Assembly: GCA_019636235.1 (NCBI GenBank)
Contig: JAHBXW010000006.1
Coordinates: forward strand, 1-64,000
Reading direction: 5' to 3'
From: Planctomyces sp.
Lineage (GTDB): Bacteria; Planctomycetota; Planctomycetia; Planctomycetales; Planctomycetaceae
Length of the DNA: 64,000 nt
The translations under genes and the position numbers were made by a program. A model generated the notes under the pieces. It did not search any database. It was given only the letters and a program-made list of their open reading frames with translations, and was not told the DNA's origin. Below are positions 1 to 64,000 of this stretch, in pieces (the first letter of the stretch is position 1; every line of letters begins with the position of its first letter).

Positions 1-1084
1 AGCAGCGGAGCATCGCCTCGCCGGAGGTCTCCCGCAGCAGGATGTCGTGGATGGCTGCCGCCAGCGCCTCCAGTCGCGCCGCGCGGCGCGCGAATGCGTC
101 CGCCGCCTCCGAACGCCCGACGATCGCCAGCAGCTGGGCCAGTTGATAGGTCGCCCCCAGATGATTCGGGTCGCGGCGCAGCGCCTCCCAGGCGCAGCGG
201 ATCGCGCCCGGCACGTCATTCTGCCGCCGCGCGAACGTCCCCCGCACCCACCACACTTCCGGGTGCTCCTCGGCGGCCGCCGGCAGCCGTCCGTTCCAGT
301 CGATCAGCTCCCGGTCGCGCGACTGGCTGACCAGCACGACCCCCAGCTGGGCCTGCGCTTCGATCAGGTCCGGATGCGCGGCCGCGAGCCGCTCCAGCAG
401 CGCGCCCCCCTCTTCGGTGAAATTCTTGAACAGCAGCAGCCGGGCGCGGCCGACCATGGGCGTCAGGTCTTCCGGGACCGAGCGTTCGAAGAACGTCATC
501 AACTGCTCGGCGTCGTAGAGTTCTTCGAGGTTTCCAAGAAATGCGAGTTCCTCGAGTGTGAACGCCCGGCCGCGCAGCAGCGCGAACAGATGCGGCGCCG
601 ATTCCCAGCGACGGGCCTGCCCGAGATACAGCGCCGCCAGCCGACGGTGGACGTCCAGCAAATCGGGCTGAATCGCCAGCGCCCGGCGGTCGAACCGTTC
701 CGCGTCCGAGGCGCGGCCCGCCCGAATCGCCTGATGCCCCGCCCGCGCAAACAGCGCCGCCAGCTCCTCGCCTCCCGCGCCCTCGGGAATCCTGCGGCAG
801 TAGTCCAGCATGAGTTCAGTCTGACCCGTCTCTTCCGCGGCCCGCGCCGCCAGCAGCCAGGGCTCCGAGGCTGTGGGCGTTGAGGCCAGCATCCGCGGGG
901 CCAGCTCCAGCACTTTCTCGTAGTCCCCCAGGTGCGACGCCTCGCGGGCGGCCCCCATCAGCCGGGGCGTGGAATCCCGCGCCGCCCACAACGCCCAGCC
1001 CACGCCCGCCAGGAGCGCGACCGGGACGCCGACGACCGCGACGCGCTTCCACGCGGCGGCTGAAGATGACGTTGCGGAGTTCAC
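1..1084 (-). CDS. Membrane-anchored TPR-like protein, 5' part only
   Basis: The frame is open from a GTG at 1084 to the left edge, so the C-terminus is missing. An in-frame TGA lies three codons upstream of the GTG, so translation cannot start earlier. Residues 1-12 are Ser/Ala-rich; about residues 13-33 form a signal anchor (VAVVGVPVALLAGVGWALWA). The remainder is helical, Ala/Leu/Arg-rich and reads like degenerate tetratricopeptide repeats (for example a segment with WWVRGTFARRQNDVPGAIR followed by ALRRDPNHLGATYQLAQLL). It probably lies in the periplasm or paryphoplasm. It sits 260 bases downstream of a DUF1559 gene on the same strand. In planctomycetes such N-termini often precede FG-GAP/CRTAC1 domains, but that part would be outside the window and is only a guess. 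Confidence 0.75.
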   Translation of the reverse strand, partial: MNSATSSSAAAWKRVAVVGVPVALLAGVGWALWAARDSTPRLMGAAREASHLGDYEKVLELAPRMLASTPTASEPWLLAARAAEETGQTELMLDYCRRIPEGAGGEELAALFARAGHQAIRAGRASDAERFDRRALAIQPDLLDVHRRLAALYLGQARRWESAPHLFALLRGRAFTLEELAFLGNLEELYDAEQLMTFFERSVPEDLTPMVGRARLLLFKNFTEEGGALLERLAAAHPDLIEAQAQLGVVLVSQSRDRELIDWNGRLPAAAEEHPEVWWVRGTFARRQNDVPGAIRCAWEALRRDPNHLGATYQLAQLLAIVGRSEAADAFARRAARLEALAAAIHDILLRETSGEAMLRC

Positions 1085-1284
1085 GACGAATCACGGGCGA
1101 TGGCGGAGCCGCCGACGACGGTTGCGGCCGCGGAACGCGACGCTGCGGGACCGCCTGGATGCGGCGCCCCCTTGGGGGAGGAATGCGCCGGCCTGCGCGC
1201 GAATCGGACGCGCCGCCCCCGGGAAGGCGCGGACGCCCGGCCTGCGAGGCCGGCCTGATTCAGACATCCAACGGATCAGAAATC

Positions 1285-1321
1285 ACACGGGCGGCGATGA
1301 AGCGCTCACCGCCGCCCGTGT
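1285..1321 (-). terminator. Hairpin terminator of the DUF1559 gene
   Basis: A perfect 12-bp inverted repeat (ACACGGGCGGCG and its complement) with a 13-nt loop begins 25 nt past the DUF1559 stop codon. Read on the minus strand it is followed by GATTTCTG, a weak T-tract. The position and stem strength support transcription termination; the poor T-run makes intrinsic termination less certain. Confidence 0.5.
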
Positions 1322-1345
1322 TCCAGGCAGCCAGTGCGACAGCGA

Positions 1346-2443
1346 TCAGAAATCGGTCGCGATCTCGTTGCCATTCCGCGTCGACAGCGCGCCCCAGATC
1401 CCGTACGGGCTGCGGCCGCCGATCGACGTCGTCCCCGGCTCGTAGATGTCCGGAGAACTCGAATTCCCGGCATCGATCGAGTTGTTGATAAACCGCACCG
1501 AGCCATCCCCCAGCAGAACATGCAGTCCGCCGACATGGCGGCTGCCCGCGGAGTAGATGCCCCAGTCGCCGTCCCAATCGCCGTACGAGCACGACGGGCT
1601 GTTCGGCGGCAGCACGGCCACGAAGCCTGTGTTGCACGGGTTGCCGTCAGTCCAGCGCTGGCCGCGCCAGCCTTCGAGCGGCGCCGTCCCGATGTAGGCC
1701 CCGCTCTGGACGAACTGCGTGATGCAGTTCCTGGGGTTCATCTTGTCGACGCTGTTCCGCACGACGTGCCCGATGATGTCCGAGCGGTTCCCCTCGTTCG
1801 TCACGCCGATCTCGCCCATCAGAATCGTGTTGCTGGAACCGTCCGTCATGTCCTGCACGCCCAGCGAACTCCACAGGAAGAACATGCCGCGGGCTTTGCG
1901 GCTGCTCCACTGTCCGCCTTCGTGGTTCGCTTCAATCGTGTCGCCGATGCAGAACGCATAATTCGTCCGGCCGATCTGCGGCCAGCCCGTCCCGCGTCCC
2001 GTTTCCGACGGGCACTTCAGCACCGGCATCTGCGTCCGCCAGGGCTGGTACGAATCCACCCAGGGCTCGGGCCCCATATGGTTCGGCGAGCCGGGATAGC
2101 CGCCCCCCAGACCGGCGTTGATCTGTTGCCACAGCGGCGCGTTGTCCACGTACGGCGTCAGCGGCACCAGGCCGCTCAGCCGATCCCAGTTGGTGACGTC
2201 ATTGTCCAGCCACTGTCCGGTGCCTCCCTTGCCGAACACAAACCGCCCGAAATTGTCGTGGTAGTTGTGCAGCGCCAGACCCAGATTGTGCAGGTTGTTC
2301 TTGCACTGGGTCCGTCGCGCCGCCTCCCGCGCCTGCTGCACCGCCGGCAGCAACAGCGCGATCAGGATCGCGATGATGGCGATCACAACCAGCAGCTCGA
2401 TCAGCGTGAACGCTGGTCGCTGCAGGCGTCTCAGTCTCGACAT
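1346..2443 (-). CDS. DUF1559 domain protein with prepilin-type N-terminus
   Basis: A 365-residue protein. It starts with a short basic leader, then the type IV prepilin/pseudopilin cleavage motif FTLIELLVVIAIIAILIALL, then the DUF1559 signature LLPAVQQAREAARRTQC. The C-terminal part has the family features HVGGLHVLLGDGSVRFI and a SNT motif (DGSSNTILMGE). ATG at 2443 is chosen because GAGGAGG lies at ideal distance and the prepilin motif begins a few residues later; a longer frame to 2557 adds unrelated residues. DUF1559 proteins are hugely expanded in planctomycetes and resemble type II secretion pseudopilins, but their function is unknown. A second member is at 45092. Confidence 0.95.
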   Translation of the reverse strand: MSRLRRLQRPAFTLIELLVVIAIIAILIALLLPAVQQAREAARRTQCKNNLHNLGLALHNYHDNFGRFVFGKGGTGQWLDNDVTNWDRLSGLVPLTPYVDNAPLWQQINAGLGGGYPGSPNHMGPEPWVDSYQPWRTQMPVLKCPSETGRGTGWPQIGRTNYAFCIGDTIEANHEGGQWSSRKARGMFFLWSSLGVQDMTDGSSNTILMGEIGVTNEGNRSDIIGHVVRNSVDKMNPRNCITQFVQSGAYIGTAPLEGWRGQRWTDGNPCNTGFVAVLPPNSPSCSYGDWDGDWGIYSAGSRHVGGLHVLLGDGSVRFINNSIDAGNSSSPDIYEPGTTSIGGRSPYGIWGALSTRNGNEIATDF

Positions 2444-2604
2444 GACCAACCCTCCTCGAATCGAACAGGAACAATCGAACACGCGCGACACCACGCGTGA
2501 AACCGACATGACCTCGGCCCGCCAGGGCCGTGGAGTTCTGCATGAGGGGGCCGCCAAGCCTGTTCGTCGTCCGCAGGGGCGAGCGGGCTTCTCGGACGGA
2601 ATTC

Positions 2605-2634
2605 AAGATACCCATCTGTTCAAATAAACGTCAA
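2605..2634 (-). promoter_or_regulatory. Candidate promoter of the DUF1559 gene
   Basis: On the minus strand TTGACG (2629-2634) and TATCTT (2605-2610) are separated by 18 bp, which fits a sigma-70-type promoter. The predicted 5' UTR before the ATG at 2443 would be about 155 nt. Seen by eye only. Confidence 0.4.
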
Positions 2635-2891
2635 AGGCCCATCCCTGGGAAAATCCGAAAAATGTGCCAAAACTGGCTTGCCAATGGACAGATCCGGTTG
2701 CGGGCCGCCGGCTCGATGGCGTCCGTCCGGGTGCGGGAGTTTCGCACGCTGCAGAATGCGTCGCCGAGGTGTTTTTCAATGTTTCCGCTGTCCACTCTTC
2801 GCAGGCGGACCTCCGAAGCGAACGGGAGTTCGCCCACTGTCAGTGCGAGCGGCGCATCGCGAGCAAACCCGAGCCATGCCCCGGCGTTCAC

Positions 2892-2920
2892 TTGAGAATC
2901 TGACCGAGTTGACATATAAA
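2892..2920 (+). promoter_or_regulatory. Candidate sigma-70-type promoter of the small lipoprotein gene
   Basis: TTGAGA (2892-2897) and TATAAA (2915-2920) are separated by exactly 17 bp, each with one mismatch to consensus. The lipoprotein ATG lies about 80 nt downstream of the expected start point. A second TTGACA at 2909 overlaps the spacer but has no matching -10. Confidence 0.5.
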
Positions 2921-3007
2921 CGCACACCGCCCGGAAGATTCTGTCGGGCCGCATTCGTCGCGCCTGCGTCTTTCGGAGCTGTTCTCATCCGTGCAGGGGG
3001 ATTCGTC

Positions 3008-3208
3008 ATGCGCACCGGCTCCGTGTTGTTGTGCCTGTTTCTGGCCAGCTCGGCCGCACCGCTCTTGACCGGCTGCGGCGGGTCGTCAGGCAATGAGGTC
3101 CTCAATTACAACGAGGAAGAGAGCAAGAAGAAGGGGGCCGAGTACGAGGCCCAGATGCGGCAGGCGATGAAGGCCCAGGGCCGGAAAGTGCCCGAAGCGA
3201 AGAAATGA
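3008..3208 (+). CDS. Small lipoprotein, Glu/Lys-rich
   Basis: A 66-residue protein. Residues 1-20 form a lipoprotein signal peptide, ending in a lipobox-like LLTGC followed by Gly-Gly-Ser-Ser. The mature part is very hydrophilic and probably helical (EEESKKKGAEYEAQMRQAMKAQG). AGGGGG about seven bases before the ATG is a good ribosome-binding site; longer in-frame starts lie upstream of the promoter. No family is recognised. Small lipoproteins of this style with charged tails are common in planctomycetes. Confidence 0.75.
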   Translation: MRTGSVLLCLFLASSAAPLLTGCGGSSGNEVLNYNEEESKKKGAEYEAQMRQAMKAQGRKVPEAKK

Positions 3209-4052
3209 GCCCCTGCGTGGCCGGGCTGGCCGGCGCTGCAGCGGGCCACGGCTGTCCGATCTCGCGCCGCCGAGCGTCCTGTGACCCGGCGGCGTGTTGC
3301 ATTTTCGATGAACCTGGGCGCGGATCGCCGGCGGGGCGGGGCCTGAGCGGGCCGCTCGGCGGAATTCTGCCCGCGAAGTGTGATTGCTGGCCGGCGGCGG
3401 GCGCCCGGGCCGGCTGCGCCAGCTGCGAGTTCCCGGGGGGGCCGGAATCGGGGAAATGCGCCGGGTTTCCCACTTGTTGGGGATATTCCGTGGCGTAGCG
3501 TTGAAGGGATGCGTCCGATTGACGCGAGTTCCCGACGCGTCCTGAACGCCGGTCGTGCGGAATCCGCGTGTTTCCCCGACAGCGCTCAACAAAACGACTG
3601 AAGACGTTCGCCCGCGTTCGACGAAATTAATACGCAGACGGTTGAATCCGGAGCGGAGGGGTTTGCGATGACCCCGGATTGCATGAAGCAATCGCCCGAT
3701 TCGGATTGAGCCGTGCAAGGGGGGAACAGGACAACTCGGTTTGCGGAGACCTGCCGGGCAGGGATGCCTTGCCTCGGCAATCCGGTCCTTCTCCCCGCTT
3801 GCGCTGGCGCGCGCTGCGCTCCGGCCTCACGCGATGACTGTCGGCGATCGAACTTCGGGGGCGGATGTTTGCATCCCCGCCGCCGTTTTATCGCCGACTC
3901 CGACCCGCCGTTGGTCAACCCATCCACGCCGAGACGACCCCTCGCGGCCCTGCCGTGAGGGTGGCGCGGGCTGGGAACGACCAGGGCCACACCAGAAGGG
4001 TTTGACGCCCCCTTCGGACCCAGGAACCGTAAGTGATTCGGAGAGCCCGCAT
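3209..4052. other. Intergenic stretch without a recognisable gene
   Basis: No frame here has convincing protein character; the open frames are Arg/Pro/Ala-rich as expected from random GC-rich DNA. The strand upstream of 4053 carries no clear promoter. AT content rises locally around 3595-3660. Confidence 0.5.
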
Positions 4053-4625
4053 ATGAGGACGATTTTCACGACTGGTCAAGTCGCCAAGATTTGCAAAGTC
4101 GCGCCCCGGACTGTCAGCAAATGGTTCGATTCGGGACGCCTCCGCGGCTACCGCATCCCCGGCTCGCAGGACCGCCGCATCCCGCGTGAGCACCTGATCC
4201 GGTTCCTCAAGGAACACGGCATGCCGCTCGGCGAACTCGAAGACGAGGCCATGGGCAAGCTGTTGCTCGTCGGCGTCGAAGGCGGCGTGCAGGGAGGACT
4301 CAAGGACGTCCTGTCCGCCGAAGACTTCAAAATGGAGTTCGCCTCCAGCGGCTTTGAGGCCGGCATCCAGGCCGAATCCCTCGATCCGGACTGCGTGGTC
4401 ATCGACTTCGGCATGGGCCGCAATGAAGCTCTGATGATCGCCCAGAACCTCCGCCGCAACACGGACTACAACGACACCGTGCTCATCGCCCTGCTCACGG
4501 ACGATGACAACGCCAGCGGCTTCGACCGCACGCTGTTCAACGAGACGTTTCGCAAGCCGTTCGACGCCGCGCTGCTGGCCGAACGCATTCGGACGCTCGT
4601 GAGCCGCAAGAAGCAACTCGTTTGA
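4053..4625 (+). CDS. Helix-turn-helix protein fused to an atypical receiver domain
   Basis: A 190-residue protein. Residues 1-58 are a MerR/excisionase-type winged helix (FTTGQVAKICKVAPRTVSKW, then the DRRIPREHLIRFL wing). Residues about 66-186 fold like a response-regulator receiver: a central Asp in VVIDFG is the likely phosphoacceptor and FRKPF holds the conserved Lys. The acidic pair that normally coordinates Mg at the end of beta-1 is missing (VGVEGG), so phosphorylation may not occur. DNA-binding domain first and receiver second is the reverse of the usual order. The ATG at 4053 directly precedes the HTH; a longer frame adds low-complexity residues. Probably a transcription factor; its targets are unknown. 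Confidence 0.85.
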   Translation: MRTIFTTGQVAKICKVAPRTVSKWFDSGRLRGYRIPGSQDRRIPREHLIRFLKEHGMPLGELEDEAMGKLLLVGVEGGVQGGLKDVLSAEDFKMEFASSGFEAGIQAESLDPDCVVIDFGMGRNEALMIAQNLRRNTDYNDTVLIALLTDDDNASGFDRTLFNETFRKPFDAALLAERIRTLVSRKKQLV

Positions 4626-4672
4626 GCCGAGCCGCATCGCCGCGGGCGGATTGGCGGATCTCCGAACTTCCC

Positions 4673-4706
4673 AGGAGCTGTCGGCAAGCGATTGCCGGCG
4701 GCTCCT
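4673..4706 (+). terminator. Hairpin after the HTH-receiver gene
   Basis: A 15-bp stem (AGGAGCTGTCGGCAA pairing with TTGCCGGCGGCTCCT, two G-U wobbles) closed by a GCGA tetraloop, a GNRA-type loop. It starts 47 nt past the stop codon. Only GTTCG follows, so there is no real T-tract. It is a plausible terminator or 3'-end stabiliser. Confidence 0.45.
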
Positions 4707-5388
4707 GTTCGTGAGGGGACCTGCTTTCGTCCGAGAGACGCCGTCCCGGGGACCGGCTTCCCGCCGTCGCCCCGATGGCGCGCCGCCTCGCTTTCGGCGA
4801 TGTCGATTCGTCGGCGTCCGCTGTCGGACAGCCGCGTCCGCCGCGCCCCCCAACGGGCCCTGGCGGACCGACGCCTACGGCACGGAAGCCTTGGCCCCCG
4901 CCTCGATCCGCATCCCGCCACGGCCGCTCCGGCTGACCTTGCTCCCCGATCCTGCAGCTTCGATTGGCCTCGCCGTTACCCAAGGGTCCACCGGGCGGCG
5001 GGGGCATGCGCGAATCCGCAGATCGCGGCGCCGGGCAACTCCCGGATCGTCCCCCAGCGAGACCCCCGGACTCGGAGCGCGGGGAATCGGGAACTCTCTC
5101 GATCAGGCGCCGGAGATTCGCCGGCCGCTCGGCTGACCAGGACCGGGACGGTGTGCCGCCTCAACACGCCGTCCCGGTCACGTTTTCACAATGGGGCGAT
5201 CGCCCGCTCCCTCGTGGCCCCTCCCCGGTCCTTCCGCCAGCCGTTCAACCTGGCAAAGCGGGAAGACCTTGGCGATTGGCTAAACAGGGTCGGCGGGATT
5301 CGCCGATAGACAGGACGCAACCTCGCGCCGCAATCGATCGTTCCCATCACCGTCGCCTCGGCGAACTTCCTGTCGGAATCCCAGCGTC
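4707..5388. other. Intergenic stretch with an orphan terminator-like hairpin
   Basis: No frame looks like a real protein on either strand; translations are Arg/Pro/Ser-rich. The only clear structure is the hairpin at 5141-5187. Such a hairpin so far from the preceding gene suggests that something else in this gap is transcribed. Confidence 0.4.
5141..5187 (+). terminator. Strong terminator-like hairpin in a gene-free gap
   Basis: Arms 5141-5155 and 5165-5179 form 15 bp (GACCGGGACGG at the base, one G-U wobble) around a nine-base loop, followed by ACGTTTTC on the plus strand. The preceding plus-strand gene ends 516 nt earlier and already has its own hairpin. Confidence 0.5.
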
Positions 5389-5817
5389 ATGTCGGACAAC
5401 TCCCAGGCCGCCCTGCGGACGATCATCCTCTTCGGCATGACCGCTGCGTTCGTGGCTCTCTGGTCCGCCGATGCGCGCAGCACGACGGCCATGACGCTCG
5501 CCGAACGCACGCGGCGGATCGTTCCCGCGCACGCCCGTGGCGAAGCCCGCTCCCTGGCCCGCGCCACGCAGCAGCCGAACCCGACCACCGCCGGGGACCG
5601 GCGGCCGACGATCGTCGCTCCGCTTGAGGAACTGCCCGGCGGCGCCTATCGAGTCGTCTTTGGCGACGGCCGCGTCGAATGGCTGACCGTCGTCCGTGGC
5701 CAGGGCGCCACTCCGGCGGTCGCTGTCGGCGGAGTGATCGTCACGACACTCAACGCCGAGCGGGTCCATGCGATCCGCGTCAGCGAGCGTCCGCTGCGGA
5801 CGACCGTGGTCCGCTGA
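5389..5817 (+). CDS. Hypothetical protein with one membrane segment
   Basis: A 142-residue protein of no recognised family. Residues 10-26 (TIILFGMTAAFVALWSA) form a signal anchor or signal peptide. A disordered Arg/Thr/Pro segment follows. Residues about 75-140 are beta-rich (GAYRVVFGDGRVEWLTVVRG, then GVIVTTLNAERVHAIRV) and could be a small SH3- or OB-like barrel. It ends 18 bases before the convergent acyltransferase gene. The start is the first ATG of the frame; no strong ribosome-binding site was seen. Confidence 0.55.
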   Translation: MSDNSQAALRTIILFGMTAAFVALWSADARSTTAMTLAERTRRIVPAHARGEARSLARATQQPNPTTAGDRRPTIVAPLEELPGGAYRVVFGDGRVEWLTVVRGQGATPAVAVGGVIVTTLNAERVHAIRVSERPLRTTVVR

Positions 5818-5835
5818 CCCGGACAGCGCGGCCGG

Positions 5836-6804
5836 TCACGCCGCCCGCCGTTCCGCTTCCTTGACCGCCTTGCGGCGCGTCACCGGGTCGGTTTTCCAGC
5901 GGCGGTGCACCCAGAAGTACTGCTCCGGCGCCCGCCGGATCGCGCGCTCCAGCGCCGACGAGAACCGCTGCGTGATCTCCCGCACGGCGTCGGCCCCTGC
6001 AAACGTGCAGGGATCGATCACCTCTTCGCAGCCGATCTCGAACCGCGCCCAGCGCGCGCTCTCGAAGTCGTCCGGCAGTCGCAGGCCGTATCCCACGACG
6101 ATCAGCGCCCGGTACTCGATCGCCATCAGGGCGATCGACTTGTACGTCGACGCCGGCGTCCCGAAGAAGTCCACGAACACGCCGCGCCGGCCCGCGTCCT
6201 GATCGCACAGCAGCCCCAGGTTTCCGCCCGCCGAGACGATCTCCAGCATCTCGCTCCAGCCGCCGTCCTTGAGCAGCAACTGGTGTCCGTACCGCTGCCG
6301 CGATTCGACGAACCAGCGGTGCAGCAGCGGGTTGTCCATTTCCCGGGCGACGACTCCCATCGGGAAGCCGAACATCCCGAACGTCGCCATCGACACTTCC
6401 CAATTGCCGAAGTGTCCGCCGAGAACGAACACCGGACGTCCGCTGCACAGCGCCTCGAGGACCTGCCGTCGCTGGCGGAACACGACGACTTCGCGGCAGT
6501 TGGCCAGGCACATCTTCCGGGGCAGCTGCGCCCATTCAACGACCAGCCGCACGAGGTGTTCCCACATGCCGCGGAGGATGCGATCGACCTCCGCGTCGGG
6601 CAGGTCCGCGCCGAACGCCCGGCGGATGTTCTCCGCGGCGACGGCGCCGCGCGTCATCCGCGCCGGCAGCAGCCGCGTCATGATCCAGGAGAACGCCCGG
6701 GCGATCCGCACCGTCTGTCGGACGGACAGCATCTGCAGCACGCCCAGCAGCGCGCGGAACATCGCATATTCCGCCAGGTGCCGGATTCGGGTCGCCATCG
6801 CCAT
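5836..6804 (-). CDS. Lysophospholipid/lipid A-type acyltransferase (LpxL/HtrB family)
   Basis: A 322-residue protein of the LpxL/HtrB lipid A late acyltransferase superfamily, which transfers an acyl chain from acyl-ACP to a lipid A precursor or related glycolipid at the inner membrane. An N-terminal hydrophobic segment (about 10-45) precedes the catalytic motif HFGNWE, matching the family H-x4-E, in the context VFVLGGHFGNWEVSMA. Downstream are the conserved REMDNPLLHRW and FVDFFGTPAST (substrate pocket) blocks and a C-terminal YFWVHRRWKTDP, typical of the family. AAGGA lies eight bases before the ATG. It follows the anti-sigma gene by 45 bases and may be in the same transcript. The exact acceptor cannot be told. 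Confidence 0.88.
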   Translation of the reverse strand: MAMATRIRHLAEYAMFRALLGVLQMLSVRQTVRIARAFSWIMTRLLPARMTRGAVAAENIRRAFGADLPDAEVDRILRGMWEHLVRLVVEWAQLPRKMCLANCREVVVFRQRRQVLEALCSGRPVFVLGGHFGNWEVSMATFGMFGFPMGVVAREMDNPLLHRWFVESRQRYGHQLLLKDGGWSEMLEIVSAGGNLGLLCDQDAGRRGVFVDFFGTPASTYKSIALMAIEYRALIVVGYGLRLPDDFESARWARFEIGCEEVIDPCTFAGADAVREITQRFSSALERAIRRAPEQYFWVHRRWKTDPVTRRKAVKEAERRAA

Positions 6805-6849
6805 CGCGTCAATCCTTCGACGCCGGCCGCGGCGAATCGCCCACGACCG

Positions 6850-7632
6850 TCAGGCCGCAGCCCCCGCAGCCCAGCGCTCCAGCACCGGCAGATGCGCGGG
6901 GGTCGTGCAGCAGATGTACACATAGTCGCCGCTCCGCACGGCCACGTGCGGGGCCGGAGCATACCGCACCGCATCCCCCGCCGCGAGACGAGACGCGCCC
7001 GCAACCCGCGACGCCGGCACGATCAGGACGATCGCCTTCGAACCGGGCGACTGCGACAACTGCACCATCGCCGCCAGGCCGTCATGCCCCTTGCGGCCGT
7101 CGAGATCCAGCCCGCGGGCGTCCACGCTCTGCAGCCACCCGGACAGCCCGTCGACGCGAAAGGCCCCATCGAAGGCCGGCAACGCAGACAAGTCGTCGCC
7201 CCGAGACACCTGTTCCAGCAGCTCGGCGGCGCGGACGCGAAGATCCTCCAGGGCCACCTGTCGCGGACGCATCTGCCACGCCACCGCCTGCCAGGCGGCT
7301 ACGGCCAGAAACAGCGTCGCCGCCGCGGCCATCCAGCCTCGAACGCGCGGCCGGCCCGTGGCCAGGGGCGCGGGCGGAACGGCTTGCGGCGCGTTCGGCC
7401 TCGCGACAGCCTTCACCGCCGCCAGCAGCCGCGCCTCCAGCCCCACAGGAATCTCGACATCGTCCAGGGCGACGAGCAGATCGTCATCGAACCGCTGCCG
7501 CGCCTGCCAGACCGAACGGCAGTCTGCGCACTGGCGCATGTGGGCCAATGCGGACTGCGTCTCGCGATCACGACGCAGGTGCTGCACCGTGACGTCCAGA
7601 ATCCTCTGTGCGGAGTTGCAATCCATGGCCAT
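6850..7632 (-). CDS. Anti-sigma factor, zinc-binding ZAS type
   Basis: About 260 residues. The N-terminus carries the zf-HC2/ZAS motif H-x3-C-x2-C (HMRQCADC), which binds zinc and clamps an ECF sigma factor. A single membrane segment follows a Pro-rich linker (GWMAAAATLFLAVAAWQAVAW, about residues 125-145). The C-terminal extracytoplasmic domain ends in a cluster containing YVYICCTTPAHLPVLERW. Start chosen at ATG 7632 (MAMDCNSAQRIL) just before the zinc domain; ATG 7626 is equally possible and a longer frame reaches 7698, six bases from the sigma stop codon. It directly follows the ECF sigma gene, its probable partner. Confidence 0.8.
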   Translation of the reverse strand: MAMDCNSAQRILDVTVQHLRRDRETQSALAHMRQCADCRSVWQARQRFDDDLLVALDDVEIPVGLEARLLAAVKAVARPNAPQAVPPAPLATGRPRVRGWMAAAATLFLAVAAWQAVAWQMRPRQVALEDLRVRAAELLEQVSRGDDLSALPAFDGAFRVDGLSGWLQSVDARGLDLDGRKGHDGLAAMVQLSQSPGSKAIVLIVPASRVAGASRLAAGDAVRYAPAPHVAVRSGDYVYICCTTPAHLPVLERWAAGAAA

Positions 7633-7704
7633 CGGCGCCTCGCTCGGACAACACGCTGCGGACTTCTGATTTCTCGCGCCGGATTCGGGGCGGCTCAAAC
7701 TCGT

Positions 7705-8214
7705 TCACGTCGACGCCGGATGGGCCGAAGCCAGCCGTTTCCGGAGGAACGACTTGGCCCGCGACAGGCGGCTCATCACCGTCCCGATCGGTGCGTCCAG
7801 CCGTTCCGCGATCTCCCGGTAGGACAGACTTTCGAAATAAAACAGGATCACTGGCTCACGAAATTCCGCGGGCAGCTCGTTGAGCGCCGCCTGCAACTCC
7901 TCGGGGTCGACTTCCGACTGCTCGAGTGCGGCCACCGCCGGCTCTGCCTGGTTCTCCAGCGACAGCCAGGGCCGTCCCTGGGAACGGGTTCGAAACCGGG
8001 TGAACGCATTCCGCAGGATCGTCAGCAGCCAACTCCGGACGGCGGCCGGATTCCGCACCTGTTCCGAGGCCCGGCACGCTGACAGAAAGACCTGCTGCGT
8101 CAGGTCTTCCGCGTCAGCCGCCGACCCGCTCAGCCGGTACGCGACCCGATACACCAGCTCGTAATGCTGGTGAACGAGTTCCGCGGCCGTGGGCGCCGTC
8201 GATTCGTCAGCCAT
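7705..8214 (-). CDS. ECF RNA polymerase sigma factor
   Basis: A 169-residue sigma-70-family protein with only regions 2 and 4. Region 2 is residues about 12-80 (YRVAYRLSGSAADAEDLTQQVFL, with the DAEDLTQ core and SWLLTILRNAF of 2.3-2.4). Region 4 is about 105-160 (LPAEFREPVILFYFESLSYREIAERLDAPIGTVMSRLSRA). GAGGA at the right distance supports ATG 8214. The next gene on the same strand encodes a ZAS anti-sigma factor, so activity is probably released by a membrane signal. A lipid A-type acyltransferase follows, which hints at an envelope-stress regulon, but this is inference. Confidence 0.93.
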   Translation of the reverse strand: MADESTAPTAAELVHQHYELVYRVAYRLSGSAADAEDLTQQVFLSACRASEQVRNPAAVRSWLLTILRNAFTRFRTRSQGRPWLSLENQAEPAVAALEQSEVDPEELQAALNELPAEFREPVILFYFESLSYREIAERLDAPIGTVMSRLSRAKSFLRKRLASAHPAST

Positions 8215-8326
8215 GAAGTCCTCAACCTGAGGAAGAGTCCGCCAGGCACGATTCTATTCCCGCAGACAGCCCATGACACCTCGGGGACCTGCCCCCCGCC
8301 CGGTTTCCGCGGGCCCGAAACGCATT

Positions 8327-8941
8327 TCAGCCCAGGGAGGCCGCAGGGGGCTCGGATGCGGCCGCCGCCTCCAGCCGGTCGACAATCTGCAGACACTCTC
8401 CCGCCAGCCGCTCCAGGCGCGGGTCCCCATGCCGGGCCGCCTCCACGCCCGCCCGGTAATTGGCCAACACCTTCTCGCGCGGAGCATGGAACCGGCTCCA
8501 CACCTCCACGCCGTCCGCGACGTCAAACGCGATCGTCTCCAGGTTGTGACGCTTGTCCGCCAGCCACACCGCCCGACATTCCATTGGCGACGCCTTGATC
8601 CGGCGGACCTGCTCCGTCTTGCGGTCTCCCCACGTCCGCCGCCGGCCGCCGGCGTCCAGCTTGCGCTCCGTCAGCACGTCGACGATCTCCAGGACTTTCG
8701 CGGGGAACATCCCCTCCAGCCGGGCGAGGTCCCACTCCGTGTCCTCGACGACATCGTGCAGAATGGCCGCGGCGATCAGATGCTCGTCATGGAAACCCGA
8801 CCGCTGCAGAATCAGCGCCACGGCCGCCGGATGCACCAGGTACGGGATATCGGTCGCCTTACGGTGCTGCCCGGCATGCGCCGCGGCCGCCACGCGCCAG
8901 GCCCGTTCGAGCAGGGGCGTCATCAGCAACGAATCGGTCAT
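8327..8941 (-). CDS. HD-domain phosphohydrolase, MESH1/SpoT-hydrolase-like
   Basis: A 204-residue stand-alone HD hydrolase. Visible motifs match the ppGpp-hydrolase class: HAGQHRK (H-x3-RK form), ILHDVVEDT (HDxxED, metal and catalysis) and LADKRHNL (second metal-binding Asp and Asn). There is no synthetase, TGS or ACT domain. Small alarmone hydrolases of this size cleave ppGpp; other bis-phosphohydrolase substrates are possible. GAGG lies eight bases before the ATG at 8941; the Met at residue 7 is an alternative start. It is not clearly in an operon: the ECF sigma gene begins 112 bases downstream. Confidence 0.85.
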   Translation of the reverse strand: MTDSLLMTPLLERAWRVAAAAHAGQHRKATDIPYLVHPAAVALILQRSGFHDEHLIAAAILHDVVEDTEWDLARLEGMFPAKVLEIVDVLTERKLDAGGRRRTWGDRKTEQVRRIKASPMECRAVWLADKRHNLETIAFDVADGVEVWSRFHAPREKVLANYRAGVEAARHGDPRLERLAGECLQIVDRLEAAAASEPPAASLG

Positions 8942-9105
8942 CCGGAAAGCCTCACGGCGCGAGTGTCGGCGTCAACCGTCCGGCGCCGCCGGTGCGACGA
9001 TCGGCGGGGATCGGCATTTCCCCGGCACGGCGCGCTGGCCGCAACCGCCGGGACTGCAAGAATAGTGATCTTCCCCCCTCCCCGGCAGCATCGACTGGGA
9101 ACGAC

Positions 9106-10170
9106 ATGAGCATTGGATTCGCCATCCTTGGCACTGGCATGATCGCGAAGTTTCACGCCCAGGCGATTCGCGACATCCCCTCCGCCCGGCTCGTCGGCTG
9201 CTACAACCATACGACGGAGAAGGCAGAGAAGTTCGGCGCGGAATACGACTGCCGGTCCTATTCCTCGCTGGAGGTCCTGCTGGCCGATCCCGGCGTCAAC
9301 GTCGTGACAGTCTGCACGCCCAGCGGGGCGCACCTCGATCTCGCGGTCGCCGCCGCCCAGGCGGGCAAGCATGTGCTTGTCGAGAAGCCGCTGGAGATCA
9401 CGCTCGCCCGCTGCGACGCCATCATCGACGCCTGCCAGCATTCGGGCGTGCAGCTCGGGACGATCTTCCCGTCCCGGTTCTCGCCGGCGAACATCGTGCT
9501 CAAACAGGCGATCGATGAAGGACGATTCGGAACGCTCACGCTGGCCGACACGTATGTGAAGTGGTGGCGCTCGCAGGAGTACTACGACAGCGGCGCGTGG
9601 CGGGGCACGTGGGAGCTGGACGGCGGCGGCGCCTACATGAATCAGGCGATCCATAACGTCGATCTGCTGACCTGGCTGGCCGGCGACGTCCGGGACGTCT
9701 GCGGGCTGACGGCGACGCTCGCGCACGAGCGGATCGAAGTGGAAGACGTCGGCACGGCGATCGTGCGGTTCGCGAACGGCGCGCTCGGCACGCTGGAGGC
9801 TTCCACAAGCGTGTTCCCCGGACTGCTGAAGCGGACGGAGATCCACGGGACGACAGGGTCTGTGATCATCGAGCAGGACGACGTCCTGCTGTGGGAATTC
9901 GAGGAGGGGCGGGACGAGGACGCGGCCATTCGCGAGCGGTTCGCCAGAAGTGGTGGTTCGACCGGGGGAGCGGCCGATCCCAAGGCCATCGCTCACACGG
10001 GGCATTTGCGGCAGTTCGAGGACTTCGTCCAGGCGATCGAAACCGGGCGGCCCCCGGCCGTCGACGGGCGCGAAGGCCGCCGCAGCGTGGAACTGATTCT
10101 GGCGATCTATCACTCCGCGCGGACGGGCCAGCGGGTCACGCTGCCGCTGTCGGGGGATCCGCCGCGCTGA
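9106..10170 (+). CDS. Gfo/Idh/MocA family NAD(P)-dependent oxidoreductase
   Basis: A 354-residue cytoplasmic dehydrogenase. The N-terminal Rossmann fold opens with FAILGTGMIAKFHAQAI (GxGxxA). The family EKP motif is present (HVLVEKPLEITLA, catalytic Lys), and the C-terminal alpha/beta domain carries GGAYMNQAIHNVDLLTWLAG, with the catalytic His of the G-x3-D/N-x-x-x-H-x-x-D pattern. It probably oxidises a sugar or inositol derivative; substrate not predictable. The ATG at 9106 begins exactly at the Rossmann strand; an upstream in-frame extension from 8992 is Arg-rich and rejected. No signal peptide, unlike the paralogue at 24035. Confidence 0.93.
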   Translation: MSIGFAILGTGMIAKFHAQAIRDIPSARLVGCYNHTTEKAEKFGAEYDCRSYSSLEVLLADPGVNVVTVCTPSGAHLDLAVAAAQAGKHVLVEKPLEITLARCDAIIDACQHSGVQLGTIFPSRFSPANIVLKQAIDEGRFGTLTLADTYVKWWRSQEYYDSGAWRGTWELDGGGAYMNQAIHNVDLLTWLAGDVRDVCGLTATLAHERIEVEDVGTAIVRFANGALGTLEASTSVFPGLLKRTEIHGTTGSVIIEQDDVLLWEFEEGRDEDAAIRERFARSGGSTGGAADPKAIAHTGHLRQFEDFVQAIETGRPPAVDGREGRRSVELILAIYHSARTGQRVTLPLSGDPPR

Positions 10171-10543
10171 GCGCGTCGCGGCGGACTTGTCCGACAGGCG
10201 TCGCTATCGCCCGCCGAACGTCGATCGATTGCGCGCGCGGACCAGCCCGCTGGCGCCTGGGCCTGCTGCCCGAATTCCTGGAGGCGCTGTCTTTCGCTGC
10301 GGACTGACGCTGGCAGGGGACTGGCCCTGTATGACCGGCCGAATCCGCCGGTTTCTGCGCCGGAAAATCCGGAAAAGTCGCCCGAAACTCCGCAATCGAT
10401 TCAACCGGACCCGCGCCGGACGCCGAAGTCAGATCGTGCACGACCAGATTCGGAGCGCGCCTGCGCCGGCCCGCAATTCCGCCAGCCGTTCTCCGACCGG
10501 TCATCAAAAGACACTTCAGCGTGGGCCGACGGAGATTACGAGC
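10171..10543. other. Intergenic stretch before the DUF11 gene
   Basis: No gene is supported. A 10-bp perfect palindrome (TCGTGCACGA) occurs around 10433-10442 and GGAG precedes the DUF11 start codon. No confident promoter was found by eye. Confidence 0.4.
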
Positions 10544-13021
10544 ATGCGTCGAATGGCCTGGATTCTGGCGGCAGTGGGCCTCGCAGGACATGCGTTGCAC
10601 TCCCGCGCCGATGACTTCTTCGCGACGCAGGACGCTCGGAACCGGTCGCTGCCCACAACCCGCAGGTCGCTCGCCCCGGCAACGGCGGAGCCCGCCCGGG
10701 CCCCGGCGACCGCCACCAAGAACTACTACGAGCAGCTTTTCGGCGCGCCTCCGTTGAGCGATGAGGCGCTGGACGAAGAGATTCCCGCCCAGCGCCGCGC
10801 CGCGCCGCGCGACGTCCGCGTCGCTGCCGATCCATCGATCGCCGACAACGCCCCGGCCCCGCGGGACGAAGCTCCCGGCCGGGTCACCAGGACGCTCCGA
10901 CCCGCGCGCACGGCAGCTCCGTTCCCCGCGGCTTCCGCACTGGAAGACGCGGCTGAACTCGCCGACGACGACTTCGCGCCGACCGACGTCCGCCAGGCCG
11001 ACCGCCGCTACAACGCCGCCGAGGCCGGACGGGATTCCGTGCTGCCGATTGCCGCAGCCCGACCGTTTCCGCAGACCCGCCAGCCGACGCCGAAGTCCGC
11101 AGGCGCTCAGCGAATCAATGTGCGCACGGTATCGGAAACCGCCGAGGACGATCCGGCGTCCCGGCTCACCGATCAGATTCCGATCGACGCGGCGCCGCCG
11201 GCTGGCGCGCCGTTGCCCCCGGCCGAGTTCGAGGAAGATCCGCTGCCGGAAATCGACTTCTCCGATTTCGCCGGCGCTCCGATGACGGACTCCACGCCGC
11301 GCCGCAAAATCATCCGCCGGCCTCCGGTCGCCGAGCGCCCCGCCCCTACGGCCGGACCGCTCGCCGAAGAAGATGAGTTCGACGCCTTCAGCGGCGGATC
11401 CGAGCCCTCCGTGGCGGCGAATCCGTTCAGCGGACTCGAGGAACCCGCGCCGCCCCCGGCCGGACGCGCGACGCGCACTCCTTCCGGCCGCAATCCGCTG
11501 GCCGAGGACGCGCCCGCCGGCCGCCCGCCGGCCCGCCAGCCGTCGACCGCCGCGCCGCAGGACCGTCTCCCCGCTCGTCGGCCGTCGGCCGCATCACTTC
11601 TGGATGAGGCGCCGGCCCCCGAACCCGCCCGGGCGCCCGTCGCGGCCGCGTTCTCCAGCGACGCGCAGCCCGCCGGCGTGACGGCCGAATGGTTCAAGAA
11701 ATCCGAGATCACGATCGGCCAGGAATGCGTCTGCGACCTGGTCGTCCGCAATCAGAGCGGCGCCGACGTCGCGGACGTCGAAGTCGAGGCCTCGCTGCCG
11801 CTGAACGTCGACCTCGTGTCGACGTCTCCCGAACCCGTGGCGATGGATGGCTCGCTGATCTGGCAGTTGCCGTCGCTGCCGGCCGGGCAGTCGAAGACGA
11901 TCACGATCCGCATGATTCCCCGGGAGCGCGGCAACATCGCGGCCCGGGCCTTTGTCCGGTTCTCCCGCGCGGCGTCGATGACGTTCGACGTCGCCGAGCC
12001 GATGCTGGCCGTCGACCTCAGCGGTCCGACGGAAGTCATGGTGGGCGAGCCGGCGTCGCACACCGTCACCGTGAGGAATCCCGGCACGGGCGTCGCCTCG
12101 AACGTCCGGGTGGAAGCCCGGATTCCGAAGGGGCTGGAGCACTCCCGCGGCGGCCGGCTGGTGATGGACCTGGGCGCGCTGAACCCGGGCGAATCGCGTC
12201 CGGTGCGGCTGGCGCTGGCCGCGGTCAGCGGCGGTCGGCATCTGATTGAGGTGCACGCCAGCGCCGATGGCGAACTGATTCAGGCCGCGGCTTCGGAGGT
12301 CGTTGTCGTCGCCCCGCGGCTCACCGCCGACATCGAAGGCCCCGGCCTGCGATACCTCGGCCGCCAGGCGATCTACACGCTGGCCGTCAGCAACGACGGC
12401 GCCGCCGGCACCGACAACGTCCGGGTGATGCACAAAATCCCCGAGGGCTTCTCGTTCGTGTCCTGCGACAAGGGGGGACGGTACGACTCCTCGACGCGGC
12501 TGCTGAGCTGGTTCGTCGGCCGCCTGGACCGCGGCGAGACGGCGGAGGCTCATGTCACTTTGAAGGCCGATCAGATCGGCAGCTTCACGCACTTCATCCG
12601 GGCCACCAGCGAGCATGGCGTCGTCAGCGACGCTCAGGCGGATACGGACGTGCAAGGCGCGGCCGCCCTCGAAATGCATCTCTCCGACCTGGATGATCCC
12701 GTCGAAGTCGGCGTCGAGACGGGCTACGAAATCCGCGTGACGAACAAAGGCTCCGCCCCGGCTGAACAGGTGGCGATCGCCTGCGAACTGCCGGCGGACG
12801 CGACGTTCGTGTCGGCCAACGGTCCGTCCGAATCGACGACCCGCGGGACGACGGTGCTGTTCCGTCCGCTGGCGGCCATCGGCCCCGGCGAGACCGTCAA
12901 ATTCCAGGTGCTCGTCCGCGGCAACCGTCCCGGCAACCTCCGTCTTCGCACGCAGTTGACCTCGGCGTCGATCCAGGAGCCGCTGGTCGCCGAGGAAGTC
13001 ACGAAGTTCTACGACGAGTGA
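10544..13021 (+). CDS. Large exported protein with four DUF11-like repeats
   Basis: An 825-residue protein. Residues 1-22 (MRRMAWILAAVGLAGHALHS then RA-D) are a signal peptide. Residues about 25-375 are low-complexity, rich in Ala, Pro, Arg and Asp, with patches such as APFPAASALEDAAELADDDF. Residues about 378-825 hold four tandem immunoglobulin-like DUF11/CARDB-type repeats, each with the pattern [hydrophobic]-x-VxNxG/SxxxAxxVxVxxxLPxG (for example TVTVRNPGTGVASNVRVEAR, TLAVSNDGAAGTDNVRVMHK, EIRVTNKGSAPAEQVAIACE). Such proteins are cell-surface or outer-membrane-associated in planctomycetes. No C-terminal anchor is seen. ATG 10544 is preferred over the long upstream frame because the signal peptide begins there and GGAG precedes it. 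Confidence 0.85.
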   Translation: MRRMAWILAAVGLAGHALHSRADDFFATQDARNRSLPTTRRSLAPATAEPARAPATATKNYYEQLFGAPPLSDEALDEEIPAQRRAAPRDVRVAADPSIADNAPAPRDEAPGRVTRTLRPARTAAPFPAASALEDAAELADDDFAPTDVRQADRRYNAAEAGRDSVLPIAAARPFPQTRQPTPKSAGAQRINVRTVSETAEDDPASRLTDQIPIDAAPPAGAPLPPAEFEEDPLPEIDFSDFAGAPMTDSTPRRKIIRRPPVAERPAPTAGPLAEEDEFDAFSGGSEPSVAANPFSGLEEPAPPPAGRATRTPSGRNPLAEDAPAGRPPARQPSTAAPQDRLPARRPSAASLLDEAPAPEPARAPVAAAFSSDAQPAGVTAEWFKKSEITIGQECVCDLVVRNQSGADVADVEVEASLPLNVDLVSTSPEPVAMDGSLIWQLPSLPAGQSKTITIRMIPRERGNIAARAFVRFSRAASMTFDVAEPMLAVDLSGPTEVMVGEPASHTVTVRNPGTGVASNVRVEARIPKGLEHSRGGRLVMDLGALNPGESRPVRLALAAVSGGRHLIEVHASADGELIQAAASEVVVVAPRLTADIEGPGLRYLGRQAIYTLAVSNDGAAGTDNVRVMHKIPEGFSFVSCDKGGRYDSSTRLLSWFVGRLDRGETAEAHVTLKADQIGSFTHFIRATSEHGVVSDAQADTDVQGAAALEMHLSDLDDPVEVGVETGYEIRVTNKGSAPAEQVAIACELPADATFVSANGPSESTTRGTTVLFRPLAAIGPGETVKFQVLVRGNRPGNLRLRTQLTSASIQEPLVAEEVTKFYDE

Positions 13022-13082
13022 CGGAGCCGCGCGGCGTCGGCGGTCGCATTGCCGCCGCGCCGCTCACGGAACGCGGATCGCC

Positions 13083-14663
13083 CTAAACCCCCTTCTCGGG
13101 GGCGACGGGCCGGCCGCCCTGCCCGGTGCGGGCCTTGTTGAGCGCCTGCAGATAGGCCCGCGTGCTGGCTTCGATGATGTCGGTCGACAGTCCCTGGCCG
13201 TGGTACACGCGGCCCTGGCATTCGATCTCGACGAGCACCTCGCCCTGAGCGTCCTGGCCGCCGGAGACGCTCTTCACCTCGTACTGAGTCAGCGCGGCGC
13301 TGATGCCCGTCAGCCGCTCCAGGGCCCGGAACACTGCGTCGATCGGCCCGTCCCCGGTCGCCGCGTCCCGCAGCGTCGTCGCCTCCTCGCCGTTCTGCAT
13401 CCCGAGCTCGATCGTCGCCGTCGGGATGGTTCCCGTCCCTCCGAAGACATGGAACGAACTCAGCGTCCAGGTTTCCGGCGCATGGTGCGAGCGGCTTTCG
13501 ATGATGGCCACAATGTCCGCGTCGTAGATCGACTTCTTCTTGTCCGCCAGCGCGATGCAGTCCTGGTAGACCCGCTCGAACGTTTCTTCTTCCAGCGGGT
13601 AGCCCAGACGCGTCATGCGATCGCGGAACGCGTGCCGCCCGCTGTGCTTGCCCAGAACCAGGTTCTCGCCGACGAACCCCACGTCCTCGGGCCGCATGAT
13701 CTCGTACGTCGCCCGCGACTGGAGCATCCCGTGCTGGTGGATGCCCGCCTCATGCGCGAAGGCGTTCTGCCCGACGATGGCCTTGTTCCTTTGGACCGTC
13801 ATGCCAGTGACTTTCGACACGAGGCGGCTGGCGTGGCACAGCCGGGGCGTCTGGATGCGAGTGGAGACGCCGTAATAGTCCTGGCGGGTCCGGAGCGCCA
13901 TGACGATCTCTTCGAGCGCCGCGTTGCCGGCGCGCTCCCCGAGGCCGTTGATGGTGCATTCCACCTGCCGGGCTCCGGCCTCGACGCCGGCCAGGCTGTT
14001 CGCGACCGCCAGCCCCAGATCGTTGTGGCAATGCGTGCTGATGACGCAGTCGCCGATGTTGGGGACGTGTTTGCGCAGATGCGAGATGACGTTGAAGAAG
14101 TGGCTGGGGGTCGCATACCCGACGGTGTCGGGGATGTTGATCGTGGTGGCCCCGGCTCGGATGGCCTCTTCGACGACCTGGCAGAGGAAGTCGGGCTCGG
14201 TGCGGGCGGCGTCCTCGGGCGAGAACTCGATGTTCGGCCGGGCGATGTCCGACCGTTCGCGCATCCGCTGGGCGGTGTAGCCGACCATCTCCACCGTGCG
14301 GCGGATGATCTCCTGCTCCGCCATCTTCAATTTGAACTCGCGGTGGATCGGGCTGGTCGCCAGGAACACATGGATGCGGACCCGCTGGGCGTCCTGCAGC
14401 GCCTCCCAGGCGCGGTCGATGTCCTCCTTGCGGCAGCGGGCCAGTCCGCAGATCGTGGCCTGCTCGCCAAACTGCCGGGCGATCCGCTGGACGGCGTCGA
14501 AGTCGCCCGGCGAGGAGATGGGAAAACCGGCCTCGATGACGTCCACGCCGAGTTCGACCAGGGCCTGCGCGACCTGCAGCTTCTCTTCGGTCGACATGCT
14601 GCATCCGGGGGACTGCTCTCCATCGCGGAGCGTGGTGTCGAAGATGGTGATGGCGTCGGACAT
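13083..14663 (-). CDS. leuA: 2-isopropylmalate synthase
   Basis: A 526-residue LeuA, catalysing acetyl-CoA plus 2-oxoisovalerate to 2-isopropylmalate, the first committed step of leucine synthesis. The HMGL-like TIM barrel starts at FDTTLRDGEQSPGCSM and carries STHCHNDLGLAVANSLAG (metal-binding His pair) and GLGERAGNAALEE. After a hinge, residues about 385-525 form the LeuA dimer regulatory domain that binds leucine (IPTATIELGMQNGEE, then AYLQALNKARTGQG). The length matches bacterial LeuA type 1. ATG 14663 starts at the domain; the longer open frame runs through the leader region. Expression is probably controlled by the attenuator at 14738-14869, in addition to feedback inhibition. Confidence 0.97.
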   Translation of the reverse strand: MSDAITIFDTTLRDGEQSPGCSMSTEEKLQVAQALVELGVDVIEAGFPISSPGDFDAVQRIARQFGEQATICGLARCRKEDIDRAWEALQDAQRVRIHVFLATSPIHREFKLKMAEQEIIRRTVEMVGYTAQRMRERSDIARPNIEFSPEDAARTEPDFLCQVVEEAIRAGATTINIPDTVGYATPSHFFNVISHLRKHVPNIGDCVISTHCHNDLGLAVANSLAGVEAGARQVECTINGLGERAGNAALEEIVMALRTRQDYYGVSTRIQTPRLCHASRLVSKVTGMTVQRNKAIVGQNAFAHEAGIHQHGMLQSRATYEIMRPEDVGFVGENLVLGKHSGRHAFRDRMTRLGYPLEEETFERVYQDCIALADKKKSIYDADIVAIIESRSHHAPETWTLSSFHVFGGTGTIPTATIELGMQNGEEATTLRDAATGDGPIDAVFRALERLTGISAALTQYEVKSVSGGQDAQGEVLVEIECQGRVYHGQGLSTDIIEASTRAYLQALNKARTGQGGRPVAPEKGV

Positions 14664-14737
14664 GGCGGGCTCGAGGGTCGTGTTCAGATTGCAGGAGGTC
14701 GCCGCGGCGGGCGGTCGCGGGTTGGGTTCCGGACAAC

Positions 14738-14770
14738 AAAAAACCCTGGGACTTCCGGGAAGTCTCAGGG
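14738..14770 (-). terminator. leuA attenuator terminator (segments 3:4)
   Basis: On the minus strand CCCTGAGACTT (14760-14770) and AAGTCCCAGGG (14744-14754) form an 11-bp stem with one A-C mismatch and a CCCGG loop, followed directly by six T (14738-14743). This is a textbook intrinsic terminator lying 75 bases upstream of the leuA start codon and 37 bases past the leader-peptide stop codon, the position expected for an attenuator. Confidence 0.85.
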
Positions 14771-14832
14771 TGGCGATTTCAGTTCGGACGAATGCCGAGC
14801 GCCGGCCTAAGACCCCCGTTGCGGAGGAAGGC
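14744..14832 (-). promoter_or_regulatory. leuA attenuation region with mutually exclusive hairpins
   Basis: Four segments can be read on the minus strand. Segment 1, GCCTTCCTCC (14823-14832), lies in the last Leu/Pro codons of the leader peptide. Segment 2, GGGGGTCTTAGG (14806-14817), contains its stop codon. Segment 3, CCTGAGACTTCC (14758-14769). Segment 4, GGAAGTCCCAGGG (14744-14756). Segment 2 can pair with all 12 bases of segment 3 (three G-U wobbles), giving an antiterminator. Segments 3 and 4 give the terminator. Segment 1 can pair with GGGGG of segment 2 plus an outer GCCT/AGGC. A ribosome stalled at Leu codons would cover segment 1 and favour 2:3; one reaching the stop codon would cover 2 and permit 3:4. 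Confidence 0.78.
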
Positions 14833-14869
14833 TCAGAAGCAGCGGCAGGAGGAGGATCGAGGAATTCAT
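14807..14869 (-). CDS. leuA leader peptide, Leu-rich
   Basis: A 20-residue ORF, ATG at 14869 and TAG at 14807-14809, beginning MNSSILLLPLLLSLPP. Seven of 20 codons are Leu, six of them within seven codons (CTC CTC CTG CCG CTG CTT CTG), followed by another CTT. It lies between a good promoter and the intrinsic terminator upstream of leuA. Its only likely role is as a sensor: Leu-tRNA shortage stalls the ribosome and alters folding of the downstream RNA, as in classical leu operons. No clear Shine-Dalgarno sequence precedes the ATG; the predicted transcript start is only about 14 bases upstream, so initiation on a very short leader is implied. Confidence 0.8.
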   Translation of the reverse strand: MNSSILLLPLLLSLPPQRGS

Positions 14870-14889
14870 GGCTGGCGGAGAATGGAAAA

Positions 14890-14918
14890 AACCTAGCGGC
14901 AGGACACGGGACTGTCAA
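14890..14918 (-). promoter_or_regulatory. leuA leader promoter
   Basis: Minus-strand TTGACA (14913-14918, perfect consensus) and TAGGTT (14890-14895) are separated by 17 bp. The leader-peptide ATG is 21 bases downstream of the -10. The next gene on the strand upstream (14995-15819) ends 77 bases before, so this promoter serves leuA alone. Confidence 0.75.
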
Positions 14919-14994
14919 TCAGGTTCGCGCTGCCGCGTCCCGCGGCGCCCAGCCGCCAGACCCGAAAGCCGCCAGGATTGGCGGCCTCCGGGCA

Positions 14995-15819
14995 TCAACC
15001 ATGGCGGGCCGCCAGCGCCGCCCGCATCGCCGCGATGCTTTCCCGTGCGATCCGGTCCGCCCCCGGCGAGTAATCGAACACCTCGACCGACACCCAGCCG
15101 CTGTACGCCACGTCGCCCAGCGCCTGAAAGATCGGAACGAAGTCCGTGTCCCCCATCCCGGGGCCCAGCAGGTTGCTGTCGTTCGCATGGAAATGCCGCG
15201 TGACGCCCGCGAACTCTCGAATCAGCTCGGGCAGCGGCGTCCCCTCGCTGAGCATCGCCTTGACGTCCTGGTGCAGCGCGAACGCCTGATGGTTCAGACG
15301 CTGAATGATTTCCACCGCATCGCTGCAGCGATTGATGAAGTTGGTTTCTTTCGGAGTCAGCGGTTCGATGCAGAGCGTGACTCCCCGGCTGGCCAGCCGG
15401 TCGGCGCAGCCGGCGAAGACCTCGACGGCGCGATCGGCGCCTTCATCGCGGCTTAACCCCGGACGCAGATTCCGCTGCGCCGGAGACCCGAACACCATCA
15501 GGGTTCCCCCCAGGTCCGCGCACAGGTCGCCGAGCTGGGCCAGGTAGTCAGCCGTCGCTCGTCGGACGGCCGGGTCGTCGGACGTGAGATGAAATCCGGT
15601 CGTCTTCGCCAGCAGCCAGTGCAGGCCGATGATTTCGAGCCCCGCGTCCTCGGCCTCCCTGCGGATGGCGGCCCGTTCGGTCGCGACCAGATCGACGGGG
15701 CTGCCCGCGAACGAAAAGGGGGCGATTTCCACGCCTGCATAGCCCGCGTCGGCGATCGCCCGGCACTGCTCCCGCCAGGGGCGATCTTCATACAGCTCCT
15801 GGCAGATGGCGAACTTCAT
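14995..15819 (-). CDS. Sugar phosphate isomerase/epimerase family TIM-barrel protein
   Basis: A 274-residue AP-endonuclease-2-type TIM barrel (xylose isomerase-like). It begins MKFAICQELYEDRPW; the frame upstream is discarded as Pro/Arg-rich. Likely metal and catalytic residues lie in CIEPLTPKETNFI (Glu), ALHQDVKAM (Asp), HFHANDSN (His/Asp) and VSVEVFDY (Glu at the last strand). No signal peptide, so it is cytoplasmic. Planctomycetes carry many such enzymes and the substrate is not predictable. It ends 77 bases upstream of the leuA promoter and is probably transcribed independently. Confidence 0.88.
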   Translation of the reverse strand: MKFAICQELYEDRPWREQCRAIADAGYAGVEIAPFSFAGSPVDLVATERAAIRREAEDAGLEIIGLHWLLAKTTGFHLTSDDPAVRRATADYLAQLGDLCADLGGTLMVFGSPAQRNLRPGLSRDEGADRAVEVFAGCADRLASRGVTLCIEPLTPKETNFINRCSDAVEIIQRLNHQAFALHQDVKAMLSEGTPLPELIREFAGVTRHFHANDSNLLGPGMGDTDFVPIFQALGDVAYSGWVSVEVFDYSPGADRIARESIAAMRAALAARHG

Positions 15820-16216
15820 GGGGGGCTTTCGGGGCGGATCGGATGGAAAGTCCGGCGGAGACAGCGGTCTGCCGGGACTGCGCGGCGCGCCGATTATTCG
15901 GGCTGGTCGCACGATACCGATTGTGACCGGCGATGACGAACGCCCGGGGTGCGGACGGGGCGAACGCGCTGAAGGATTCGAAGGCGCGTCGACGATGCAT
16001 GTTGACGAGTGGGGCGTTCCTGTCCGTTCGGCATGGATTGCAGAGGGTTCGGGACGTGCCGGCTGTGCGGAGCACCTCGGCCCGGGGGACCGGGCAATTC
16101 AGGCAATGGGGGAAGGTCGGCTCATGGCGGCAATCTTTGCCGGCCGACGAATGATGTGACACGTCGCCAATTCGTGGCGTGGTCCATCGTGGACACTGAG
16201 AGAGAGGATTCGAACC
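15820..16216. other. Divergent intergenic region before the YTV gene
   Basis: It separates the minus-strand epimerase gene and the plus-strand YTV gene and should hold promoters for both. No consensus pair is convincing by eye. GAGAGAGGA about eight bases before the YTV ATG is the ribosome-binding site. Confidence 0.4.
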
Positions 16217-17614
16217 ATGAAACGCTTCTGTCTTGCCCCCCTGATGGCGGCCATGCTCCTGGCGGCCAGCGGGGTGGAAGCCGAAGCCGGACTGTTCTGC
16301 GGAATGGGCCGGTTCCGGTGCTGTCCCAAGGAGGCCTGCGGGCCCGCTGGCGATTACTGCCAGGGGCGGGTGTGCTCCAGCCCGGGCTACAAGACGGTCC
16401 AGGAGACCGTCTGGTGCACGGAGGAATACGTTGAGTGCTGCACGGTGTACGACACGTGCGTCGAGAAGGTGCCGGTGACCCGGTCCCGCACGGTGTACGA
16501 CACGTGCTACCGGGACGAGTGCTACACGGTCTGCAAGCCGCGGTACCACACGTGCTACCGGGACTGCTGCTACACGGTCAAGGTGCCGCACTACCAGACG
16601 TGCTACCGCACGGTGTGCTGCACGGTCCGCAAGCCGGTGTACAACACCTGCTACCGGGACGTGTGCTACACGGTCTGCAAGCCGGTGTACCAGACCTGCT
16701 ATCGGGACTGCTGCTACACGGTCAAGAAGCCGTGCTACCAGACGACGTACCGGACCGTGAACTGCACGCAGTACAAGACGGAGTACTGTACGACGTACAA
16801 GGACGTGTGCTACACGGTCTGCAAGCCGGTCACCGAGACGAAGGTCGTCTGCGAGACGATCAACGAGTGGAAGACCGTCAAGGAATACGTCCCCGGCCCG
16901 GTCGTCAAGCGGAAGGTGCCGAAGTGCCCGAAGCTGTGCTGGGATCCGAACAACTGCTGCACGACGGTTGAGGACCCGGGCTGCTGCGCCGACGAGTGCT
17001 GCCCGTCGCCCGGCCACTGGGTGTGCCGGAAGGTCTGCTGCCCGCGGACCGTCCAGCGCGAAGTCTGCTGCACGCGGATGGTTCCGGAAGTCAAGCACTG
17101 CAAGGTGCCCTGCACGACCTGCCGGGTCGTTCCGGTCTGCGTTCAGAAGCAGATTCCCTGCACGACCTGCACCTGGACCTGCGAGACGCGGCACGTCCGC
17201 GTCCCGTACACGACCTGCACCATGGTGCGGGAGTGCCGGACCAAGAAGGTCCCCTACACGACCTGCACCTGGACCTGCGAGACCGTCAGCCGCCAGGTTC
17301 CCTATACGACCTGCCACTGGACCTGCGAGACCCGCGTCAAGAAGGTCCCCTACACCACATGCACGATGGAGCAGCAGGTCTGCACCCGCCGCGTGCCGTA
17401 CTGCGTCCCGCGGACCGTCTGCGAGACCTGCTTCGTGACCAAGACGCACTGCGTTCCGCGCACCGTGCAGGTCAAGAAGTGCCGGTCGGTGCCGAAGGTC
17501 GTCTGCCGGCAGGTCCCCTGCGACCCGCCGTGCTGCGATCCCTGCGTGCCGATCACCTGCGCCGCTCCGGTCGATCCCGGCTGTGCGGCGCCGTGCGACG
17601 GCTGCGTCAACTGA
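16217..17614 (+). CDS. Cys-rich YTV-repeat protein, probable cell-envelope structural protein
   Basis: A 465-residue exported protein with a signal peptide (residues 1-24, MKRFCLAPLMAAMLLAASG). The mature chain is exceptionally rich in Cys, Tyr, Thr and Val. First array, about residues 75-200: units resembling TCYRDxCYTVxKPxYQ. A middle segment (about 205-290) breaks the pattern. Second array, about 300-395: units resembling VPYTTCTWTCETR. This is the YTV family (Pfam YTV), known from Rhodopirellula baltica and proposed to be disulphide-cross-linked cell-wall protein. Planctomycete-specific. Strong ribosome-binding site (GAGAGAGGA) and a strong terminator at 17745 suggest high expression. Domain positions are approximate. 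Confidence 0.9.
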   Translation: MKRFCLAPLMAAMLLAASGVEAEAGLFCGMGRFRCCPKEACGPAGDYCQGRVCSSPGYKTVQETVWCTEEYVECCTVYDTCVEKVPVTRSRTVYDTCYRDECYTVCKPRYHTCYRDCCYTVKVPHYQTCYRTVCCTVRKPVYNTCYRDVCYTVCKPVYQTCYRDCCYTVKKPCYQTTYRTVNCTQYKTEYCTTYKDVCYTVCKPVTETKVVCETINEWKTVKEYVPGPVVKRKVPKCPKLCWDPNNCCTTVEDPGCCADECCPSPGHWVCRKVCCPRTVQREVCCTRMVPEVKHCKVPCTTCRVVPVCVQKQIPCTTCTWTCETRHVRVPYTTCTMVRECRTKKVPYTTCTWTCETVSRQVPYTTCHWTCETRVKKVPYTTCTMEQQVCTRRVPYCVPRTVCETCFVTKTHCVPRTVQVKKCRSVPKVVCRQVPCDPPCCDPCVPITCAAPVDPGCAAPCDGCVN

Positions 17615-17744
17615 TTTCGGAAGTCCACTCGGCGTGAGGAGCAACACGTCAGTGAGCCAGGGACGGCTCGCCGGAAAGTCAGCCCCGCCATCGGGCAGGT
17701 AGCTTGCCGGTTTCCGCGTGCCGCCGAATGGTTCGACCTCTCGC

Positions 17745-17785
17745 AAGGCCGACTCGAATGTTCGAGTCGGCCTTGTTTGGTTTTT
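17745..17785 (+). terminator. Intrinsic terminator of the YTV gene
   Basis: A perfect 14-bp inverted repeat (AAGGCCGACTCGAA, TG, TTCGAGTCGGCCTT) followed on the plus strand by GTTTGGTTTTT. It lies 130 bases past the YTV stop codon and 12 bases from the stop of the convergent mutM gene. The T-rich tail is only on the plus side. Confidence 0.85.
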
Positions 17786-17796
17786 CCGGCCGCCTA

Positions 17797-18633
17797 TCAG
17801 CGCTGGCAGCGCGGGCAGTAGAACGTCGAACGCTGCGCCTGCACCAGCCGGACGATCGGCGCCCCGCACGTCAAACAGCCTTCGCCCGCTCGGTCATACA
17901 CCCGGTGCGCGTTCTGATAGCCGCCTGACTGGTTGAGCGCGTTTCGGTAGGTCCCGTCGCTGAGCGTGCTCCCCTCGTACCGGATCGCCTCGCTGAGGAC
18001 GCTCTGCACGGCCAGCTGCAGTCGACCGATCCGTGCAAGCGACAGTCGCGCGGCGGGCGTCTGCGGGCGGATCCCCGCGCGATGCAGAATCTCGCTCGCG
18101 TACAGGTTGCCGATCCCCGCGGCGAGGCGCTGGTCCAGCAGCGCCACCTTCACCGGCCGATGCGTCGACTTCAAAGCGGTCAGCCAGTCCTCGGCGTCCA
18201 TCTCCAGCGCATCGCGCCCCAGGGCGCCCCCCTCGACAAGCGCCTGCAGCTCCGCCCGCCGGAAGAACCGCACGGTCCCCAGCCCGCGGCGATCCCAGAA
18301 CCACAGCGACCGCTCCTCCGCCCCGCGCGTCAATTGCCACTCGACCCGCAGATGACCGGCGTCCGGCGGGTCGGAGACCAGCATCAGCCCCGTCATGCGC
18401 GGCTCGATGACGAACGCATCCCCCGAATCCAGTTCGAGGATCACGCGCTTCGCTCGTCGCCAGACCCGGCTCAGCGTCCGGCCCGCGGCGCGGCGGGCGA
18501 TCACGCCGACGGAGGGAGACACCAGGATCGGCCGGCAACTGCAGCGCACGCGGCGGAAGCCGGCCAGCGACGCCCCCTCCACGACCGGGCGAATGCCGCG
18601 GACCATGGTTTCGACTTCCGGCAGCTCCGGCAT
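17797..18633 (-). CDS. mutM: Formamidopyrimidine-DNA glycosylase (Fpg/MutM)
   Basis: A 278-residue base-excision repair enzyme that removes 8-oxoguanine and formamidopyrimidines and cleaves the abasic site. Mature N-terminus PELPEVETMVRGI holds the catalytic Pro and Glu, which fixes the start at ATG 18633. A conserved Lys lies in SRVWRRAKRVILEL. The helix-two-turns-helix part is QRLAAGIGNLYASEILHRAGI. The C-terminal zinc finger is complete: CLTCGAPI, then FYCPRCQR at the very end. An upstream frame to 18756 is non-homologous. Length is usual for the family. Confidence 0.95.
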   Translation of the reverse strand: MPELPEVETMVRGIRPVVEGASLAGFRRVRCSCRPILVSPSVGVIARRAAGRTLSRVWRRAKRVILELDSGDAFVIEPRMTGLMLVSDPPDAGHLRVEWQLTRGAEERSLWFWDRRGLGTVRFFRRAELQALVEGGALGRDALEMDAEDWLTALKSTHRPVKVALLDQRLAAGIGNLYASEILHRAGIRPQTPAARLSLARIGRLQLAVQSVLSEAIRYEGSTLSDGTYRNALNQSGGYQNAHRVYDRAGEGCLTCGAPIVRLVQAQRSTFYCPRCQR

Positions 18634-18894
18634 CCCCCTGCACCTGCGATGTTGGAATGGGCGTTCTCCGCGGCGCTCCGCCAGACGGATCGGCGCTCCT
18701 GCTCTCGGGAAGACCTTGCGTCCATGCTCTCTACCGCCCCCAGGCCGCGGATGCAATTGCCGCCATTCGGGGCCGCCACTCCCGGCGGCGACAAACGACG
18801 ACTGACGCTTCGGGCGCGCACCCTGAGGGACCAGCCCCCAGGCTCACAATTGCCTCGCACCCGACGTCGCCATCAACGGCTCGCCGCGCTTGGC

Positions 18895-19272
18895 TCAAGA
18901 GCCGGAGCGCCAGGGGTAGACGGCCGCGGAGGCGATCAGGCACAGCCATTCCGCCGCCGCGACGCCGTGCGTCGTCGCCGTCGTCCCGGTGAACAGGAAG
19001 TAGCCGGCGGTGCGGAACGCGACCAGCACGCCGTGAATCAGCAGGCTGGCCCGCAGCACGGCCAGCGGGTCTTCCCGAAACAACAGCGGCGACAGGAAGA
19101 ACAGCCCCAGCCCGAGCTGCAGCCCGCCATACACGACGAGGTATTCCGACTGCCCGCGTCCGGCGATGATCTCGAACCCGACGGAGTTGGAGGTCGTGGC
19201 CGGCGCCAGCGTGCACCAGGCGGCCAGGCCCAGGTACGCGGCGCCGATGAGGGCGAGCACAATTTGAGGCAT
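18895..19272 (-). CDS. DUF4345-like small membrane protein
   Basis: A 125-residue protein with four predicted membrane segments: residues about 3-22 (IVLALIGAAYLGLAAWC), 43-62, 68-90 and 98-120. The middle motif GRGQSEYLVVYGGLQLGLGLFFL is typical of DUF4345. Function unknown; in family members the gene often stands alone. Start at ATG 19272, because the frame upstream to 19416 overlaps the divergent kinase promoter region and is not membrane-like. Confidence 0.78.
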   Translation of the reverse strand: MPQIVLALIGAAYLGLAAWCTLAPATTSNSVGFEIIAGRGQSEYLVVYGGLQLGLGLFFLSPLLFREDPLAVLRASLLIHGVLVAFRTAGYFLFTGTTATTHGVAAAEWLCLIASAAVYPWRSGS

Positions 19273-19469
19273 GCGGAAATCTCGAATTGCAGGCGGCTCC
19301 GGCAGGACGATTGGAGTCGGTTGTCCGCCGGTTTCAAGCCGGGAAATCGTCCGATTCCCGGATCGACCCCTTGTTCTGCGGCTTCCCGCGTTTTCACGCA
19401 CCGCCCGCAGCCGCAATAATCCGCGGGCGTTGTGCCGGGATTGGCCAGGGCAATTCAGACGGAGCGACT

Positions 19470-21155
19470 GTGGACGTTGCCGAACGGTACGAACTGCTGG
19501 AGACGATCGGCGCCGGCAGCTTCGCGACGGTGTACCGCGCCCAGGATCGGGAGCTGGGGCGAGAAGTGGCCGTCAAACAGATTCAGGCGCAGTTCCTGGC
19601 CGGCAGCGTGCAGACCGAGCGCTACTGGCGGGAGGCCACGCTGCTGGCCTCGTTTCAGCACCCGCACATCGTGACGATTTTCGATGTCGTGCGAGAACGG
19701 GGCTGGCTGATCCTGGAGCTGATGCAGGCGAACCTGCGGGATCGTCTGCAGGGCCGGGCGATGGAGGCCCGGGCTGTCCAGACGACGGTGATCCAGGCCC
19801 TGCGGGCGCTGTCGGCGCTGCATGGCCGGGGCGTCGTACATGGCGACATCAAGCCCTCGAACCTGATGATCGACCATCGCAAGCGGATCAAGGTGGGGGA
19901 CTTCGGGCTGGCGTGGCGAGTCAGCCACGATGAGGGGAGCGTCATCCGCGGCACGGCGAAGTACATGGCCCCGGAAACGCTGTCGCAGGAATTTGGCGAC
20001 GTCGGCCCGGAGAGCGACCTGTATTCGCTGGGCTTCACGGCCTACGAACTCCTGTGCGGGTCGAAGTTCGAGGGTCTGTTTCCGGGACTGGACGCCTTCG
20101 GCCGGGACCGACAGGCGGCGTGGATGATGTGGCATGCGGCGGCCGATCGGAAGCTGCCCGACATCGGTCGAGTGCTGGAAGCGACGCCGCCCGGATTGGC
20201 CCGGGCCATCAACCGGCTGATCGAAAAGGATCCCCGCCGCCGCTATGCGACCGCCGATGAAGCGCTGCAGGACCTGGGCTCGAACGCCGATGAGACGCAG
20301 GCATCCGTCGCGCAGCCAGTCGCACCCGCGGCCGCCGGGTCCGGCTTCAGCACGCAGCGGCTGATCGCCATCGGAGCGTTCGCGGCGTCGATGATCGCCT
20401 CGGCGGCGATGCTGCTGTGGAATCCGTCGAAGCCTCCGGAGCCGACATCCGCCGCGCCGACGATTCAGGGGGTCATCCGCACCGTCGACGCTGAGGCGGG
20501 CGTCATCGAGTACCAGGACCCGACCACTGGCCAGCCGGACGAGTTCCGACTGCCCGACAAGCCCCGCATCCGGCTCCGCGGCGATGGACTGCAGGACGAG
20601 TTCGTTCTGGCGCGGCGGCTGCAGCCCGGCGACTGGATCCGCACCACGAACGTCGATGGCCGGTTTCAGCTCGACGTCTCCCGGCCGGTGTCCAGCACGG
20701 GGCGCCTGACGAGCGTCGACGTCGACCAGCGGCGGATCACGGCGCTCATCGAGAATCAGCGGCTGCGCGATTCGCTGACGTTGCATGTCCCCCACAGCGC
20801 CCGGATCAAACTGAACGACTCGCCTTCGCAACTGAAGGAGCTGGCGGCGGACGACGCGGTGTCGATTGTGCACTTGCTTGATCCCGCGGGGGAGCAGGGG
20901 CGTGTGGTCAGCGAGCTGTCGGCAACCCGGCGGATCGAGTTTGAAGCGACGCTGATCGACGTCGACCCGGTCACGCGGCGGATTTCGCTGCTGCCGGCGG
21001 GGGACGATCCGCAGACGCGCCGGTTCACGGTGACTGACGACGTCTCGATCGTGTTCGACGATGGCTCGCCGGCGTCCGATTCCGACATCGCGCCGGGCCA
21101 GCGAGTGCGAGTGACGGCCGACGTGCTGCTGCGCCAGCTCGTCCTGCCGCGCTGA
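19470..21155 (+). CDS. Membrane Ser/Thr protein kinase with three C-terminal beta repeats
   Basis: 561 residues from GTG 19470 (GGAG seven bases upstream); a longer frame from 19287 is non-homologous. Kinase domain, about residues 6-275: GAGSFATVYRA (P-loop), VAVKQI (Lys), VVHGDIKPSNLMI (catalytic loop, HGD instead of HRD), DFGLA (Mg) and KYMAPE. A membrane segment follows (IAIGAFAASMIASAAMLLW, about 295-315). The extracytoplasmic part, about 330-561, consists of three repeats of 70-80 residues, each opening with [G/A]-x-[I/L]-x-x-VD-x5-I (GVIRTVDAEAGVI, GRLTSVDVDQRRI, ATLIDVDPVTRRI). It probably senses an envelope signal and phosphorylates cytoplasmic proteins. HGD makes it a non-RD kinase, which may not need activation-loop phosphorylation. 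Confidence 0.9.
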   Translation: MDVAERYELLETIGAGSFATVYRAQDRELGREVAVKQIQAQFLAGSVQTERYWREATLLASFQHPHIVTIFDVVRERGWLILELMQANLRDRLQGRAMEARAVQTTVIQALRALSALHGRGVVHGDIKPSNLMIDHRKRIKVGDFGLAWRVSHDEGSVIRGTAKYMAPETLSQEFGDVGPESDLYSLGFTAYELLCGSKFEGLFPGLDAFGRDRQAAWMMWHAAADRKLPDIGRVLEATPPGLARAINRLIEKDPRRRYATADEALQDLGSNADETQASVAQPVAPAAAGSGFSTQRLIAIGAFAASMIASAAMLLWNPSKPPEPTSAAPTIQGVIRTVDAEAGVIEYQDPTTGQPDEFRLPDKPRIRLRGDGLQDEFVLARRLQPGDWIRTTNVDGRFQLDVSRPVSSTGRLTSVDVDQRRITALIENQRLRDSLTLHVPHSARIKLNDSPSQLKELAADDAVSIVHLLDPAGEQGRVVSELSATRRIEFEATLIDVDPVTRRISLLPAGDDPQTRRFTVTDDVSIVFDDGSPASDSDIAPGQRVRVTADVLLRQLVLPR

Positions 21156-21276
21156 ACATCGCGGGCGACTGGCGATCGGGGCGTGCGCCCGCGCGGCGGC
21201 TGGTGGAGAATCGCGCGCCGGTATGGCAGGATACCGCTGCTGCTTCCTCCGAGCCGCATCGCCAGGAGAGTCCGTC

Positions 21277-23685
21277 ATGCCCCGCCGTCTCCGATTCCTG
21301 CCCGCTGTCGCCGCCGCGCTGCCCCTTCTCATCGCCGCCGCGGACTTTCTCCCGGCCGCTGAACTCGAGATCGTCCGCACGGTCGAGCCGCAGCCGCTGG
21401 AAGCCGCCACGGAGCGGCTGATTCAGGCCCTCGAATACGTCGGCTCGCCTCTGCCCGAAGAGCAGGCCGCGGCGCTCCGCGAGACGTTCCAGAACGCCGA
21501 CGGACGCGAAGCCGTCAGCGAGGCGCAGCGCATCCTCGACCAGCACGTGCTGGCGATGGTCACGATCAATCCCGAAAGCCGCGTCTCAGCCGTCGAAGGG
21601 CCGGTCCGCAAGGAACTGCTGCAGCAGGGCTGGCGAACGTTCCTGATCAAGGTTCACAACCAGGCGGGCATCACCCCCCGACTGGAGATCGGCAGTCCGA
21701 ACTCCGCTCCTCCCTACCAGCAGGGCAAAGGCGCCCGCGAGCGGCCGCAGACCGAACAGTCGCTCACCACCGCGGCCGATGTCCCGCACCGCTTCCTCGA
21801 TATTCAGCAGTTTGACAAGCAGCCGCTGAAGCCCGAGCTGTCGGGCCTGGAGATCGAGTACCGCCTGGTCCAGCTCTACAGTCGCGATGTCGGCCGTCGC
21901 GAGGCGACGCTGACGTTCAGCGTCGGTCAGGGGACGCAGGATCTGGGCTTCCGCAACGAAGTGCCCGTGCTGTTTGAAAGCGTGCCTTCCGTGGAGGTTG
22001 TGCTGGACGTCCTGGACCACGACGGCGAGCCGACGACGGCCGCGTTCATCATTCGGGACCGGTTTGGCCGCGTGTACCCGAATCCCGCGCGGCGGATCGC
22101 GCCGGACTTCTTCTTCCATCAGCAGATCTACCGTGGACATGGCGAGACGGTGGCGCTGCCGTCGGGGACGTATTCCGTGGCCGTTTCTCGCGGTCCTGAG
22201 TATCTGGTCGAGCGTCTGCAGTTCGAGGTGCCCGACGGGGTCAAGAGCCATCGGCAGGCCGTTCAGCTGACGCGTTGGATTCATCCCAAGCAGCGGGGCT
22301 GGTTCTCCGGCGACCACCACGTGCATGCCGCGGGCTGCGCGCACTACGACAGCCCGACCGAAGGCGTCGGGCCCGGCGACATGCTGCGGCACATCCTGGG
22401 CGAAGACCTGAACGTGGGGTGCGTGCTGTCGTGGGGCCCGTGCTGGTACACGCAGAAGCAGTATTTCGAGGGGCGGACGTCGGACCTGTCCCGGCCGAAC
22501 CATCTCATGCGGTACGACGTCGAGGTCAGCGGATTCCCGTCCTCGCACGCGGGACATCTGTGCCTCCTCCGGCTGACCGAGGACGACTACCCCGGAACGA
22601 CGTACATCGAGGAATGGCCCAGCTGGACGCTGCCGGTGCTGCAGTGGGGCCAGGAGCAGGCGGGTGTAGTCGGCTACAGCCATTCAGGCTGGGGATTGGC
22701 CTTGCCGGACTACATGCCTGACGGTTCGAGGCAGTTTCCCCGGCAACCGTGGGGCGGCGCGCCGCAGGGCTGGCAGGGGCGGAACGCCGACAAGCTGCCG
22801 GACCCGGCCATGCCGCCGTTCGATGGGATCGGCGCCAACGAGTACATCGTGACCGGCCCGCTGGGTCGCTGCGACTTCATTTCAGCTGTCGACACTCCGG
22901 CGATCTGGGAACTCAACATCTGGTACCACACGCTGAACTGCGGCGTCACGACGCGGATCAGCGGCGAGACCGACTTCCCCTGCATTTATGGCGACAAAGT
23001 CGGCCTGGGTCGGATCTATGTGAAGCTGCCGACGGATGAGCCGCTGGATTACGACGCCTGGGTTCAGGGACTCAAGGACGGACGCAGCTACTGCGGGGAC
23101 GGCATGAGTCACGTGTTCGACTTCCGCGCCTCTTCAGGAGCCCGGACGGTCGAACTCGGGCAGCGCGACGGGGATGTCGTCAGCCGGCTGGACGTCGCCG
23201 CTCCCGGCCCGGTGCGGATCGAGTTCGATGTCGCGGCGCTGCTCGAGCCGGAGGAGACAGACGGCACGCGCAACATCCGCAACGCGCGGCTGGACGTGAA
23301 GCCCTACTGGCACATCGAGCGCTGCCGCATCGGCGAGACCCGCAACGTGCCGGTCGAGGTGATCGTCAACGGCGAAGTCGCCGCGACGCAGGAAATCGCC
23401 GCCGACGGGTCGCTGCACTCGCTGTCGTTCGACGTCGACATTCCGAAGTCAGCATGGGTGGCGGTCCGCATTCTGCCCAGCGTGCATACGAACCCCATCT
23501 GGGTGCAGGTGGACGGGCAGCCGGTCCGCGCCAGCCGGGCCAGCGCGGAGTGGTGCCGCCAGGCGGTCGACGTCTGCTGGAAGTCCAAGGCAGGGCAGAT
23601 CCGGGAACCCGAACAGGCGGCGGCTCGAGCGGCCTACGACGAGGCGGCCCGGTACTACGAAGCGGCTCTCGCGGAAGCCCAATGA
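21277..23685 (+). CDS. Exported CehA/McbA-type PHP metallohydrolase
   Basis: An 802-residue protein. Signal peptide residues 1-29 (FLPAVAAALPLLIAAADFLPA). Residues about 30-340 contain an uncharacterised helical region and beta-sandwich segments. From about residue 345 the PHP-type hydrolase begins: GWFSGDHHVHAAGCAHY provides the HxH metal site, with further ligands in YSHSGWG and the AVDTPAIWELN region. The CehA/McbA family includes carbaryl and phenyl-ester hydrolases, but planctomycete members are very diverse and the substrate is unknown. A C-terminal beta domain (about 590-745) may be carbohydrate-binding. AGGAGAG eight bases before ATG 21277 decides the start. Confidence 0.85.
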   Translation: MPRRLRFLPAVAAALPLLIAAADFLPAAELEIVRTVEPQPLEAATERLIQALEYVGSPLPEEQAAALRETFQNADGREAVSEAQRILDQHVLAMVTINPESRVSAVEGPVRKELLQQGWRTFLIKVHNQAGITPRLEIGSPNSAPPYQQGKGARERPQTEQSLTTAADVPHRFLDIQQFDKQPLKPELSGLEIEYRLVQLYSRDVGRREATLTFSVGQGTQDLGFRNEVPVLFESVPSVEVVLDVLDHDGEPTTAAFIIRDRFGRVYPNPARRIAPDFFFHQQIYRGHGETVALPSGTYSVAVSRGPEYLVERLQFEVPDGVKSHRQAVQLTRWIHPKQRGWFSGDHHVHAAGCAHYDSPTEGVGPGDMLRHILGEDLNVGCVLSWGPCWYTQKQYFEGRTSDLSRPNHLMRYDVEVSGFPSSHAGHLCLLRLTEDDYPGTTYIEEWPSWTLPVLQWGQEQAGVVGYSHSGWGLALPDYMPDGSRQFPRQPWGGAPQGWQGRNADKLPDPAMPPFDGIGANEYIVTGPLGRCDFISAVDTPAIWELNIWYHTLNCGVTTRISGETDFPCIYGDKVGLGRIYVKLPTDEPLDYDAWVQGLKDGRSYCGDGMSHVFDFRASSGARTVELGQRDGDVVSRLDVAAPGPVRIEFDVAALLEPEETDGTRNIRNARLDVKPYWHIERCRIGETRNVPVEVIVNGEVAATQEIAADGSLHSLSFDVDIPKSAWVAVRILPSVHTNPIWVQVDGQPVRASRASAEWCRQAVDVCWKSKAGQIREPEQAAARAAYDEAARYYEAALAEAQ

Positions 23686-23749
23686 GGGCCGCTATGCTCT
23701 GGGGCGTGTTTCCTGGACTGGCTTTCAGTTTCCCGCGCGGACGTTGACG

Positions 23750-23980
23750 ATGCCCCTGTTCGAATTTCGCTGTTCCAGTTGCCAGCGCGAGTTTGAAGCG
23801 CTCGTCCGCAATGGCGAGCAGCCGCACTGTCCGAATTGCGACGCCACACGGCTGGAAAAACTGCTTAGCGCGCCGGCGCGGCCGGCCGCGTTGGCTGGGG
23901 CGCTGCCGATCGCATCGGCCTGTCCGCCGCCTCAGGCGGGTCCCTGCGGCCCGGGGTGCTGCCGCCTGCCGATGGGCTGA
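23750..23980 (+). CDS. FmdB-family zinc ribbon protein
   Basis: A 76-residue protein. N-terminal zinc ribbon MPLFEFRCSSCQREFEAL then HCPNCDATRLEKLLSAP, with two CxxC pairs, is the FmdB/CxxC_CxxC_SSSS family. The C-terminal tail is Pro/Gly/Cys-rich (PPPQAGPCGPGCCRLP). FmdB-like proteins are thought to be small regulators, possibly nucleic-acid binding; function unclear. It follows the PHP hydrolase by 64 bases and may share its transcript. A TTG two codons upstream is an alternative start. Confidence 0.85.
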   Translation: MPLFEFRCSSCQREFEALVRNGEQPHCPNCDATRLEKLLSAPARPAALAGALPIASACPPPQAGPCGPGCCRLPMG

Positions 23981-24034
23981 TTCCGCGCGACGCGGCGTCC
24001 CCCCCGGGAGCGCCGTCGGCCATCAGCCGCCGCG

Positions 24035-25345
24035 TCACGACAGCCCTTCGACCTCCCATCCGGCGCGGTAGTCGCGACGCAGGAAGGCGTCCGCGGCCGG
24101 CAGACCCTCGGCTTTGAGATCGCGGCTGTTCCAGCGCACGGCCTGGCCGGTGCGGAAGGCGACATTGCCCAGCAGCACGGTTTCCGTCAACGGACCGGCG
24201 TATGAAAACGGGCAGGACGTCCGGCTGCTATTGACGATTGCGGATGTCCACTCCTGGTAGTGGTTGTGGTCCTGCAGGTCGGCCCACTTGTAGTCCTTGA
24301 AGTCGCCTCGCGGAAACAGCTCCGGCATTTCCGGGAAGCCCACGAACAGATTCCCCTTCTCCCCCCGGTACAGGACTCCGTTGTCGCTGCCCGGCCAGTT
24401 CTCCGGGGCCAGGAAGATGTCGCGCGGCGGCTGGGCGCCCGCTTCGTACCACGTGACGGCGACCGTGTCGGTCGTATGCGGCGTCCCCGGGAACTGGTAT
24501 TCGACGCGGCAGGAAGTCGGTCCGCTTTCCGGCAGCAGCGGCGCCCCCTCGGCGGAGACGGTCGACGGCGGCCCCAGTTCCAGCGCGTTCACCACCGGAT
24601 CCATGATGTGGCAACCCATGTCGCCCAGGGCGCCCGTCCCGAAGTCCCACCAGCCGCGCCAGTGAAACGGGTGGTACAGCCCGGCGACGTACGGCCGTTC
24701 GGCGGCGACGCCCAGCCACAGGTCCCAGTCGATCTCCGCGGGGGGCGAGCCGGCCGTCGCGGGACGCTCCAGTCCCTGCTTCCAGAAGTTGCCCGGGCGG
24801 TCGGTCCAGCAATGGACCTCGCGGACCTTGCCGATGACGCCGTCGCGAATCGCCTGCACGGCGATCTTCAGCCGCCGCGTGGCATGGTGCTGCGTGCCCA
24901 TTTGCGTGACGACTCCGGCCTCCGCCGCGGCTTTGGCGAGCTGCCGGGACTCGTACACCGAATGCGTCAACGGCTTCTGGGTGTAGACGTGTTTGCCCAG
25001 CTTGAGAGCCGTCATCGTGATCGGCGCATGCATGTGATCGGGCGTGGAGACGGTGACCGCGTCGATGTTGGGTTGTTCGAGCAGCTTGCGCCAGTCCTGG
25101 TGCTTCGTGGCGTGAGGATATCTCTGGGCTGCAGCGGCGAGTGTGCGTTCGTCGACGTCGCAAATCGCGACGACATTGTGGCCGGCGGCCGTCTCATCGA
25201 GATCGGACGCGCCCTTGCCGCCGACGCCGATCGCCGCCAGATGGATCTGGTCGTTCGCCATGGCCCGCCGCGCTGTGGGAAACGCGAATGGGACCAGGAG
25301 ACCGGCGGCGGTCGTACGGACGAATTGGCGGCGGGACTGGGACAT
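24035..25345 (-). CDS. Tat-exported Gfo/Idh/MocA family oxidoreductase
   Basis: A 436-residue protein. The N-terminus SRRQFVRTTAAGLLVPFAFP is a twin-arginine signal, so the enzyme is exported folded with its NAD(P) cofactor. The Rossmann fold begins IHLAAIGVGGKGASDL. YTQKPLTHSVYESR is the EKP-equivalent motif with catalytic Lys. The C-terminal domain includes GALGDMGCHIMDPVVNAL (GDxGxHxxD; His catalytic). Planctomycete genomes contain dozens of these, usually linked to polysaccharide breakdown; substrate unknown. It lies downstream of uvrD on the same strand, 178 bases away, probably with its own promoter. Confidence 0.93.
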   Translation of the reverse strand: MSQSRRQFVRTTAAGLLVPFAFPTARRAMANDQIHLAAIGVGGKGASDLDETAAGHNVVAICDVDERTLAAAAQRYPHATKHQDWRKLLEQPNIDAVTVSTPDHMHAPITMTALKLGKHVYTQKPLTHSVYESRQLAKAAAEAGVVTQMGTQHHATRRLKIAVQAIRDGVIGKVREVHCWTDRPGNFWKQGLERPATAGSPPAEIDWDLWLGVAAERPYVAGLYHPFHWRGWWDFGTGALGDMGCHIMDPVVNALELGPPSTVSAEGAPLLPESGPTSCRVEYQFPGTPHTTDTVAVTWYEAGAQPPRDIFLAPENWPGSDNGVLYRGEKGNLFVGFPEMPELFPRGDFKDYKWADLQDHNHYQEWTSAIVNSSRTSCPFSYAGPLTETVLLGNVAFRTGQAVRWNSRDLKAEGLPAADAFLRRDYRAGWEVEGLS

Positions 25346-25523
25346 CGAACGTCAGCCTTTGGAAGACAGGGTCAGCAGCGCTCAGCACTGGCGGGTTTCG
25401 GACCGTCGGCGCCGAACGGATCAACACAGGCCGATATTACCGGACGGGAAGCAGAGAGAAAGCGAAGCCGTGTGGGAAACGCGGAACCGGTCGCGCACGG
25501 GGATCGTCAGCAGTCGCTGCGTT

Positions 25524-27842
25524 TCATTCGCAGACGGCATCCGCCGCCGCGCCGTTCTTCACGCCGACCGGCTGCAGCGGAGATTTCTCAGCGACGAACG
25601 TCTGCACCCGGTCCTCGTGGGCGAACCGCACTGTCACGTTTGTCCGCGAACTGACGCGGCTCACCTCCACGATCGTCCCCAGCCCGTAGCGCGGGTGCCG
25701 GACCAGCATCCCCTCATCGAACCGGTTCGCGTTGGGGGCCGCTGAGGGCTTGCCGCCGTTCAGCAGCTCGGCGCCGGTCATCAGCAATGGGCGCTCGGGA
25801 ACGTCCGCTCGTTTGGCGGCCCCGACAGCATCGTCTTTCTTGTCCGCGGATTCGTCGTCGGACGTGCGTTCGAAGTCGCGGGCCTGGACGTACAGGTCCG
25901 GCACGCCGAGGGCCGTTTCGTCCACCCGGGAGACTTCCGCCTCCGTGGTGAACAGGCTGGGGATGGACGCGAGCGTCCGCCCGCGGAACGTCCGAATGCG
26001 GGTCTGCGTCAGGAACAAGCGCTCTTTCGCCCGCGTCATGCCGACGAACAGCAGCCGCCGCTCCTCCTCAAGCTCGAAGCCGGAAACGTCCCGCAGCGAG
26101 CGTTCATGGGGAATGAGCCCTTCCTCGACGCCCAGCACGAACACGACGCGGAATTCGAGCCCCTTGGCCGAATGCAGCGTCATCAGGGTGACGCTGCCGG
26201 CCGCGTCGTCGACGGAATCGGAATCGCTGATCAGCGCGCACTGTTCGAGGAAGCCGTCGATGGACCGCTCATCGCCGGCCGCTTCATCGTACTGGCGGGC
26301 CGCCGTGATGAGTTCCTGCACGTTGCCCAGCCGCTGCTGGTCCTCTTCACGAGGGCTGTGGATCCAGGCTGCGGCGAGTCCGCTGCGGTCGACGATTTCC
26401 GTCAACAGGTCGCCGACGGAGCCGGACTTCGCGATGTCCAGACGTCCGATGAGTTCCGCGAACGCGCGGAATCCTCGCGCCGCGTTCTTCGACAGCTTGG
26501 GCACATCCCCCGCGCGGCGGCAGGCGTCCAACAATCCGATCCGTTCCAGGTCGGCCCACTGCGCCAGACGGCGCTGGGACGTCTCCCCCAGGCCGCGGAG
26601 GGGCGTGTTGACGGCCCGGGCGAACGCGGCCCGATCGAAGGGATTCGCCGCCAGCCGCAGATAGGCGAGCGCGTCCTTGATCTCCGCGCGATCGTAGAAG
26701 GCCGCGCCGGCCGCGACCTGATAGGGAATCCGCTCGCGGCGCAACGCCATTTCGACCTGTCGCGACAGCGCGTTCACTCGGTAAACGATCGCGAACTCGC
26801 TCCAGGGAATCGCCTGCTCCCCGGCGAGCTGATGAATCCGGCGGGCGATCCCGGCCGCCTCCTGCGAGGCGTCGTCGAAGCAGACGAGTTCGACATCTTC
26901 GCCCGGGGCATTGTCCGTGACGAGCCGTTTCGCCTTCCGCTGCCGGTTGTGGGCGATCAGCCGGTCGGCGGACCGCACGATCGCCTGCGTGCTGCGGAAG
27001 TTCTGCTCCAGCTTGACGACGTGGCAGTCGGGGAATTCGCGTTCGAATCGCAGGATGTTCTCGATCCGCGCGCCGCGCCAGGCGTAGATCGACTGGTCGG
27101 GGTCGCCCGTCGCCTGGATGTTCGGATGCTCCTGCGACAGCGCGGCGATGATGCGGTACTGCGCGGCGTTCGTGTCCTGGTACTCGTCGACCAGCACGAA
27201 CTGGTAGCGGTGGTCGAGCTGGCGACGCAGCTCCGGATGCTCGGACAGCAGGCTGGCGACATGCAGCAGCAGATCGTCGAAGTCGACGGCGTTGGATTCG
27301 AGCAGCCAGCGCTGGTACGCGGGATAGACGTGGGCGACGACCTGGTCCCAGTTGTTGCCGATCCCTTCTTCATACTGCCGCGAGAACTGGTCGGCCGTGA
27401 CGAGATCTCCCTTGAGCTGGCCGATGCGGCCGGCCACGCGATCGGGGGAGTAGTGCGCCGGGTCGTAGTCGAGGTCCTGCAGCACCTGCTTGATCGCGCG
27501 GCGCTGGTCGCTGTCGTCGAGGATGCTGTAGTTCGGCCGCAATCCGACGACTTCGGCGTAGCGGCGGAGCAGCATGGCCGAGAAGCGGTGGAACGTGCTG
27601 ACCCAGACGGGCGCGCCGGGGACGAGTTGATGCACGCGGGAGCGCATCGTCTCGGCGGCTTTGTTGGTGAAGGTGATCGCCAGGATGCTGCGGGGCGAAA
27701 CGCCGCGCTCGATGAGACGGGCGATCCGCCGCGTGACGACGCGCGTTTTGCCCGAGCCCGGACCCGCCAGCACGAGCAGCGGTCCCTCGCCATGCTCCAC
27801 GGCCTCCCGCTGCGCGGGAGTGAGGTCTTCCAGCACGTTCAC
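25524..27842 (-). CDS. UvrD/PcrA-type ATP-dependent DNA helicase
   Basis: A 772-residue SF1A helicase. Motif I AGPGSGKT is at residues 27-33; motif Ia, TFTNKAAETM; motif II VLVDEYQDTN; motif III GDPDQSIYAWRGA; motif IV LEQNFRST; motif V VTLMTLHSAKGLEF; motif VI LLFVGMTRAKERL. The C-terminus carries the PcrA/UvrD Tudor-like domain (LVRHPRYGLGTIVEVS) that binds RNA polymerase. It works in nucleotide-excision and mismatch repair and in removing stalled complexes. Start is GTG 27842 with GGAGAAGG upstream; the frame to 28028 is not homologous. Whether the organism also has Rep cannot be told here. Confidence 0.95.
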   Translation of the reverse strand: MNVLEDLTPAQREAVEHGEGPLLVLAGPGSGKTRVVTRRIARLIERGVSPRSILAITFTNKAAETMRSRVHQLVPGAPVWVSTFHRFSAMLLRRYAEVVGLRPNYSILDDSDQRRAIKQVLQDLDYDPAHYSPDRVAGRIGQLKGDLVTADQFSRQYEEGIGNNWDQVVAHVYPAYQRWLLESNAVDFDDLLLHVASLLSEHPELRRQLDHRYQFVLVDEYQDTNAAQYRIIAALSQEHPNIQATGDPDQSIYAWRGARIENILRFEREFPDCHVVKLEQNFRSTQAIVRSADRLIAHNRQRKAKRLVTDNAPGEDVELVCFDDASQEAAGIARRIHQLAGEQAIPWSEFAIVYRVNALSRQVEMALRRERIPYQVAAGAAFYDRAEIKDALAYLRLAANPFDRAAFARAVNTPLRGLGETSQRRLAQWADLERIGLLDACRRAGDVPKLSKNAARGFRAFAELIGRLDIAKSGSVGDLLTEIVDRSGLAAAWIHSPREEDQQRLGNVQELITAARQYDEAAGDERSIDGFLEQCALISDSDSVDDAAGSVTLMTLHSAKGLEFRVVFVLGVEEGLIPHERSLRDVSGFELEEERRLLFVGMTRAKERLFLTQTRIRTFRGRTLASIPSLFTTEAEVSRVDETALGVPDLYVQARDFERTSDDESADKKDDAVGAAKRADVPERPLLMTGAELLNGGKPSAAPNANRFDEGMLVRHPRYGLGTIVEVSRVSSRTNVTVRFAHEDRVQTFVAEKSPLQPVGVKNGAAADAVCE

Positions 27843-28039
27843 GCCTTCTCCGACTCCGATTCGGTTCCGCTGCGTGCGGCGCTCGCGCCGCACGTACTGC
27901 CGAGTGTATCGCCTGGCGGCGTCGGGCAGCAGGCAACCGGGGGGTTCCATGCGTCGTGCACGCGTCCGCATCTCGGCCACTACATGGTTGGACAACCCGG
28001 CCGCGGCGCTCTCCCAAGCCGACGGCATTGCCGTCGGAT

Positions 28040-29371
28040 TTACGGCCGGGACTCATCCAGTATGGCCGCACGCCACCATTCCGAGGTCACCCCCGCGCGC
28101 GCCAGCGGCTCCTGCAGTTCCGGGGCGACGAACACCCGCACCCGCTTCACGTAGTCGTCGAAACTCGTGCGGGCCAGAGCGTCGATCATCGGCGACACCC
28201 CCCGCAACGGACGGAACGTGTTCTCGCTCGGGAACGACACGTCCACCGCGAACTCCACCTCCCGATGCGGCGGCGGCCCATCCACCAGCACCTGCAGCGG
28301 ATCCACGGACTGCCCCAGTCGCTGGGCCAGCCGTTCGGACAGCTCGGTCGCGCAGCGGACGAGATCCGCGTAAGGGCGACGCGACAGCCGCTCGTAGACC
28401 CCCGCGCCGTTGAGGTGGCTGAACTCCGCGGCCCGCTTGTACAGCCGTCGGCTGCGGCCGAAGACGGCGTCCAGCAGCCGCGCGGCGGGCCGCCCGTCCG
28501 CGGCCGCCTTCAGGGTCTGGATCATGCCGGAATCGACGTCGCGAAACAGGGCGTTCAGGTCGACCTGCTCGCGCAGTTCGAAGAACGCCCGGGCGAATGC
28601 GCTGGTGGCCGAACGGACGGCGTGATGCCAGTAGACTTCGCTGAACATGACGTAGCGGGCGTGCACCATCAGCTCCGCCGCCGTCTTGCCCTTGGACGTG
28701 ATCGCCAGGCCGTCGCCGGCTTCGTTCAGGACCAGCGACTGGATCAGTCGCTGCTTGTCGAAATGACGTCCGTAGGGGACTCCGCAGTGCAGACTGTCAC
28801 GTTCGAGGTAGTCCAGCTTGTCGATGTCGATCGGCCCGGACAGGATCGACTTCAGCACCTTGAGCTCGGGCGTGGGCGCGTAGCCAGCGAGCAGCGAGCG
28901 GACCTGGACGGGGTCGATGTCCCACTCGCGGAGCAGGACCTCGGCCAGATCCGCGCCCTCCGCGAGGAACGCGCCGGCGTGCGTCTCGTGCGCCGGCAGG
29001 CCCAGCCCCAGGTCCTCGATCGGATGGCAGAATGGCCAGTGGCCGATGTCGTGCAACAGCGCGGTGACGATCAGCAGCTCCGCGGACTGCGGGCGGATCA
29101 GCGCCGCGAACCGCGGGTCGTGCGCGAGCTGCCGGAGATACAGCAGCGCGTTGTGATACACGCCCAGCGCGTGCTCGAACCGCGTATGCCGCGCGCCGGG
29201 ATACACCCGCGACACCAGCCCCAACTGGCTGATGTCGGACAGCCGCTGGAACTCCGGCGTATCGATGATGGCCCGCACGCGGGGCGTGAGCGGGACGTTC
29301 TGCTCCTCCGGAATGCGCACGATGGCGCGTCCGGAATCGAGGGCCGCGACTTCTGGGAGATGTGACAGCAT
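28040..29371 (-). CDS. HD-domain phosphohydrolase, SAMHD1/dGTPase-like
   Basis: A 443-residue HD hydrolase. Key motifs: HTRFEHALGVYHN (first His), ALLHDIGHWPFCH (HD pair), and SGPIDIDKLDYLERD (final metal Asp). This arrangement is typical of the SAMHD1-like branch, some of which hydrolyse dNTPs; others act on unknown nucleotides. Residues about 300-440 are a C-terminal helical domain. Start is ATG 29371 (MLSHLPEVAAL); an in-frame extension to 29476 is Arg-rich. It is in a run of minus-strand genes and follows the MddA-like gene by 74 bases. Confidence 0.88.
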   Translation of the reverse strand: MLSHLPEVAALDSGRAIVRIPEEQNVPLTPRVRAIIDTPEFQRLSDISQLGLVSRVYPGARHTRFEHALGVYHNALLYLRQLAHDPRFAALIRPQSAELLIVTALLHDIGHWPFCHPIEDLGLGLPAHETHAGAFLAEGADLAEVLLREWDIDPVQVRSLLAGYAPTPELKVLKSILSGPIDIDKLDYLERDSLHCGVPYGRHFDKQRLIQSLVLNEAGDGLAITSKGKTAAELMVHARYVMFSEVYWHHAVRSATSAFARAFFELREQVDLNALFRDVDSGMIQTLKAAADGRPAARLLDAVFGRSRRLYKRAAEFSHLNGAGVYERLSRRPYADLVRCATELSERLAQRLGQSVDPLQVLVDGPPPHREVEFAVDVSFPSENTFRPLRGVSPMIDALARTSFDDYVKRVRVFVAPELQEPLARAGVTSEWWRAAILDESRP

Positions 29372-29445
29372 GGACAGACGGCGGGAAGGGTCGTCGCGGA
29401 TTGTACGACGTCCCCGGACGGCTGTCCTGTTGCCCGGTGGGAGCA

Positions 29446-30363
29446 TCAGCGGACGCGTTCCAGCGCCGGCTCGCATGCCTCAGAGGCGCGCGGAGGCGCG
29501 GAGGGGGCCGAAGTGCGGACGCGGGCCAGCCGGGGGACGAACATCGGCGCCTGCCGCTGGTACCGCCGGTAGGCCTCTCCGAAGTGCGCCGTCAGATCGC
29601 GCTCCTCCAGGACGGCAGCCCCCAGCATATAGGCCGTCATGCCGACGGCGAACAGCAGCTGACCGGCCGTCATGTGGGGCGTCGCCCAGAAGGCGATCAT
29701 CCAGCCGACGTACAACGGGTGTCGCACGGCGCGATACAGCAGGGGAGTCCGAAACGGCAAAGGCGAATACGGAACACCACGGAAGTGCAGCCACACCTGC
29801 CGCGTCCCGAACAGGTCGAAGTGATTGATCAGCAGACTGACCGCCGGAACCATCAGCCAGCCGGCGGCGAATCCGGTCCACAGCAAGGCGCGGAGACCTG
29901 GCGCAGCAACGTTCCAGACGTCGATCGCGATCGGCTGCCAGAGCGCCATCAGCAGGATCGTCATGCCGCATGACGCGAGCACATAGGTGCTGCGCTCGAT
30001 CGGCGGCGGAACGACCCGTGTCCACAGGCGCTTGAACGCCGGCCGGGCCATGACGGAGTGCTGCAGGCCGAACAGCGCGATCAGCGCCAGGTCGATGACG
30101 ACGGCGACAGCGGGAACCGACGAGGCCGGGCTGGCGATCGTCCTGGGCAGCCACAGGTTCCCCACGAACAGACACAGCACGGCATACACGGCCAGAAACA
30201 ACAGATGGCAGGCGATGCCGTACAGCAGCATGGCGTAACGGGACAGGGTCTCCTCCGAAAAGTAAGAGGGCCGCCCGGGCCGCTGGCGCGCGGCGGCGGC
30301 CGGGAGGGACGTGGATTGAGCGACCGCGCCAGGCGGAACGTCCGCGGCGCGGGGCCGGTTCAT
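29446..30363 (-). CDS. mddA: Methanethiol S-methyltransferase-like membrane protein
   Basis: About 305 residues with five or more membrane segments. Two blocks are characteristic of MddA: IALFGLQHSVMARPAFKRLW followed by ERSTYVLASCGMTILLMALW, and the isoprenylcysteine methyltransferase-type end VRHPLYVGWMIAFWATP then EERDLTAHFGEAYRRYQ. MddA methylates methanethiol to dimethyl sulphide using S-adenosylmethionine. An N-terminal Pro/Arg-rich extension and a C-terminal tail are longer than in other members. Start ATG 30363; GTG 30369 is possible. It follows the kinase gene by about 15 bases and is likely cotranscribed. NnrU-like or other ICMT homologues remain possible, so the symbol is provisional. 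Confidence 0.7.
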   Translation of the reverse strand: MNRPRAADVPPGAVAQSTSLPAAAARQRPGRPSYFSEETLSRYAMLLYGIACHLLFLAVYAVLCLFVGNLWLPRTIASPASSVPAVAVVIDLALIALFGLQHSVMARPAFKRLWTRVVPPPIERSTYVLASCGMTILLMALWQPIAIDVWNVAAPGLRALLWTGFAAGWLMVPAVSLLINHFDLFGTRQVWLHFRGVPYSPLPFRTPLLYRAVRHPLYVGWMIAFWATPHMTAGQLLFAVGMTAYMLGAAVLEERDLTAHFGEAYRRYQRQAPMFVPRLARVRTSAPSAPPRASEACEPALERVR

Positions 30364-30378
30364 AACCACCGGCAGAGT

Positions 30379-32973
30379 TCAGCGCGATTCCGGCAGTTCA
30401 GCGACAACCAGGAACCGCGATTCCTTGCTGGACATTCCCAGCTTGCGGCCCTCGGAGTCGTACGCGTCGACGTTCCAGCCGCCGTTGCGGCCCGGGATCA
30501 GGTTCTCCCGCACCTGGCGTTGGATGTGCTCGGGCGTCTCGGTCAGCTTCAGTCGCGGGGCCGCCGTTTCGGGGAAGGCGAACATCGCCTGAGTCGGGTG
30601 CGGCGATTCCGTGACATACATCAGTTGCACGACGTACCGCGTCGCGCCCTCCACCGGCGACCAGACGAACTCAACCTCCGACAAATCGACATTCGCCCCC
30701 GCCACGGGCGATTCCAGTCGGATCTCATCGGCGAATCGCAGCTCCACGGCGGGGAGTTCCATCACGCCGCCCCGCACGTCGATCTCCGTCGGCCAGTTCT
30801 GCGTGTCGACCTGCAACCGCCGGGCGGCCGCTTCGACCTGATCGTCCCACCGACTGTGAAAGCCTCGGACGGCCAGCCGATAGGTTCCATCAAGGATCGG
30901 AACGTCGACGGCCTGCCCGCTGCGAATGGGAATCTGCCGGGGCAGGTTGTGCGACAACCCCCGGTGCGGATCGTCGATTGCGGGATCGCAGACGATCAGC
31001 GTCAGCTCGACGCCCATGCTCGGGGGGAGGTCCACGCCCTGGACGGCGAACCGAAGGCTGCCGCGCTGCGCGGGAACCGGATCAGGCGACAGCCGGCGGA
31101 CGGCCGCGTCCGCCTCCGCGACGAGCTGGCACTCTTCAGCATCGGGGGCGTCAAACAGCGAGTTCGAGGCGCCGCGGGCGAGCTTGATGCCGCCCACGAT
31201 GGGATAGACCTCGCGCATCAGCTCCCGCGCCTGGCGATACGACTCCAGCGCCGCAGCGGGCTGACCAGCCTGTTCGAGCCGCCGACCCAGCGCGAGCGCC
31301 GCCTTTCCCCGGTTCCATTGCGGCTGGTTGACGCCGTCGGCCAGCAGCCGCAGCTCATCGTCGGGACCGACGGGCAGCCGGGCGAGGTGCGTCGCGTCGA
31401 CGCGGGTCCAACTGCGATCGGTTCCCAGTGCGAGGTTGATCGCCTGCAGCGCGGCGTCGGCGTCCGCCCGTTGATTGTCCGGCAGGTCGCCGAGCAGTGC
31501 GATTTCCAGCCGCGTGCGCGCGAGCCGCAGCGCCTCCCGGGGAACGGTTCCGCGAAACTCAAGCGATCGGCTCGGAGACGCGTCCCGCAGCCGGGCGACG
31601 AGGGCCTGCGCGACGAGCGCGTCATACCGACCGAAGGAGGCCTCCGGGGCGGCGTCAATGACCCGGAGTGCGATGCCGACCGCTGCGTCCGGATCGGGAT
31701 GGCGCCGGACGGTTTCCGAGAGCCGGCCCGTGAGGTCGGCTCGCTGCGTCTCGTCGGCCCGGTCCAGCGCCCGGAGATAGACGCGGCCGGCAAGGTCCGT
31801 CTGCCCCGCAGCGAACTCCTCATCGCCCCAGGCGACCAGTTCCGCATAGGACTTGTCGAACATCCGCGGAGCGAGAGCCAGCATCAGGACAGCCGTGGCG
31901 GCGGACGCGGCCGCCAGCTTCCAGTGCCGTCGGCACCACAGCGCGCCGCGCCGCAACCAATGTCGGCGCCGCGCGACAAGCGGCTCCCCCGCTTCGTACC
32001 GCCGCAGATCCTCCAGCAGCGCGCTGACGCTCGCGTACCGCCCCTGGGGCGTCTTGGCCAGCATCGTCAGACAGATCGTCTCCAGGTCCCTGGGGATGCG
32101 GCGGTCAATCGACCGCAGCGGCGCCGCCTCCTCATTCAGCAGCCGCACCAGCGTGTCGGCCGCCGTCCGCGACGCGAATGGCGATCGGCCGGCCAGCATC
32201 TCGTACAGCAACAGGCCCAATGAGTGAATGTCGGTTCCCTCGCCGACGAGGGCCGCGTCGCCGCGCGCCTGTTCCGGCGACATGTATTGCGGCGTGCCCA
32301 GCATCTCGCCCGAACCGGTCAATTGAGACGCCTGGCGGACATCCCGCGCCAGCCCAAAGTCGCTGACGAATGCATGGCCCGAACCGTCCAGCAGGACGTT
32401 GGCGGGCTTGAGGTCGCGATGGATGATGCCCTGGGCGTGGGCGTGCTGGACGGCGCCGGCCACCTGCCGGAGGATCGCCACCGACTGCGACGGGGGCAGC
32501 GGGCCGCGCTTGAGCAGAGCCGAGAGCGGTTCGCCGTCGATGAAGTCCATCGTGAAGTACGGTTCGCCGCCCGTCTCGCCGACCTCGTGGATCGACACGA
32601 TGTGCGGATGCCGCAGCCGCGCGAGATGCCGGGCCTCATCCTGGAACCGCTTCAGCAGCGCATCAGGCAGCCGGTCGGACGCGCGAAGCACCTTGAGCGC
32701 CACGCGCCGCGCCAACGACCGCTGCAGGACCAGGTAGACGACGCCCATCCCGCCGCGCCCGAGTTCGCGTTCGATCTCGTAGTCGCCAGGCAGTCGGGGC
32801 GGCGCTCGATCCGGCGTCTGCGTGTCGAGTTCGCAGCCCGTTTCCACAAACAGGTCTTCCAGCGCCGCATGACCGGCGATCGCCAGTTCGAACTCGGCTT
32901 CGAGTTCGCGGGGCACGGCGGGAGATCGGCCGGCGAGCCGCTCGGCGATCAGGCTTTCCAGGGTCGGAGTCAT
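30379..32973 (-). CDS. Membrane Ser/Thr protein kinase
   Basis: An 864-residue PKN-type kinase. Residues 1-60 are a helical N-terminal domain. Kinase domain about 64-325: ELGRGGMGVVYLVLQ, RRVALKVL (Lys), IIHRDLKPANVLL, VSDFGLARD, PQYMSPEQ. A membrane segment lies near 355-375 (LAAASAATAVLMLALAP). The extracytoplasmic half contains TPR-like helices (VYLRALDRADE onward) and a C-terminal beta-domain with GANVDLSEVEFVWSPVEGATRYVVQLM (fibronectin type III-like). Its ATG overlaps the stop of the ECF sigma gene (ATGA). In planctomycetes such sigma-kinase pairs are known, and the kinase is thought to control the sigma factor. Confidence 0.92.
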   Translation of the reverse strand: MTPTLESLIAERLAGRSPAVPRELEAEFELAIAGHAALEDLFVETGCELDTQTPDRAPPRLPGDYEIERELGRGGMGVVYLVLQRSLARRVALKVLRASDRLPDALLKRFQDEARHLARLRHPHIVSIHEVGETGGEPYFTMDFIDGEPLSALLKRGPLPPSQSVAILRQVAGAVQHAHAQGIIHRDLKPANVLLDGSGHAFVSDFGLARDVRQASQLTGSGEMLGTPQYMSPEQARGDAALVGEGTDIHSLGLLLYEMLAGRSPFASRTAADTLVRLLNEEAAPLRSIDRRIPRDLETICLTMLAKTPQGRYASVSALLEDLRRYEAGEPLVARRRHWLRRGALWCRRHWKLAAASAATAVLMLALAPRMFDKSYAELVAWGDEEFAAGQTDLAGRVYLRALDRADETQRADLTGRLSETVRRHPDPDAAVGIALRVIDAAPEASFGRYDALVAQALVARLRDASPSRSLEFRGTVPREALRLARTRLEIALLGDLPDNQRADADAALQAINLALGTDRSWTRVDATHLARLPVGPDDELRLLADGVNQPQWNRGKAALALGRRLEQAGQPAAALESYRQARELMREVYPIVGGIKLARGASNSLFDAPDAEECQLVAEADAAVRRLSPDPVPAQRGSLRFAVQGVDLPPSMGVELTLIVCDPAIDDPHRGLSHNLPRQIPIRSGQAVDVPILDGTYRLAVRGFHSRWDDQVEAAARRLQVDTQNWPTEIDVRGGVMELPAVELRFADEIRLESPVAGANVDLSEVEFVWSPVEGATRYVVQLMYVTESPHPTQAMFAFPETAAPRLKLTETPEHIQRQVRENLIPGRNGGWNVDAYDSEGRKLGMSSKESRFLVVAELPESR

Positions 32974-33515
32974 AGGAGCTTCCCGAGTTCCACGAGGGCG
33001 CGGGCCGCGAGTTTGCGAACCGCCCCCGACGTGCGTTCCATCCGCTCCGCCGTGTCTTCGGCGCTCAGCCCTTCGAAATACCGATGCAGCAGGACCAGTC
33101 GATGGTCCGGTTCGAGCTGCTGGAGCGCCTGCTCCACGCGGGCCCGATCCTCGATGCGGGCGAACGCCGACACCGGGCCGGTCGGACTCGACCGGGGAAC
33201 CTCGACGGCCTGACGTTTGCCGGCGGCGAACCGGTCATGGGAATCGCGAAGGCGATTCTCCGCGATCCGGCACAGCCACCTGAGGAACGCGCCGTCCTCG
33301 ACATAGTCGAACTGATCGAAACTCCTGTGGGCGCTGAGATACGTCTCCTGAAGCACGTCTTCGGGATCGACGCGAGCGGCCAGGCCCGCCCCGAGCCGCA
33401 CGCGAATGAACATCAGCAAATGATCGACGTGCAGTGCGAACAGGCGGTCATAAGCGGCGCGGTCGCCGGCTCGGGCCTGTTTCCAAAGCACGCGGGTGAT
33501 CGAAGCGGAGGACAT
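32970..33515 (-). CDS. ECF-type sigma factor linked to a Ser/Thr kinase
   Basis: A 181-residue sigma factor. Region 2 is about residues 10-85: YDRLFALHVDHLLMFIRVRL, then VDPEDVLQETYLSAHRSFDQFDY, and GAFLRWLCRIAENRL. Region 4 is about 115-175: LEPDHRLVLLHRYFEGLSAEDTAERMERTSGAVRKLAARAL. Start ATG 33515; the frame continues to 33746 without homology. Its last codons overlap the kinase start by four bases, indicating translational coupling and a functional pair. No anti-sigma gene is adjacent, so regulation is probably by the kinase. Confidence 0.92.
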   Translation of the reverse strand: MSSASITRVLWKQARAGDRAAYDRLFALHVDHLLMFIRVRLGAGLAARVDPEDVLQETYLSAHRSFDQFDYVEDGAFLRWLCRIAENRLRDSHDRFAAGKRQAVEVPRSSPTGPVSAFARIEDRARVEQALQQLEPDHRLVLLHRYFEGLSAEDTAERMERTSGAVRKLAARALVELGKLL

Positions 33516-33857
33516 TCGCAGGACGCCTCGGCGGATGCGGGCCGTCTGAACGAAACAGCGGAAAGCCGCGTCGCCCGTCCCGTGAATTTCAGAAAGATTT
33601 CCTGCGAAAGGCCAGCCCGGCCGCCTGTCGCGGAACAGCGGGCGGCGCCCCGAAGCCCGCTGCAACCGCAAGGCGGACAGCGAACTGCGCACGTTTCGGG
33701 CGTCGGTGTCCGATGCCGCGCCGGCCGTTCCAGCGGAGGTCCTCACGGAATTGAAGATTCATCGCCCAAACGGATAATGGTCATCGTCGAACGGACCTGC
33801 GAGCCGAGGGCTGACGTCGCAGCAGCGGCGTTCGTCGACCGTGTGGCGAGGTGGATT
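33516..33857. other. Divergent intergenic region between sigma-kinase and two-component genes
   Basis: 342 bases separate the minus-strand sigma factor and plus-strand response regulator. No open frame is convincing, although both genes have in-frame extensions across it. It should carry both promoters; ATAATGG at 33775 is the most AT-rich point but no -35 partner was found. Confidence 0.4.
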
Positions 33858-34595
33858 ATGGAAGGCCTGGACGGGCGGCGCCCATCGCTTCTGGTCGTCG
33901 ATGACGAAATCGACACCTGTCGGAACCTGGCCGACATTCTTGAAGAGTTCGACTACCACGTCGATGTCGCCGAGAGCGGCGAAGCGGCGCTGGACCTGGT
34001 CCGGCGGACGGCCTACGACATCGCCCTGCTGGACCTGAAAATGCCGGGCATGGACGGCATGACGCTTTGCCGGGAGATCCGCAAGCTGCAGTCGAGCACT
34101 GTCGCGCTGATCGTGACGGCCTACGCGACGCCGCGGACGCAATCCGAGGTGCTGGCGGCCGGGGCGCTGGAAGTGCTGCCCAAGCCGGTGGACCTGGGAC
34201 GGCTGCTGCCGCTGCTGCAGAATGTCGTCTCGCAACCGCTGGTGCTGATCGTCGACGACGACGACGCGCTGCGGCAGTCGCTGTGGGATCTGCTGCGGCA
34301 TCAGCAATACCGGGTGGGTCTGGCGGAGTCCTGGGAGGACGCGAACCGGCATCTGGGTTCGCAGAACTATGAAGTCGTGCTGGTCGATCTGCGGCTGCCC
34401 GACGGCAGCGGCCGGGATGTGCTGGAGTCGATCCGGCGGGAGCATCCCGATGCGCGGACGGTGCTGATCACGGGGCATCGCGACGAAATGACGGCGGGGG
34501 GCGAGGAGATTCCGGCGGATGCGGTGTGCTACAAGCCGTTCGACATGCCGCAATTGCTGGAGACGATTGACCGGTTGACGCACGCGGTTCGCTGA
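33858..34595 (+). CDS. Response regulator with two receiver domains and no output domain
   Basis: A 245-residue protein. First receiver, residues about 8-122: LLVVDDE (acidic pair), LLDLKMPGMDG (phospho-Asp), LIVTAYATPR (Thr), EVLPKP (Lys). Second receiver, about 130-243: VLIVDDDDALRQ, VLVDLRLPDGSG, VLITGHRDEM, VCYKPF. Both have all catalytic residues. There is no DNA-binding or enzymatic domain, so it may be a phosphate sink or shuttle. Start is ATG 33858 with AGGTGG upstream; ATG 33777 in the same frame is possible and would add 27 residues. It precedes the hybrid kinase by 12 bases. Confidence 0.88.
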   Translation: MEGLDGRRPSLLVVDDEIDTCRNLADILEEFDYHVDVAESGEAALDLVRRTAYDIALLDLKMPGMDGMTLCREIRKLQSSTVALIVTAYATPRTQSEVLAAGALEVLPKPVDLGRLLPLLQNVVSQPLVLIVDDDDALRQSLWDLLRHQQYRVGLAESWEDANRHLGSQNYEVVLVDLRLPDGSGRDVLESIRREHPDARTVLITGHRDEMTAGGEEIPADAVCYKPFDMPQLLETIDRLTHAVR

Positions 34596-34607
34596 GGGGA
34601 GCCGAGC

Positions 34608-36065
34608 GTGGCGCCGTCGCAGACGCTGGAAGTGCTGGTCGTCGAGGATGATCCGGACGCGCGCGAAAACCTGCGGGACGTGCTCGAGCTGGACGGGCAC
34701 CGGGTGGAGTTTGCGAGCACAGCCGCCGAGGCGCTGGCCGCGGCGCGTCCGGAGCGCACGGAAGTGGTGCTGCTGGACTGGAAGCTGCCCGATGCGACGG
34801 CCCTGGAGACGCTGCCGCGGCTGAAGGCGGCCGCACCGGACGCGGACGTGGTCATCGTCACCGGGCATGGCGATTTCGATCGCGCCGTCACCGCGCTCCG
34901 CGAGGGAGCTGCCGATTACCTGCTCAAGCCGATCGCCGCTGAAGCGCTCCGCTCCAGCCTCGGACGCCTCGCCCAGCGGAGGTGGCTCGCGCAGGAAAAA
35001 TCCCGCAGCGACGCGATGTTTCGCAACCTCGTCCTGGCCGCCCCCTGCCTGATCATGATTCTCCGCAGGGACCTGACGATCGCCTACTTCAGCCCCTTCG
35101 CCGAACGTCTGACGGGACATGCCGCGGACGAATGCGTCGGCCGGAACGTCGCCGAGTTGCTGCCGGACGGCGTGCCGGAAGACCTCGCCGATGCGGCGGC
35201 TCAACTGCCCGCCGACCTCAATTCGACGCGGAGCGTCCAAGCCCCCATCCGCTGCCGCGACGGATCAATCCGCTGGACAATCTGGAAGCTGCAGCCGATT
35301 CCCGACTTCGATGAGGCGCCGGCGCTCTTGGCCGTCGGGCAGGACATCACCGAGCAGAAACGGGCCACCGAACAGCTCGTCCAGTCAGAACGGCTGGCCG
35401 CGATCGGCGAAGCGATGACGGGCCTGGCGCACGAAAGCCGCAACGCGCTGCAGCGCAGCCAGGCGTTCCTCGAGTTGCTCGCCAGTCAGTTGCAGGGGCA
35501 GAGCGATTCGCTGCGCCTCGTGGGGCGGATCCAGGAAGCGCAGCATCATCTGCACCAGCTGTATGAGGAGGTCCGGCAATACGCGGCGCCGCTGCGTGTC
35601 GCGCCGCGGCCGTGCGGCGTCCGGGATGTGATCGACGAGACCTGGGCGCTGCTGGAGCACGCGCGCTCGGGGCGGGACGCCGAACTGGTCTGCTCCCGGG
35701 CGGCCGCCGCCGCGGAAGGCCTGATGGACCGGTTCATGATGCAGCAGGTGTTTCGGAACATTCTGGAAAACTCACTGGCGGCCTGTGGGGATCCGGTGCG
35801 AATCAATGTCGACTGCCAGTCCGTCCTCGAGGGGGACCGCAGTTGCCTGGAAATCGCCATTCGCGATAACGGCCCCGGCCTCAGCGCCGAACAGCGGCAG
35901 CGCATTTTCGATCCCTTTTATACGACGAAGACGCGCGGGACGGGATTGGGGATGACATTGTGCCGCCGGATCGTCGACGCCCATGGCGGGGCGATTGGCG
36001 TCGGGCCGGACCAGGGAGGCGGGACGGAGATTCTGATCCGCCTGCCGGCGGACCCGGAGTTCTGA
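34608..36065 (+). CDS. Hybrid histidine kinase with N-terminal receiver and PAS domain
   Basis: 485 residues from GTG 34608, with GAGGGGAG upstream. Receiver, about residues 6-118: VLVVEDDPDARE, VVLLDWKLPDA (phospho-Asp), VIVTGHGDFDRAV, DYLLKPI. PAS, about 135-250 (FRNLVLAAPCLIMILRRDLTI to AVGQDITEQKRA). Kinase core about 260-485: H-box LAHESRNALQRSQ (phospho-His), N-box FRNILENSLAACGD, G1 IRDNGPGLS, F-box FDPFYTTKTRGTGLGM, then RRIVDAHGG. No membrane segment, so it is cytoplasmic. With the preceding double receiver it forms a compact phosphorelay; receiver-first order suggests that an upstream kinase modulates it. Confidence 0.93.
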   Translation: MAPSQTLEVLVVEDDPDARENLRDVLELDGHRVEFASTAAEALAAARPERTEVVLLDWKLPDATALETLPRLKAAAPDADVVIVTGHGDFDRAVTALREGAADYLLKPIAAEALRSSLGRLAQRRWLAQEKSRSDAMFRNLVLAAPCLIMILRRDLTIAYFSPFAERLTGHAADECVGRNVAELLPDGVPEDLADAAAQLPADLNSTRSVQAPIRCRDGSIRWTIWKLQPIPDFDEAPALLAVGQDITEQKRATEQLVQSERLAAIGEAMTGLAHESRNALQRSQAFLELLASQLQGQSDSLRLVGRIQEAQHHLHQLYEEVRQYAAPLRVAPRPCGVRDVIDETWALLEHARSGRDAELVCSRAAAAAEGLMDRFMMQQVFRNILENSLAACGDPVRINVDCQSVLEGDRSCLEIAIRDNGPGLSAEQRQRIFDPFYTTKTRGTGLGMTLCRRIVDAHGGAIGVGPDQGGGTEILIRLPADPEF

Positions 36066-36206
36066 GGGCGGGGGTCGCGCCGGGAATGCGCCGAGGCGCG
36101 CTCGCGAGCGGCGTGGCGAATGTGTACGCTCGTGTTTCGAGGGCTGTCTGCAACTTGGAGGTATGGCTGAGCCAACAGGCATCGTGACTCTCAGAAGGGC
36201 AACTCC

Positions 36207-36941
36207 ATGATCTCAGAATTTCGAGCGGGCGCGGTGCTGAGTGAAACGTTCCGGGTGCTGTTGCGGTCGTTGCCGGAAATCGCCACGCTGACGATCCTGT
36301 GCAACACTCCGTCCATCCTGCTGGGGCTCTATGAGGTCCTGACGCTGGACCCGAACCCCCTGTCGCCGGCCCGGCCTCAACTCGGGTACCGGGCTTTGAG
36401 GATGCTGGTCAGCCAGACCATGGGCGCGCTCTTGTCGGGAGCGCTGTCGTTCGCGGTGTACCAGGCGCTCCGCAACAGGGACGCCAGCGTCGGGGAGGCG
36501 ATCAGCGCCGGCTTGAAGCGAGTTCTGCCGCTGATCGGCGTGGCGATCGTGCAGGGCATTGCGATCGGCTGCGGACTCATTCTGCTGATCATTCCGGGCC
36601 TGATCCTGCTCTGCATGCTGTGGCTGGGGCCGGTGATCTGCGTCGTCGAGTCCAGCGGGCCGATGGCTTCATTGGAGCGCAGCCGGGAATTGACGAAGGG
36701 ACACCGCTCGACAATTTTCGCGATCCTGTTCACGATCGGCATCCTGTTCTGGATCGCGGCGCTCGCCGCCACGTTCGGCCTCAGGCAAACGGGTTCGCAG
36801 TTGTTGGTGTTCAGTGGCATCACGGCCCTGCAGTTGGTCCTGTCGGCGGTCGCCGGCACGGCCTGCGTGGTGTCCTACTTCCATCTCCGCAGTCTTAAGG
36901 AATCCGTCGACGTCGAGGACATCGCACGGGTGTTCGAATAG
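36207..36941 (+). CDS. YciC/UPF0259-like polytopic membrane protein
   Basis: A 244-residue protein with about five to six membrane segments: residues about 22-42, 68-90, 105-135 (GVAIVQGIAIGCGLILLIIPGLILLCMLWLGP), 170-190 and 200-228. The central motif IIPGLILLCMLWLGPVICVVE followed by SLERSRELTKGHR is typical of YciC/DUF7847 and glycerophosphodiesterase membrane-domain proteins. No enzymatic site is visible. AGAAGGG precedes ATG 36207. It is the first gene of the cluster reaching to 43205, 20 bases before the DUF4129 gene, and may share its transcript. Function unknown; related proteins are thought to work in envelope maintenance. Confidence 0.75.
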   Translation: MISEFRAGAVLSETFRVLLRSLPEIATLTILCNTPSILLGLYEVLTLDPNPLSPARPQLGYRALRMLVSQTMGALLSGALSFAVYQALRNRDASVGEAISAGLKRVLPLIGVAIVQGIAIGCGLILLIIPGLILLCMLWLGPVICVVESSGPMASLERSRELTKGHRSTIFAILFTIGILFWIAALAATFGLRQTGSQLLVFSGITALQLVLSAVAGTACVVSYFHLRSLKESVDVEDIARVFE

Positions 36942-36961
36942 TTCCTGGGAACTGGCGGCGT

Positions 36962-37645
36962 ATGCGATCCGGTTCCGCGATTGCCGTGGGCCTGCTGCTG
37001 GGATGTCTGGCGGCGGTTTCGACTTTGACGGCCGATGAGGCGGTGCGCGCCCGCGCGCGGGCCGCCGTCGGCCAGTCCGATGTGCAGTCGACGCTGGAGT
37101 TCGGCAACCTCGCGAGCAATGAGCGGGCGCGGGAAGATCGAACCCGCGGCGCCGCCGGATCGTTCGACATTCCTCTGGCGCCCGTCGCCGGACTGGGGAC
37201 CGCGATCTACTACATGGCGATCGCCGTCGCGGTGATCCTGATCGGGCTGACCGTCTGGACGGTGATTTCGAACCGGCGTCCGGCCGCATTGGCCGCGACG
37301 GGAGTTTCGGCCTCTGGCCTGCGGGACGACGGCGATGCGCGAGGGGCCGAGGCCTGGCTGCGGGACGCGGACCAACTCGCGGCCGAGGGGCGCTGGGGAG
37401 AGGCGATCCACGCGCTGCTGCTGGCGACGATTCGCCTGCTGTCCGACGAATTCGGCCGGCCGCGCGCGTCCCGTACGTCCCGTGAGCTGATCCGCCAGTT
37501 CACCCTGCAGGGCGCCCGGAGGACGGCGTTTCACGACCTGGTCGTCGCCTCGGAGCAGGCGGTGTTCGGCGGCCGGCGGCTGGACGAAATCGATTACGCG
37601 ATGTGCCGCGAGCGGGCCGCGGCGGTCGGGGGGACGGCCGAATGA
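36962..37645 (+). CDS. DUF4129 domain membrane protein
   Basis: A 227-residue protein. Signal or first membrane segment at residues 1-22 (AIAVGLLLGCLAAVSTL), second at about 78-102 (GTAIYYMAIAVAVILIGLTVWTVI). The C-terminal cytoplasmic DUF4129 domain, about 118-222, has WLRDADQLAAEGRWGEAIHALLLATIRLL, SRTSRELIRQF and FGGRRLDEIDYAMCRE. DUF4129 proteins occur next to MoxR, DUF58 and DUF4350 genes, sometimes fused with transglutaminase domains. Its stop overlaps the next start (ATGA), so translation is coupled. Confidence 0.85.
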   Translation: MRSGSAIAVGLLLGCLAAVSTLTADEAVRARARAAVGQSDVQSTLEFGNLASNERAREDRTRGAAGSFDIPLAPVAGLGTAIYYMAIAVAVILIGLTVWTVISNRRPAALAATGVSASGLRDDGDARGAEAWLRDADQLAAEGRWGEAIHALLLATIRLLSDEFGRPRASRTSRELIRQFTLQGARRTAFHDLVVASEQAVFGGRRLDEIDYAMCRERAAAVGGTAE

Positions 37646-38976
37646 GCGGACGCCCGAACTCCGGGGAGGATCCTCACGCGGTCTTCTCGACGCGCGTCGC
37701 GGTCGCCGTGTCGGCCGTGGCAGCGGTCTCGTTCATCGTCATGCTCATCCTGATCGGCCGGGGCGACAACGCCCGCCGCTCGCTGGCATACGGCCCGAGC
37801 GGATTCAGCATGAGCGCGCTGGGCTACAGCGGGGTGGTGGACTTCCTGCGCGACAGCGGGCTGTCGGTCCGAATGCGGCGCAGCCGGCGGGCGGTCAACG
37901 CGGATCGGGACACCGCGGTGGTCCTGGCGGAACCGGACTTGGACGGGTTCCGCGAGATGGCGATCAAGCTGGACATGCCGGGCTTCGACACAGAGGAAGG
38001 GGCCGGGGACGTCGTCGACCCGATGGAGAACGCGCGGCGGCTGCGGGACCGCGCCCGCGATCTCGATGCGCGATTCGTCGTCGTGCTGGCGAAATGGCGG
38101 GGCCGGCCTCTCTTGAATCCAGGGCTGGGTTGGGTCCATCAGGCCGAGCTGCTGGAACAGGAAAAGTGCACCGCGCCGCTGGATGTCGTGAGCGACCTGC
38201 CAATCCGGTTGAACCGCCGCCCGGGATCGACCTATCAGACGTTTCCCGTGGCGACGCCCTGGGGGTCCCGGGAAGTTCAACTGGCTTCGGCGCAATGGCT
38301 GTCGAACGACCCGCTGCTCGAACCGATCGTCTCCGGCCCGGAGGGCGTGCTGATCGGCCGGGTGCGGCCGCCCGGCCGCAGGGAGCTGTACGTCATCTCC
38401 GATCCGGACATTCTCAGCAACCACGGGCTCGCGCGGGCCGACCATGCCGAGGTGCTGCTCAAGTTCCTGACGGAAACGCTGTCGGTGGACGACGTGCTGA
38501 TGGACGAGGTCTGCCATGGACTGCAGCAGGAGACGCCGTTCCTCGCGGAGTTCGTGCGATTGCCGTTGGGCTATGCCAGCCTGCACGGGCTGCTGCTCTT
38601 GGGAGTGTGTTTCTGGGCGGGGTTCGTGCGGTTTGGGAGCGCGCTGCCAGCGGTCCCGCGACTGACGGGCGGACAGAACACGCTGGTGGAGAATACGGCG
38701 CAGTTGTTGAGTTACCGGGCGCGGTTTCGGTTCAGCGCAGAGCGATATTTTGACGGCATTGTGGCGGAAGTCGCGGAGGCGTATCACGTCCATTCGTCGG
38801 GCGAGGCGCGACTGAGCGAACTGCAGCGATTGTCGACGGCGCGGAAAGTGAATGTCTCGCTGGAACGTTGGGAACAAACGCTGAGACTGGGGGGCGGGCG
38901 TCGCCGGACCCAGGAGCTGCTCGAGGCCGCATGCGAACTGCATCGCTGGCGGGAAGGAATGCTGCATGGACGTTGA
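37642..38976 (+). CDS. DUF4350 domain membrane protein
   Basis: A 444-residue protein. Membrane segment at about residues 20-42 (VAVAVSAVAAVSFIVMLILI); extracytoplasmic or peripheral DUF4350 domain about 50-300, with SMSALGYSGVVDFLRDSGLSV near the front and ELYVISDPDILSNHGLARADHAEVLLKFL; a second membrane segment near 310-330 (YASLHGLLLLGVCFWAGFV); and a cytoplasmic helical tail. DUF4350 is related to the GATase-like ABC-transporter accessory fold. Function unknown. Start ATG 37642 overlaps the DUF4129 gene by four bases, and its end overlaps the MoxR gene by 11. Confidence 0.85.
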   Translation: MSGRPNSGEDPHAVFSTRVAVAVSAVAAVSFIVMLILIGRGDNARRSLAYGPSGFSMSALGYSGVVDFLRDSGLSVRMRRSRRAVNADRDTAVVLAEPDLDGFREMAIKLDMPGFDTEEGAGDVVDPMENARRLRDRARDLDARFVVVLAKWRGRPLLNPGLGWVHQAELLEQEKCTAPLDVVSDLPIRLNRRPGSTYQTFPVATPWGSREVQLASAQWLSNDPLLEPIVSGPEGVLIGRVRPPGRRELYVISDPDILSNHGLARADHAEVLLKFLTETLSVDDVLMDEVCHGLQQETPFLAEFVRLPLGYASLHGLLLLGVCFWAGFVRFGSALPAVPRLTGGQNTLVENTAQLLSYRARFRFSAERYFDGIVAEVAEAYHVHSSGEARLSELQRLSTARKVNVSLERWEQTLRLGGGRRRTQELLEAACELHRWREGMLHGR

Positions 38977-39922
38977 AACGGCGCTGGCGATTCAAACGGC
39001 GGTCCGCGATCGCGTGGGGCGGGTCATTGTCGGGCATGACGAGGTCGTGCGGCTGTTGATGACGGCGCTGCTCTGCGAGGGGCATGTCCTGCTGGAGGGC
39101 GTGCCGGGCACCGGCAAGACGCTGCTCGTCCGGACCTTCACGGCGACGGCGGCGCTGGAGTTCAAGCGCATTCAGTTCACGCCCGACATGACGCCCGCGG
39201 ACATCATCGGATCGAACCTGTTCGACTTCCGGAGCAACACGTTCACGTTCGTGCCGGGGCCGGTGTTCACCGACTTCGTGCTGGCGGACGAAATCAACCG
39301 CGCGCCGCCGAAGACCCAGGCCGCGCTGCTGGAGGCGATGCAGGAGCGCCGGGTCACCGTGGACGGCAAGCCGCAGCGGCTGTCGGGGAATTTCATGGTC
39401 GTCGCCACGCAGAACCCGATCGAACAGGAGGGGACGTATCCGCTGCCGGAGGCGCAGCTCGACCGGTTCCTGTTCAAGGTCCAGGTGGGCTATCCCGAGC
39501 GGGACGAGGAGTGCGCGATGGTCCGGGTGCACGGGCATCGCACCGCCTCCCCGGACGTGGCCGACTTCGGCGTCGACGCGGCATGCGGCAGCGAGGACCT
39601 GGCGGCCGCCCGACGGCTGGTGGCGCAGGTGCGGCTGTCGGAGGAAATGGTGGCCTACATCGTCGACCTGGTGCGGGCCACGCGAAGCGATCCGGCGCTG
39701 CAGGTCGGCGCCAGTCCGCGCTCGGCCAACATGCTGGCCTCAGCGGCCCGCGCATACGCCGTGCTGGAAGGGCGCGACTTCGTGATTCCTGATGACGTCA
39801 AGACGCTGTTCGATCCGACGCTGCGGCACCGCGTGGTGCTGGCGCCGGGCGCCGAGCTCGAAGGGGCCGAGGGACGCGAAGTCCTGAATCGGATCCTCGA
39901 CCGGATTCCCGCTCCCCGCTGA
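38966..39922 (+). CDS. MoxR-family AAA+ ATPase
   Basis: A 318-residue ATPase. Walker A GVPGTGKT lies around residue 46-53; Walker B DFVLADEINRAPPK about 103-116; sensor 1 VVATQNPIEQEGTYPLPEAQLDRF; sensor 2 SPRSANMLASAARAYAV. MoxR proteins act as chaperones that load or activate partner proteins, typically VWA or DUF58 proteins encoded next door, as here. The gene overlaps the DUF4350 gene by 11 bases and precedes DUF58 by 22. It is the likely energy source of the whole cluster. Confidence 0.95.
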   Translation: MDVETALAIQTAVRDRVGRVIVGHDEVVRLLMTALLCEGHVLLEGVPGTGKTLLVRTFTATAALEFKRIQFTPDMTPADIIGSNLFDFRSNTFTFVPGPVFTDFVLADEINRAPPKTQAALLEAMQERRVTVDGKPQRLSGNFMVVATQNPIEQEGTYPLPEAQLDRFLFKVQVGYPERDEECAMVRVHGHRTASPDVADFGVDAACGSEDLAAARRLVAQVRLSEEMVAYIVDLVRATRSDPALQVGASPRSANMLASAARAYAVLEGRDFVIPDDVKTLFDPTLRHRVVLAPGAELEGAEGREVLNRILDRIPAPR

Positions 39923-39944
39923 AGGCCCGGAAAGCCGGCCGATC

Positions 39945-41258
39945 ATGCCCGTCCCGACCCGCCGAACGCTGCTGCTGTTCACTGCGGGAATGCTGCTTGC
40001 GCTGGGCCCGAGCCTGGGGTTGTCGTGGTTGTGGGCGGCGTGGCTGGCGTACTGTGCGGCGCTGATCGTGCTGGTGGGGGTCGACATGCTGCACGCTCCG
40101 CCGCGGTCGAAGCTGCGCGTGGAGCTGGACGCGCCGGAAACGCTGTACATCGGCGAACCGGCCGCCGCGCGGCTGGAGCTGAACTTCGGCCGTCCGATCC
40201 CGACGCCGGTGCGGGTGCTGCTCGATCTGCCCGGACTGTTCGAGCCGGCGCCGGCTTACGAAGGGGAGTGTCCTCCGGCGGGACTCGAGGTGCGGTTCGA
40301 CCTGCACGCGAAGCGCCGCGGGAACGCGACGATCGAATCCGTCTGGGTCCGTTATCCCGGTCCGCTGGGGCTGATCGCCTGGAACGTCCGCCGCGAAGTC
40401 GAGCGGCGAATCGCCGTGGCGCCGAACATTCTCCCCGCGCGGCGGATGGCGCTGCGCTGCGCCCAGGACCGGCATTTCTACGCGGGACTGAAAATCGAAC
40501 GCTACCGCGGCGACGGCAGCGAGTTCGATTCGCTGCGGGATTTCACCGTCGGCGACGAACTGCGAACCGTGCACTGGCGGGCGACGGGACGGCATCGCCG
40601 CGTCCTTTCGCAGCAGTTTCGCGCGGAGCGAAACCACCAGGTCGTCGTCGCGCTGGACGCCGGCCGATTGATGTCCGAACCTTTCGTCGGCGACGTCCCC
40701 CGGCTCGATCGGGCGGTCGCGGCGGCCCTCGTTCTCGGCTTCGTCAGCCTCAAAAGCGGCGACCGCTGCGGACTGTTCGCCTTCGCCGATCGCGTTCGCG
40801 CCTGGCGAAAACCCGTTTCCGGCATGGCGGGCTTCCGGGCTCTCCAACAGCAGACGGCCCTCATCGATTATTCCCGCGCGGAAACCAACTTCACGCTGGG
40901 GCTGACGTCGCTCACCAGGAAGCTCAGCCGGCGGTCGCTGGTCGTCGTGCTGACGGACTTTGTCGATTCGATCGCCGCCGAGCTGATGGTCGAGAACCTG
41001 GGGCGGCTGGCGCGCAAGCATGTGGTGGTGTTTGTGACGCTCCGCGATCCGCTGCTCGCAGCCTGGGCGCATGCCGTCCCGCAGGACGTGCTGTCGCTGA
41101 ACCGGGCGATCACCGCGGCTTCGTTCCAGCGGGAGCGGCAAACCGTGCTGCGACGGCTGGAGCGGATGGGCCTGCACACCATCGACGCCGAGCCGGACCG
41201 GATCGGCCCCGAGATCATCAACCGCTATCTGGACATCAAGCGCCGTGAACAGATCTGA
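39945..41258 (+). CDS. DUF58 domain protein
   Basis: A 437-residue protein. Two membrane segments near the N-terminus (about 8-27 and 28-47), then a beta-rich extracytoplasmic part, then the cytoplasmic DUF58 core near residues 190-290: GDGSEFDSLRDFTVGDELRTVHWRATGRHRRVLSQQF, the family signature. The C-terminal part resembles a VWA fold, with DAGRLMS at a MIDAS-like position and VVVLTDFVDS. It is the classical partner of MoxR ATPases. Its end overlaps the SpoIIM gene by 14 bases. Confidence 0.92.
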   Translation: MPVPTRRTLLLFTAGMLLALGPSLGLSWLWAAWLAYCAALIVLVGVDMLHAPPRSKLRVELDAPETLYIGEPAAARLELNFGRPIPTPVRVLLDLPGLFEPAPAYEGECPPAGLEVRFDLHAKRRGNATIESVWVRYPGPLGLIAWNVRREVERRIAVAPNILPARRMALRCAQDRHFYAGLKIERYRGDGSEFDSLRDFTVGDELRTVHWRATGRHRRVLSQQFRAERNHQVVVALDAGRLMSEPFVGDVPRLDRAVAAALVLGFVSLKSGDRCGLFAFADRVRAWRKPVSGMAGFRALQQQTALIDYSRAETNFTLGLTSLTRKLSRRSLVVVLTDFVDSIAAELMVENLGRLARKHVVVFVTLRDPLLAAWAHAVPQDVLSLNRAITAASFQRERQTVLRRLERMGLHTIDAEPDRIGPEIINRYLDIKRREQI

Positions 41259-42315
41259 CGCGGACCGCGATGCGGCGGATTTCGAACTCAAGTCGACGGC
41301 CTTCCGCCGCGAGCGCGAAGCCGCCTGGAAGGAGTTGGATTCGCTGGTGACGCGGATCGAACGGCGAGGCCTGAAGAAGCTCGACTCGCACGAGGCCGCG
41401 CGGCTGCCGGTCCTGTACCGCAGCGCCGTGAGTTCCCTGTCGGTGGCGCGGGCGATCAGCCTGGACAGGAACCTGCGGGAGTACCTGGAGACCCTCACCG
41501 CGCGGGCCTATTTGTGCGTGTACTCAAACCAGCGGTTCGTGTTCGCCGTGCTGCGGGAGTTCTTCAAGACTCGCTTTCCCGCGGCCGTGCATCGCGTCGG
41601 CGGGCTGGTCGCGCTGTCCGGCGGCATCGTGCTGCTGGGCGTGGCCACGGCCTTCGCGCTGACCATGCGCGACATGGACCGCTACGACAGCTTCGTCCCA
41701 GCCGCCATGTCCGGCGGCAGAACGCCCGCCAGCACGACCGAGTCGCTGCGGAACGTGTTGTACAGTTCCCAGGCCTCACTCGACGGATTGACCCTGTTCG
41801 CGAGCTACCTGTTCACGAACAACTCGAAAGTCGGCATCCTGTGTTTCGCCGTGGGCTTTGCGGCGGGGGCGCCAACGGTCGTGCTCCTGTTCTTCAACGG
41901 CCTGGGGCTGGGCGCGATGCTGGCGCTGTACGCGTCCCGGGGAATGGGGCTGGAGTTCCTGGCCTGGGTGGCGGGGCATGGAGTGACGGAGCTGTTGGCC
42001 GTGGTGTTGTGCGGAGCGGCTGGATTGGCCCTGGGGCGTGCGATGCTGTTTCCCGGTCGGGCCAGCCGCGTGGACCGCCTCGCGGAGACCGGCCGCGCGA
42101 CAGCCCCGATCCTGATCGGTTCGGTGCTGATGCTGCTGCTGGCGGCCTTCATCGAGGGGTATTTGCGTCAGCTCGTCCCCAGCATGTCGTTCCGATGGCT
42201 GCTGGCGGCCGTGACGGGCGCCTTCTGGATCTGGTACTTCGTTGCGGTGGGCGGGGCGAACCGCGAGACCGCGACGCCCATGATGGCCCCGGTGGAGCGG
42301 CGGCCATGGAACTGA
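41245..42315 (+). CDS. SpoIIM/DUF95-family membrane protein
   Basis: 356 residues from GTG 41245. A cytoplasmic N-terminal helical region (about 1-110) contains RLPVLYRSAVSSLSVARAI and RAYLCVYSNQRF. Five to six membrane segments follow (VGGLVALSGGIVLLGVATAFAL; the block SKVGILCFAVGFAAGAPTVVLL FFNGLGLGAMLALYASRG; GHGVTELLAVVLCGAAGLALGRAML; and two near the end). This is the stage II sporulation protein M family, widespread outside spore formers as part of MoxR/DUF58/RDD clusters. It overlaps both neighbours, so translation is coupled. Role in non-sporulating bacteria unknown; there is no other sign of sporulation here. Confidence 0.88.
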   Translation: MNRSDADRDAADFELKSTAFRREREAAWKELDSLVTRIERRGLKKLDSHEAARLPVLYRSAVSSLSVARAISLDRNLREYLETLTARAYLCVYSNQRFVFAVLREFFKTRFPAAVHRVGGLVALSGGIVLLGVATAFALTMRDMDRYDSFVPAAMSGGRTPASTTESLRNVLYSSQASLDGLTLFASYLFTNNSKVGILCFAVGFAAGAPTVVLLFFNGLGLGAMLALYASRGMGLEFLAWVAGHGVTELLAVVLCGAAGLALGRAMLFPGRASRVDRLAETGRATAPILIGSVLMLLLAAFIEGYLRQLVPSMSFRWLLAAVTGAFWIWYFVAVGGANRETATPMMAPVERRPWN

Positions 42316-43205
42316 TCCGCGGCAAACTCTGTCCGGTGGTCACGCCGGAATCGCTGGAACTCGACTTTGAGATCGGGTCGGCGTCCGACCGGATTGTCGC
42401 GTTCGCGCTGGATCTGTTCCTGATCGCGCTGCTGCTCGTGGTCTCTGCAATTGCCGGTATGGTGCTGATCGGATCGGCGAGTCCGGCGATCGCCGGAGCC
42501 GCCGTGCTGGTGGCGCTGTTCGTGATCCGGCAGGGGTACTTCCTGTTCTTCGAACTGCGGAACTCGGGCACGACGCCGGGCAAGCGGAATCAGGGGCTGC
42601 GGGTCGTCGCCCGCGACGGAGGCCCGCTGACGGGTGAGATGATCGTCGCCCGGAACCTGCTGCGGGATGTCGAGTTCTTTCTGCCGATCACTGTGCTGTT
42701 CTCGCCGGCATCGCTGCTTCCGGGAGGCGGAGGGCTGATCGCGCTGGTGGGCATCCTGTGGCTGCTCATTTTCCTTCTGTTTCCCTGGTTCAACCGATAC
42801 CGCATGCGCTGCGGCGATTTGATCGCCGGGACGGTGGTGATCCGTCAGCCCAGCGCGAAGCTGCTGCCGGACGTCGCGGTGTTCGCCAGCCCGACGGGCA
42901 GCGCGGCCGCTTCCCGGGCGAAGTTCGACTTCACGGCGGAACAGTTGTCGCACTACGGCATCCGCGAACTCGAAGTCCTGGAGGACTTGTTCCGCCGCCT
43001 CGATTCCGGGCGTGCGCCGCCGGAAATCATGGCGCCGGTGTGCGAGAAGATTTGCCGGAAGATTCAATGGGGCGATCCCCCCCAGGACGCCGACGCGCTG
43101 GTCTTTCTCAGGGAATTCTATCGCGCGCAGCGCGGACACCTCGAACGCCGGCTGCTGTTCGGCGCGCGAAAGGAACACAAGAGCCACGTCACGACCGAAG
43201 AGTGA
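42306..43205 (+). CDS. RDD-family membrane protein
   Basis: A 299-residue protein. The RDD domain, about residues 20-180, has four predicted membrane segments. The first (ASDRIVAFALDLFLIALLLV) holds the conserved Arg and Asp; GTTPGKRNQGLRVV holds the family Gly-Lys. The cytoplasmic C-terminal tail (about 190-299) is helical and charged, ending KEHKSHVTTEE, and is longer than usual for RDD proteins. RDD proteins are thought to act as transporters, possibly Na+/H+, but in this context probably serve the MoxR complex. ATG 42306 overlaps SpoIIM by ten bases. It is the last gene of the cluster. Confidence 0.88.
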   Translation: MELIRGKLCPVVTPESLELDFEIGSASDRIVAFALDLFLIALLLVVSAIAGMVLIGSASPAIAGAAVLVALFVIRQGYFLFFELRNSGTTPGKRNQGLRVVARDGGPLTGEMIVARNLLRDVEFFLPITVLFSPASLLPGGGGLIALVGILWLLIFLLFPWFNRYRMRCGDLIAGTVVIRQPSAKLLPDVAVFASPTGSAAASRAKFDFTAEQLSHYGIRELEVLEDLFRRLDSGRAPPEIMAPVCEKICRKIQWGDPPQDADALVFLREFYRAQRGHLERRLLFGARKEHKSHVTTEE

Positions 43206-43236
43206 CGCGCACGATCCGCGGCGATCCCCATGCGGG

Positions 43237-44529
43237 TCAGCCTGGCGGACGGCCTTCTCCCGCCTCGTCCGGTTGCGGTTCCAACCCGGGCAGCGGCGTC
43301 ACGAACGAGATCGCGGCGAGTATCGCGACGGCCGCGGACAAGCCCCGGAACGCCGCCGCGTAGCTGCCCGTGGCCGCCTGGACTTCGGCCATCAGCACCG
43401 GGCCGAGAGCCGACGCGATCACCGTCATTCCCTGCGCGAAGCCCTGAATCGCACCCAGCCGCGCCCGCCCGAAGAGGCGCCCCCACGCGGCGAAGAACAC
43501 CACGGTGATGATGCCGCCGGTGAACCCCATCGCCGCGCCATAGGCCTGCGCCTGTGAAACGGTCCGCACGTGCGGAAACGCCGCCAGCGCGATCGCCAGG
43601 ATCGCCAGGCCGATCCCCTGCAGGGCGCGCAGCCGGCCGCGCGACGCCAGCGCTCCGGCGAGCACGTTCGAGAGCAACCCGGCTCCCGTCAGGATGGCCA
43701 TCACCCGCACCGCGGCGTCGGCGTCCAGTCCCCGCTCCGCAAGGATCGACTCGTTGAACAACGTGATGCCCGACCACACGAAATTGAACGCCGCCGCTCC
43801 CAAACAGAAGGCCCAGAACGCCGGCGTACGCAGCGCGGCCGCCAGAGTCGAGCTGCGCGTGCCCGGCGCAGCCGGCCTGTCGGCATCCGGCGGAGGCGCG
43901 TCTGGTTCCAGCCCGCACGCTTCCGGCGTGTCCCGCGCGAAGACCCAGGACGCCACCGAAAAGCCCAGCAGCGACAGCCCCAGCGTCGTCCACGCGCTCC
44001 GCCATCCCGACCGTTCAATCGCCACGCCCATTCCCAGAATGCTGGCGATGAATCCGAACGTCAGCAGCACCGCAAACACGCCCATCGCGACGCCCAGCCG
44101 ACCGCGAAACCATTTGCCGACGATCGCCATGCTGACGACGGACAGTGCGCTCTGACCCAGGCCCCGCACCGCGAGCAGCGACGCGAACAGTGAAACGGGT
44201 CCGCGGACGGCCGACATCGCCAGCACCGACGCCGCGAGCAGCAGCGTCACCACGGTCAACATGCGACGCACGCCATATCGGTCCAGCCTCCAGCCGACGG
44301 GCAGGCAGCACAGCGCGCCGAGCAGCGACGACGCCAGATTGATGCGGGAGTAATCCGTGTGCGAGATCGAGAGATCGGCCAGCAACGGCTCGGTGATCAG
44401 CCCGAGGCCGTGAGTGCGTCCCGGCAACGTGGCCGTCATGGCGGCCGCGGCCAGAACGACCCCCACCCAGCCGTAATAAATCGGGCACGCCTTCGTCCAA
44501 TCCCCGTCCCATTCGGCTCGTGCAGGCAT
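43237..44529 (-). CDS. Major facilitator superfamily transporter
   Basis: A 430-residue protein with about 12 membrane segments in two halves separated by a hydrophilic loop of about 30 residues rich in Pro/Asp (GLEPDAPPPDADRPAAPG). The signature between segments 2 and 3 is GWRLDRYGVRRM. It resembles the OFA/monocarboxylate-transporter-like group (YYGWVGVVLAAAAMTAT at the start). Substrate not predictable. Start is ATG 44529 (MPARAEWDGDWTKACPI). It stands alone between the RDD gene (convergent, 31 bases) and the DUF1559 gene (divergent). Confidence 0.88.
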   Translation of the reverse strand: MPARAEWDGDWTKACPIYYGWVGVVLAAAAMTATLPGRTHGLGLITEPLLADLSISHTDYSRINLASSLLGALCCLPVGWRLDRYGVRRMLTVVTLLLAASVLAMSAVRGPVSLFASLLAVRGLGQSALSVVSMAIVGKWFRGRLGVAMGVFAVLLTFGFIASILGMGVAIERSGWRSAWTTLGLSLLGFSVASWVFARDTPEACGLEPDAPPPDADRPAAPGTRSSTLAAALRTPAFWAFCLGAAAFNFVWSGITLFNESILAERGLDADAAVRVMAILTGAGLLSNVLAGALASRGRLRALQGIGLAILAIALAAFPHVRTVSQAQAYGAAMGFTGGIITVVFFAAWGRLFGRARLGAIQGFAQGMTVIASALGPVLMAEVQAATGSYAAAFRGLSAAVAILAAISFVTPLPGLEPQPDEAGEGRPPG

Positions 44530-45091
44530 GCCGCGTGCGTTTTCTGTTGAACTCCAAGCCGACCCGCGACACATCCGCGGCTGGGCCGCCGGGTGAGAAC
44601 CCTAACGGATCGGCGCATCCCTCTTCCACGCGCAGGCATCCAGCAGACCGCAGTGGAACAGCAGATCAAATTCGGCGGGGTGGCCCGGTTGGGCGCCGCG
44701 GATTCCAGGGGAATTCTGCGTGCCACGGTTCTGCCAAAGCGTGTGCTTGCAGGAGCAGCGCTCTCGGCACGTCGGGTGAAGCACCTCAGGGCGGCATCCA
44801 GCGCGAGCCACCGAAATCCGCCACCGCTGAACGTGCAAGACGTCCGCCGCGCTTCTCGCTCGCTTGGCCGAGTGGTTCTCCCGCGTCGCGAACGCTCTGT
44901 CCGCGAACGTTGCGCTCTGGTTCGCTGGTTCTTAACCGCACTTCGATCATCGTCTCGCCGCGGACCAATTCTTCTCCGCCCTCTCACAACATCTTCACGC
45001 GGCTGTGGTTCACTCCGCCCCGAATGATCTCCGCCGCCGAAGTCTCGGCCGCAACCCGCGAGATCGTGAACCTTCACAGCGATTGGGAGCG
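44530..45091. other. Divergent intergenic region, MFS and DUF1559 genes
   Basis: 562 bases with no supported gene; open frames have no domain-like or signal features. It should hold promoters for both flanking genes but no clear consensus pair was seen. Confidence 0.4.
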
Positions 45092-46081
45092 ATGACGGTG
45101 CGAAACCTCCATCGAAGACGTGGATTCACGCTGATTGAGCTGTTGGTGGTGATTGCCATTATCGGCATTCTGGTCTCGCTGCTGCTGCCGGCGGTGCAGC
45201 AGGCCCGGGAGGCCGCCCGCCGCACGCAGTGCCGGAACAAGCTGAAGCAGCTCGCCCTCGCTCTGCACAACTATCACGACACCCACAGCACCTTCCCCTC
45301 CGGCGGCATCGCGCAGAACCTGGGGACGCTGAATGGAACCTGCCCGTGTCCGAACGCCCAGGGCAACAACGGGCTCTCCTGGACGGTGATGATTCTCCCG
45401 TTCCTGGACGACGCCCCGCGCTACCAGCTCTGGGATCCCCGCGTGCCGACGCGCAGCTACCAGACCTGGGTGCTGGGCGATCCCCGACTGGGCAACGAAC
45501 AAGAGTGGGCCCGCCCCTGCCATCACTACCAGTGCCCTTCCGATCCGGGCTCGCCCTCGGAAATCAACAACATCAACTACCTGGGCGTCCAGGGCGGCGG
45601 CGATGAAACGGACCGCATTTGCGCGGGCAGCGCCGTGTCCAGCAACAACGGCCTGTTCAACAACGGCATCCTGTATCTGAACTCGAAGACCCGCATCGGC
45701 GACGTCCGCGACGGAACCACGAACGTCTACCTGATCGGCGAATCGCGCTACGCCATCACGCCCATCGGCAGCCGCAACGCCAGCGTGATCGGCTGGGCGT
45801 CCAGCACCCGCCTCGACAGTTCCTGCCATCCGTCCGTGCTGGCGGCGTCTTGGCTGCAGATCAATTCGATCCCCGGGTCCGGCGGATCGCGGCAGGGTTG
45901 GGGAACGCGGGATTCCCGCGACTTCAGCTCGGCCCTGTTCGGCAGCTTCCATGTCGGCGGTTGCCACATGGCCATGGCGGACGGGTCGGTGCACTTCATC
46001 AGCGAAAACATGGACCTCGCCACGCATCGTCAGATGGCCAAGCGCGAGGACGGACTGCCTGTCGGCGGATCACACTTCTAA
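45092..46081 (+). CDS. DUF1559 domain protein with prepilin-type N-terminus
   Basis: A 329-residue protein. Residues 1-10 are basic; GFTLIELLVVIAIIGILVSL is the prepilin-like cleavage motif and membrane helix; LLPAVQQAREAARRTQCRN is the DUF1559 hallmark. The rest is beta-rich, with DVRDGTTNVYLIGE and HVGGCHMAMADGSVHFI near the end. GGGAG precedes ATG 45092; the frame to 45005 is unrelated. Three bases separate its stop codon from the next gene, a small lipoprotein, which is a recurring planctomycete pairing. It is a paralogue of the gene at 1346. Confidence 0.95.
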   Translation: MTVRNLHRRRGFTLIELLVVIAIIGILVSLLLPAVQQAREAARRTQCRNKLKQLALALHNYHDTHSTFPSGGIAQNLGTLNGTCPCPNAQGNNGLSWTVMILPFLDDAPRYQLWDPRVPTRSYQTWVLGDPRLGNEQEWARPCHHYQCPSDPGSPSEINNINYLGVQGGGDETDRICAGSAVSSNNGLFNNGILYLNSKTRIGDVRDGTTNVYLIGESRYAITPIGSRNASVIGWASSTRLDSSCHPSVLAASWLQINSIPGSGGSRQGWGTRDSRDFSSALFGSFHVGGCHMAMADGSVHFISENMDLATHRQMAKREDGLPVGGSHF

Positions 46082-46084
46082 GAA

Positions 46085-46489
46085 ATGGAGCTGAGCGTGT
46101 TCAGGAATTGTCGCCAACCGCTGTACGTGCTGGCCCTGCTCGGACTGTCGCCCCTGTCGGGGTGCGGCAGCAAGCCAGATGGCCCGCCGCGCCACGAGTT
46201 GTATGGCGCCGTCACCGCCAAAGGCCAACCGGTTCAGGAGGGACGCATCTTCTTTTCTCCCGACGGGAAGAAGGGGAACTCCGGACCCGGCGCCGTTGCC
46301 ATCATCAAGGATGGCATGTATCGGACCCCCAAAGGCCACGGAGTCGTCGGCGGCCCGCACATCGTCGACATCCTCGGCTACGACGCGGTGGACACGTCCA
46401 GCGACGACGAGGCGTCCGCCGTCACGGTCAAGCAGATCCTCCCCGTCGATCTGCCGCCGATCGGAGGCGTCTACGATTTTGAACTGTGA
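46085..46489 (+). CDS. Lipoprotein with transthyretin-like fold, DUF1559 partner
   Basis: A 134-residue protein. Residues 1-27 form a lipoprotein signal (LYVLALLGLSPLSGC, lipobox LSGC). The mature part is a beta-sandwich of about 95 residues beginning HELYGAVTAKGQPVQEGRIFFSPDG, which matches the carboxypeptidase-regulatory/transthyretin-like small proteins found downstream of DUF1559 genes in planctomycetes. It almost abuts the DUF1559 gene and is surely cotranscribed. Function unknown; probably anchored to a membrane and acting with the pseudopilin-like partner. Confidence 0.85.
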   Translation: MELSVFRNCRQPLYVLALLGLSPLSGCGSKPDGPPRHELYGAVTAKGQPVQEGRIFFSPDGKKGNSGPGAVAIIKDGMYRTPKGHGVVGGPHIVDILGYDAVDTSSDDEASAVTVKQILPVDLPPIGGVYDFEL

Positions 46490-46739
46490 CGTCGAGCCGC
46501 CGGAACCGGTCTGCTCTTCAGCCCGGGCTCGAACTGCTCAAAGCAATGATTCCGGCGCCCGCACCGGGATTGCGAGAACGGCTTGTGCTGTCCGGGGCCA
46601 GGCCGCTCTCGCACCGCTCCCGCGCCGATTGACTTTCACGCGCGCCGCACGGCCGTCCGAAAGGGCGCTCCGCGGCGCGCAGCATTTCTGTAGCGTTCAC
46701 GACATCAGCGCCGCCACGCCCGAATCAGGGAGAACGACC

Positions 46740-48314
46740 ATGGCTGACAATGCCCGCTTCCACTTCGCCTCGTGCAATCGACGACGCTTCCTGGCCGCCG
46801 GATCGGCGCTGGCCCTCTGGCCCTTTCATCGACTGCCGAACTGCAGCGCGGCTGACCGCACCACGCGCCTGGGCGGATACCCGTTCCAGCTGGGAGTCGC
46901 ATCGGGAGACCCGACGCCCGACGGGATGGTGCTGTGGACCCGCCTGTGCGTCGACCCCTTTGGCGGCGCTGAACTGCCGCCGGAAGACGTCCAGGTCGAA
47001 TGGCAGGTCGCCGAAGACGAAGCGATGACGCACGTCGTCCGGAAAGGGGTCGCGACCGCGCCGCACGATTGGGCGCATTCGGTGCATGTCGAGGTCGAGG
47101 GACTGAAGCCCGACTGGACGTACTTCTACCAGTTCAAAACGGGCATGGAGACCAGCCCCGTCGGCCGCACGCGCACGGCCCCCGCACTGGACGCCCTCCG
47201 CGACAGCTTCCGCTTCGCATTTGCTTCCTGCCAGAAGTTCGAGGAAGGGCACTACACCGCCTATGAGCACATGCTCAAGGACGACCTGCATGCGGTCGTC
47301 CACCTGGGCGACTACATCTACGAGGGCGTCCCGAAAGCCAACACGCCCCGGCATTACACCGGACCCCGGATCAAGACCCTGGAGGACTTTCGGACGCGGC
47401 ATGCCGTTTATCGGAGCGATCCGCACCTGCAGGCCGTGCACGCCGCGTTCCCGTGGCTGGTCACCTGGGACGACCACGAGGTGGAGAACAATTACGCCGC
47501 CGACATCTCGCAGTACGCTCCCGCGGTCCGCCAGGAGGAGTTCCTCACGCTGCGGGCGAACGCCTACAAGGCCTACTATGAACACATGCCGTTGCGGGCG
47601 TCCGCGCTGCCTCGCGGGCCGCACATGGACCTGTACCGCAACGTCCGCTTCGGGCGCCTGATCGACATCTCCGTTCTCGACACCCGACAGTATCGTTCCG
47701 ATCAGCCCTGCGGTGATGGTTACGGCGTCCCCTGCGAGGCGGTCTACGATCCGCAGGCCACGCTGCTGGGCGTCGAACAGGAAGAGTGGCTTAAGAAGCA
47801 ACTCCTCGACAGCCCCTGTCTGTGGAAGGTGATGGCGCAGCAGGTCATCATGGCCCAGGTCAACTTCGACCCGGGGACCGAAACCGTGTTCAGCATGGAC
47901 AAGTGGAGCGGCTACGACGTGCCCCGCCGCCGGCTGATGCAGTTCCTCGAGGACCATGCGGTCCGCAACGCCGTCACGCTGACCGGCGACGTGCACTGCA
48001 ACTGGGTCAATGACCTGAAGGTCGACTACAACGACCCTGGCGCGCCGACCCTCGGAACGGAGTTCGTCGGGACGTCGATCACCTCACGCGGGGACGGGGC
48101 CGAAACGCGCAGCACGACGGAAGGCATGCTGGCCAACAATCCCGCCGTCAAGTTCTTCAATGATGAACGCGGGTATGTCCGCTGCGAGGTGACTCCCCAG
48201 ACCTGGCGGACCGATTTCCGCACGGTGGAGTACGTCTCGCGGCCGGGCGCCCCGTGTCGGACGCGCGCGTCGTTCGTGGTGGAATCCGGCCGCCCCGGTG
48301 CGGAGCGGGCATAG
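46740..48314 (+). CDS. PhoD-family alkaline phosphatase with Tat signal
   Basis: A 524-residue protein. CNRRRFLAAGSALALWPF is a twin-arginine signal, in keeping with PhoD enzymes, which are exported folded with Fe and Ca. N-terminal beta-sandwich about 40-135 (QLGVASGDPTPDGMVLWTRL). The metallophosphatase domain has FAFASCQKFEEG (metal Cys), VVHLGDYIYEG, VTWDDHEVENNYA and VTLTGDVHCNW. It cleaves phosphate mono- and diesters. AGGGAG precedes ATG 46740; a longer frame is not homologous. Regulation by phosphate is likely from the family, but no Pho box could be recognised. Confidence 0.93.
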   Translation: MADNARFHFASCNRRRFLAAGSALALWPFHRLPNCSAADRTTRLGGYPFQLGVASGDPTPDGMVLWTRLCVDPFGGAELPPEDVQVEWQVAEDEAMTHVVRKGVATAPHDWAHSVHVEVEGLKPDWTYFYQFKTGMETSPVGRTRTAPALDALRDSFRFAFASCQKFEEGHYTAYEHMLKDDLHAVVHLGDYIYEGVPKANTPRHYTGPRIKTLEDFRTRHAVYRSDPHLQAVHAAFPWLVTWDDHEVENNYAADISQYAPAVRQEEFLTLRANAYKAYYEHMPLRASALPRGPHMDLYRNVRFGRLIDISVLDTRQYRSDQPCGDGYGVPCEAVYDPQATLLGVEQEEWLKKQLLDSPCLWKVMAQQVIMAQVNFDPGTETVFSMDKWSGYDVPRRRLMQFLEDHAVRNAVTLTGDVHCNWVNDLKVDYNDPGAPTLGTEFVGTSITSRGDGAETRSTTEGMLANNPAVKFFNDERGYVRCEVTPQTWRTDFRTVEYVSRPGAPCRTRASFVVESGRPGAERA

Positions 48315-48440
48315 TCCCGGCCCGGCTGCCTCGTCGCTATAGGTCGGGCATTGTTCCGCATCCCGTGAGAAGCAGCGTGAAGAGAAGAATTTCGCGTCAA
48401 TTCATGGGCTTGCTGACAAACAGGCTCAGGCAATCGAGGA

Positions 48441-48479
48441 GTTGTCGCAGGCTGCTCGTCGGCAGCAGCCTGCGACAAC
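48441..48479. terminator. Perfect 16-bp hairpin between convergent genes
   Basis: GTTGTCGCAGGCTGCT (48441-48456) and its exact complement (48464-48479) flank a seven-base loop. It lies between phoD (ends 48314) and the minus-strand gene ending at 48506. There is no T-run on either side. It could be a bidirectional terminator or a REP-like stem-loop. Confidence 0.45.
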
Positions 48480-48505
48480 GCGTGACATCGCAGCACATCA
48501 ACTCA

Positions 48506-49852
48506 CTACCCGCCCTGGGAAGCGTCAACCGCCACGCTGGCTTCGCCTGCCGGCGTTTCCGGCAGCGACCGACGAAACGACGTCCGGGCCGTCGACCACA
48601 ACTGTCCCAGCAACCACGAGCCCGCCAGCGGCCACACGATCCAGTGGATCAGCCGCGCCCAGTCCCGCACCGGCGGCGCCGGATACACCGTCAATCGACC
48701 GGCCTGCGATGTGTAATACCCCGAGCCGCTCATCAGCCAGGCGCCGTGGGTCGCGCCCTCCACAAACCCGATCCGCCGCGACGTCTTGGCATCCGTCAGG
48801 CTGAGCGCCTTGCGAGTCTCCGGCAGCTTGACGCTGATGTTGAAGGGCAGCTTCGAAATGCCCTTGTTGATCTGGCGGAGCAGGGGATGGTCGAGCGTGA
48901 CGGCCTCGAGCGCAAACCGTCCGTCGGGGGAGACCTCACGTGTGCCGTATGACGTGACCTTCACAATCTGGGGCGGCGGAGCCAGCTCGGCGCCCGTGCG
49001 CACGTCCCAACGGGCCACGGCAACCCGGCCCTCATCCATGGCGTAGTCGGCCGTCACCTGCTGGCAGTCCGCCGAGAACCGGAGATTGGCGTTAACGGCC
49101 TTCGAGACTGACCATTTCCGCTCGCCCGAGGGGAGTTCGAACAGAATGAATTCCTGATGCCTGTTCACTCCCAGCCAGTTCTGGTCGGACGAGAAGAAGG
49201 CGGTCGAGAAACCGGAATACTCCGCGAAGCGGGGATCGACCTGACCCGTGTGCGCATCGAGGATCACGCACCCCGGTCTGGATGCCGAACTTCTTCCGAT
49301 CGTGGGAGACACATTCTTGGCAGTCATCGCGATCACGAAGTCCGGCGACGGGCAGTAGGTCCCCGGGGCATAACCGTCCGCCGACCACAACTCCTCGTCG
49401 GCCACCGTGTCGCGCATCCGCAGCGTGGAGCCGTCCAGATAGAGGAATCTCCGGCGATCCTCCAGCGGCCAGGCCCAGGCCAGATGATTGTCGAGCGGCA
49501 GCTCGCCCCGCACGTCCCCGGTCCGTTCATCCACCACCAACAGGCGTCCGTCGCGGAGCACGGCCATGCCGTTCGAGACCCGATTGTACGGACTGGGGAA
49601 CCGATCCTCCGCGGTCAGCATCTCGCGGTCGACCCGGCCATCCCGGCCGTTGATGAATGTCACCGGCCCGCGCATCTCGAACTGGCCGCCGTGCGCCAGC
49701 GCGAACTCCCCATCCATCGTCGTCCCCAGGAGCATCTGACCCGAGGGGATCTGCAGCGTCCACGCCGGCGGCAGGGGCGTGAACGTCAACCAGGTCCAGC
49801 ATGCCAGCCCGATCCAAGCCGCTCCCAGCACTCCCCAGCGCAGCGCTCGCAT
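48506..49852 (-). CDS. Membrane-anchored beta-propeller-like protein, tandem copy 1
   Basis: A 448-residue protein of no recognised family. N-terminal membrane segment about residues 7-27 (GVLGAAWIGLACWTWLTF), then a conserved PLPPAWTLQIP. The middle, about 40-380, is a succession of beta-strands with WD40/PQQ-like character: LLVVDERTGDVRGELPLDN, LDGSTLRMRD, VILDAHTGQVDPRFAEYSG, ARWDVRTGAELAPPP, REVSPDGRFALEAVTLD. A C-terminal membrane segment follows (LIHWIVWPLAGSWLLGQLW, about 405-425). The bulk probably faces the periplasm. It is the last of three tandem paralogues. A role in sensing or scaffolding is only a guess. Confidence 0.7.
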   Translation of the reverse strand: MRALRWGVLGAAWIGLACWTWLTFTPLPPAWTLQIPSGQMLLGTTMDGEFALAHGGQFEMRGPVTFINGRDGRVDREMLTAEDRFPSPYNRVSNGMAVLRDGRLLVVDERTGDVRGELPLDNHLAWAWPLEDRRRFLYLDGSTLRMRDTVADEELWSADGYAPGTYCPSPDFVIAMTAKNVSPTIGRSSASRPGCVILDAHTGQVDPRFAEYSGFSTAFFSSDQNWLGVNRHQEFILFELPSGERKWSVSKAVNANLRFSADCQQVTADYAMDEGRVAVARWDVRTGAELAPPPQIVKVTSYGTREVSPDGRFALEAVTLDHPLLRQINKGISKLPFNISVKLPETRKALSLTDAKTSRRIGFVEGATHGAWLMSGSGYYTSQAGRLTVYPAPPVRDWARLIHWIVWPLAGSWLLGQLWSTARTSFRRSLPETPAGEASVAVDASQGG

Positions 49853-49970
49853 GGCAGCTCTCCGTTAAGCCCGTCCTGTCAGAGTCCCGCACGTTGGCAC
49901 GCGCTCCGCAGCATAGCGAGTTTTCGCCACGAGTTGATCCGGTGCGATGCACGCGCGGAGATGAATCGCA

Positions 49971-51311
49971 TCAGCCCCCGGTTGCGACCGCTTCTGATGG
50001 ATCGCCGCCGGAGCGTTGTCGCCTTCCAGTTCGCAGCCAGCTCCACGATCTCGAAACCAGTTGCACCGCCAGCCAGAACCCCGCCAGCGGCCAGACGCAT
50101 CTGTGAATCAGCCAGCCCCAGTTTCGCACCGGCGGCACAGGATACATGCTGACGAACTTGTGGTTGTCGTCCATTCGAAACGCGGAACCGTCGGCTTGCC
50201 ATTGGGCATGCCTGTGCCCATCGATCGATCCCAACCGCCGTCCCGTGTGCGCAGCTGTGAGGTGGATCACATTCTTCGTGTCCGGCAACTGGAACCGGGC
50301 CAGAATTGGCATCGTCCGAAGCCAGGCGTTGATCCAGCGCGGCTGGGACGCGTCCAGGCTGATGATCTCAAGCGCATAGCGGCCGTCTGGCGAAACGAGC
50401 CGAGCCCCGTCCCCCGCCGCGCGGCCGACCGCAGGCGGCGGAATGAGTTCGGTTCCCTCCGCGATGTCCCAGCGGGCCGTGCTGAGCCCGCCCCCCTGCA
50501 TCGGATAGTCGATGACGACATGCAGGCTGTCGGGGCTGAATCGATGAAACTCGCTGGGATGAGCGGGAATCGACAACCGCAACTCGGCCGTGGCGGCGTT
50601 ATAGACCAGCAGCTCCGTGAAAGTCTTGATCGCCAGCCATCGCTGATCCGGCGACGGAAAGGCGATCATGATTCCCTGAACGTCCGCGAATCGCGGATCA
50701 AGCTGGCCGTTTCGGGCGTCCACGATCACATGCGCGTTGGGCTGGCGGACTGCGGGGGCGTCCGGCCGGATTTGCGGCACGGCGACGATCAGATCGGCCG
50801 TCGCCGCAACGCAGCCCCATTCGTATCCGTCGGATGCCCACAACTCCCGGCGGGCTTCGATGTCGCGCATCCGCATCGTCCGGCCGTCGATATACAGCAC
50901 CTTTCGGCCCCGATCCGCAGGCACGGCCCAGGCCGTGGATTGCTCAACAGGCAATTCATCGCGCTCGTCGCCCGTTCTGGCGTCCACCGCCTGCCACCGG
51001 CCGCCGCGGTTCACGATCAGCACGTTGTCAATTTCGCCATGGGGCGTCAGCACCTCATCGTCCGCGGAGAACAGCTCACGGACCTTCTGTCCGTCTCGGC
51101 CGCTCAGGAACTCAATCGGTCCCCGGACGCTGCGAAGTTTGGAGCCGGATGCCCCCAGGGCCAGCTCGCCGGACGTCGTCCAGGCCAGCCTCGCCTTGCC
51201 CTCGGGGAATTCCCGGGTCCATGTCGGCGGCAAGGGCACGGTCTCGCGCCAGGCCCAGACCACCAGGCCGATCCACACCGCTCCCAGCACTCCCCAGCGC
51301 AGGGCTCGCAT
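49971..51311 (-). CDS. Membrane-anchored beta-propeller-like protein, tandem copy 2
   Basis: A 446-residue paralogue of the gene at 48506. It begins MRALRWGVLGAVWIGLVVWA, almost identical over the first membrane segment, followed by PLPPTWTREFP. The beta-strand blocks are in the same order: WQAVDARTGDERDELPVEQ, IDGRTMRMRDIEARRELWAS, VIVDARNGQLDPRFADVQG, ARWDIAEGTELIPPP, RLVSPDGRYALEIISLD. C-terminal membrane segment LIHRCVWPLAGFWLAVQLVS followed by SWSWLRTGRRQ. ATG 51311 is fixed by alignment with the other copies. The intergenic distance to copy 1 is 118 bases. Confidence 0.7.
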   Translation of the reverse strand: MRALRWGVLGAVWIGLVVWAWRETVPLPPTWTREFPEGKARLAWTTSGELALGASGSKLRSVRGPIEFLSGRDGQKVRELFSADDEVLTPHGEIDNVLIVNRGGRWQAVDARTGDERDELPVEQSTAWAVPADRGRKVLYIDGRTMRMRDIEARRELWASDGYEWGCVAATADLIVAVPQIRPDAPAVRQPNAHVIVDARNGQLDPRFADVQGIMIAFPSPDQRWLAIKTFTELLVYNAATAELRLSIPAHPSEFHRFSPDSLHVVIDYPMQGGGLSTARWDIAEGTELIPPPAVGRAAGDGARLVSPDGRYALEIISLDASQPRWINAWLRTMPILARFQLPDTKNVIHLTAAHTGRRLGSIDGHRHAQWQADGSAFRMDDNHKFVSMYPVPPVRNWGWLIHRCVWPLAGFWLAVQLVSRSWSWLRTGRRQRSGGDPSEAVATGG

Positions 51312-51388
51312 GGCACGCCTCCTCCTGAGTTCCGACAGATCCCGCAGCCCGCTATGGCGGCCCGTGTCCGCAGCCTGCCGCCTCGCGA

Positions 51389-52720
51389 TCACGACGCAGC
51401 GTTTTCCAATTGACGCCAACCTCTCCGGCTTCGCAGCCAGCTCCATGATCTCGAAACCAGTTGCACCGCCAGCCAGAACCCCGCCAGCGGCCACACGCTC
51501 CAGTGAAACAGCCGCACCCAGTCCCGCTCCGGCGGCACGCGATACACGCGAACCCAACGTCCCGACTCTTCGAGTCGGAAGCTCGCGCCGTCCGGATGCC
51601 AGACGAAACCGTGGCCGCCGACCACCCAGCCCAATCTCCGGGACGTATTCACGTCCGCAAGATGGACCACCTCCGCGGAATCCGCACGTCCGTTTGGGAT
51701 CCTGAACCCCAGCGACTCAAGCCAAACCAGGATGCGATTGCGTTCCGACCATTTCAGCGCGCGGGACTCCAGGACGTGGCGGCCATCCGATGAGAACACT
51801 CGGGCGGCCGCGCCTTCGCTCAGGCCTTCCATCGGGGCAGGCGCCAGCAGTTCGCCAGTCTCAATGCTCCACCGCGCCGTGACGATCTTCTGGTTCTTGC
51901 ACAGGTAGGACGCGAACAGCTCCCGGCCGTCCGGCGAGAAGGTGTGCCGCTCATCGGGGTGAGCCGGCACGCGCCGGCGGAGTTCACCTGTCGTGCCGTC
52001 GTAAACGCGGAAGTCGGACACGGTCTTGACGGCCAGCCACTTTCGATCGGGCGACGGCGTCGCGTACAGCGTGCCCTGAAGGTCTTCGAAACGTGGGTCT
52101 GGCTGCCCGGTGTGGGCGTTCAGGATCACGTGCCGGTTCGACATAGCCCCTCCATCCGAGGGCGGATTGGGAACTCCGATGACGAACTCCCGGGTCGCTG
52201 GAATCGCGCCAAATTGATGCCCCTCGGAGGCCCACAGCTCCTCCCGGGCGTCGAGGTCGCGCATCCGCAGCGTCTCGCCGTCGAGGTACGCCAGCTTCCG
52301 TTCACCGTCCGCCGCGAGAGCCCAGCCCATCTCCCCCTTCAAGGGCAGTTCGTCCAGCACCTGCCCCGTGACCGTATCGACCGCGAAGTGCTGACCGCCA
52401 CGCCGGACAACCAGCACGCTTCTGACTCCCAGGTGGGTTCGCAGGACTTCGTCGCCGGAGTCCAATATCTCGCGAAACGCTTCACCATCTCCGCCGCGGA
52501 GGAATTCCAACGGCCCGCGGACCCAACGCCCATTCTCCGTGCGTTTTCCAACAGCGAAATCGCCGTCTGCAGTCCAGCCCAGACCGAACTGATCGGCCTC
52601 CAGCGTCAAACTCCATGTGGGCGAGAGCGGAACCGGAACGACTGAACGCCAGTACGCAATTCCGATCCAGACGGCGGACAGTGCCGACCAGCCCACGATC
52701 CGCAGCACTCCCTGGCGCAT
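51389..52720 (-). CDS. Membrane-anchored beta-propeller-like protein, tandem copy 3
   Basis: A 443-residue paralogue, first in transcription order. N-terminus MRQGVLRIVGWSALSAVWIG differs more, but PLSPTWSLTLE and the following pattern match. Blocks: FAVDTVTGQVLDELPLKGE, LDGETLRMRDLDAREELWAS, VILNAHTGQPDPRFEDLQG, ARWSIETGELLAPAP, RVFSSDGRHVLESRALK. C-terminal membrane segment LFHWSVWPLAGFWLAVQLVS with SWSWLRSRRG, nearly the same as copy 2. Lying 77 bases before copy 2 suggests one transcript. ATG 52720 aligns with the other starts. Confidence 0.7.
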   Translation of the reverse strand: MRQGVLRIVGWSALSAVWIGIAYWRSVVPVPLSPTWSLTLEADQFGLGWTADGDFAVGKRTENGRWVRGPLEFLRGGDGEAFREILDSGDEVLRTHLGVRSVLVVRRGGQHFAVDTVTGQVLDELPLKGEMGWALAADGERKLAYLDGETLRMRDLDAREELWASEGHQFGAIPATREFVIGVPNPPSDGGAMSNRHVILNAHTGQPDPRFEDLQGTLYATPSPDRKWLAVKTVSDFRVYDGTTGELRRRVPAHPDERHTFSPDGRELFASYLCKNQKIVTARWSIETGELLAPAPMEGLSEGAAARVFSSDGRHVLESRALKWSERNRILVWLESLGFRIPNGRADSAEVVHLADVNTSRRLGWVVGGHGFVWHPDGASFRLEESGRWVRVYRVPPERDWVRLFHWSVWPLAGFWLAVQLVSRSWSWLRSRRGWRQLENAAS

Positions 52721-53023
52721 GGCTCGCACGGCACGACTCCTTCTGAGTTCCGGCAGATCCCGCCGCCCGCAATGTTGGCTCGCGTCCGGAGCATAACGCA
52801 TCGCGATGACGACGCCGCGTCGCGAGAACGATTCAATCCGGTTCGTCCCGAAAAGCCAACTGCGGCGTTTTCACTTCTCCCCGTCGCTCCGGATCGCCCA
52901 GATTGTGAATTTCACCCGGGGATGCGTTTTTTTGAGTGTTCTGGCGTCATTTCTGCACGCCTCTCTGGTGCGGCGGAATCCAGCGCGTAGACTTGGGTCG
53001 AAGTTCAAGAGCGGAGCGGAGCC
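52721..53023. other. Divergent intergenic region upstream of the tandem copies
   Basis: It holds the presumed promoter of the tandem gene set. The first 100 bases resemble the flanks upstream of copies 1 and 2, so the promoter may have been duplicated along with the gene. GGAG near 53017 precedes the next small ORF. Confidence 0.4.
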
Positions 53024-53245
53024 ATGCTGAACGGGATGCAACTGAAGCGGAAACTTGCACGCAGGCCTCAGCGAGCGCTGCACGGCAGGGCGATCTCCTC
53101 CCCGCAGCCGATCGAAATGCGTCTCCCGGCTGACTTCTGCATGGCGGCGAGGGAACTGCTCGCCGACCTGTACGATCCCGAGTCGGACGCTCCGGACGTC
53201 GAATCGCCGGGACTGCCGTCCGCGCTGCCGCGCTCGAACCCCTGA
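53024..53245 (+). CDS. Small hypothetical protein
   Basis: A 73-residue ORF (MLNGMQLKRKLARRPQRAL, ending PSALPRSNP), basic at the N-terminus and acidic and Pro-rich at the C-terminus (LLADLYDPESDAPDVESPG). GGAGC repeats precede the ATG and give a plausible ribosome-binding site. No signal peptide or family. The middle, MRLPADFCMAARELLADLYD, looks like a real helix. Could be a chance ORF. Confidence 0.4.
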   Translation: MLNGMQLKRKLARRPQRALHGRAISSPQPIEMRLPADFCMAARELLADLYDPESDAPDVESPGLPSALPRSNP

Positions 53246-53551
53246 ATCGCGACCTGACGCCGGGCGACCAGCCTGGTCGGCCCCCGCGCAGTCGAGCGTG
53301 TCCGGTTTGCGGATGCTGTCGTCGACGAATGAAGCTGGCTGGACGCAGGCGCTGGGATGGCCGCGTATTCTTTGAAGCAGCACATTTGCGTGTGGCAGCG
53401 GGCTGCTATGCAGGGCGTTCTCCGATGCTGGGAAGAATTATTCGCGATTGGCGCGGAACGTGAATTCCAGCCTCTCCACTGAAAGCCCCCATGATCGCCG
53501 GGCCGCGAGATGCCACGGGTGCGGGGGATCCACTTCCTGGAGATGAACCTC
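53246..53551. other. Intergenic stretch between small ORFs
   Basis: 306 bases with no supported gene. GACCAGCCTGGTC near 53267 is a small hairpin that could end the preceding short ORF; there is no T-run. Confidence 0.35.
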
Positions 53552-53734
53552 ATGTCGCGGTTTCTTGCTGCGTTGACGCTGATGGCCTGCGGATCGATGG
53601 GCCTCATGGGCTGCACTGACTCGTCCACCGTGGAGACCGAGAAGACGATCAGCACCCCGGGCGGCACGACAACGGTCGAAACGGAGAAGACCATCGAGCA
53701 GTCGGGCGATAATCCGCCTCCGGCGCTGCCCTGA
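53552..53734 (+). CDS. Small lipoprotein with a duplicated VETEKTI motif
   Basis: A 60-residue protein. Residues 1-20 form a lipoprotein signal, MSRFLAALTLMACGSMGLMG then Cys (lipobox LMGC). The mature part is about 40 residues with a repeat, STVETEKTISTPGG and TTVETEKTIEQSGD, and a Pro-rich end. GGAG nine bases before ATG 53552 decides the start; ATG 53543 is in frame but falls within the ribosome-binding site. The function is unknown. Similar tiny lipoproteins are widespread in planctomycetes. Confidence 0.65.
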   Translation: MSRFLAALTLMACGSMGLMGCTDSSTVETEKTISTPGGTTTVETEKTIEQSGDNPPPALP

Positions 53735-54146
53735 TCCGGCCCGCCCCTGAGCGGGCGGACTGGCCTTTGCAAACGATCGCATCCGGGGCGTCAGACGTTC
53801 AGATGTCTGGCGCCTCGGCTGCATTCCTGGGGGAGTGTCGCGACCCGGAGTTCCGGCGCGCCGCACTCTGCCACAGTCCGGCCCTCGCATCCTGCACGAT
53901 TGCCCCGTGGCCGGATTGGGGCCTCGTTTGAAGGCGGAATTCGCGCGCGCTTTTCCCCGGCGTCGTCGATCGTGTGCTTGGGTTCGGCTGCTGGTACTGT
54001 CGAGGCGAGTTGGCCCGCACGCCTCCGGGCCGCAGCCGAACCCACTTTTCTGATCTGCCGCTCGCCGACGGCCAAAGCGCATCGGGCTCCTGCTGAATTT
54101 TCCGGCCCCTGGCGACGTCAGCGGCTCCGATCCGCGGCTCTCCTCG
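53735..54146. other. Convergent intergenic region
   Basis: 412 bases between the small lipoprotein and the minus-strand epimerase gene. GCCCGC, six bases, GCGGGC (53739-53756) is a short hairpin just past the lipoprotein stop and could be its terminator (CTTTGC follows). The rest has no gene features. Confidence 0.4.
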
Positions 54147-54989
54147 TCACCGGCCCATGTTGGCCTTCATGAAGGCCAGCCCCTTCGTCGCCAGGTGCTC
54201 CTCGTTCGGGAACATGCGGCGCCAGATCTTCGTGGCGGCCGCCAGCGCCGGCAGCGCCAGACCGAAGGCTTCAATCATCAGCCAGCCGTCGTACTTCGTG
54301 TCCTTGAGCGCCTGGAACGTGATGTCCCACTTGATGTCTCCCTCGCCGGGGGTCGAGCGATCGTTCTCCGAGATGTGAACGTGCACGCACTGATCGGCGC
54401 AGGCCTGGATGGCCTTCGCGGGATCCTTCTCTTCGATGTTCGCGTGGAACGTGTCGTACATCATTTTCAGGTGCGGATGATTCACCTCCCGGCAGAACCG
54501 GGCCGTGTCCTCGGCGCAGTTCAGGAAGTAACACTCGAAGCGGTTCAGGTACTCGACAACCAGCGTCACGTTGTTTCGCTGCGCATGGTCGGCGGCCTTC
54601 GCGAGCGTCTCCTGCCCCCACTTCCATTCGTCGTCGGTCCGGCCCTGACCGGTGAACTCGCCGATCGCCGAATGGATCGGTCCGCAGAGGTGCGTTGCCC
54701 CCGCCGCCGCGCACATGTCGATCGCCTTCTTCAACCGCGCCAGCCCCGCCTCGCGGATCTTCGCGTCCGGCGAGATCGGATTCTCCTCCCCCGTGCAGAT
54801 CGTCACCGCCGTCGACGCCAGTCCCAGCTCCTTCAGCTTCCGCCCCGCCTGCTCGAAGTTCGAACGCGTGAAATCGAAGATCGGCAGCTCCACGCCGTCG
54901 TAGCCCCAGCCCTTGATCTGTTCCAGCAACGGGAACAGCGAGTCGTTGACGTCCGTGGTCCACAGCAGCAGGTTCAGACCGTATTTCAT
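54147..54989 (-). CDS. D-tagatose/D-psicose 3-epimerase-like TIM-barrel protein
   Basis: A 280-residue sugar epimerase-like protein. Metal-site residues of the DTE family are recognisable: Glu in TLVVEYLNRFECYF, Asp in MMYDTFHANIEE, His in HVHISENDRSTPG, and Glu in WLMIEAFG. N-terminus MKYGLNLLLWT and the WGYDGVELPIFDF block are also typical. It interconverts ketohexoses at C3 in family members, but planctomycete relatives may have other substrates. GGAAAG precedes ATG 54989. It stands alone, without a recognisable sugar operon around it. Confidence 0.88.
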   Translation of the reverse strand: MKYGLNLLLWTTDVNDSLFPLLEQIKGWGYDGVELPIFDFTRSNFEQAGRKLKELGLASTAVTICTGEENPISPDAKIREAGLARLKKAIDMCAAAGATHLCGPIHSAIGEFTGQGRTDDEWKWGQETLAKAADHAQRNNVTLVVEYLNRFECYFLNCAEDTARFCREVNHPHLKMMYDTFHANIEEKDPAKAIQACADQCVHVHISENDRSTPGEGDIKWDITFQALKDTKYDGWLMIEAFGLALPALAAATKIWRRMFPNEEHLATKGLAFMKANMGR

Positions 54990-55075
54990 GAGTCGCTTTC
55001 CGCAGTGTCGGGGCCGGCAAAACCAGGGTCTCTTCGCAGCAATAGTCCCCTACTGTAACCGACTCGGCGCAGCGG

Positions 55076-55765
55076 TCATCCGTCCCGGGCCGGAGTTTCA
55101 GCCGGCGGCGCGAACCGCTCCCGCGGAAGCAGGTCCTCGAATCGCGCGGCGACCAACCGACGCCCCTCTGTGAGCGCGCCCCGGCCCGACTCCGGAAGCG
55201 GTGTCAGACGCACCCGCAGCAGCACCTGGTTCAGACGCATCCACAACCCTCCCGGCTGCACGTAGTCCGCCAGGAAACGCTCGCGCAGGAACAGCGGGAT
55301 GAACTCTTGCAGCCGGTCAGTGCGGCCCCGCGCCGCGCACTGGTTCACCGCCCGCTCGATCCGTTCCGGATCGATGCCCTCCAGCGCGCGATAATACGCG
55401 TCCAGCGTCTCCGGAAACCGGCGGATCAGCTCCGCATCCAGCAGCATCTCGGTGACGATGTGCCCCAGGAAGCTGCAGGGCGTCGGATGGTCGGCGCCGA
55501 TCGACGTGCGGAACGCCGCCGCGAGTTCGCCCGTGACCTCCGCGAACCCGCGCGAGCCGTGGAACCAGTCGTCGTCCGACAGGTGCTGGAGCACGCCGCG
55601 GGCGAACTCGCCAACGCAGGGGTCGTCGTCCTCGACATGCGGCGCGGCGCTGCGAGTGCGGAGCCGGACGCCGCGATCGATCGCGGACAGCCAGTCGGGA
55701 GCGCATGTGCCTGCAAGGAAGTAGGGCCGATCGATGTGCAGCAGCCCGTGGGCGAAGTAGTTCAT
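55076..55765 (-). CDS. Acyl carrier protein phosphodiesterase-like protein
   Basis: A 229-residue protein starting MNYFAHGLLHIDRPYFLAGT. This start, the acidic PDWLSAIDRGVRLRT, and FLGHIVTEMLLDAEL resemble AcpH/ACPD-type proteins and related small HD-like hydrolases, which often open with MN(F/Y)xAH. Conserved His/Asp residues (HLSDDDWFHGSRGF) are compatible with metal binding, but no full signature is present. A longer frame to 55825 is dismissed because the family start is MNYF. Function uncertain. It is divergent from the GH57 gene by 236 bases. Confidence 0.55.
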   Translation of the reverse strand: MNYFAHGLLHIDRPYFLAGTCAPDWLSAIDRGVRLRTRSAAPHVEDDDPCVGEFARGVLQHLSDDDWFHGSRGFAEVTGELAAAFRTSIGADHPTPCSFLGHIVTEMLLDAELIRRFPETLDAYYRALEGIDPERIERAVNQCAARGRTDRLQEFIPLFLRERFLADYVQPGGLWMRLNQVLLRVRLTPLPESGRGALTEGRRLVAARFEDLLPRERFAPPAETPARDG

Positions 55766-56001
55766 TGGGACGGGGCCGGCCGATGGAGAGCGCTCTCCGC
55801 CGCCGATGCGCGCGATTCTGGGCAAACTGGACCGGGACGCCCGCCGGCATCCGCTCCGGGATTGTACGCACCGCAGCCGCGCGATCTTCAGACGGCGCGC
55901 GGAACCTGCTATTTAACGGGGACCCTCAGGATGCGGCAGCCTGTCCACGGCCCGAAGCGGTCGTCCCGGAGGACGCCTTCGCCGCCCGACAGGAGCGTTG
56001 T

Positions 56002-58188
56002 GTGCATTCGCCCGTTCGTCTCGTCCTCGCCCTCCACAACCATCAGCCGGTCGGCAATTTCGACGGCGTGTTCGAGGCGGCCTACCAGGACAGTTACCGG
56101 CCGTTCCTGGATGTCCTGCAGGAATACCCCCAGCTGCCGATTTCGCTGCACACGTCGGGCAGCCTGCTCGAGTGGCTGGTCGGCCACCACCCGGAATACG
56201 TGGAACGGCTCCGCGAGTTCGTCTCCCGCGGGCAGGTCGAGATTCTCGGCGGCCCGTTCTACGAACCGATCCTGGCCTGCATTCCCCGCCGCGACCGCAT
56301 CGGACAGATCCGCAGCTACTCGCGGTTCCTGGAGCAGACGTTCGGCCAGCCCGTGCGCGGCATGTGGGTTCCGGAACGGGTCTGGGAGCAGACGTTCGCG
56401 GGAGACATCACCGATGCGGGCATCGAATACACGCTGGTCGACGACTTTCACTTCCGCGGCGCCGGGCTGGGGCCGGACCGGCTGAACGGCTTCTACTTCA
56501 CCGAGGACGAGGGCCGGCTGCTGAAGATCTTCCCTGGCAGCGAGACGCTGCGCTACACGATTCCGTTCCATGATCCGTGGCAGACGATCGAGCATCTTCG
56601 GGACGTGGGGGAGCGGACGCCGAACGCGGTGGTCGTCTTCGGCGACGACGGAGAGAAGTTCGGGACCTGGCCCGGAACGAAAGACCACGTCTACCGCGAC
56701 CGCTGGCTGCACCGCTTCTTCGACGCGCTGCTGCAGAACCAGAGCTGGCTGAAGCTGACGACGCTGGCCGAAGCGGTCGATCATGTCGCTCCGCTGGGAC
56801 GGGTCTACCTGCCGGACTCCAGCTACCGCGAGATGACCGAGTGGTGCCTGCCGGCCGAAGGGCAATTGGCCTATGAGGGGCTGACGGCGCATTACGGTCA
56901 GCACGCCGAGTGGCCGAAGCTCAAGCAGTTTCTCCGAGCGGGGTTCTGGCGGAACTTCCTGGTGAAGTACCCGGAAAGCAACGAGATGTACTGCCGAATG
57001 CGGGAGATCAGCGACCGGCTGCAGGCGGTTTCGGCGTCGCCGGCGGCCGCCGAACAACCCGGGCTGTTGCAGGCCGCGCGGACCGAATTGTATCGCGGCC
57101 AGTGCAACTGCCCCTACTGGCATGGCGCGTTCGGAGGGCTGTACCTGCCGCACCTGCGGAGCGCCATCTATTCGCACCTGATTGCGGCGGACACGGCCGT
57201 CTCGCAGCTCGAGGGGCACGCTGGACGCTGGGTCAGCGTCGAAGCGGCGGACTTCAACCTCGACGCCCGCAAAGAGGTGCGGATGGCCAGCGACCGGCTG
57301 GTGGCCTACCTGGCGCCGGCGCGGGGCGGGCATCTTTATGAACTCGACGTCCGCGCGGCTCGCGTCAACCTGGGCGCGTCCCTCAATCGCCGTCCCGAAG
57401 CCTATCACCGCAAGGTGCTGGCCGGCGCGAATGGCCAGGACAATGGCCACGCGGTCAGCATTCACGATCTGGTGACATTCAAGCAGCCCGATCTCGACAA
57501 GCGGCTGTCGTACGACGCCTGGCCCCGCAAATCGCTGGTCGATCACTTCCTGCCCCCCGGGCTGCCGTTCGATGAATTTCAGCGCAGCCAGGGGGAGATC
57601 GGCGACTTTGTGGCGGGGGTTTACGACGCCCGGCTGCGCCGCGGCGAGCGACGCGTGGACGTCGAGATGAGCCGCAGCGGTCACGCCGGCGAACACCGCG
57701 TGGACATCACGAAGACCGTCTGTCTCGACGGCAACGCCGGCAGCCGGTTGGAGATCCGTTACGACCTCGGCGGCCTGCCCCCGGGCGCTCCCTTCCATTT
57801 CGCCGTCGAGTTCAACTTCGCCTCAATGGCCGCGGGCGCCGACGACCGCTACTTCTATGACGCCGCCGGCCGGCAGCTCGGGCGACTCGACAGCGTGCAT
57901 CAGCTCGAATCCGCCGAGCGCATCGGCCTCGTCGACGAATGGCTGGGCCTCGACGTCTCGCTGGACGTCTCGCAGGCGGCCGGGTTCTGGACGTTTCCGA
58001 TCCAGACGGTCAGCACGTCCGAGGGGGGCTTTGAACTGGTGCACCAGAGCTGCGTCGTCGTGCCGCACTGGGAGTTCACGGCCGATGAGTCGGGCACATG
58101 GAGCGTGCGGATCGACCTGGCGCTGGACACGTCCGCGGCGCAGGCGCGTCAGCTGGCGGCTTCCGCGGGCAGCGGCGCTGCGCTGTGA
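56002..58188 (+). CDS. Glycoside hydrolase family 57 4-alpha-glucanotransferase/amylase
   Basis: 728 residues from GTG 56002, with AGGAG six bases upstream. Catalytic GH57 domain about 1-300: ALHNHQPVGNFDGVFE (His motif), VEILGGPFYEPIL, GMWVPERVWEQ (Glu 125, expected nucleophile) and VVFGDDGEKFGTWP (Asp 215/216, expected acid/base). These match Thermococcus litoralis glucanotransferase Glu 123 and Asp 214. C-terminal beta-sandwich domains (DUF1925/DUF1926 type) cover about 320-720. It remodels alpha-1,4-glucans such as glycogen and fits with the glgC gene at the right edge. No signal peptide, so cytoplasmic. Confidence 0.92.
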   Translation: MHSPVRLVLALHNHQPVGNFDGVFEAAYQDSYRPFLDVLQEYPQLPISLHTSGSLLEWLVGHHPEYVERLREFVSRGQVEILGGPFYEPILACIPRRDRIGQIRSYSRFLEQTFGQPVRGMWVPERVWEQTFAGDITDAGIEYTLVDDFHFRGAGLGPDRLNGFYFTEDEGRLLKIFPGSETLRYTIPFHDPWQTIEHLRDVGERTPNAVVVFGDDGEKFGTWPGTKDHVYRDRWLHRFFDALLQNQSWLKLTTLAEAVDHVAPLGRVYLPDSSYREMTEWCLPAEGQLAYEGLTAHYGQHAEWPKLKQFLRAGFWRNFLVKYPESNEMYCRMREISDRLQAVSASPAAAEQPGLLQAARTELYRGQCNCPYWHGAFGGLYLPHLRSAIYSHLIAADTAVSQLEGHAGRWVSVEAADFNLDARKEVRMASDRLVAYLAPARGGHLYELDVRAARVNLGASLNRRPEAYHRKVLAGANGQDNGHAVSIHDLVTFKQPDLDKRLSYDAWPRKSLVDHFLPPGLPFDEFQRSQGEIGDFVAGVYDARLRRGERRVDVEMSRSGHAGEHRVDITKTVCLDGNAGSRLEIRYDLGGLPPGAPFHFAVEFNFASMAAGADDRYFYDAAGRQLGRLDSVHQLESAERIGLVDEWLGLDVSLDVSQAAGFWTFPIQTVSTSEGGFELVHQSCVVVPHWEFTADESGTWSVRIDLALDTSAAQARQLAASAGSGAAL

Positions 58189-58224
58189 GGCGCGGCGGAG
58201 AGCGTCCCGAGCGCGTGGCGCACA

Positions 58225-58809
58225 TCAGGCGATGGGCTGCCCGGCCTCGACCGGCGACGGCGCCGGATGTGCGTGCGGGTGCTGGTCGATGATGCTGCGC
58301 AACTGGTTGATCTGTTCCAGGACGGCGGCATCCTGTTCGGCCTGGGAGCCCCCTTCCGCCCGGTCGTGCGCGATCTTCGCCGCGTAGAAGGTCAGGAACT
58401 GATTGAACGAGTCCTGGAAGTCCGTCAGCAGGTCGCCGCGCCGCAGCCGCACCGACGGCACGTGTTCGCCGGCGATGAGCTGGCGCAGCGAATGCTGCAG
58501 GCGGACGAGCGGTCCGGCGATGCGATGGGTCTGCCGGGTCAGGTCGTAGATGAAGATCGGGGCCAGCAGCAGCGCGCAGAATACCAGCATCCCGAAGTCC
58601 CGGGCGAACTGCGTGTAGATCTCCCCGATCGAGCGGTATTCGACTTCGCCCGTCATCCGCGCGGCCTGATAGCCGACGTACCGCACGATGAACATGAGGT
58701 GCCACAGCACCAGGTGGTACAGCACCCAGTAGAAGGCGATCCGTCCGATGATCTGCCCCTGAATCCGGGAATTGACCCAGTACCGCGATCGCTGATGGTT
58801 GCCAGCCAT
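58225..58809 (-). CDS. Two-helix membrane protein with HAMP-like domain and no output domain
   Basis: A 194-residue protein. First membrane segment about residues 22-42 (IAFYWVLYHLVLWHLMFIVR), a periplasmic loop of about 25 residues, second segment about 73-92 (FGMLVFCALLLAPIFIYDL). A HAMP-like region follows: RQTHRIAGPLVRLQHSLRQLIAGEHVPSVRLRRGD, with the conserved Pro and Arg-Gly-Asp turn. A coiled region and a His/Pro-rich tail end the chain. Such proteins normally carry a kinase or chemoreceptor domain that is missing here. ATG 58809 begins MAGNHQRSRYW. Function unknown, perhaps a stand-alone signal transducer. Confidence 0.75.
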   Translation of the reverse strand: MAGNHQRSRYWVNSRIQGQIIGRIAFYWVLYHLVLWHLMFIVRYVGYQAARMTGEVEYRSIGEIYTQFARDFGMLVFCALLLAPIFIYDLTRQTHRIAGPLVRLQHSLRQLIAGEHVPSVRLRRGDLLTDFQDSFNQFLTFYAAKIAHDRAEGGSQAEQDAAVLEQINQLRSIIDQHPHAHPAPSPVEAGQPIA

Positions 58810-59039
58810 GGTCGTGTCTTTCGAACGGTCGCATTCACTGAGGGAGACGGGAGGCGGAGGCGATCCGGAACCCCGTTCGGCCACGGGGCGGGCGAAATGC
58901 ATCGGCCTGGGGGCGCACGGCGGCGCGCCTCAGCAAGCCTAGAACCGGCCCCGAGCGGGTGCGTGGAATTCGCAACCTCACGGCGGCCCTGTCCGGGGGT
59001 TGCGGGGATTCTTCCGGATGTTCCGGTCGGACCCGTGCG

Positions 59040-60224
<1,185 letters not shown>

Positions 60225-60369
60225 GGCCGCCTTTCCGCCACGTTTCAGAATCTGAGATGTCGTGGTGCGAGTTTCGTCCTAAAACTACGGCACTACGCGA
60301 GTTGTGCTAACCGTCCGTAGGCAAGGCGTTCTGCTGCTCCTTCCGAAAACCATGTCGCGGGACCACAGC

Positions 60370-60398
60370 GTTGTATAGGGGGCATTTCGGAGTGTCAA
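60370..60398 (-). promoter_or_regulatory. Candidate pheA promoter
   Basis: Minus-strand TTGACA (60393-60398, perfect) followed after 17 bp by TACAAC (60370-60375), or after 15 bp by TATACA (60372-60377). The pheA ATG is about 145 bases downstream. Confidence 0.5.
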
Positions 60399-60864
60399 CC
60401 GGCTGCGAAACTTGCGTCGACGGGCCGTTGAGAGCCCGGGCGGCACGGCTCCGACGGCCGATGACTTCTCACAACGTATTGTGAAATAGAACCTTGCATC
60501 GACGCTTCGCATGCGAATTGCGGCCACCCAGCCGGTCCGTCTGACTTCAGAAAGCATGTCTGAATGCGACGGGCCGGTGCGGGCGTCGCCGCACAATCGC
60601 TGCGATCCGCACGCGTCCGATCATCGGAACATCTCTCGCCGTCGACGTGAGTCTCCTAAAGGACGCAGTTCCCTGGACAGGTCGATGGCCGGCTTCTTGC
60701 CAATCGGTCGATAACACTTCCGTGGGTTCATGGATGCGCCGGGGTTCGTCGCGACGCGGAACGATTCCGCACTGGTCGTGGCGCCAATTACGACTCCGCA
60801 CAGGTCGCACAGCACGTTGGCTGGCCCTTCAGCAGACGGTGCGGCCGGACTTGACCCGAGAGCT
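60399..60864. other. Divergent intergenic region of pheA and the sigma factor
   Basis: 466 bases upstream of both genes. It contains the palindrome at 60469-60484 and, on the plus strand, ATG-started frames without homology that extend the sigma gene. No sigma-factor promoter pair was confidently seen. Confidence 0.4.
60469..60484. promoter_or_regulatory. Palindromic operator-like site
   Basis: TCACAA, CGTA, TTGTGA forms a 6-4-6 inverted repeat in an otherwise GC-rich stretch, about 70 bp upstream of the pheA -35. It has the size and symmetry of a dimeric regulator site; the regulator is unknown. Confidence 0.3.
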
Positions 60865-61710
60865 ATGCAAAAGACGACGACTCCGCGGCGCCGCCCGTCG
60901 CAGACTGTTCAGAGCCCCCTGGAAACCTACCTGCGGGAAATCAATGAAACCGCTCTTCTGACCGCTCAGGACGAAAAGGACCTGTCCTACCGCATCTCGG
61001 CGGGAGACCAGTCCGCCCGCGACCGCATGGTCCGCGCCAACCTGCGGCTGGTGGTGAACATCGCCCGCGGCTACGCCGGCAAAGGACTGCCCCTGCAGGA
61101 CCTCATCGAAGAGGGCAACCTGGGATTGCTCCGCGCCGTCGAAGGCTTCGACCCGGAGATGAACACCCGGTTCAGCACGTACGCCAGCTACTGGATCAAG
61201 CAGTCGATCAAGCGCGCCCTGATCAACTGCGGCAAGACAATCCGCATTCCCGCGTACATGGTCGAGCTGCTCTCGAAGTGGCGGAAAGCGAACGCCCGGC
61301 TGCAGGACGTGCTGGGCCGCACGCCCACCGCCGAAGAGGTCGCCCGCGAGCTCGAGCTGCCCGCCAAGAAGCTGCGAATCGTCAAGAAGGCGATCCAGCT
61401 TTACAACTCGAGCCCGCAATCGACGTCGGACGACTCCTCGTGGTCGATGGGCGAACTCGTCCCCGACGAACGCTGCAAGGGGCCTGAGGACGAGCTGCTC
61501 GAGCACGACAACCTCAAGCACGTCCGGCGGATGCTGGAGGAGATGGAGCCCCGCGAGGCGACCATTCTGCGGATGCGGTTCGGCCTGGACGACGGCGAAC
61601 CGAAGACGCTGAAGGAAATCGGCGAGTCGCTGGGCCTGACGCGGGAACGCGTTCGCCAGATCGAGAGCGAAGCGCTAGCGCGCCTCAACAAGGGCCTGAC
61701 GGGCGAGTGA
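60865..61710 (+). CDS. RpoD/SigA-type RNA polymerase sigma factor
   Basis: A 281-residue sigma-70-family protein without region 1.1. Region 1.2: SPLETYLREINETALLTAQDEKDL. Region 2, about 45-130: RMVRANLRLVVNIARGYAGKGLPLQDLIEEGNLGLLRAVEGFDP, and the promoter-melting STYASYWIKQSIKRAL. Region 3, about 135-200. Region 4, about 215-275: REATILRMRFGLDDGEPKTLKEIGESLGLTRERVRQIESEAL. The short N-terminus suggests a group 2 or compact primary factor. ATG 60865 starts MQKTTTPRRRP, immediately before region 1.2; upstream in-frame codons to 60730 lack homology. Confidence 0.93.
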   Translation: MQKTTTPRRRPSQTVQSPLETYLREINETALLTAQDEKDLSYRISAGDQSARDRMVRANLRLVVNIARGYAGKGLPLQDLIEEGNLGLLRAVEGFDPEMNTRFSTYASYWIKQSIKRALINCGKTIRIPAYMVELLSKWRKANARLQDVLGRTPTAEEVARELELPAKKLRIVKKAIQLYNSSPQSTSDDSSWSMGELVPDERCKGPEDELLEHDNLKHVRRMLEEMEPREATILRMRFGLDDGEPKTLKEIGESLGLTRERVRQIESEALARLNKGLTGE

Positions 61711-61743
61711 CGGGGCCGCGGGCCGCCGCGCGGGGGACGCCGT

Positions 61744-62775
61744 TCAGGGCACGCGGGCGATCGGTTCGCCGTCGATCGCCGGCCAGCCCCCGGCGTCCCA
61801 GGCCAAAGGCCGGATCGCCATCCGCGACCGCCCCTGTTGGGCGCCGTCGTAAAAGTGGTAGCTCAGCCAGTCCCGGCCGTCGTGCGTCAGCACGGCGGCG
61901 TGCCCCGGGCCGATCTCGGTCCCCTCGGTGTCGAGCAGCGGCGTGCCGCCCCCCTGCAGCAGGTCGACTCCCTCCCGATCCAGGTACGGGCCGGCGATCT
62001 CCCGGCTGCGCCCCACACGGATCGAATACGTGCTTTCGACGCCGCGGCAGCACCAGCCCCAGTTCACAAACTGATAGAACCAGCCGTCCCGCTCGACGAT
62101 GGCCGGGGCTTCGATCTGCGGCTTGTTCGCGATCGCATGCACCGGGGAATCGGGGGCGATTCGCAGCCCCGTCACGGGGTCGAGCTGGATCAGCTTCAGC
62201 CCGGACCAGAATGATCCCAGGGACATCCACAGGTCACCGCCCGATGTGCGGATCAGTCCCGGATCGATGGCGTTGAAGTCGCTGCGTTCGTCGGTCTGGA
62301 TGACGATGCCGTGATCGGTCCAGCCGTAGTCGGGCGAAGCGGGGTCCAGCGACTTCGACGAGGCCAGCGCGATGGCGGATGTCTGTTTGCCGAAGGTCGA
62401 GACGGAGTAATAGAGCAGGAAACGCCCGTCGTGTTCGATGACATCTGGCGCCCAGAAGTGCCCGCGCTGGTTGGGGATGACGTCGGTGATCCAGGCCGGC
62501 GGCTCGGGGAAGACCGGCGGGCCGGGCTTCCAGTCGATGAGATCCGGAGAGCGCCACGACGAGACGCCCATGCCGGTGGCGAACATCCAGAATTCCTCGC
62601 CGCAGCGGACGATCGTCGAGGGATCGTGAATCCGCGGCTGGCGGTTGCGGCGGGTTGTCTCCGGGGGATTGGGGGTCGGCGCCTGCGGCGGTTGAGCGAC
62701 AGCGACCGCGGCGCAAACCGTTCCGAAGGAGACGACGGCGGACAGGCTTCGAAAAGGCCGGAGACGGGACAGCAT
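61744..62775 (-). CDS. Exported GH43 family glycosidase, endo-arabinanase-like
   Basis: A 343-residue protein. Signal peptide about residues 1-28 (FRSLSAVVSFGTVCAAVAVA). GH43 five-blade propeller: RIHDPSTIVRCGEEFWMFAT (catalytic base Asp in HDPS), FNAIDPGLIRTSGGDLWMSLGSFWSG (transition-state Asp), and IEAPAIVERDGWFYQFVNWGWCC (acid Glu). These match the arabinan endo-1,5-alpha-L-arabinosidase subgroup, which is compact and extracellular. ATG 62775 is chosen; GGAAGG is upstream. It probably degrades plant or algal arabinan, though substrate cannot be proven. It lies 61 bases downstream of glgC on the same strand. Confidence 0.88.
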   Translation of the reverse strand: MLSRLRPFRSLSAVVSFGTVCAAVAVAQPPQAPTPNPPETTRRNRQPRIHDPSTIVRCGEEFWMFATGMGVSSWRSPDLIDWKPGPPVFPEPPAWITDVIPNQRGHFWAPDVIEHDGRFLLYYSVSTFGKQTSAIALASSKSLDPASPDYGWTDHGIVIQTDERSDFNAIDPGLIRTSGGDLWMSLGSFWSGLKLIQLDPVTGLRIAPDSPVHAIANKPQIEAPAIVERDGWFYQFVNWGWCCRGVESTYSIRVGRSREIAGPYLDREGVDLLQGGGTPLLDTEGTEIGPGHAAVLTHDGRDWLSYHFYDGAQQGRSRMAIRPLAWDAGGWPAIDGEPIARVP

Positions 62776-62836
62776 CACGGGCGACCTTCCGGGTTCAGGG
62801 GGACGCGAAGCGACGCCGGCGGCGGTCGGCCGCTGG

Positions 62837-64000
62837 TCAGAAAGTCCAGCCGTCCGGCAGGACGGTGCCTTTGGGCACGACAATGACGCCGTCGCGGACC
62901 ATCACGGGTCCGCGTTCGCCGTTCTCCGGGAAACCCTTGGGCATGCGGAGGGTGACGCGGTCGCCGATCCGGCAGTTTTTGTCGACAATGGCGCGTTCGA
63001 TGACGGCCCCTTTGCCGATCCCCGCGCCCCCCGGCCCGATCTCGTGCGAATCGGCGCCCATCAGCACCGAGTCCTGAATGGTGGCGTCCGAGCCAATGAA
63101 GCAGCGCAGGCCGATGAGGCTGTTCTTGACGACGGCGCCCTGTTCGATGCGGCAGCCGTCGGCGACGAGGCTGGCGATGATCGAGGCCCCGTCGATGCGG
63201 GTAGGAGGCAGGTAGCGGGCGTGGGTGTAGATCGGGGCGTCGGGGAGATCGAGCCGGAAGGGAGGCTCCGGGGCCGCGAGGGCCAGGTTGGCCTCGAAGA
63301 AGGAATCGATGGTGCCGATGTCCTCCCAGTAGCCGTCGAACAGGTGCAGTTGCACCTTGCGGGCGCGGATGGCGGCGGGAAAGACCTCCTTGCCGAAGTC
63401 CTGGTAGTTCGTTTTTTCGAGGAGTTCCAGGAGCGTATTCCGGTTGAACAGGTAGATGCCCATGCTGGCCAGGCAGTCGCGGCCCTGGCTGGGAATGCCG
63501 CGGGCGTCGATCCAGTCGGGGCTGGTGCGGACGAGGTCGAGTTCGGGCTTGGTTTTGGGCTTTTCGAGGAAGCCCTCGACGCGGAACTCATCGTTGACGC
63601 GCATGATGCCGAACGAGGCGGCCTTCCGCGCATCGACGGGCAGGGCGGCGATGGTGACGTCGGCCCTGGCCTCCTGGTGTGTCTTCAGCATGTCCCGGAA
63701 ATCCATCCGGTAGAGCTGGTCGCCGGAGAGGATCAGGACGTAATCGATGCCGGGCTGCTGGAGGTAGCGGAGCTGTTTGCGGACGGCGTCGGCCGTGCCC
63801 TGGTACCACATCTCGCCTTCGTTGGTCTGCTGGGCGGCGAGGATTTCAACAAAGCCGTTGGAGAAGTGGTCGAAGTTGTAAGTCTGGCGAATATGCCGGT
63901 GCAGGCTGACGGAGTTGAACTGGGTCAGCAGGTAGATCCGCCGGATGCCGCTGTTGATGCAGTTGGAAATCGGGATATCGATGATTCGATATTTCCCGGC
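62837..64000 (-). CDS. glgC: Glucose-1-phosphate adenylyltransferase, C-terminal part
   Basis: The frame is open to the right edge; the first visible residues are AGKYRIIDIPISNCINSGI, so the N-terminal P-loop is missing from the window. The visible 387 residues contain RRIYLLTQFNSVSLHRHI, WYQGTADAVRKQLRYL, VLILSGDQLYRMDF, RVEGFLEKPK (glucose-1-phosphate site), ASMGIYLFNRNTL and WEDIGTIDSFFEANLAL, then the left-handed beta-helix. It makes ADP-glucose for glycogen synthesis. The GH57 enzyme at 56002 is functionally related but not in the same operon. Confidence 0.95.
   Translation of the reverse strand, partial: AGKYRIIDIPISNCINSGIRRIYLLTQFNSVSLHRHIRQTYNFDHFSNGFVEILAAQQTNEGEMWYQGTADAVRKQLRYLQQPGIDYVLILSGDQLYRMDFRDMLKTHQEARADVTIAALPVDARKAASFGIMRVNDEFRVEGFLEKPKTKPELDLVRTSPDWIDARGIPSQGRDCLASMGIYLFNRNTLLELLEKTNYQDFGKEVFPAAIRARKVQLHLFDGYWEDIGTIDSFFEANLALAAPEPPFRLDLPDAPIYTHARYLPPTRIDGASIIASLVADGCRIEQGAVVKNSLIGLRCFIGSDATIQDSVLMGADSHEIGPGGAGIGKGAVIERAIVDKNCRIGDRVTLRMPKGFPENGERGPVMVRDGVIVVPKGTVLPDGWTF

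Follow-up and report, generated by a model that had tools for sequence, protein, structure and literature searches.

A leucine-rich leader with a probable switchable terminator precedes leuA in many Planctomycetota

The planctomycete leuA gene studied here is preceded by a short Leu-rich leader and a switchable stop signal, which were confirmed in a 64,000-nucleotide stretch of Planctomyces sp. DNA (the window). The element is very probably a ribosome-mediated, classical transcription attenuator of leuA. Sequence and comparison together establish the leader ORF, its in-frame Leu enrichment, a CUA bias among relatives and the form of the promoter. They also establish the 2:3 and 3:4 helices, the order of the parts, and the presence of the element in a large share of the class and in some members of the phylum beyond it.

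All parts of the element claimed by the initial annotation were re-read on the minus strand of the window (Table 1). In order, they are a promoter, an ORF of 20 codons of which seven encode Leu, an antiterminator, and a terminator followed by six T. TTGACA-N16-18-TANNNT occurs once on the two strands of the 64 kb, as the promoter of the leuA leader, and its −10 hexamer (TAGGTT) is imperfect. The transcript is predicted to start at about 14883, which would give the leader a 5′ UTR of about 14 nt; no purine-rich Shine-Dalgarno-like stretch is visible in these nucleotides. The Leu codons, 7 of the 20, are CTC CTC CTG, CTG CTT CTG, and CTT. The Leu-rich ORF is unremarkable by itself (binomial p 0.004, among many ORFs), whereas the joint arrangement is striking, the strict rule defined below being satisfied by 2 of 2790 shuffles of 279 upstream regions. 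The T6 end of the terminator lies 74 nt from the start of leuA, which stands alone in the window, the next large ORF being on the opposite strand. Upstream of the leader is a neighbour gene on the same strand, whose ORF ends at 14995. Elsewhere in the window, a Cys-rich ORF of 465 aa (16217-17614, plus strand) contains repeated 'VPYTTCTWTCETR'-like units.

Table 1. Features of the leuA leader region in the window and of the sister leaders at other loci
Feature	Position	Strand	Description or basis
Promoter TTGACA-17-TAGGTT	14918-14890	−	TTGACA 14918-14913, 17-nt spacer, TAGGTT 14895-14890; consensus reading
Leader peptide ORF	14869-14807	−	ATG...TAG, 20 codons plus stop, MNSSILLLPLLLSLPPQRGS
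Region 1 (with region 2, protector hairpin GCCT-CCTCCG/CGGGGG-AGGC)	14832-14822	−	Fold of the window leader
Region 2, antiterminator arm, containing the leader stop codon (14809-14807)	14817-14806	−	Pairs with 14769-14758
Spacer between regions 2 and 3, able to form a helper hairpin (GGCG...CGCC with CTCGG...CCGA)	14805-14771	−	Nascent-RNA fold before region 4
Region 3, common to antiterminator and terminator	14769-14758	−	Fold and double-sided changes
Intrinsic terminator	14770-14738	−	Hairpin 14770-14744, 11 pairs around one A-C mismatch; T6 14743-14738
leuA, 2-isopropylmalate synthase, 526 aa	14663-13083, ATG 14663	−	NCBIfam NF002086 755 bits, TIGR00973 709 bits, both above cut-off
Citramalate synthase leader: Ile-rich ORF with antiterminator and terminator	G000:C16 upstream of 48839 (L003:1-1500); L313, L320, L325, L331, L362-L390		
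Phe/Trp/Tyr leader and terminator before DAHP synthase	G000:C12:447392-447476 (L312); L317, L319, L322, L324, L332-L361		

The antiterminator joins 14817-14806 to 14769-14758 by 12 consecutive pairs, three of which are G-U. When the upstream 111 nt were dinucleotide-shuffled and paired with the same terminator arm, a run as long arose in 4 of 20000 cases. The leader stop codon was found inside region 2, where the initial annotation had placed it. The competing arm, region 1, had been assigned to the Leu-codon zone; as a small correction, it overlaps only the last Leu codon (14830-14828) and begins after the main cluster of Leu codons, immediately downstream of it. Its partner in the fold is 14818-14805. 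Folds of the window leader were computed for the RNA expected at chosen ribosome positions. The ribosome-free RNA formed the 1:2 hairpin and the terminator. With a ribosome held at the third Leu codon and region 4 not yet transcribed, the 12-pair 2:3 helix formed around the helper hairpin of the spacer, which brings the antiterminator arms together. A ribosome at the stop codon left the terminator alone. The stalled, finished and ribosome-free states agree with the attenuation model. When the whole leader was available, the minimum-energy fold kept the terminator even with a stalled ribosome; the terminator is thus thermodynamically favoured once region 4 is present, so the switch must be kinetic. 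A putative protector hairpin 1:2 formed in the folds of the window leader and of the leader of one Gemmata-like genome.

Translation of the leader, the kinetics of the switch, termination in the cell and the leucine response are the steps that we infer. RNA polymerase would start near 14883 and a ribosome would start on the 20-codon leader. When leucyl-tRNA is scarce, the ribosome would stall in the Leu run and mask region 1; region 2 would then be free as region 3 emerges, the 2:3 antiterminator would form, and transcription would continue into leuA. When leucyl-tRNA is plentiful, the ribosome would arrive at the UAG inside region 2 and mask that region, region 3 would pair with region 4, and transcription would end in the run of T, 74 nt short of the gene. 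If the ribosome is absent, the 1:2 hairpin would form, giving termination by default.

Upstream regions of leuA were compared among relatives, as the initial annotation had proposed. A strict rule called for a Leu-enriched ORF followed, 5-100 nt beyond its stop, by a stable hairpin and a T run; a relaxed rule tolerated interrupted T tracts. The named loci, 2-isopropylmalate synthase genes gathered by name from public genomes, were the best 80 of 284 relatives, from which L066 and L071 were dropped for having no upstream DNA; 67 are planctomycete by title (L035 being titled 'bacterium' only) and 11 are not. The 53 family entries, which overlap in species with the named loci, consisted of the window, the 44 best-scoring loci and 8 more; L085 was left out as it shares a contig with L004, and L002 and L003 are paralogues. 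Outside the family, 100 class members were fetched of 108 with a leuA match, and outside the class all 48 phylum members matching at E 1e-120, among 147 genomes searched in all, were used. Two incomplete loci, L021 and L127, were scored as misses. Several MAG titles (for example Candidatus Kuenenia) are apparently misassigned and were not relied on.

The Leu-rich ORF and the hairpins have been kept in relatives. Of the 67 named loci 64 passed the relaxed rule, as did 50 of the 53 family entries. In the class beyond the family 72 of 100 members passed and 28 failed, and in the phylum beyond the class 10 of 48 passed and 38 failed. Among the controls, none of the 11 loci from non-planctomycetes passed, and 2 of 279 reverse strands and 27 of 1395 shuffles did. 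Under the strict rule the corresponding counts were 53/67, 43/53, 50/100 and 4/48, with 0/11 non-planctomycetes, 1/279 reverse strands and 2/2790 shuffles. The leuA loci L010 and L041 yielded no leader. The Leu class at p 0.02 was nearly confined to leuA among the genes compared, appearing before 0 of 30 DAHP synthase, 1 of 30 citramalate synthase (cimA), 0 of 20 ilvB and 0 of 20 trpE genes. No homologue of the window's upstream neighbour gene was present upstream of leuA in any of the 67 named loci (within 1500 nt, tblastn E 1e-3), which indicates that the element belongs with leuA. One in-frame TGA was seen within the leuA match of three genomes of one genus, G099, G180 and G132 (L117, L119 and L120).

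Removal of identical leaders from the strict matches left 134 distinct leaders. A promoter of the same form as that of the window leader is located upstream of 100 of them, versus 7 of 131 control positions. Most of the named loci listed have 5-9 T in a row behind the hairpin. In seven leuA upstream regions (L009, L012, L051, L052, L056, L060 and L090) only 6-7 nt separate the end of the −10 from the ATG of the leader, a hint that the leader peptide is leaderless in some genera. As a general rule this was rejected; only 13 of the 100 promoter-bearing leaders start 4-12 nt after the −10, a count in which some start codons were chosen by script and are possibly wrong, and the distance in the window is 20.

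Compensatory changes, which the initial annotation had named as a check, were found in both stems. The alignment comprised 34 sequences including the window, taken from strict matches of the named loci, shorter than 130 nt and at most 88% alike. In these sequences, whose selection from strict matches makes pair counts lean towards structure, pairing stands at 82.5% in the 2:3 helix and at 93.2% in the 3:4 helix, and both sides have changed at 7 and at 10 of their 12 pairs, respectively. For the 2:3 helix, none of 500 shuffles equalled the number of paired cells, the number of cells with double changes or the covariation score; its pairs with double changes were matched by 42 of 500 and its further pair types by 67 of 500. 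For the 3:4 helix, 0 of 500 shuffles succeeded on all five measures. Sliding by one column lowered pairing to 55-63% (2:3) and 55-57% (3:4). In a swap test of the 134 distinct leaders, the 2:3 energy was −12.7 kcal/mol for cognate arms versus −10.8 for swapped ones (0 of 20000 permutations). The test was significant in family f1, the named loci and f5, and not significant in families f2 (8), f3 (13) and f11 (6). In the 134 leaders, the stop codon is where pairing to region 3 is strongest, despite the use of different stops (TAG in 117, TGA in 43 and TAA in 12 of 172 distinct leaders) and varying peptide lengths. The antiterminator and the terminator are mutually exclusive, with double-sided changes in both helices among the 34 selected sequences and the swap test agreeing. 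Judged by sequence, the leuA attenuator is real, complete and widely recurring, and the interpretation offered by the initial annotation is supported: none of the outcomes by which, in its terms, relatives could have refuted it was seen.

A covariance model was built from the 34 leaders, window included, and matches them by construction. Of 40 genomes, 34 contain at least one sequence that it matches at E 1 or better. The best match lay just upstream of leuA in 22 of 25 family genomes by hand count; the exceptions were G016 (at citramalate synthase), G021 (at DAHP synthase) and G017 (unplaced). Beyond the family, the model found nothing in 6 of the 15 class members, and it missed the leader before leuA in the Gemmata-like genome G072. 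About 7 of 20 stretches around weak matches look like unrelated hairpins. In G007, 36 near-identical matches of equal score, all to the hairpin part of the model, probably represent a dispersed hairpin repeat.

Matches of the model upstream of genes other than leuA led to further leaders at citramalate synthase (TIGR00977, 634 bits) and DAHP synthase (PRK08673 and TIGR01361, over cut-off), for each of which the 30 best-scoring loci were taken from 69 genomes searched. Ile-rich leaders such as MPVSNIVCVSSIIIICEITGSL precede citramalate synthase in 18 of 30 loci, where the aromatic rule was passed by none and the Leu rule by one. Phe/Trp/Tyr-rich leaders such as MRTAYYFWFYFAPAGRGAGGGL precede DAHP synthase in 24 of 30 loci, with none passing the Ile or the Leu rule, and Phe, Trp and Tyr are all present in 23 of these 24. 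Reverse strands gave 0 of 30 in each set, and shuffles 3 of 600 for citramalate synthase and 1 of 600 for DAHP synthase. After removal of near-duplicates, the 2:3 swap test gave 0 of 20000 for both the 18 citramalate synthase and the 19 DAHP synthase sequences. In the genome of the window, the DAHP synthase leader MNRAGWYRFTFWYPTGISGPGPGQTV passes (p 0.009), and the citramalate synthase leader MPATRRQFSINDLRRPFAARRTIVIIGPPPLLRR, which is followed by a terminator, misses the 0.02 limit (p 0.4 for Ile plus Val, 0.065 for Ile alone). The pairing peak of the DAHP synthase leaders is 18-30 nt before the stop; their stop-codon geometry is thus unlike that of the leuA leaders. No leader of any class was found before trpE in 20 genomes. 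Before ilvB, also in 20 genomes, the Ile, Leu and Ile+Val+Leu classes gave no match and the Val class gave one (L394); one Trp and one aromatic match were regarded as chance.

Codon use in the leaders was compared with that of the gene behind them. At 53 named loci, CUA makes up 85 of the 340 Leu codons in the leaders (25%) versus 9 of the 1834 in the leuA genes themselves (0.5%; p 6e-62), and UUG shows the opposite trend (21/340 versus 378/1834). The window leader itself has no CUA among its seven Leu codons. Changes between leader pairs at least 80% alike fell at codon positions 1, 2 and 3 in 65, 122 and 122 cases, a weak test. Of 221 codon changes involving one base, 100 left the amino acid unchanged, versus about 30% expected; this is mildly favourable and likewise weak, and the pairs are not independent. 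In excerpts of the theoretical work on control codons, CUA is named as the codon best suited to leu control in E. coli, with UUG or UUA predicted to be less sensitive (Elf and Ehrenberg, PMC1183508), and a Salmonella experiment summarised there, together with the theory, marks CUA as the sensitive leu control codon. The planctomycete leaders also fit this theory, outside the enterobacteria.

The hairpins and the switch geometry are by themselves no proof of leader translation, and the terminator might instead be controlled by a protein or small molecule (a leucine riboswitch or an RNA-binding protein), the Leu-rich ORF being a by-product of the pairing sequences. The weakness of the codon-position test, in which positions 2 and 3 changed equally, is on the side of this explanation. 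Against it, the enriched synonym is CUA, which is rare in leuA, and amino-acid content alone would not explain its enrichment. The Leu fraction of the 134 leaders, themselves selected for in-frame Leu, is 0.353 in frame versus 0.076 and 0.070 in the other frames. Moreover, the residues match the gene product (Leu for leuA, Ile for citramalate synthase, and Phe, Trp and Tyr for DAHP synthase), the pairing peak is at the stop codon although different stops are used, and no Rfam family matches the leader. Control of this kind is rated very improbable.

The position of the hairpin between two same-strand genes, the upstream one with its ORF ending at 14995, would also suit a terminator of that gene or a shared terminator unconnected with leuA control. 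This is extremely improbable, as 64 of the 67 named loci retain the leader and none has a homologue of the upstream gene within the 1500 nt examined, a promoter and an ORF recur between that gene and the hairpin, and the 5′ arm of the hairpin covaries with the leader stop region. Equally hard to credit is attenuation at the level of translation, in which the leader would govern access to the leuA start rather than termination. The leader of the Gemmata-like genome, with its hairpin near the leuA start and its interrupted T tract, points that way, but the T6 terminator of the window ends 74 nt short of leuA, and T runs of 5-9 stand behind the hairpin in most named loci listed.

The enterobacterial leu operon attenuator (leuL) has a short Leu-rich leader, competing pairings and a terminator before leuA, and the planctomycete element resembles it in all three. 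It differs in having no Rfam match and another leader peptide, and in the window leuA stands alone. Rfam, including its T-box families and the Leu leader family (presumably RF00512), had no match in the window; a search of the leader region to E 10 returned five weak matches far below the gathering scores. At gathering score, the loci of 20 relatives matched only tRNAs, the three tRNA genes on the minus strand upstream of leuA at L051:207-741, a Fuerstiella locus. Use of CUA control codons is a further likeness between the planctomycete leaders and the enterobacterial attenuator as treated in excerpts of PMC1183508.

Excerpts of a survey of Actinobacteria describe a LEU element before leuA and argue that it is not classical attenuation (Seliverstov 2005, PMC1262725). 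A run of Leu codons before leuA is common to both phyla, but the base stem of the LEU pseudoknot (PMC1262725) pairs the Leu codons with the leuA Shine-Dalgarno sequence, in contrast to the terminator of the window, 74 nt from the leuA start. The same excerpts predict classical attenuators before leuS in two Streptomyces, which share the leader peptide, antiterminator and terminator with the element described here and differ in preceding a leucyl-tRNA synthetase gene in another phylum. They also mention actinobacterial ilvB leaders, which carry codons for Ile, Val and Leu and act in a way that is not clear. The actinobacterial precedent that the initial annotation called established is weak for leuA. 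A leucine-rich attenuator peptide is already reported in Staphylococcus aureus (PMC5794164); it resembles the planctomycete leader in being leucine-rich and controlling branched-chain synthesis and differs in its host, a Firmicute.

In excerpts of their paper, Naville and Gautheret (2010, PMC2965389) write that, until they found one in Bacillus, they knew of leader-peptide systems in Proteobacteria and Actinobacteria and in no other group; the words 'planctomycet' and 'leuA' are absent from that text. Excerpts of Korolev (2016, PMC4833913) count short leader genes in many phyla including Planctomycetes, with no leuA among them. Among the open-access full-text matches listed, no description of such leaders in planctomycetes was found, in agreement with the initial annotation, which knew of no Leu attenuator in the phylum. 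The mechanism itself is already known; the host phylum and the aromatic and isoleucine relatives are apparently not described in the open-access papers among those matches.

The leuA leaders of Isosphaera pallida ATCC 43644 (G066) and Singulisphaera acidiphila DSM 18658 (G173), both named by identity of 6000 plasmid bases, pass the relaxed rule. Squalene epoxidase (PF08491), taken as a Gemmata marker, was found in 0 of 36 in f2, the family holding these two genera. Oxidosqualene cyclase (TIGR03463) scored above cut-off in 6 of 18 genomes, all in f3/g60, with the top score in G072, which may therefore be regarded as Gemmata-like. The leuA leader of G072 (L203) passes the relaxed rule; of the 8 members of its genus that were fetched, 3 pass and 5 fail. 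Its RNA can form the 1:2, 2:3 (fold −35.6 kcal/mol) and 3:4 alternatives; the antiterminator arm lies within the ORF, the T tract is interrupted, and little distance separates the hairpin from the leuA start. For Gemmata obscuriglobus, a spatial segregation of transcription from translation has been proposed (Gottshall 2014, as cited in excerpts of PMC5394234 and PMC5287468). With a leuA leader in Isosphaera, Singulisphaera and a Gemmata-like genome, tight coupling would operate there at leuA.

These leaders carry classical attenuation into Planctomycetota, over a deep span of the phylum and in amino-acid-matched versions at three pathways. It seems likely that they make up an attenuation regulon at pathway entry enzymes, with Leu controlling leuA, Ile controlling citramalate synthase, and a single attenuator sensing Phe, Trp and Tyr at DAHP synthase. 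This regulon would probably be ancestral to the class and would involve tight transcription-translation coupling at leuA even in cells with proposed segregation. Because attenuation needs a ribosome close behind the polymerase, the planctomycete leaders offer a simple, locus-level test of transcription-translation coupling. If the regulon reading is true, coupling would take place at leuA even where segregation of transcription and translation was proposed.
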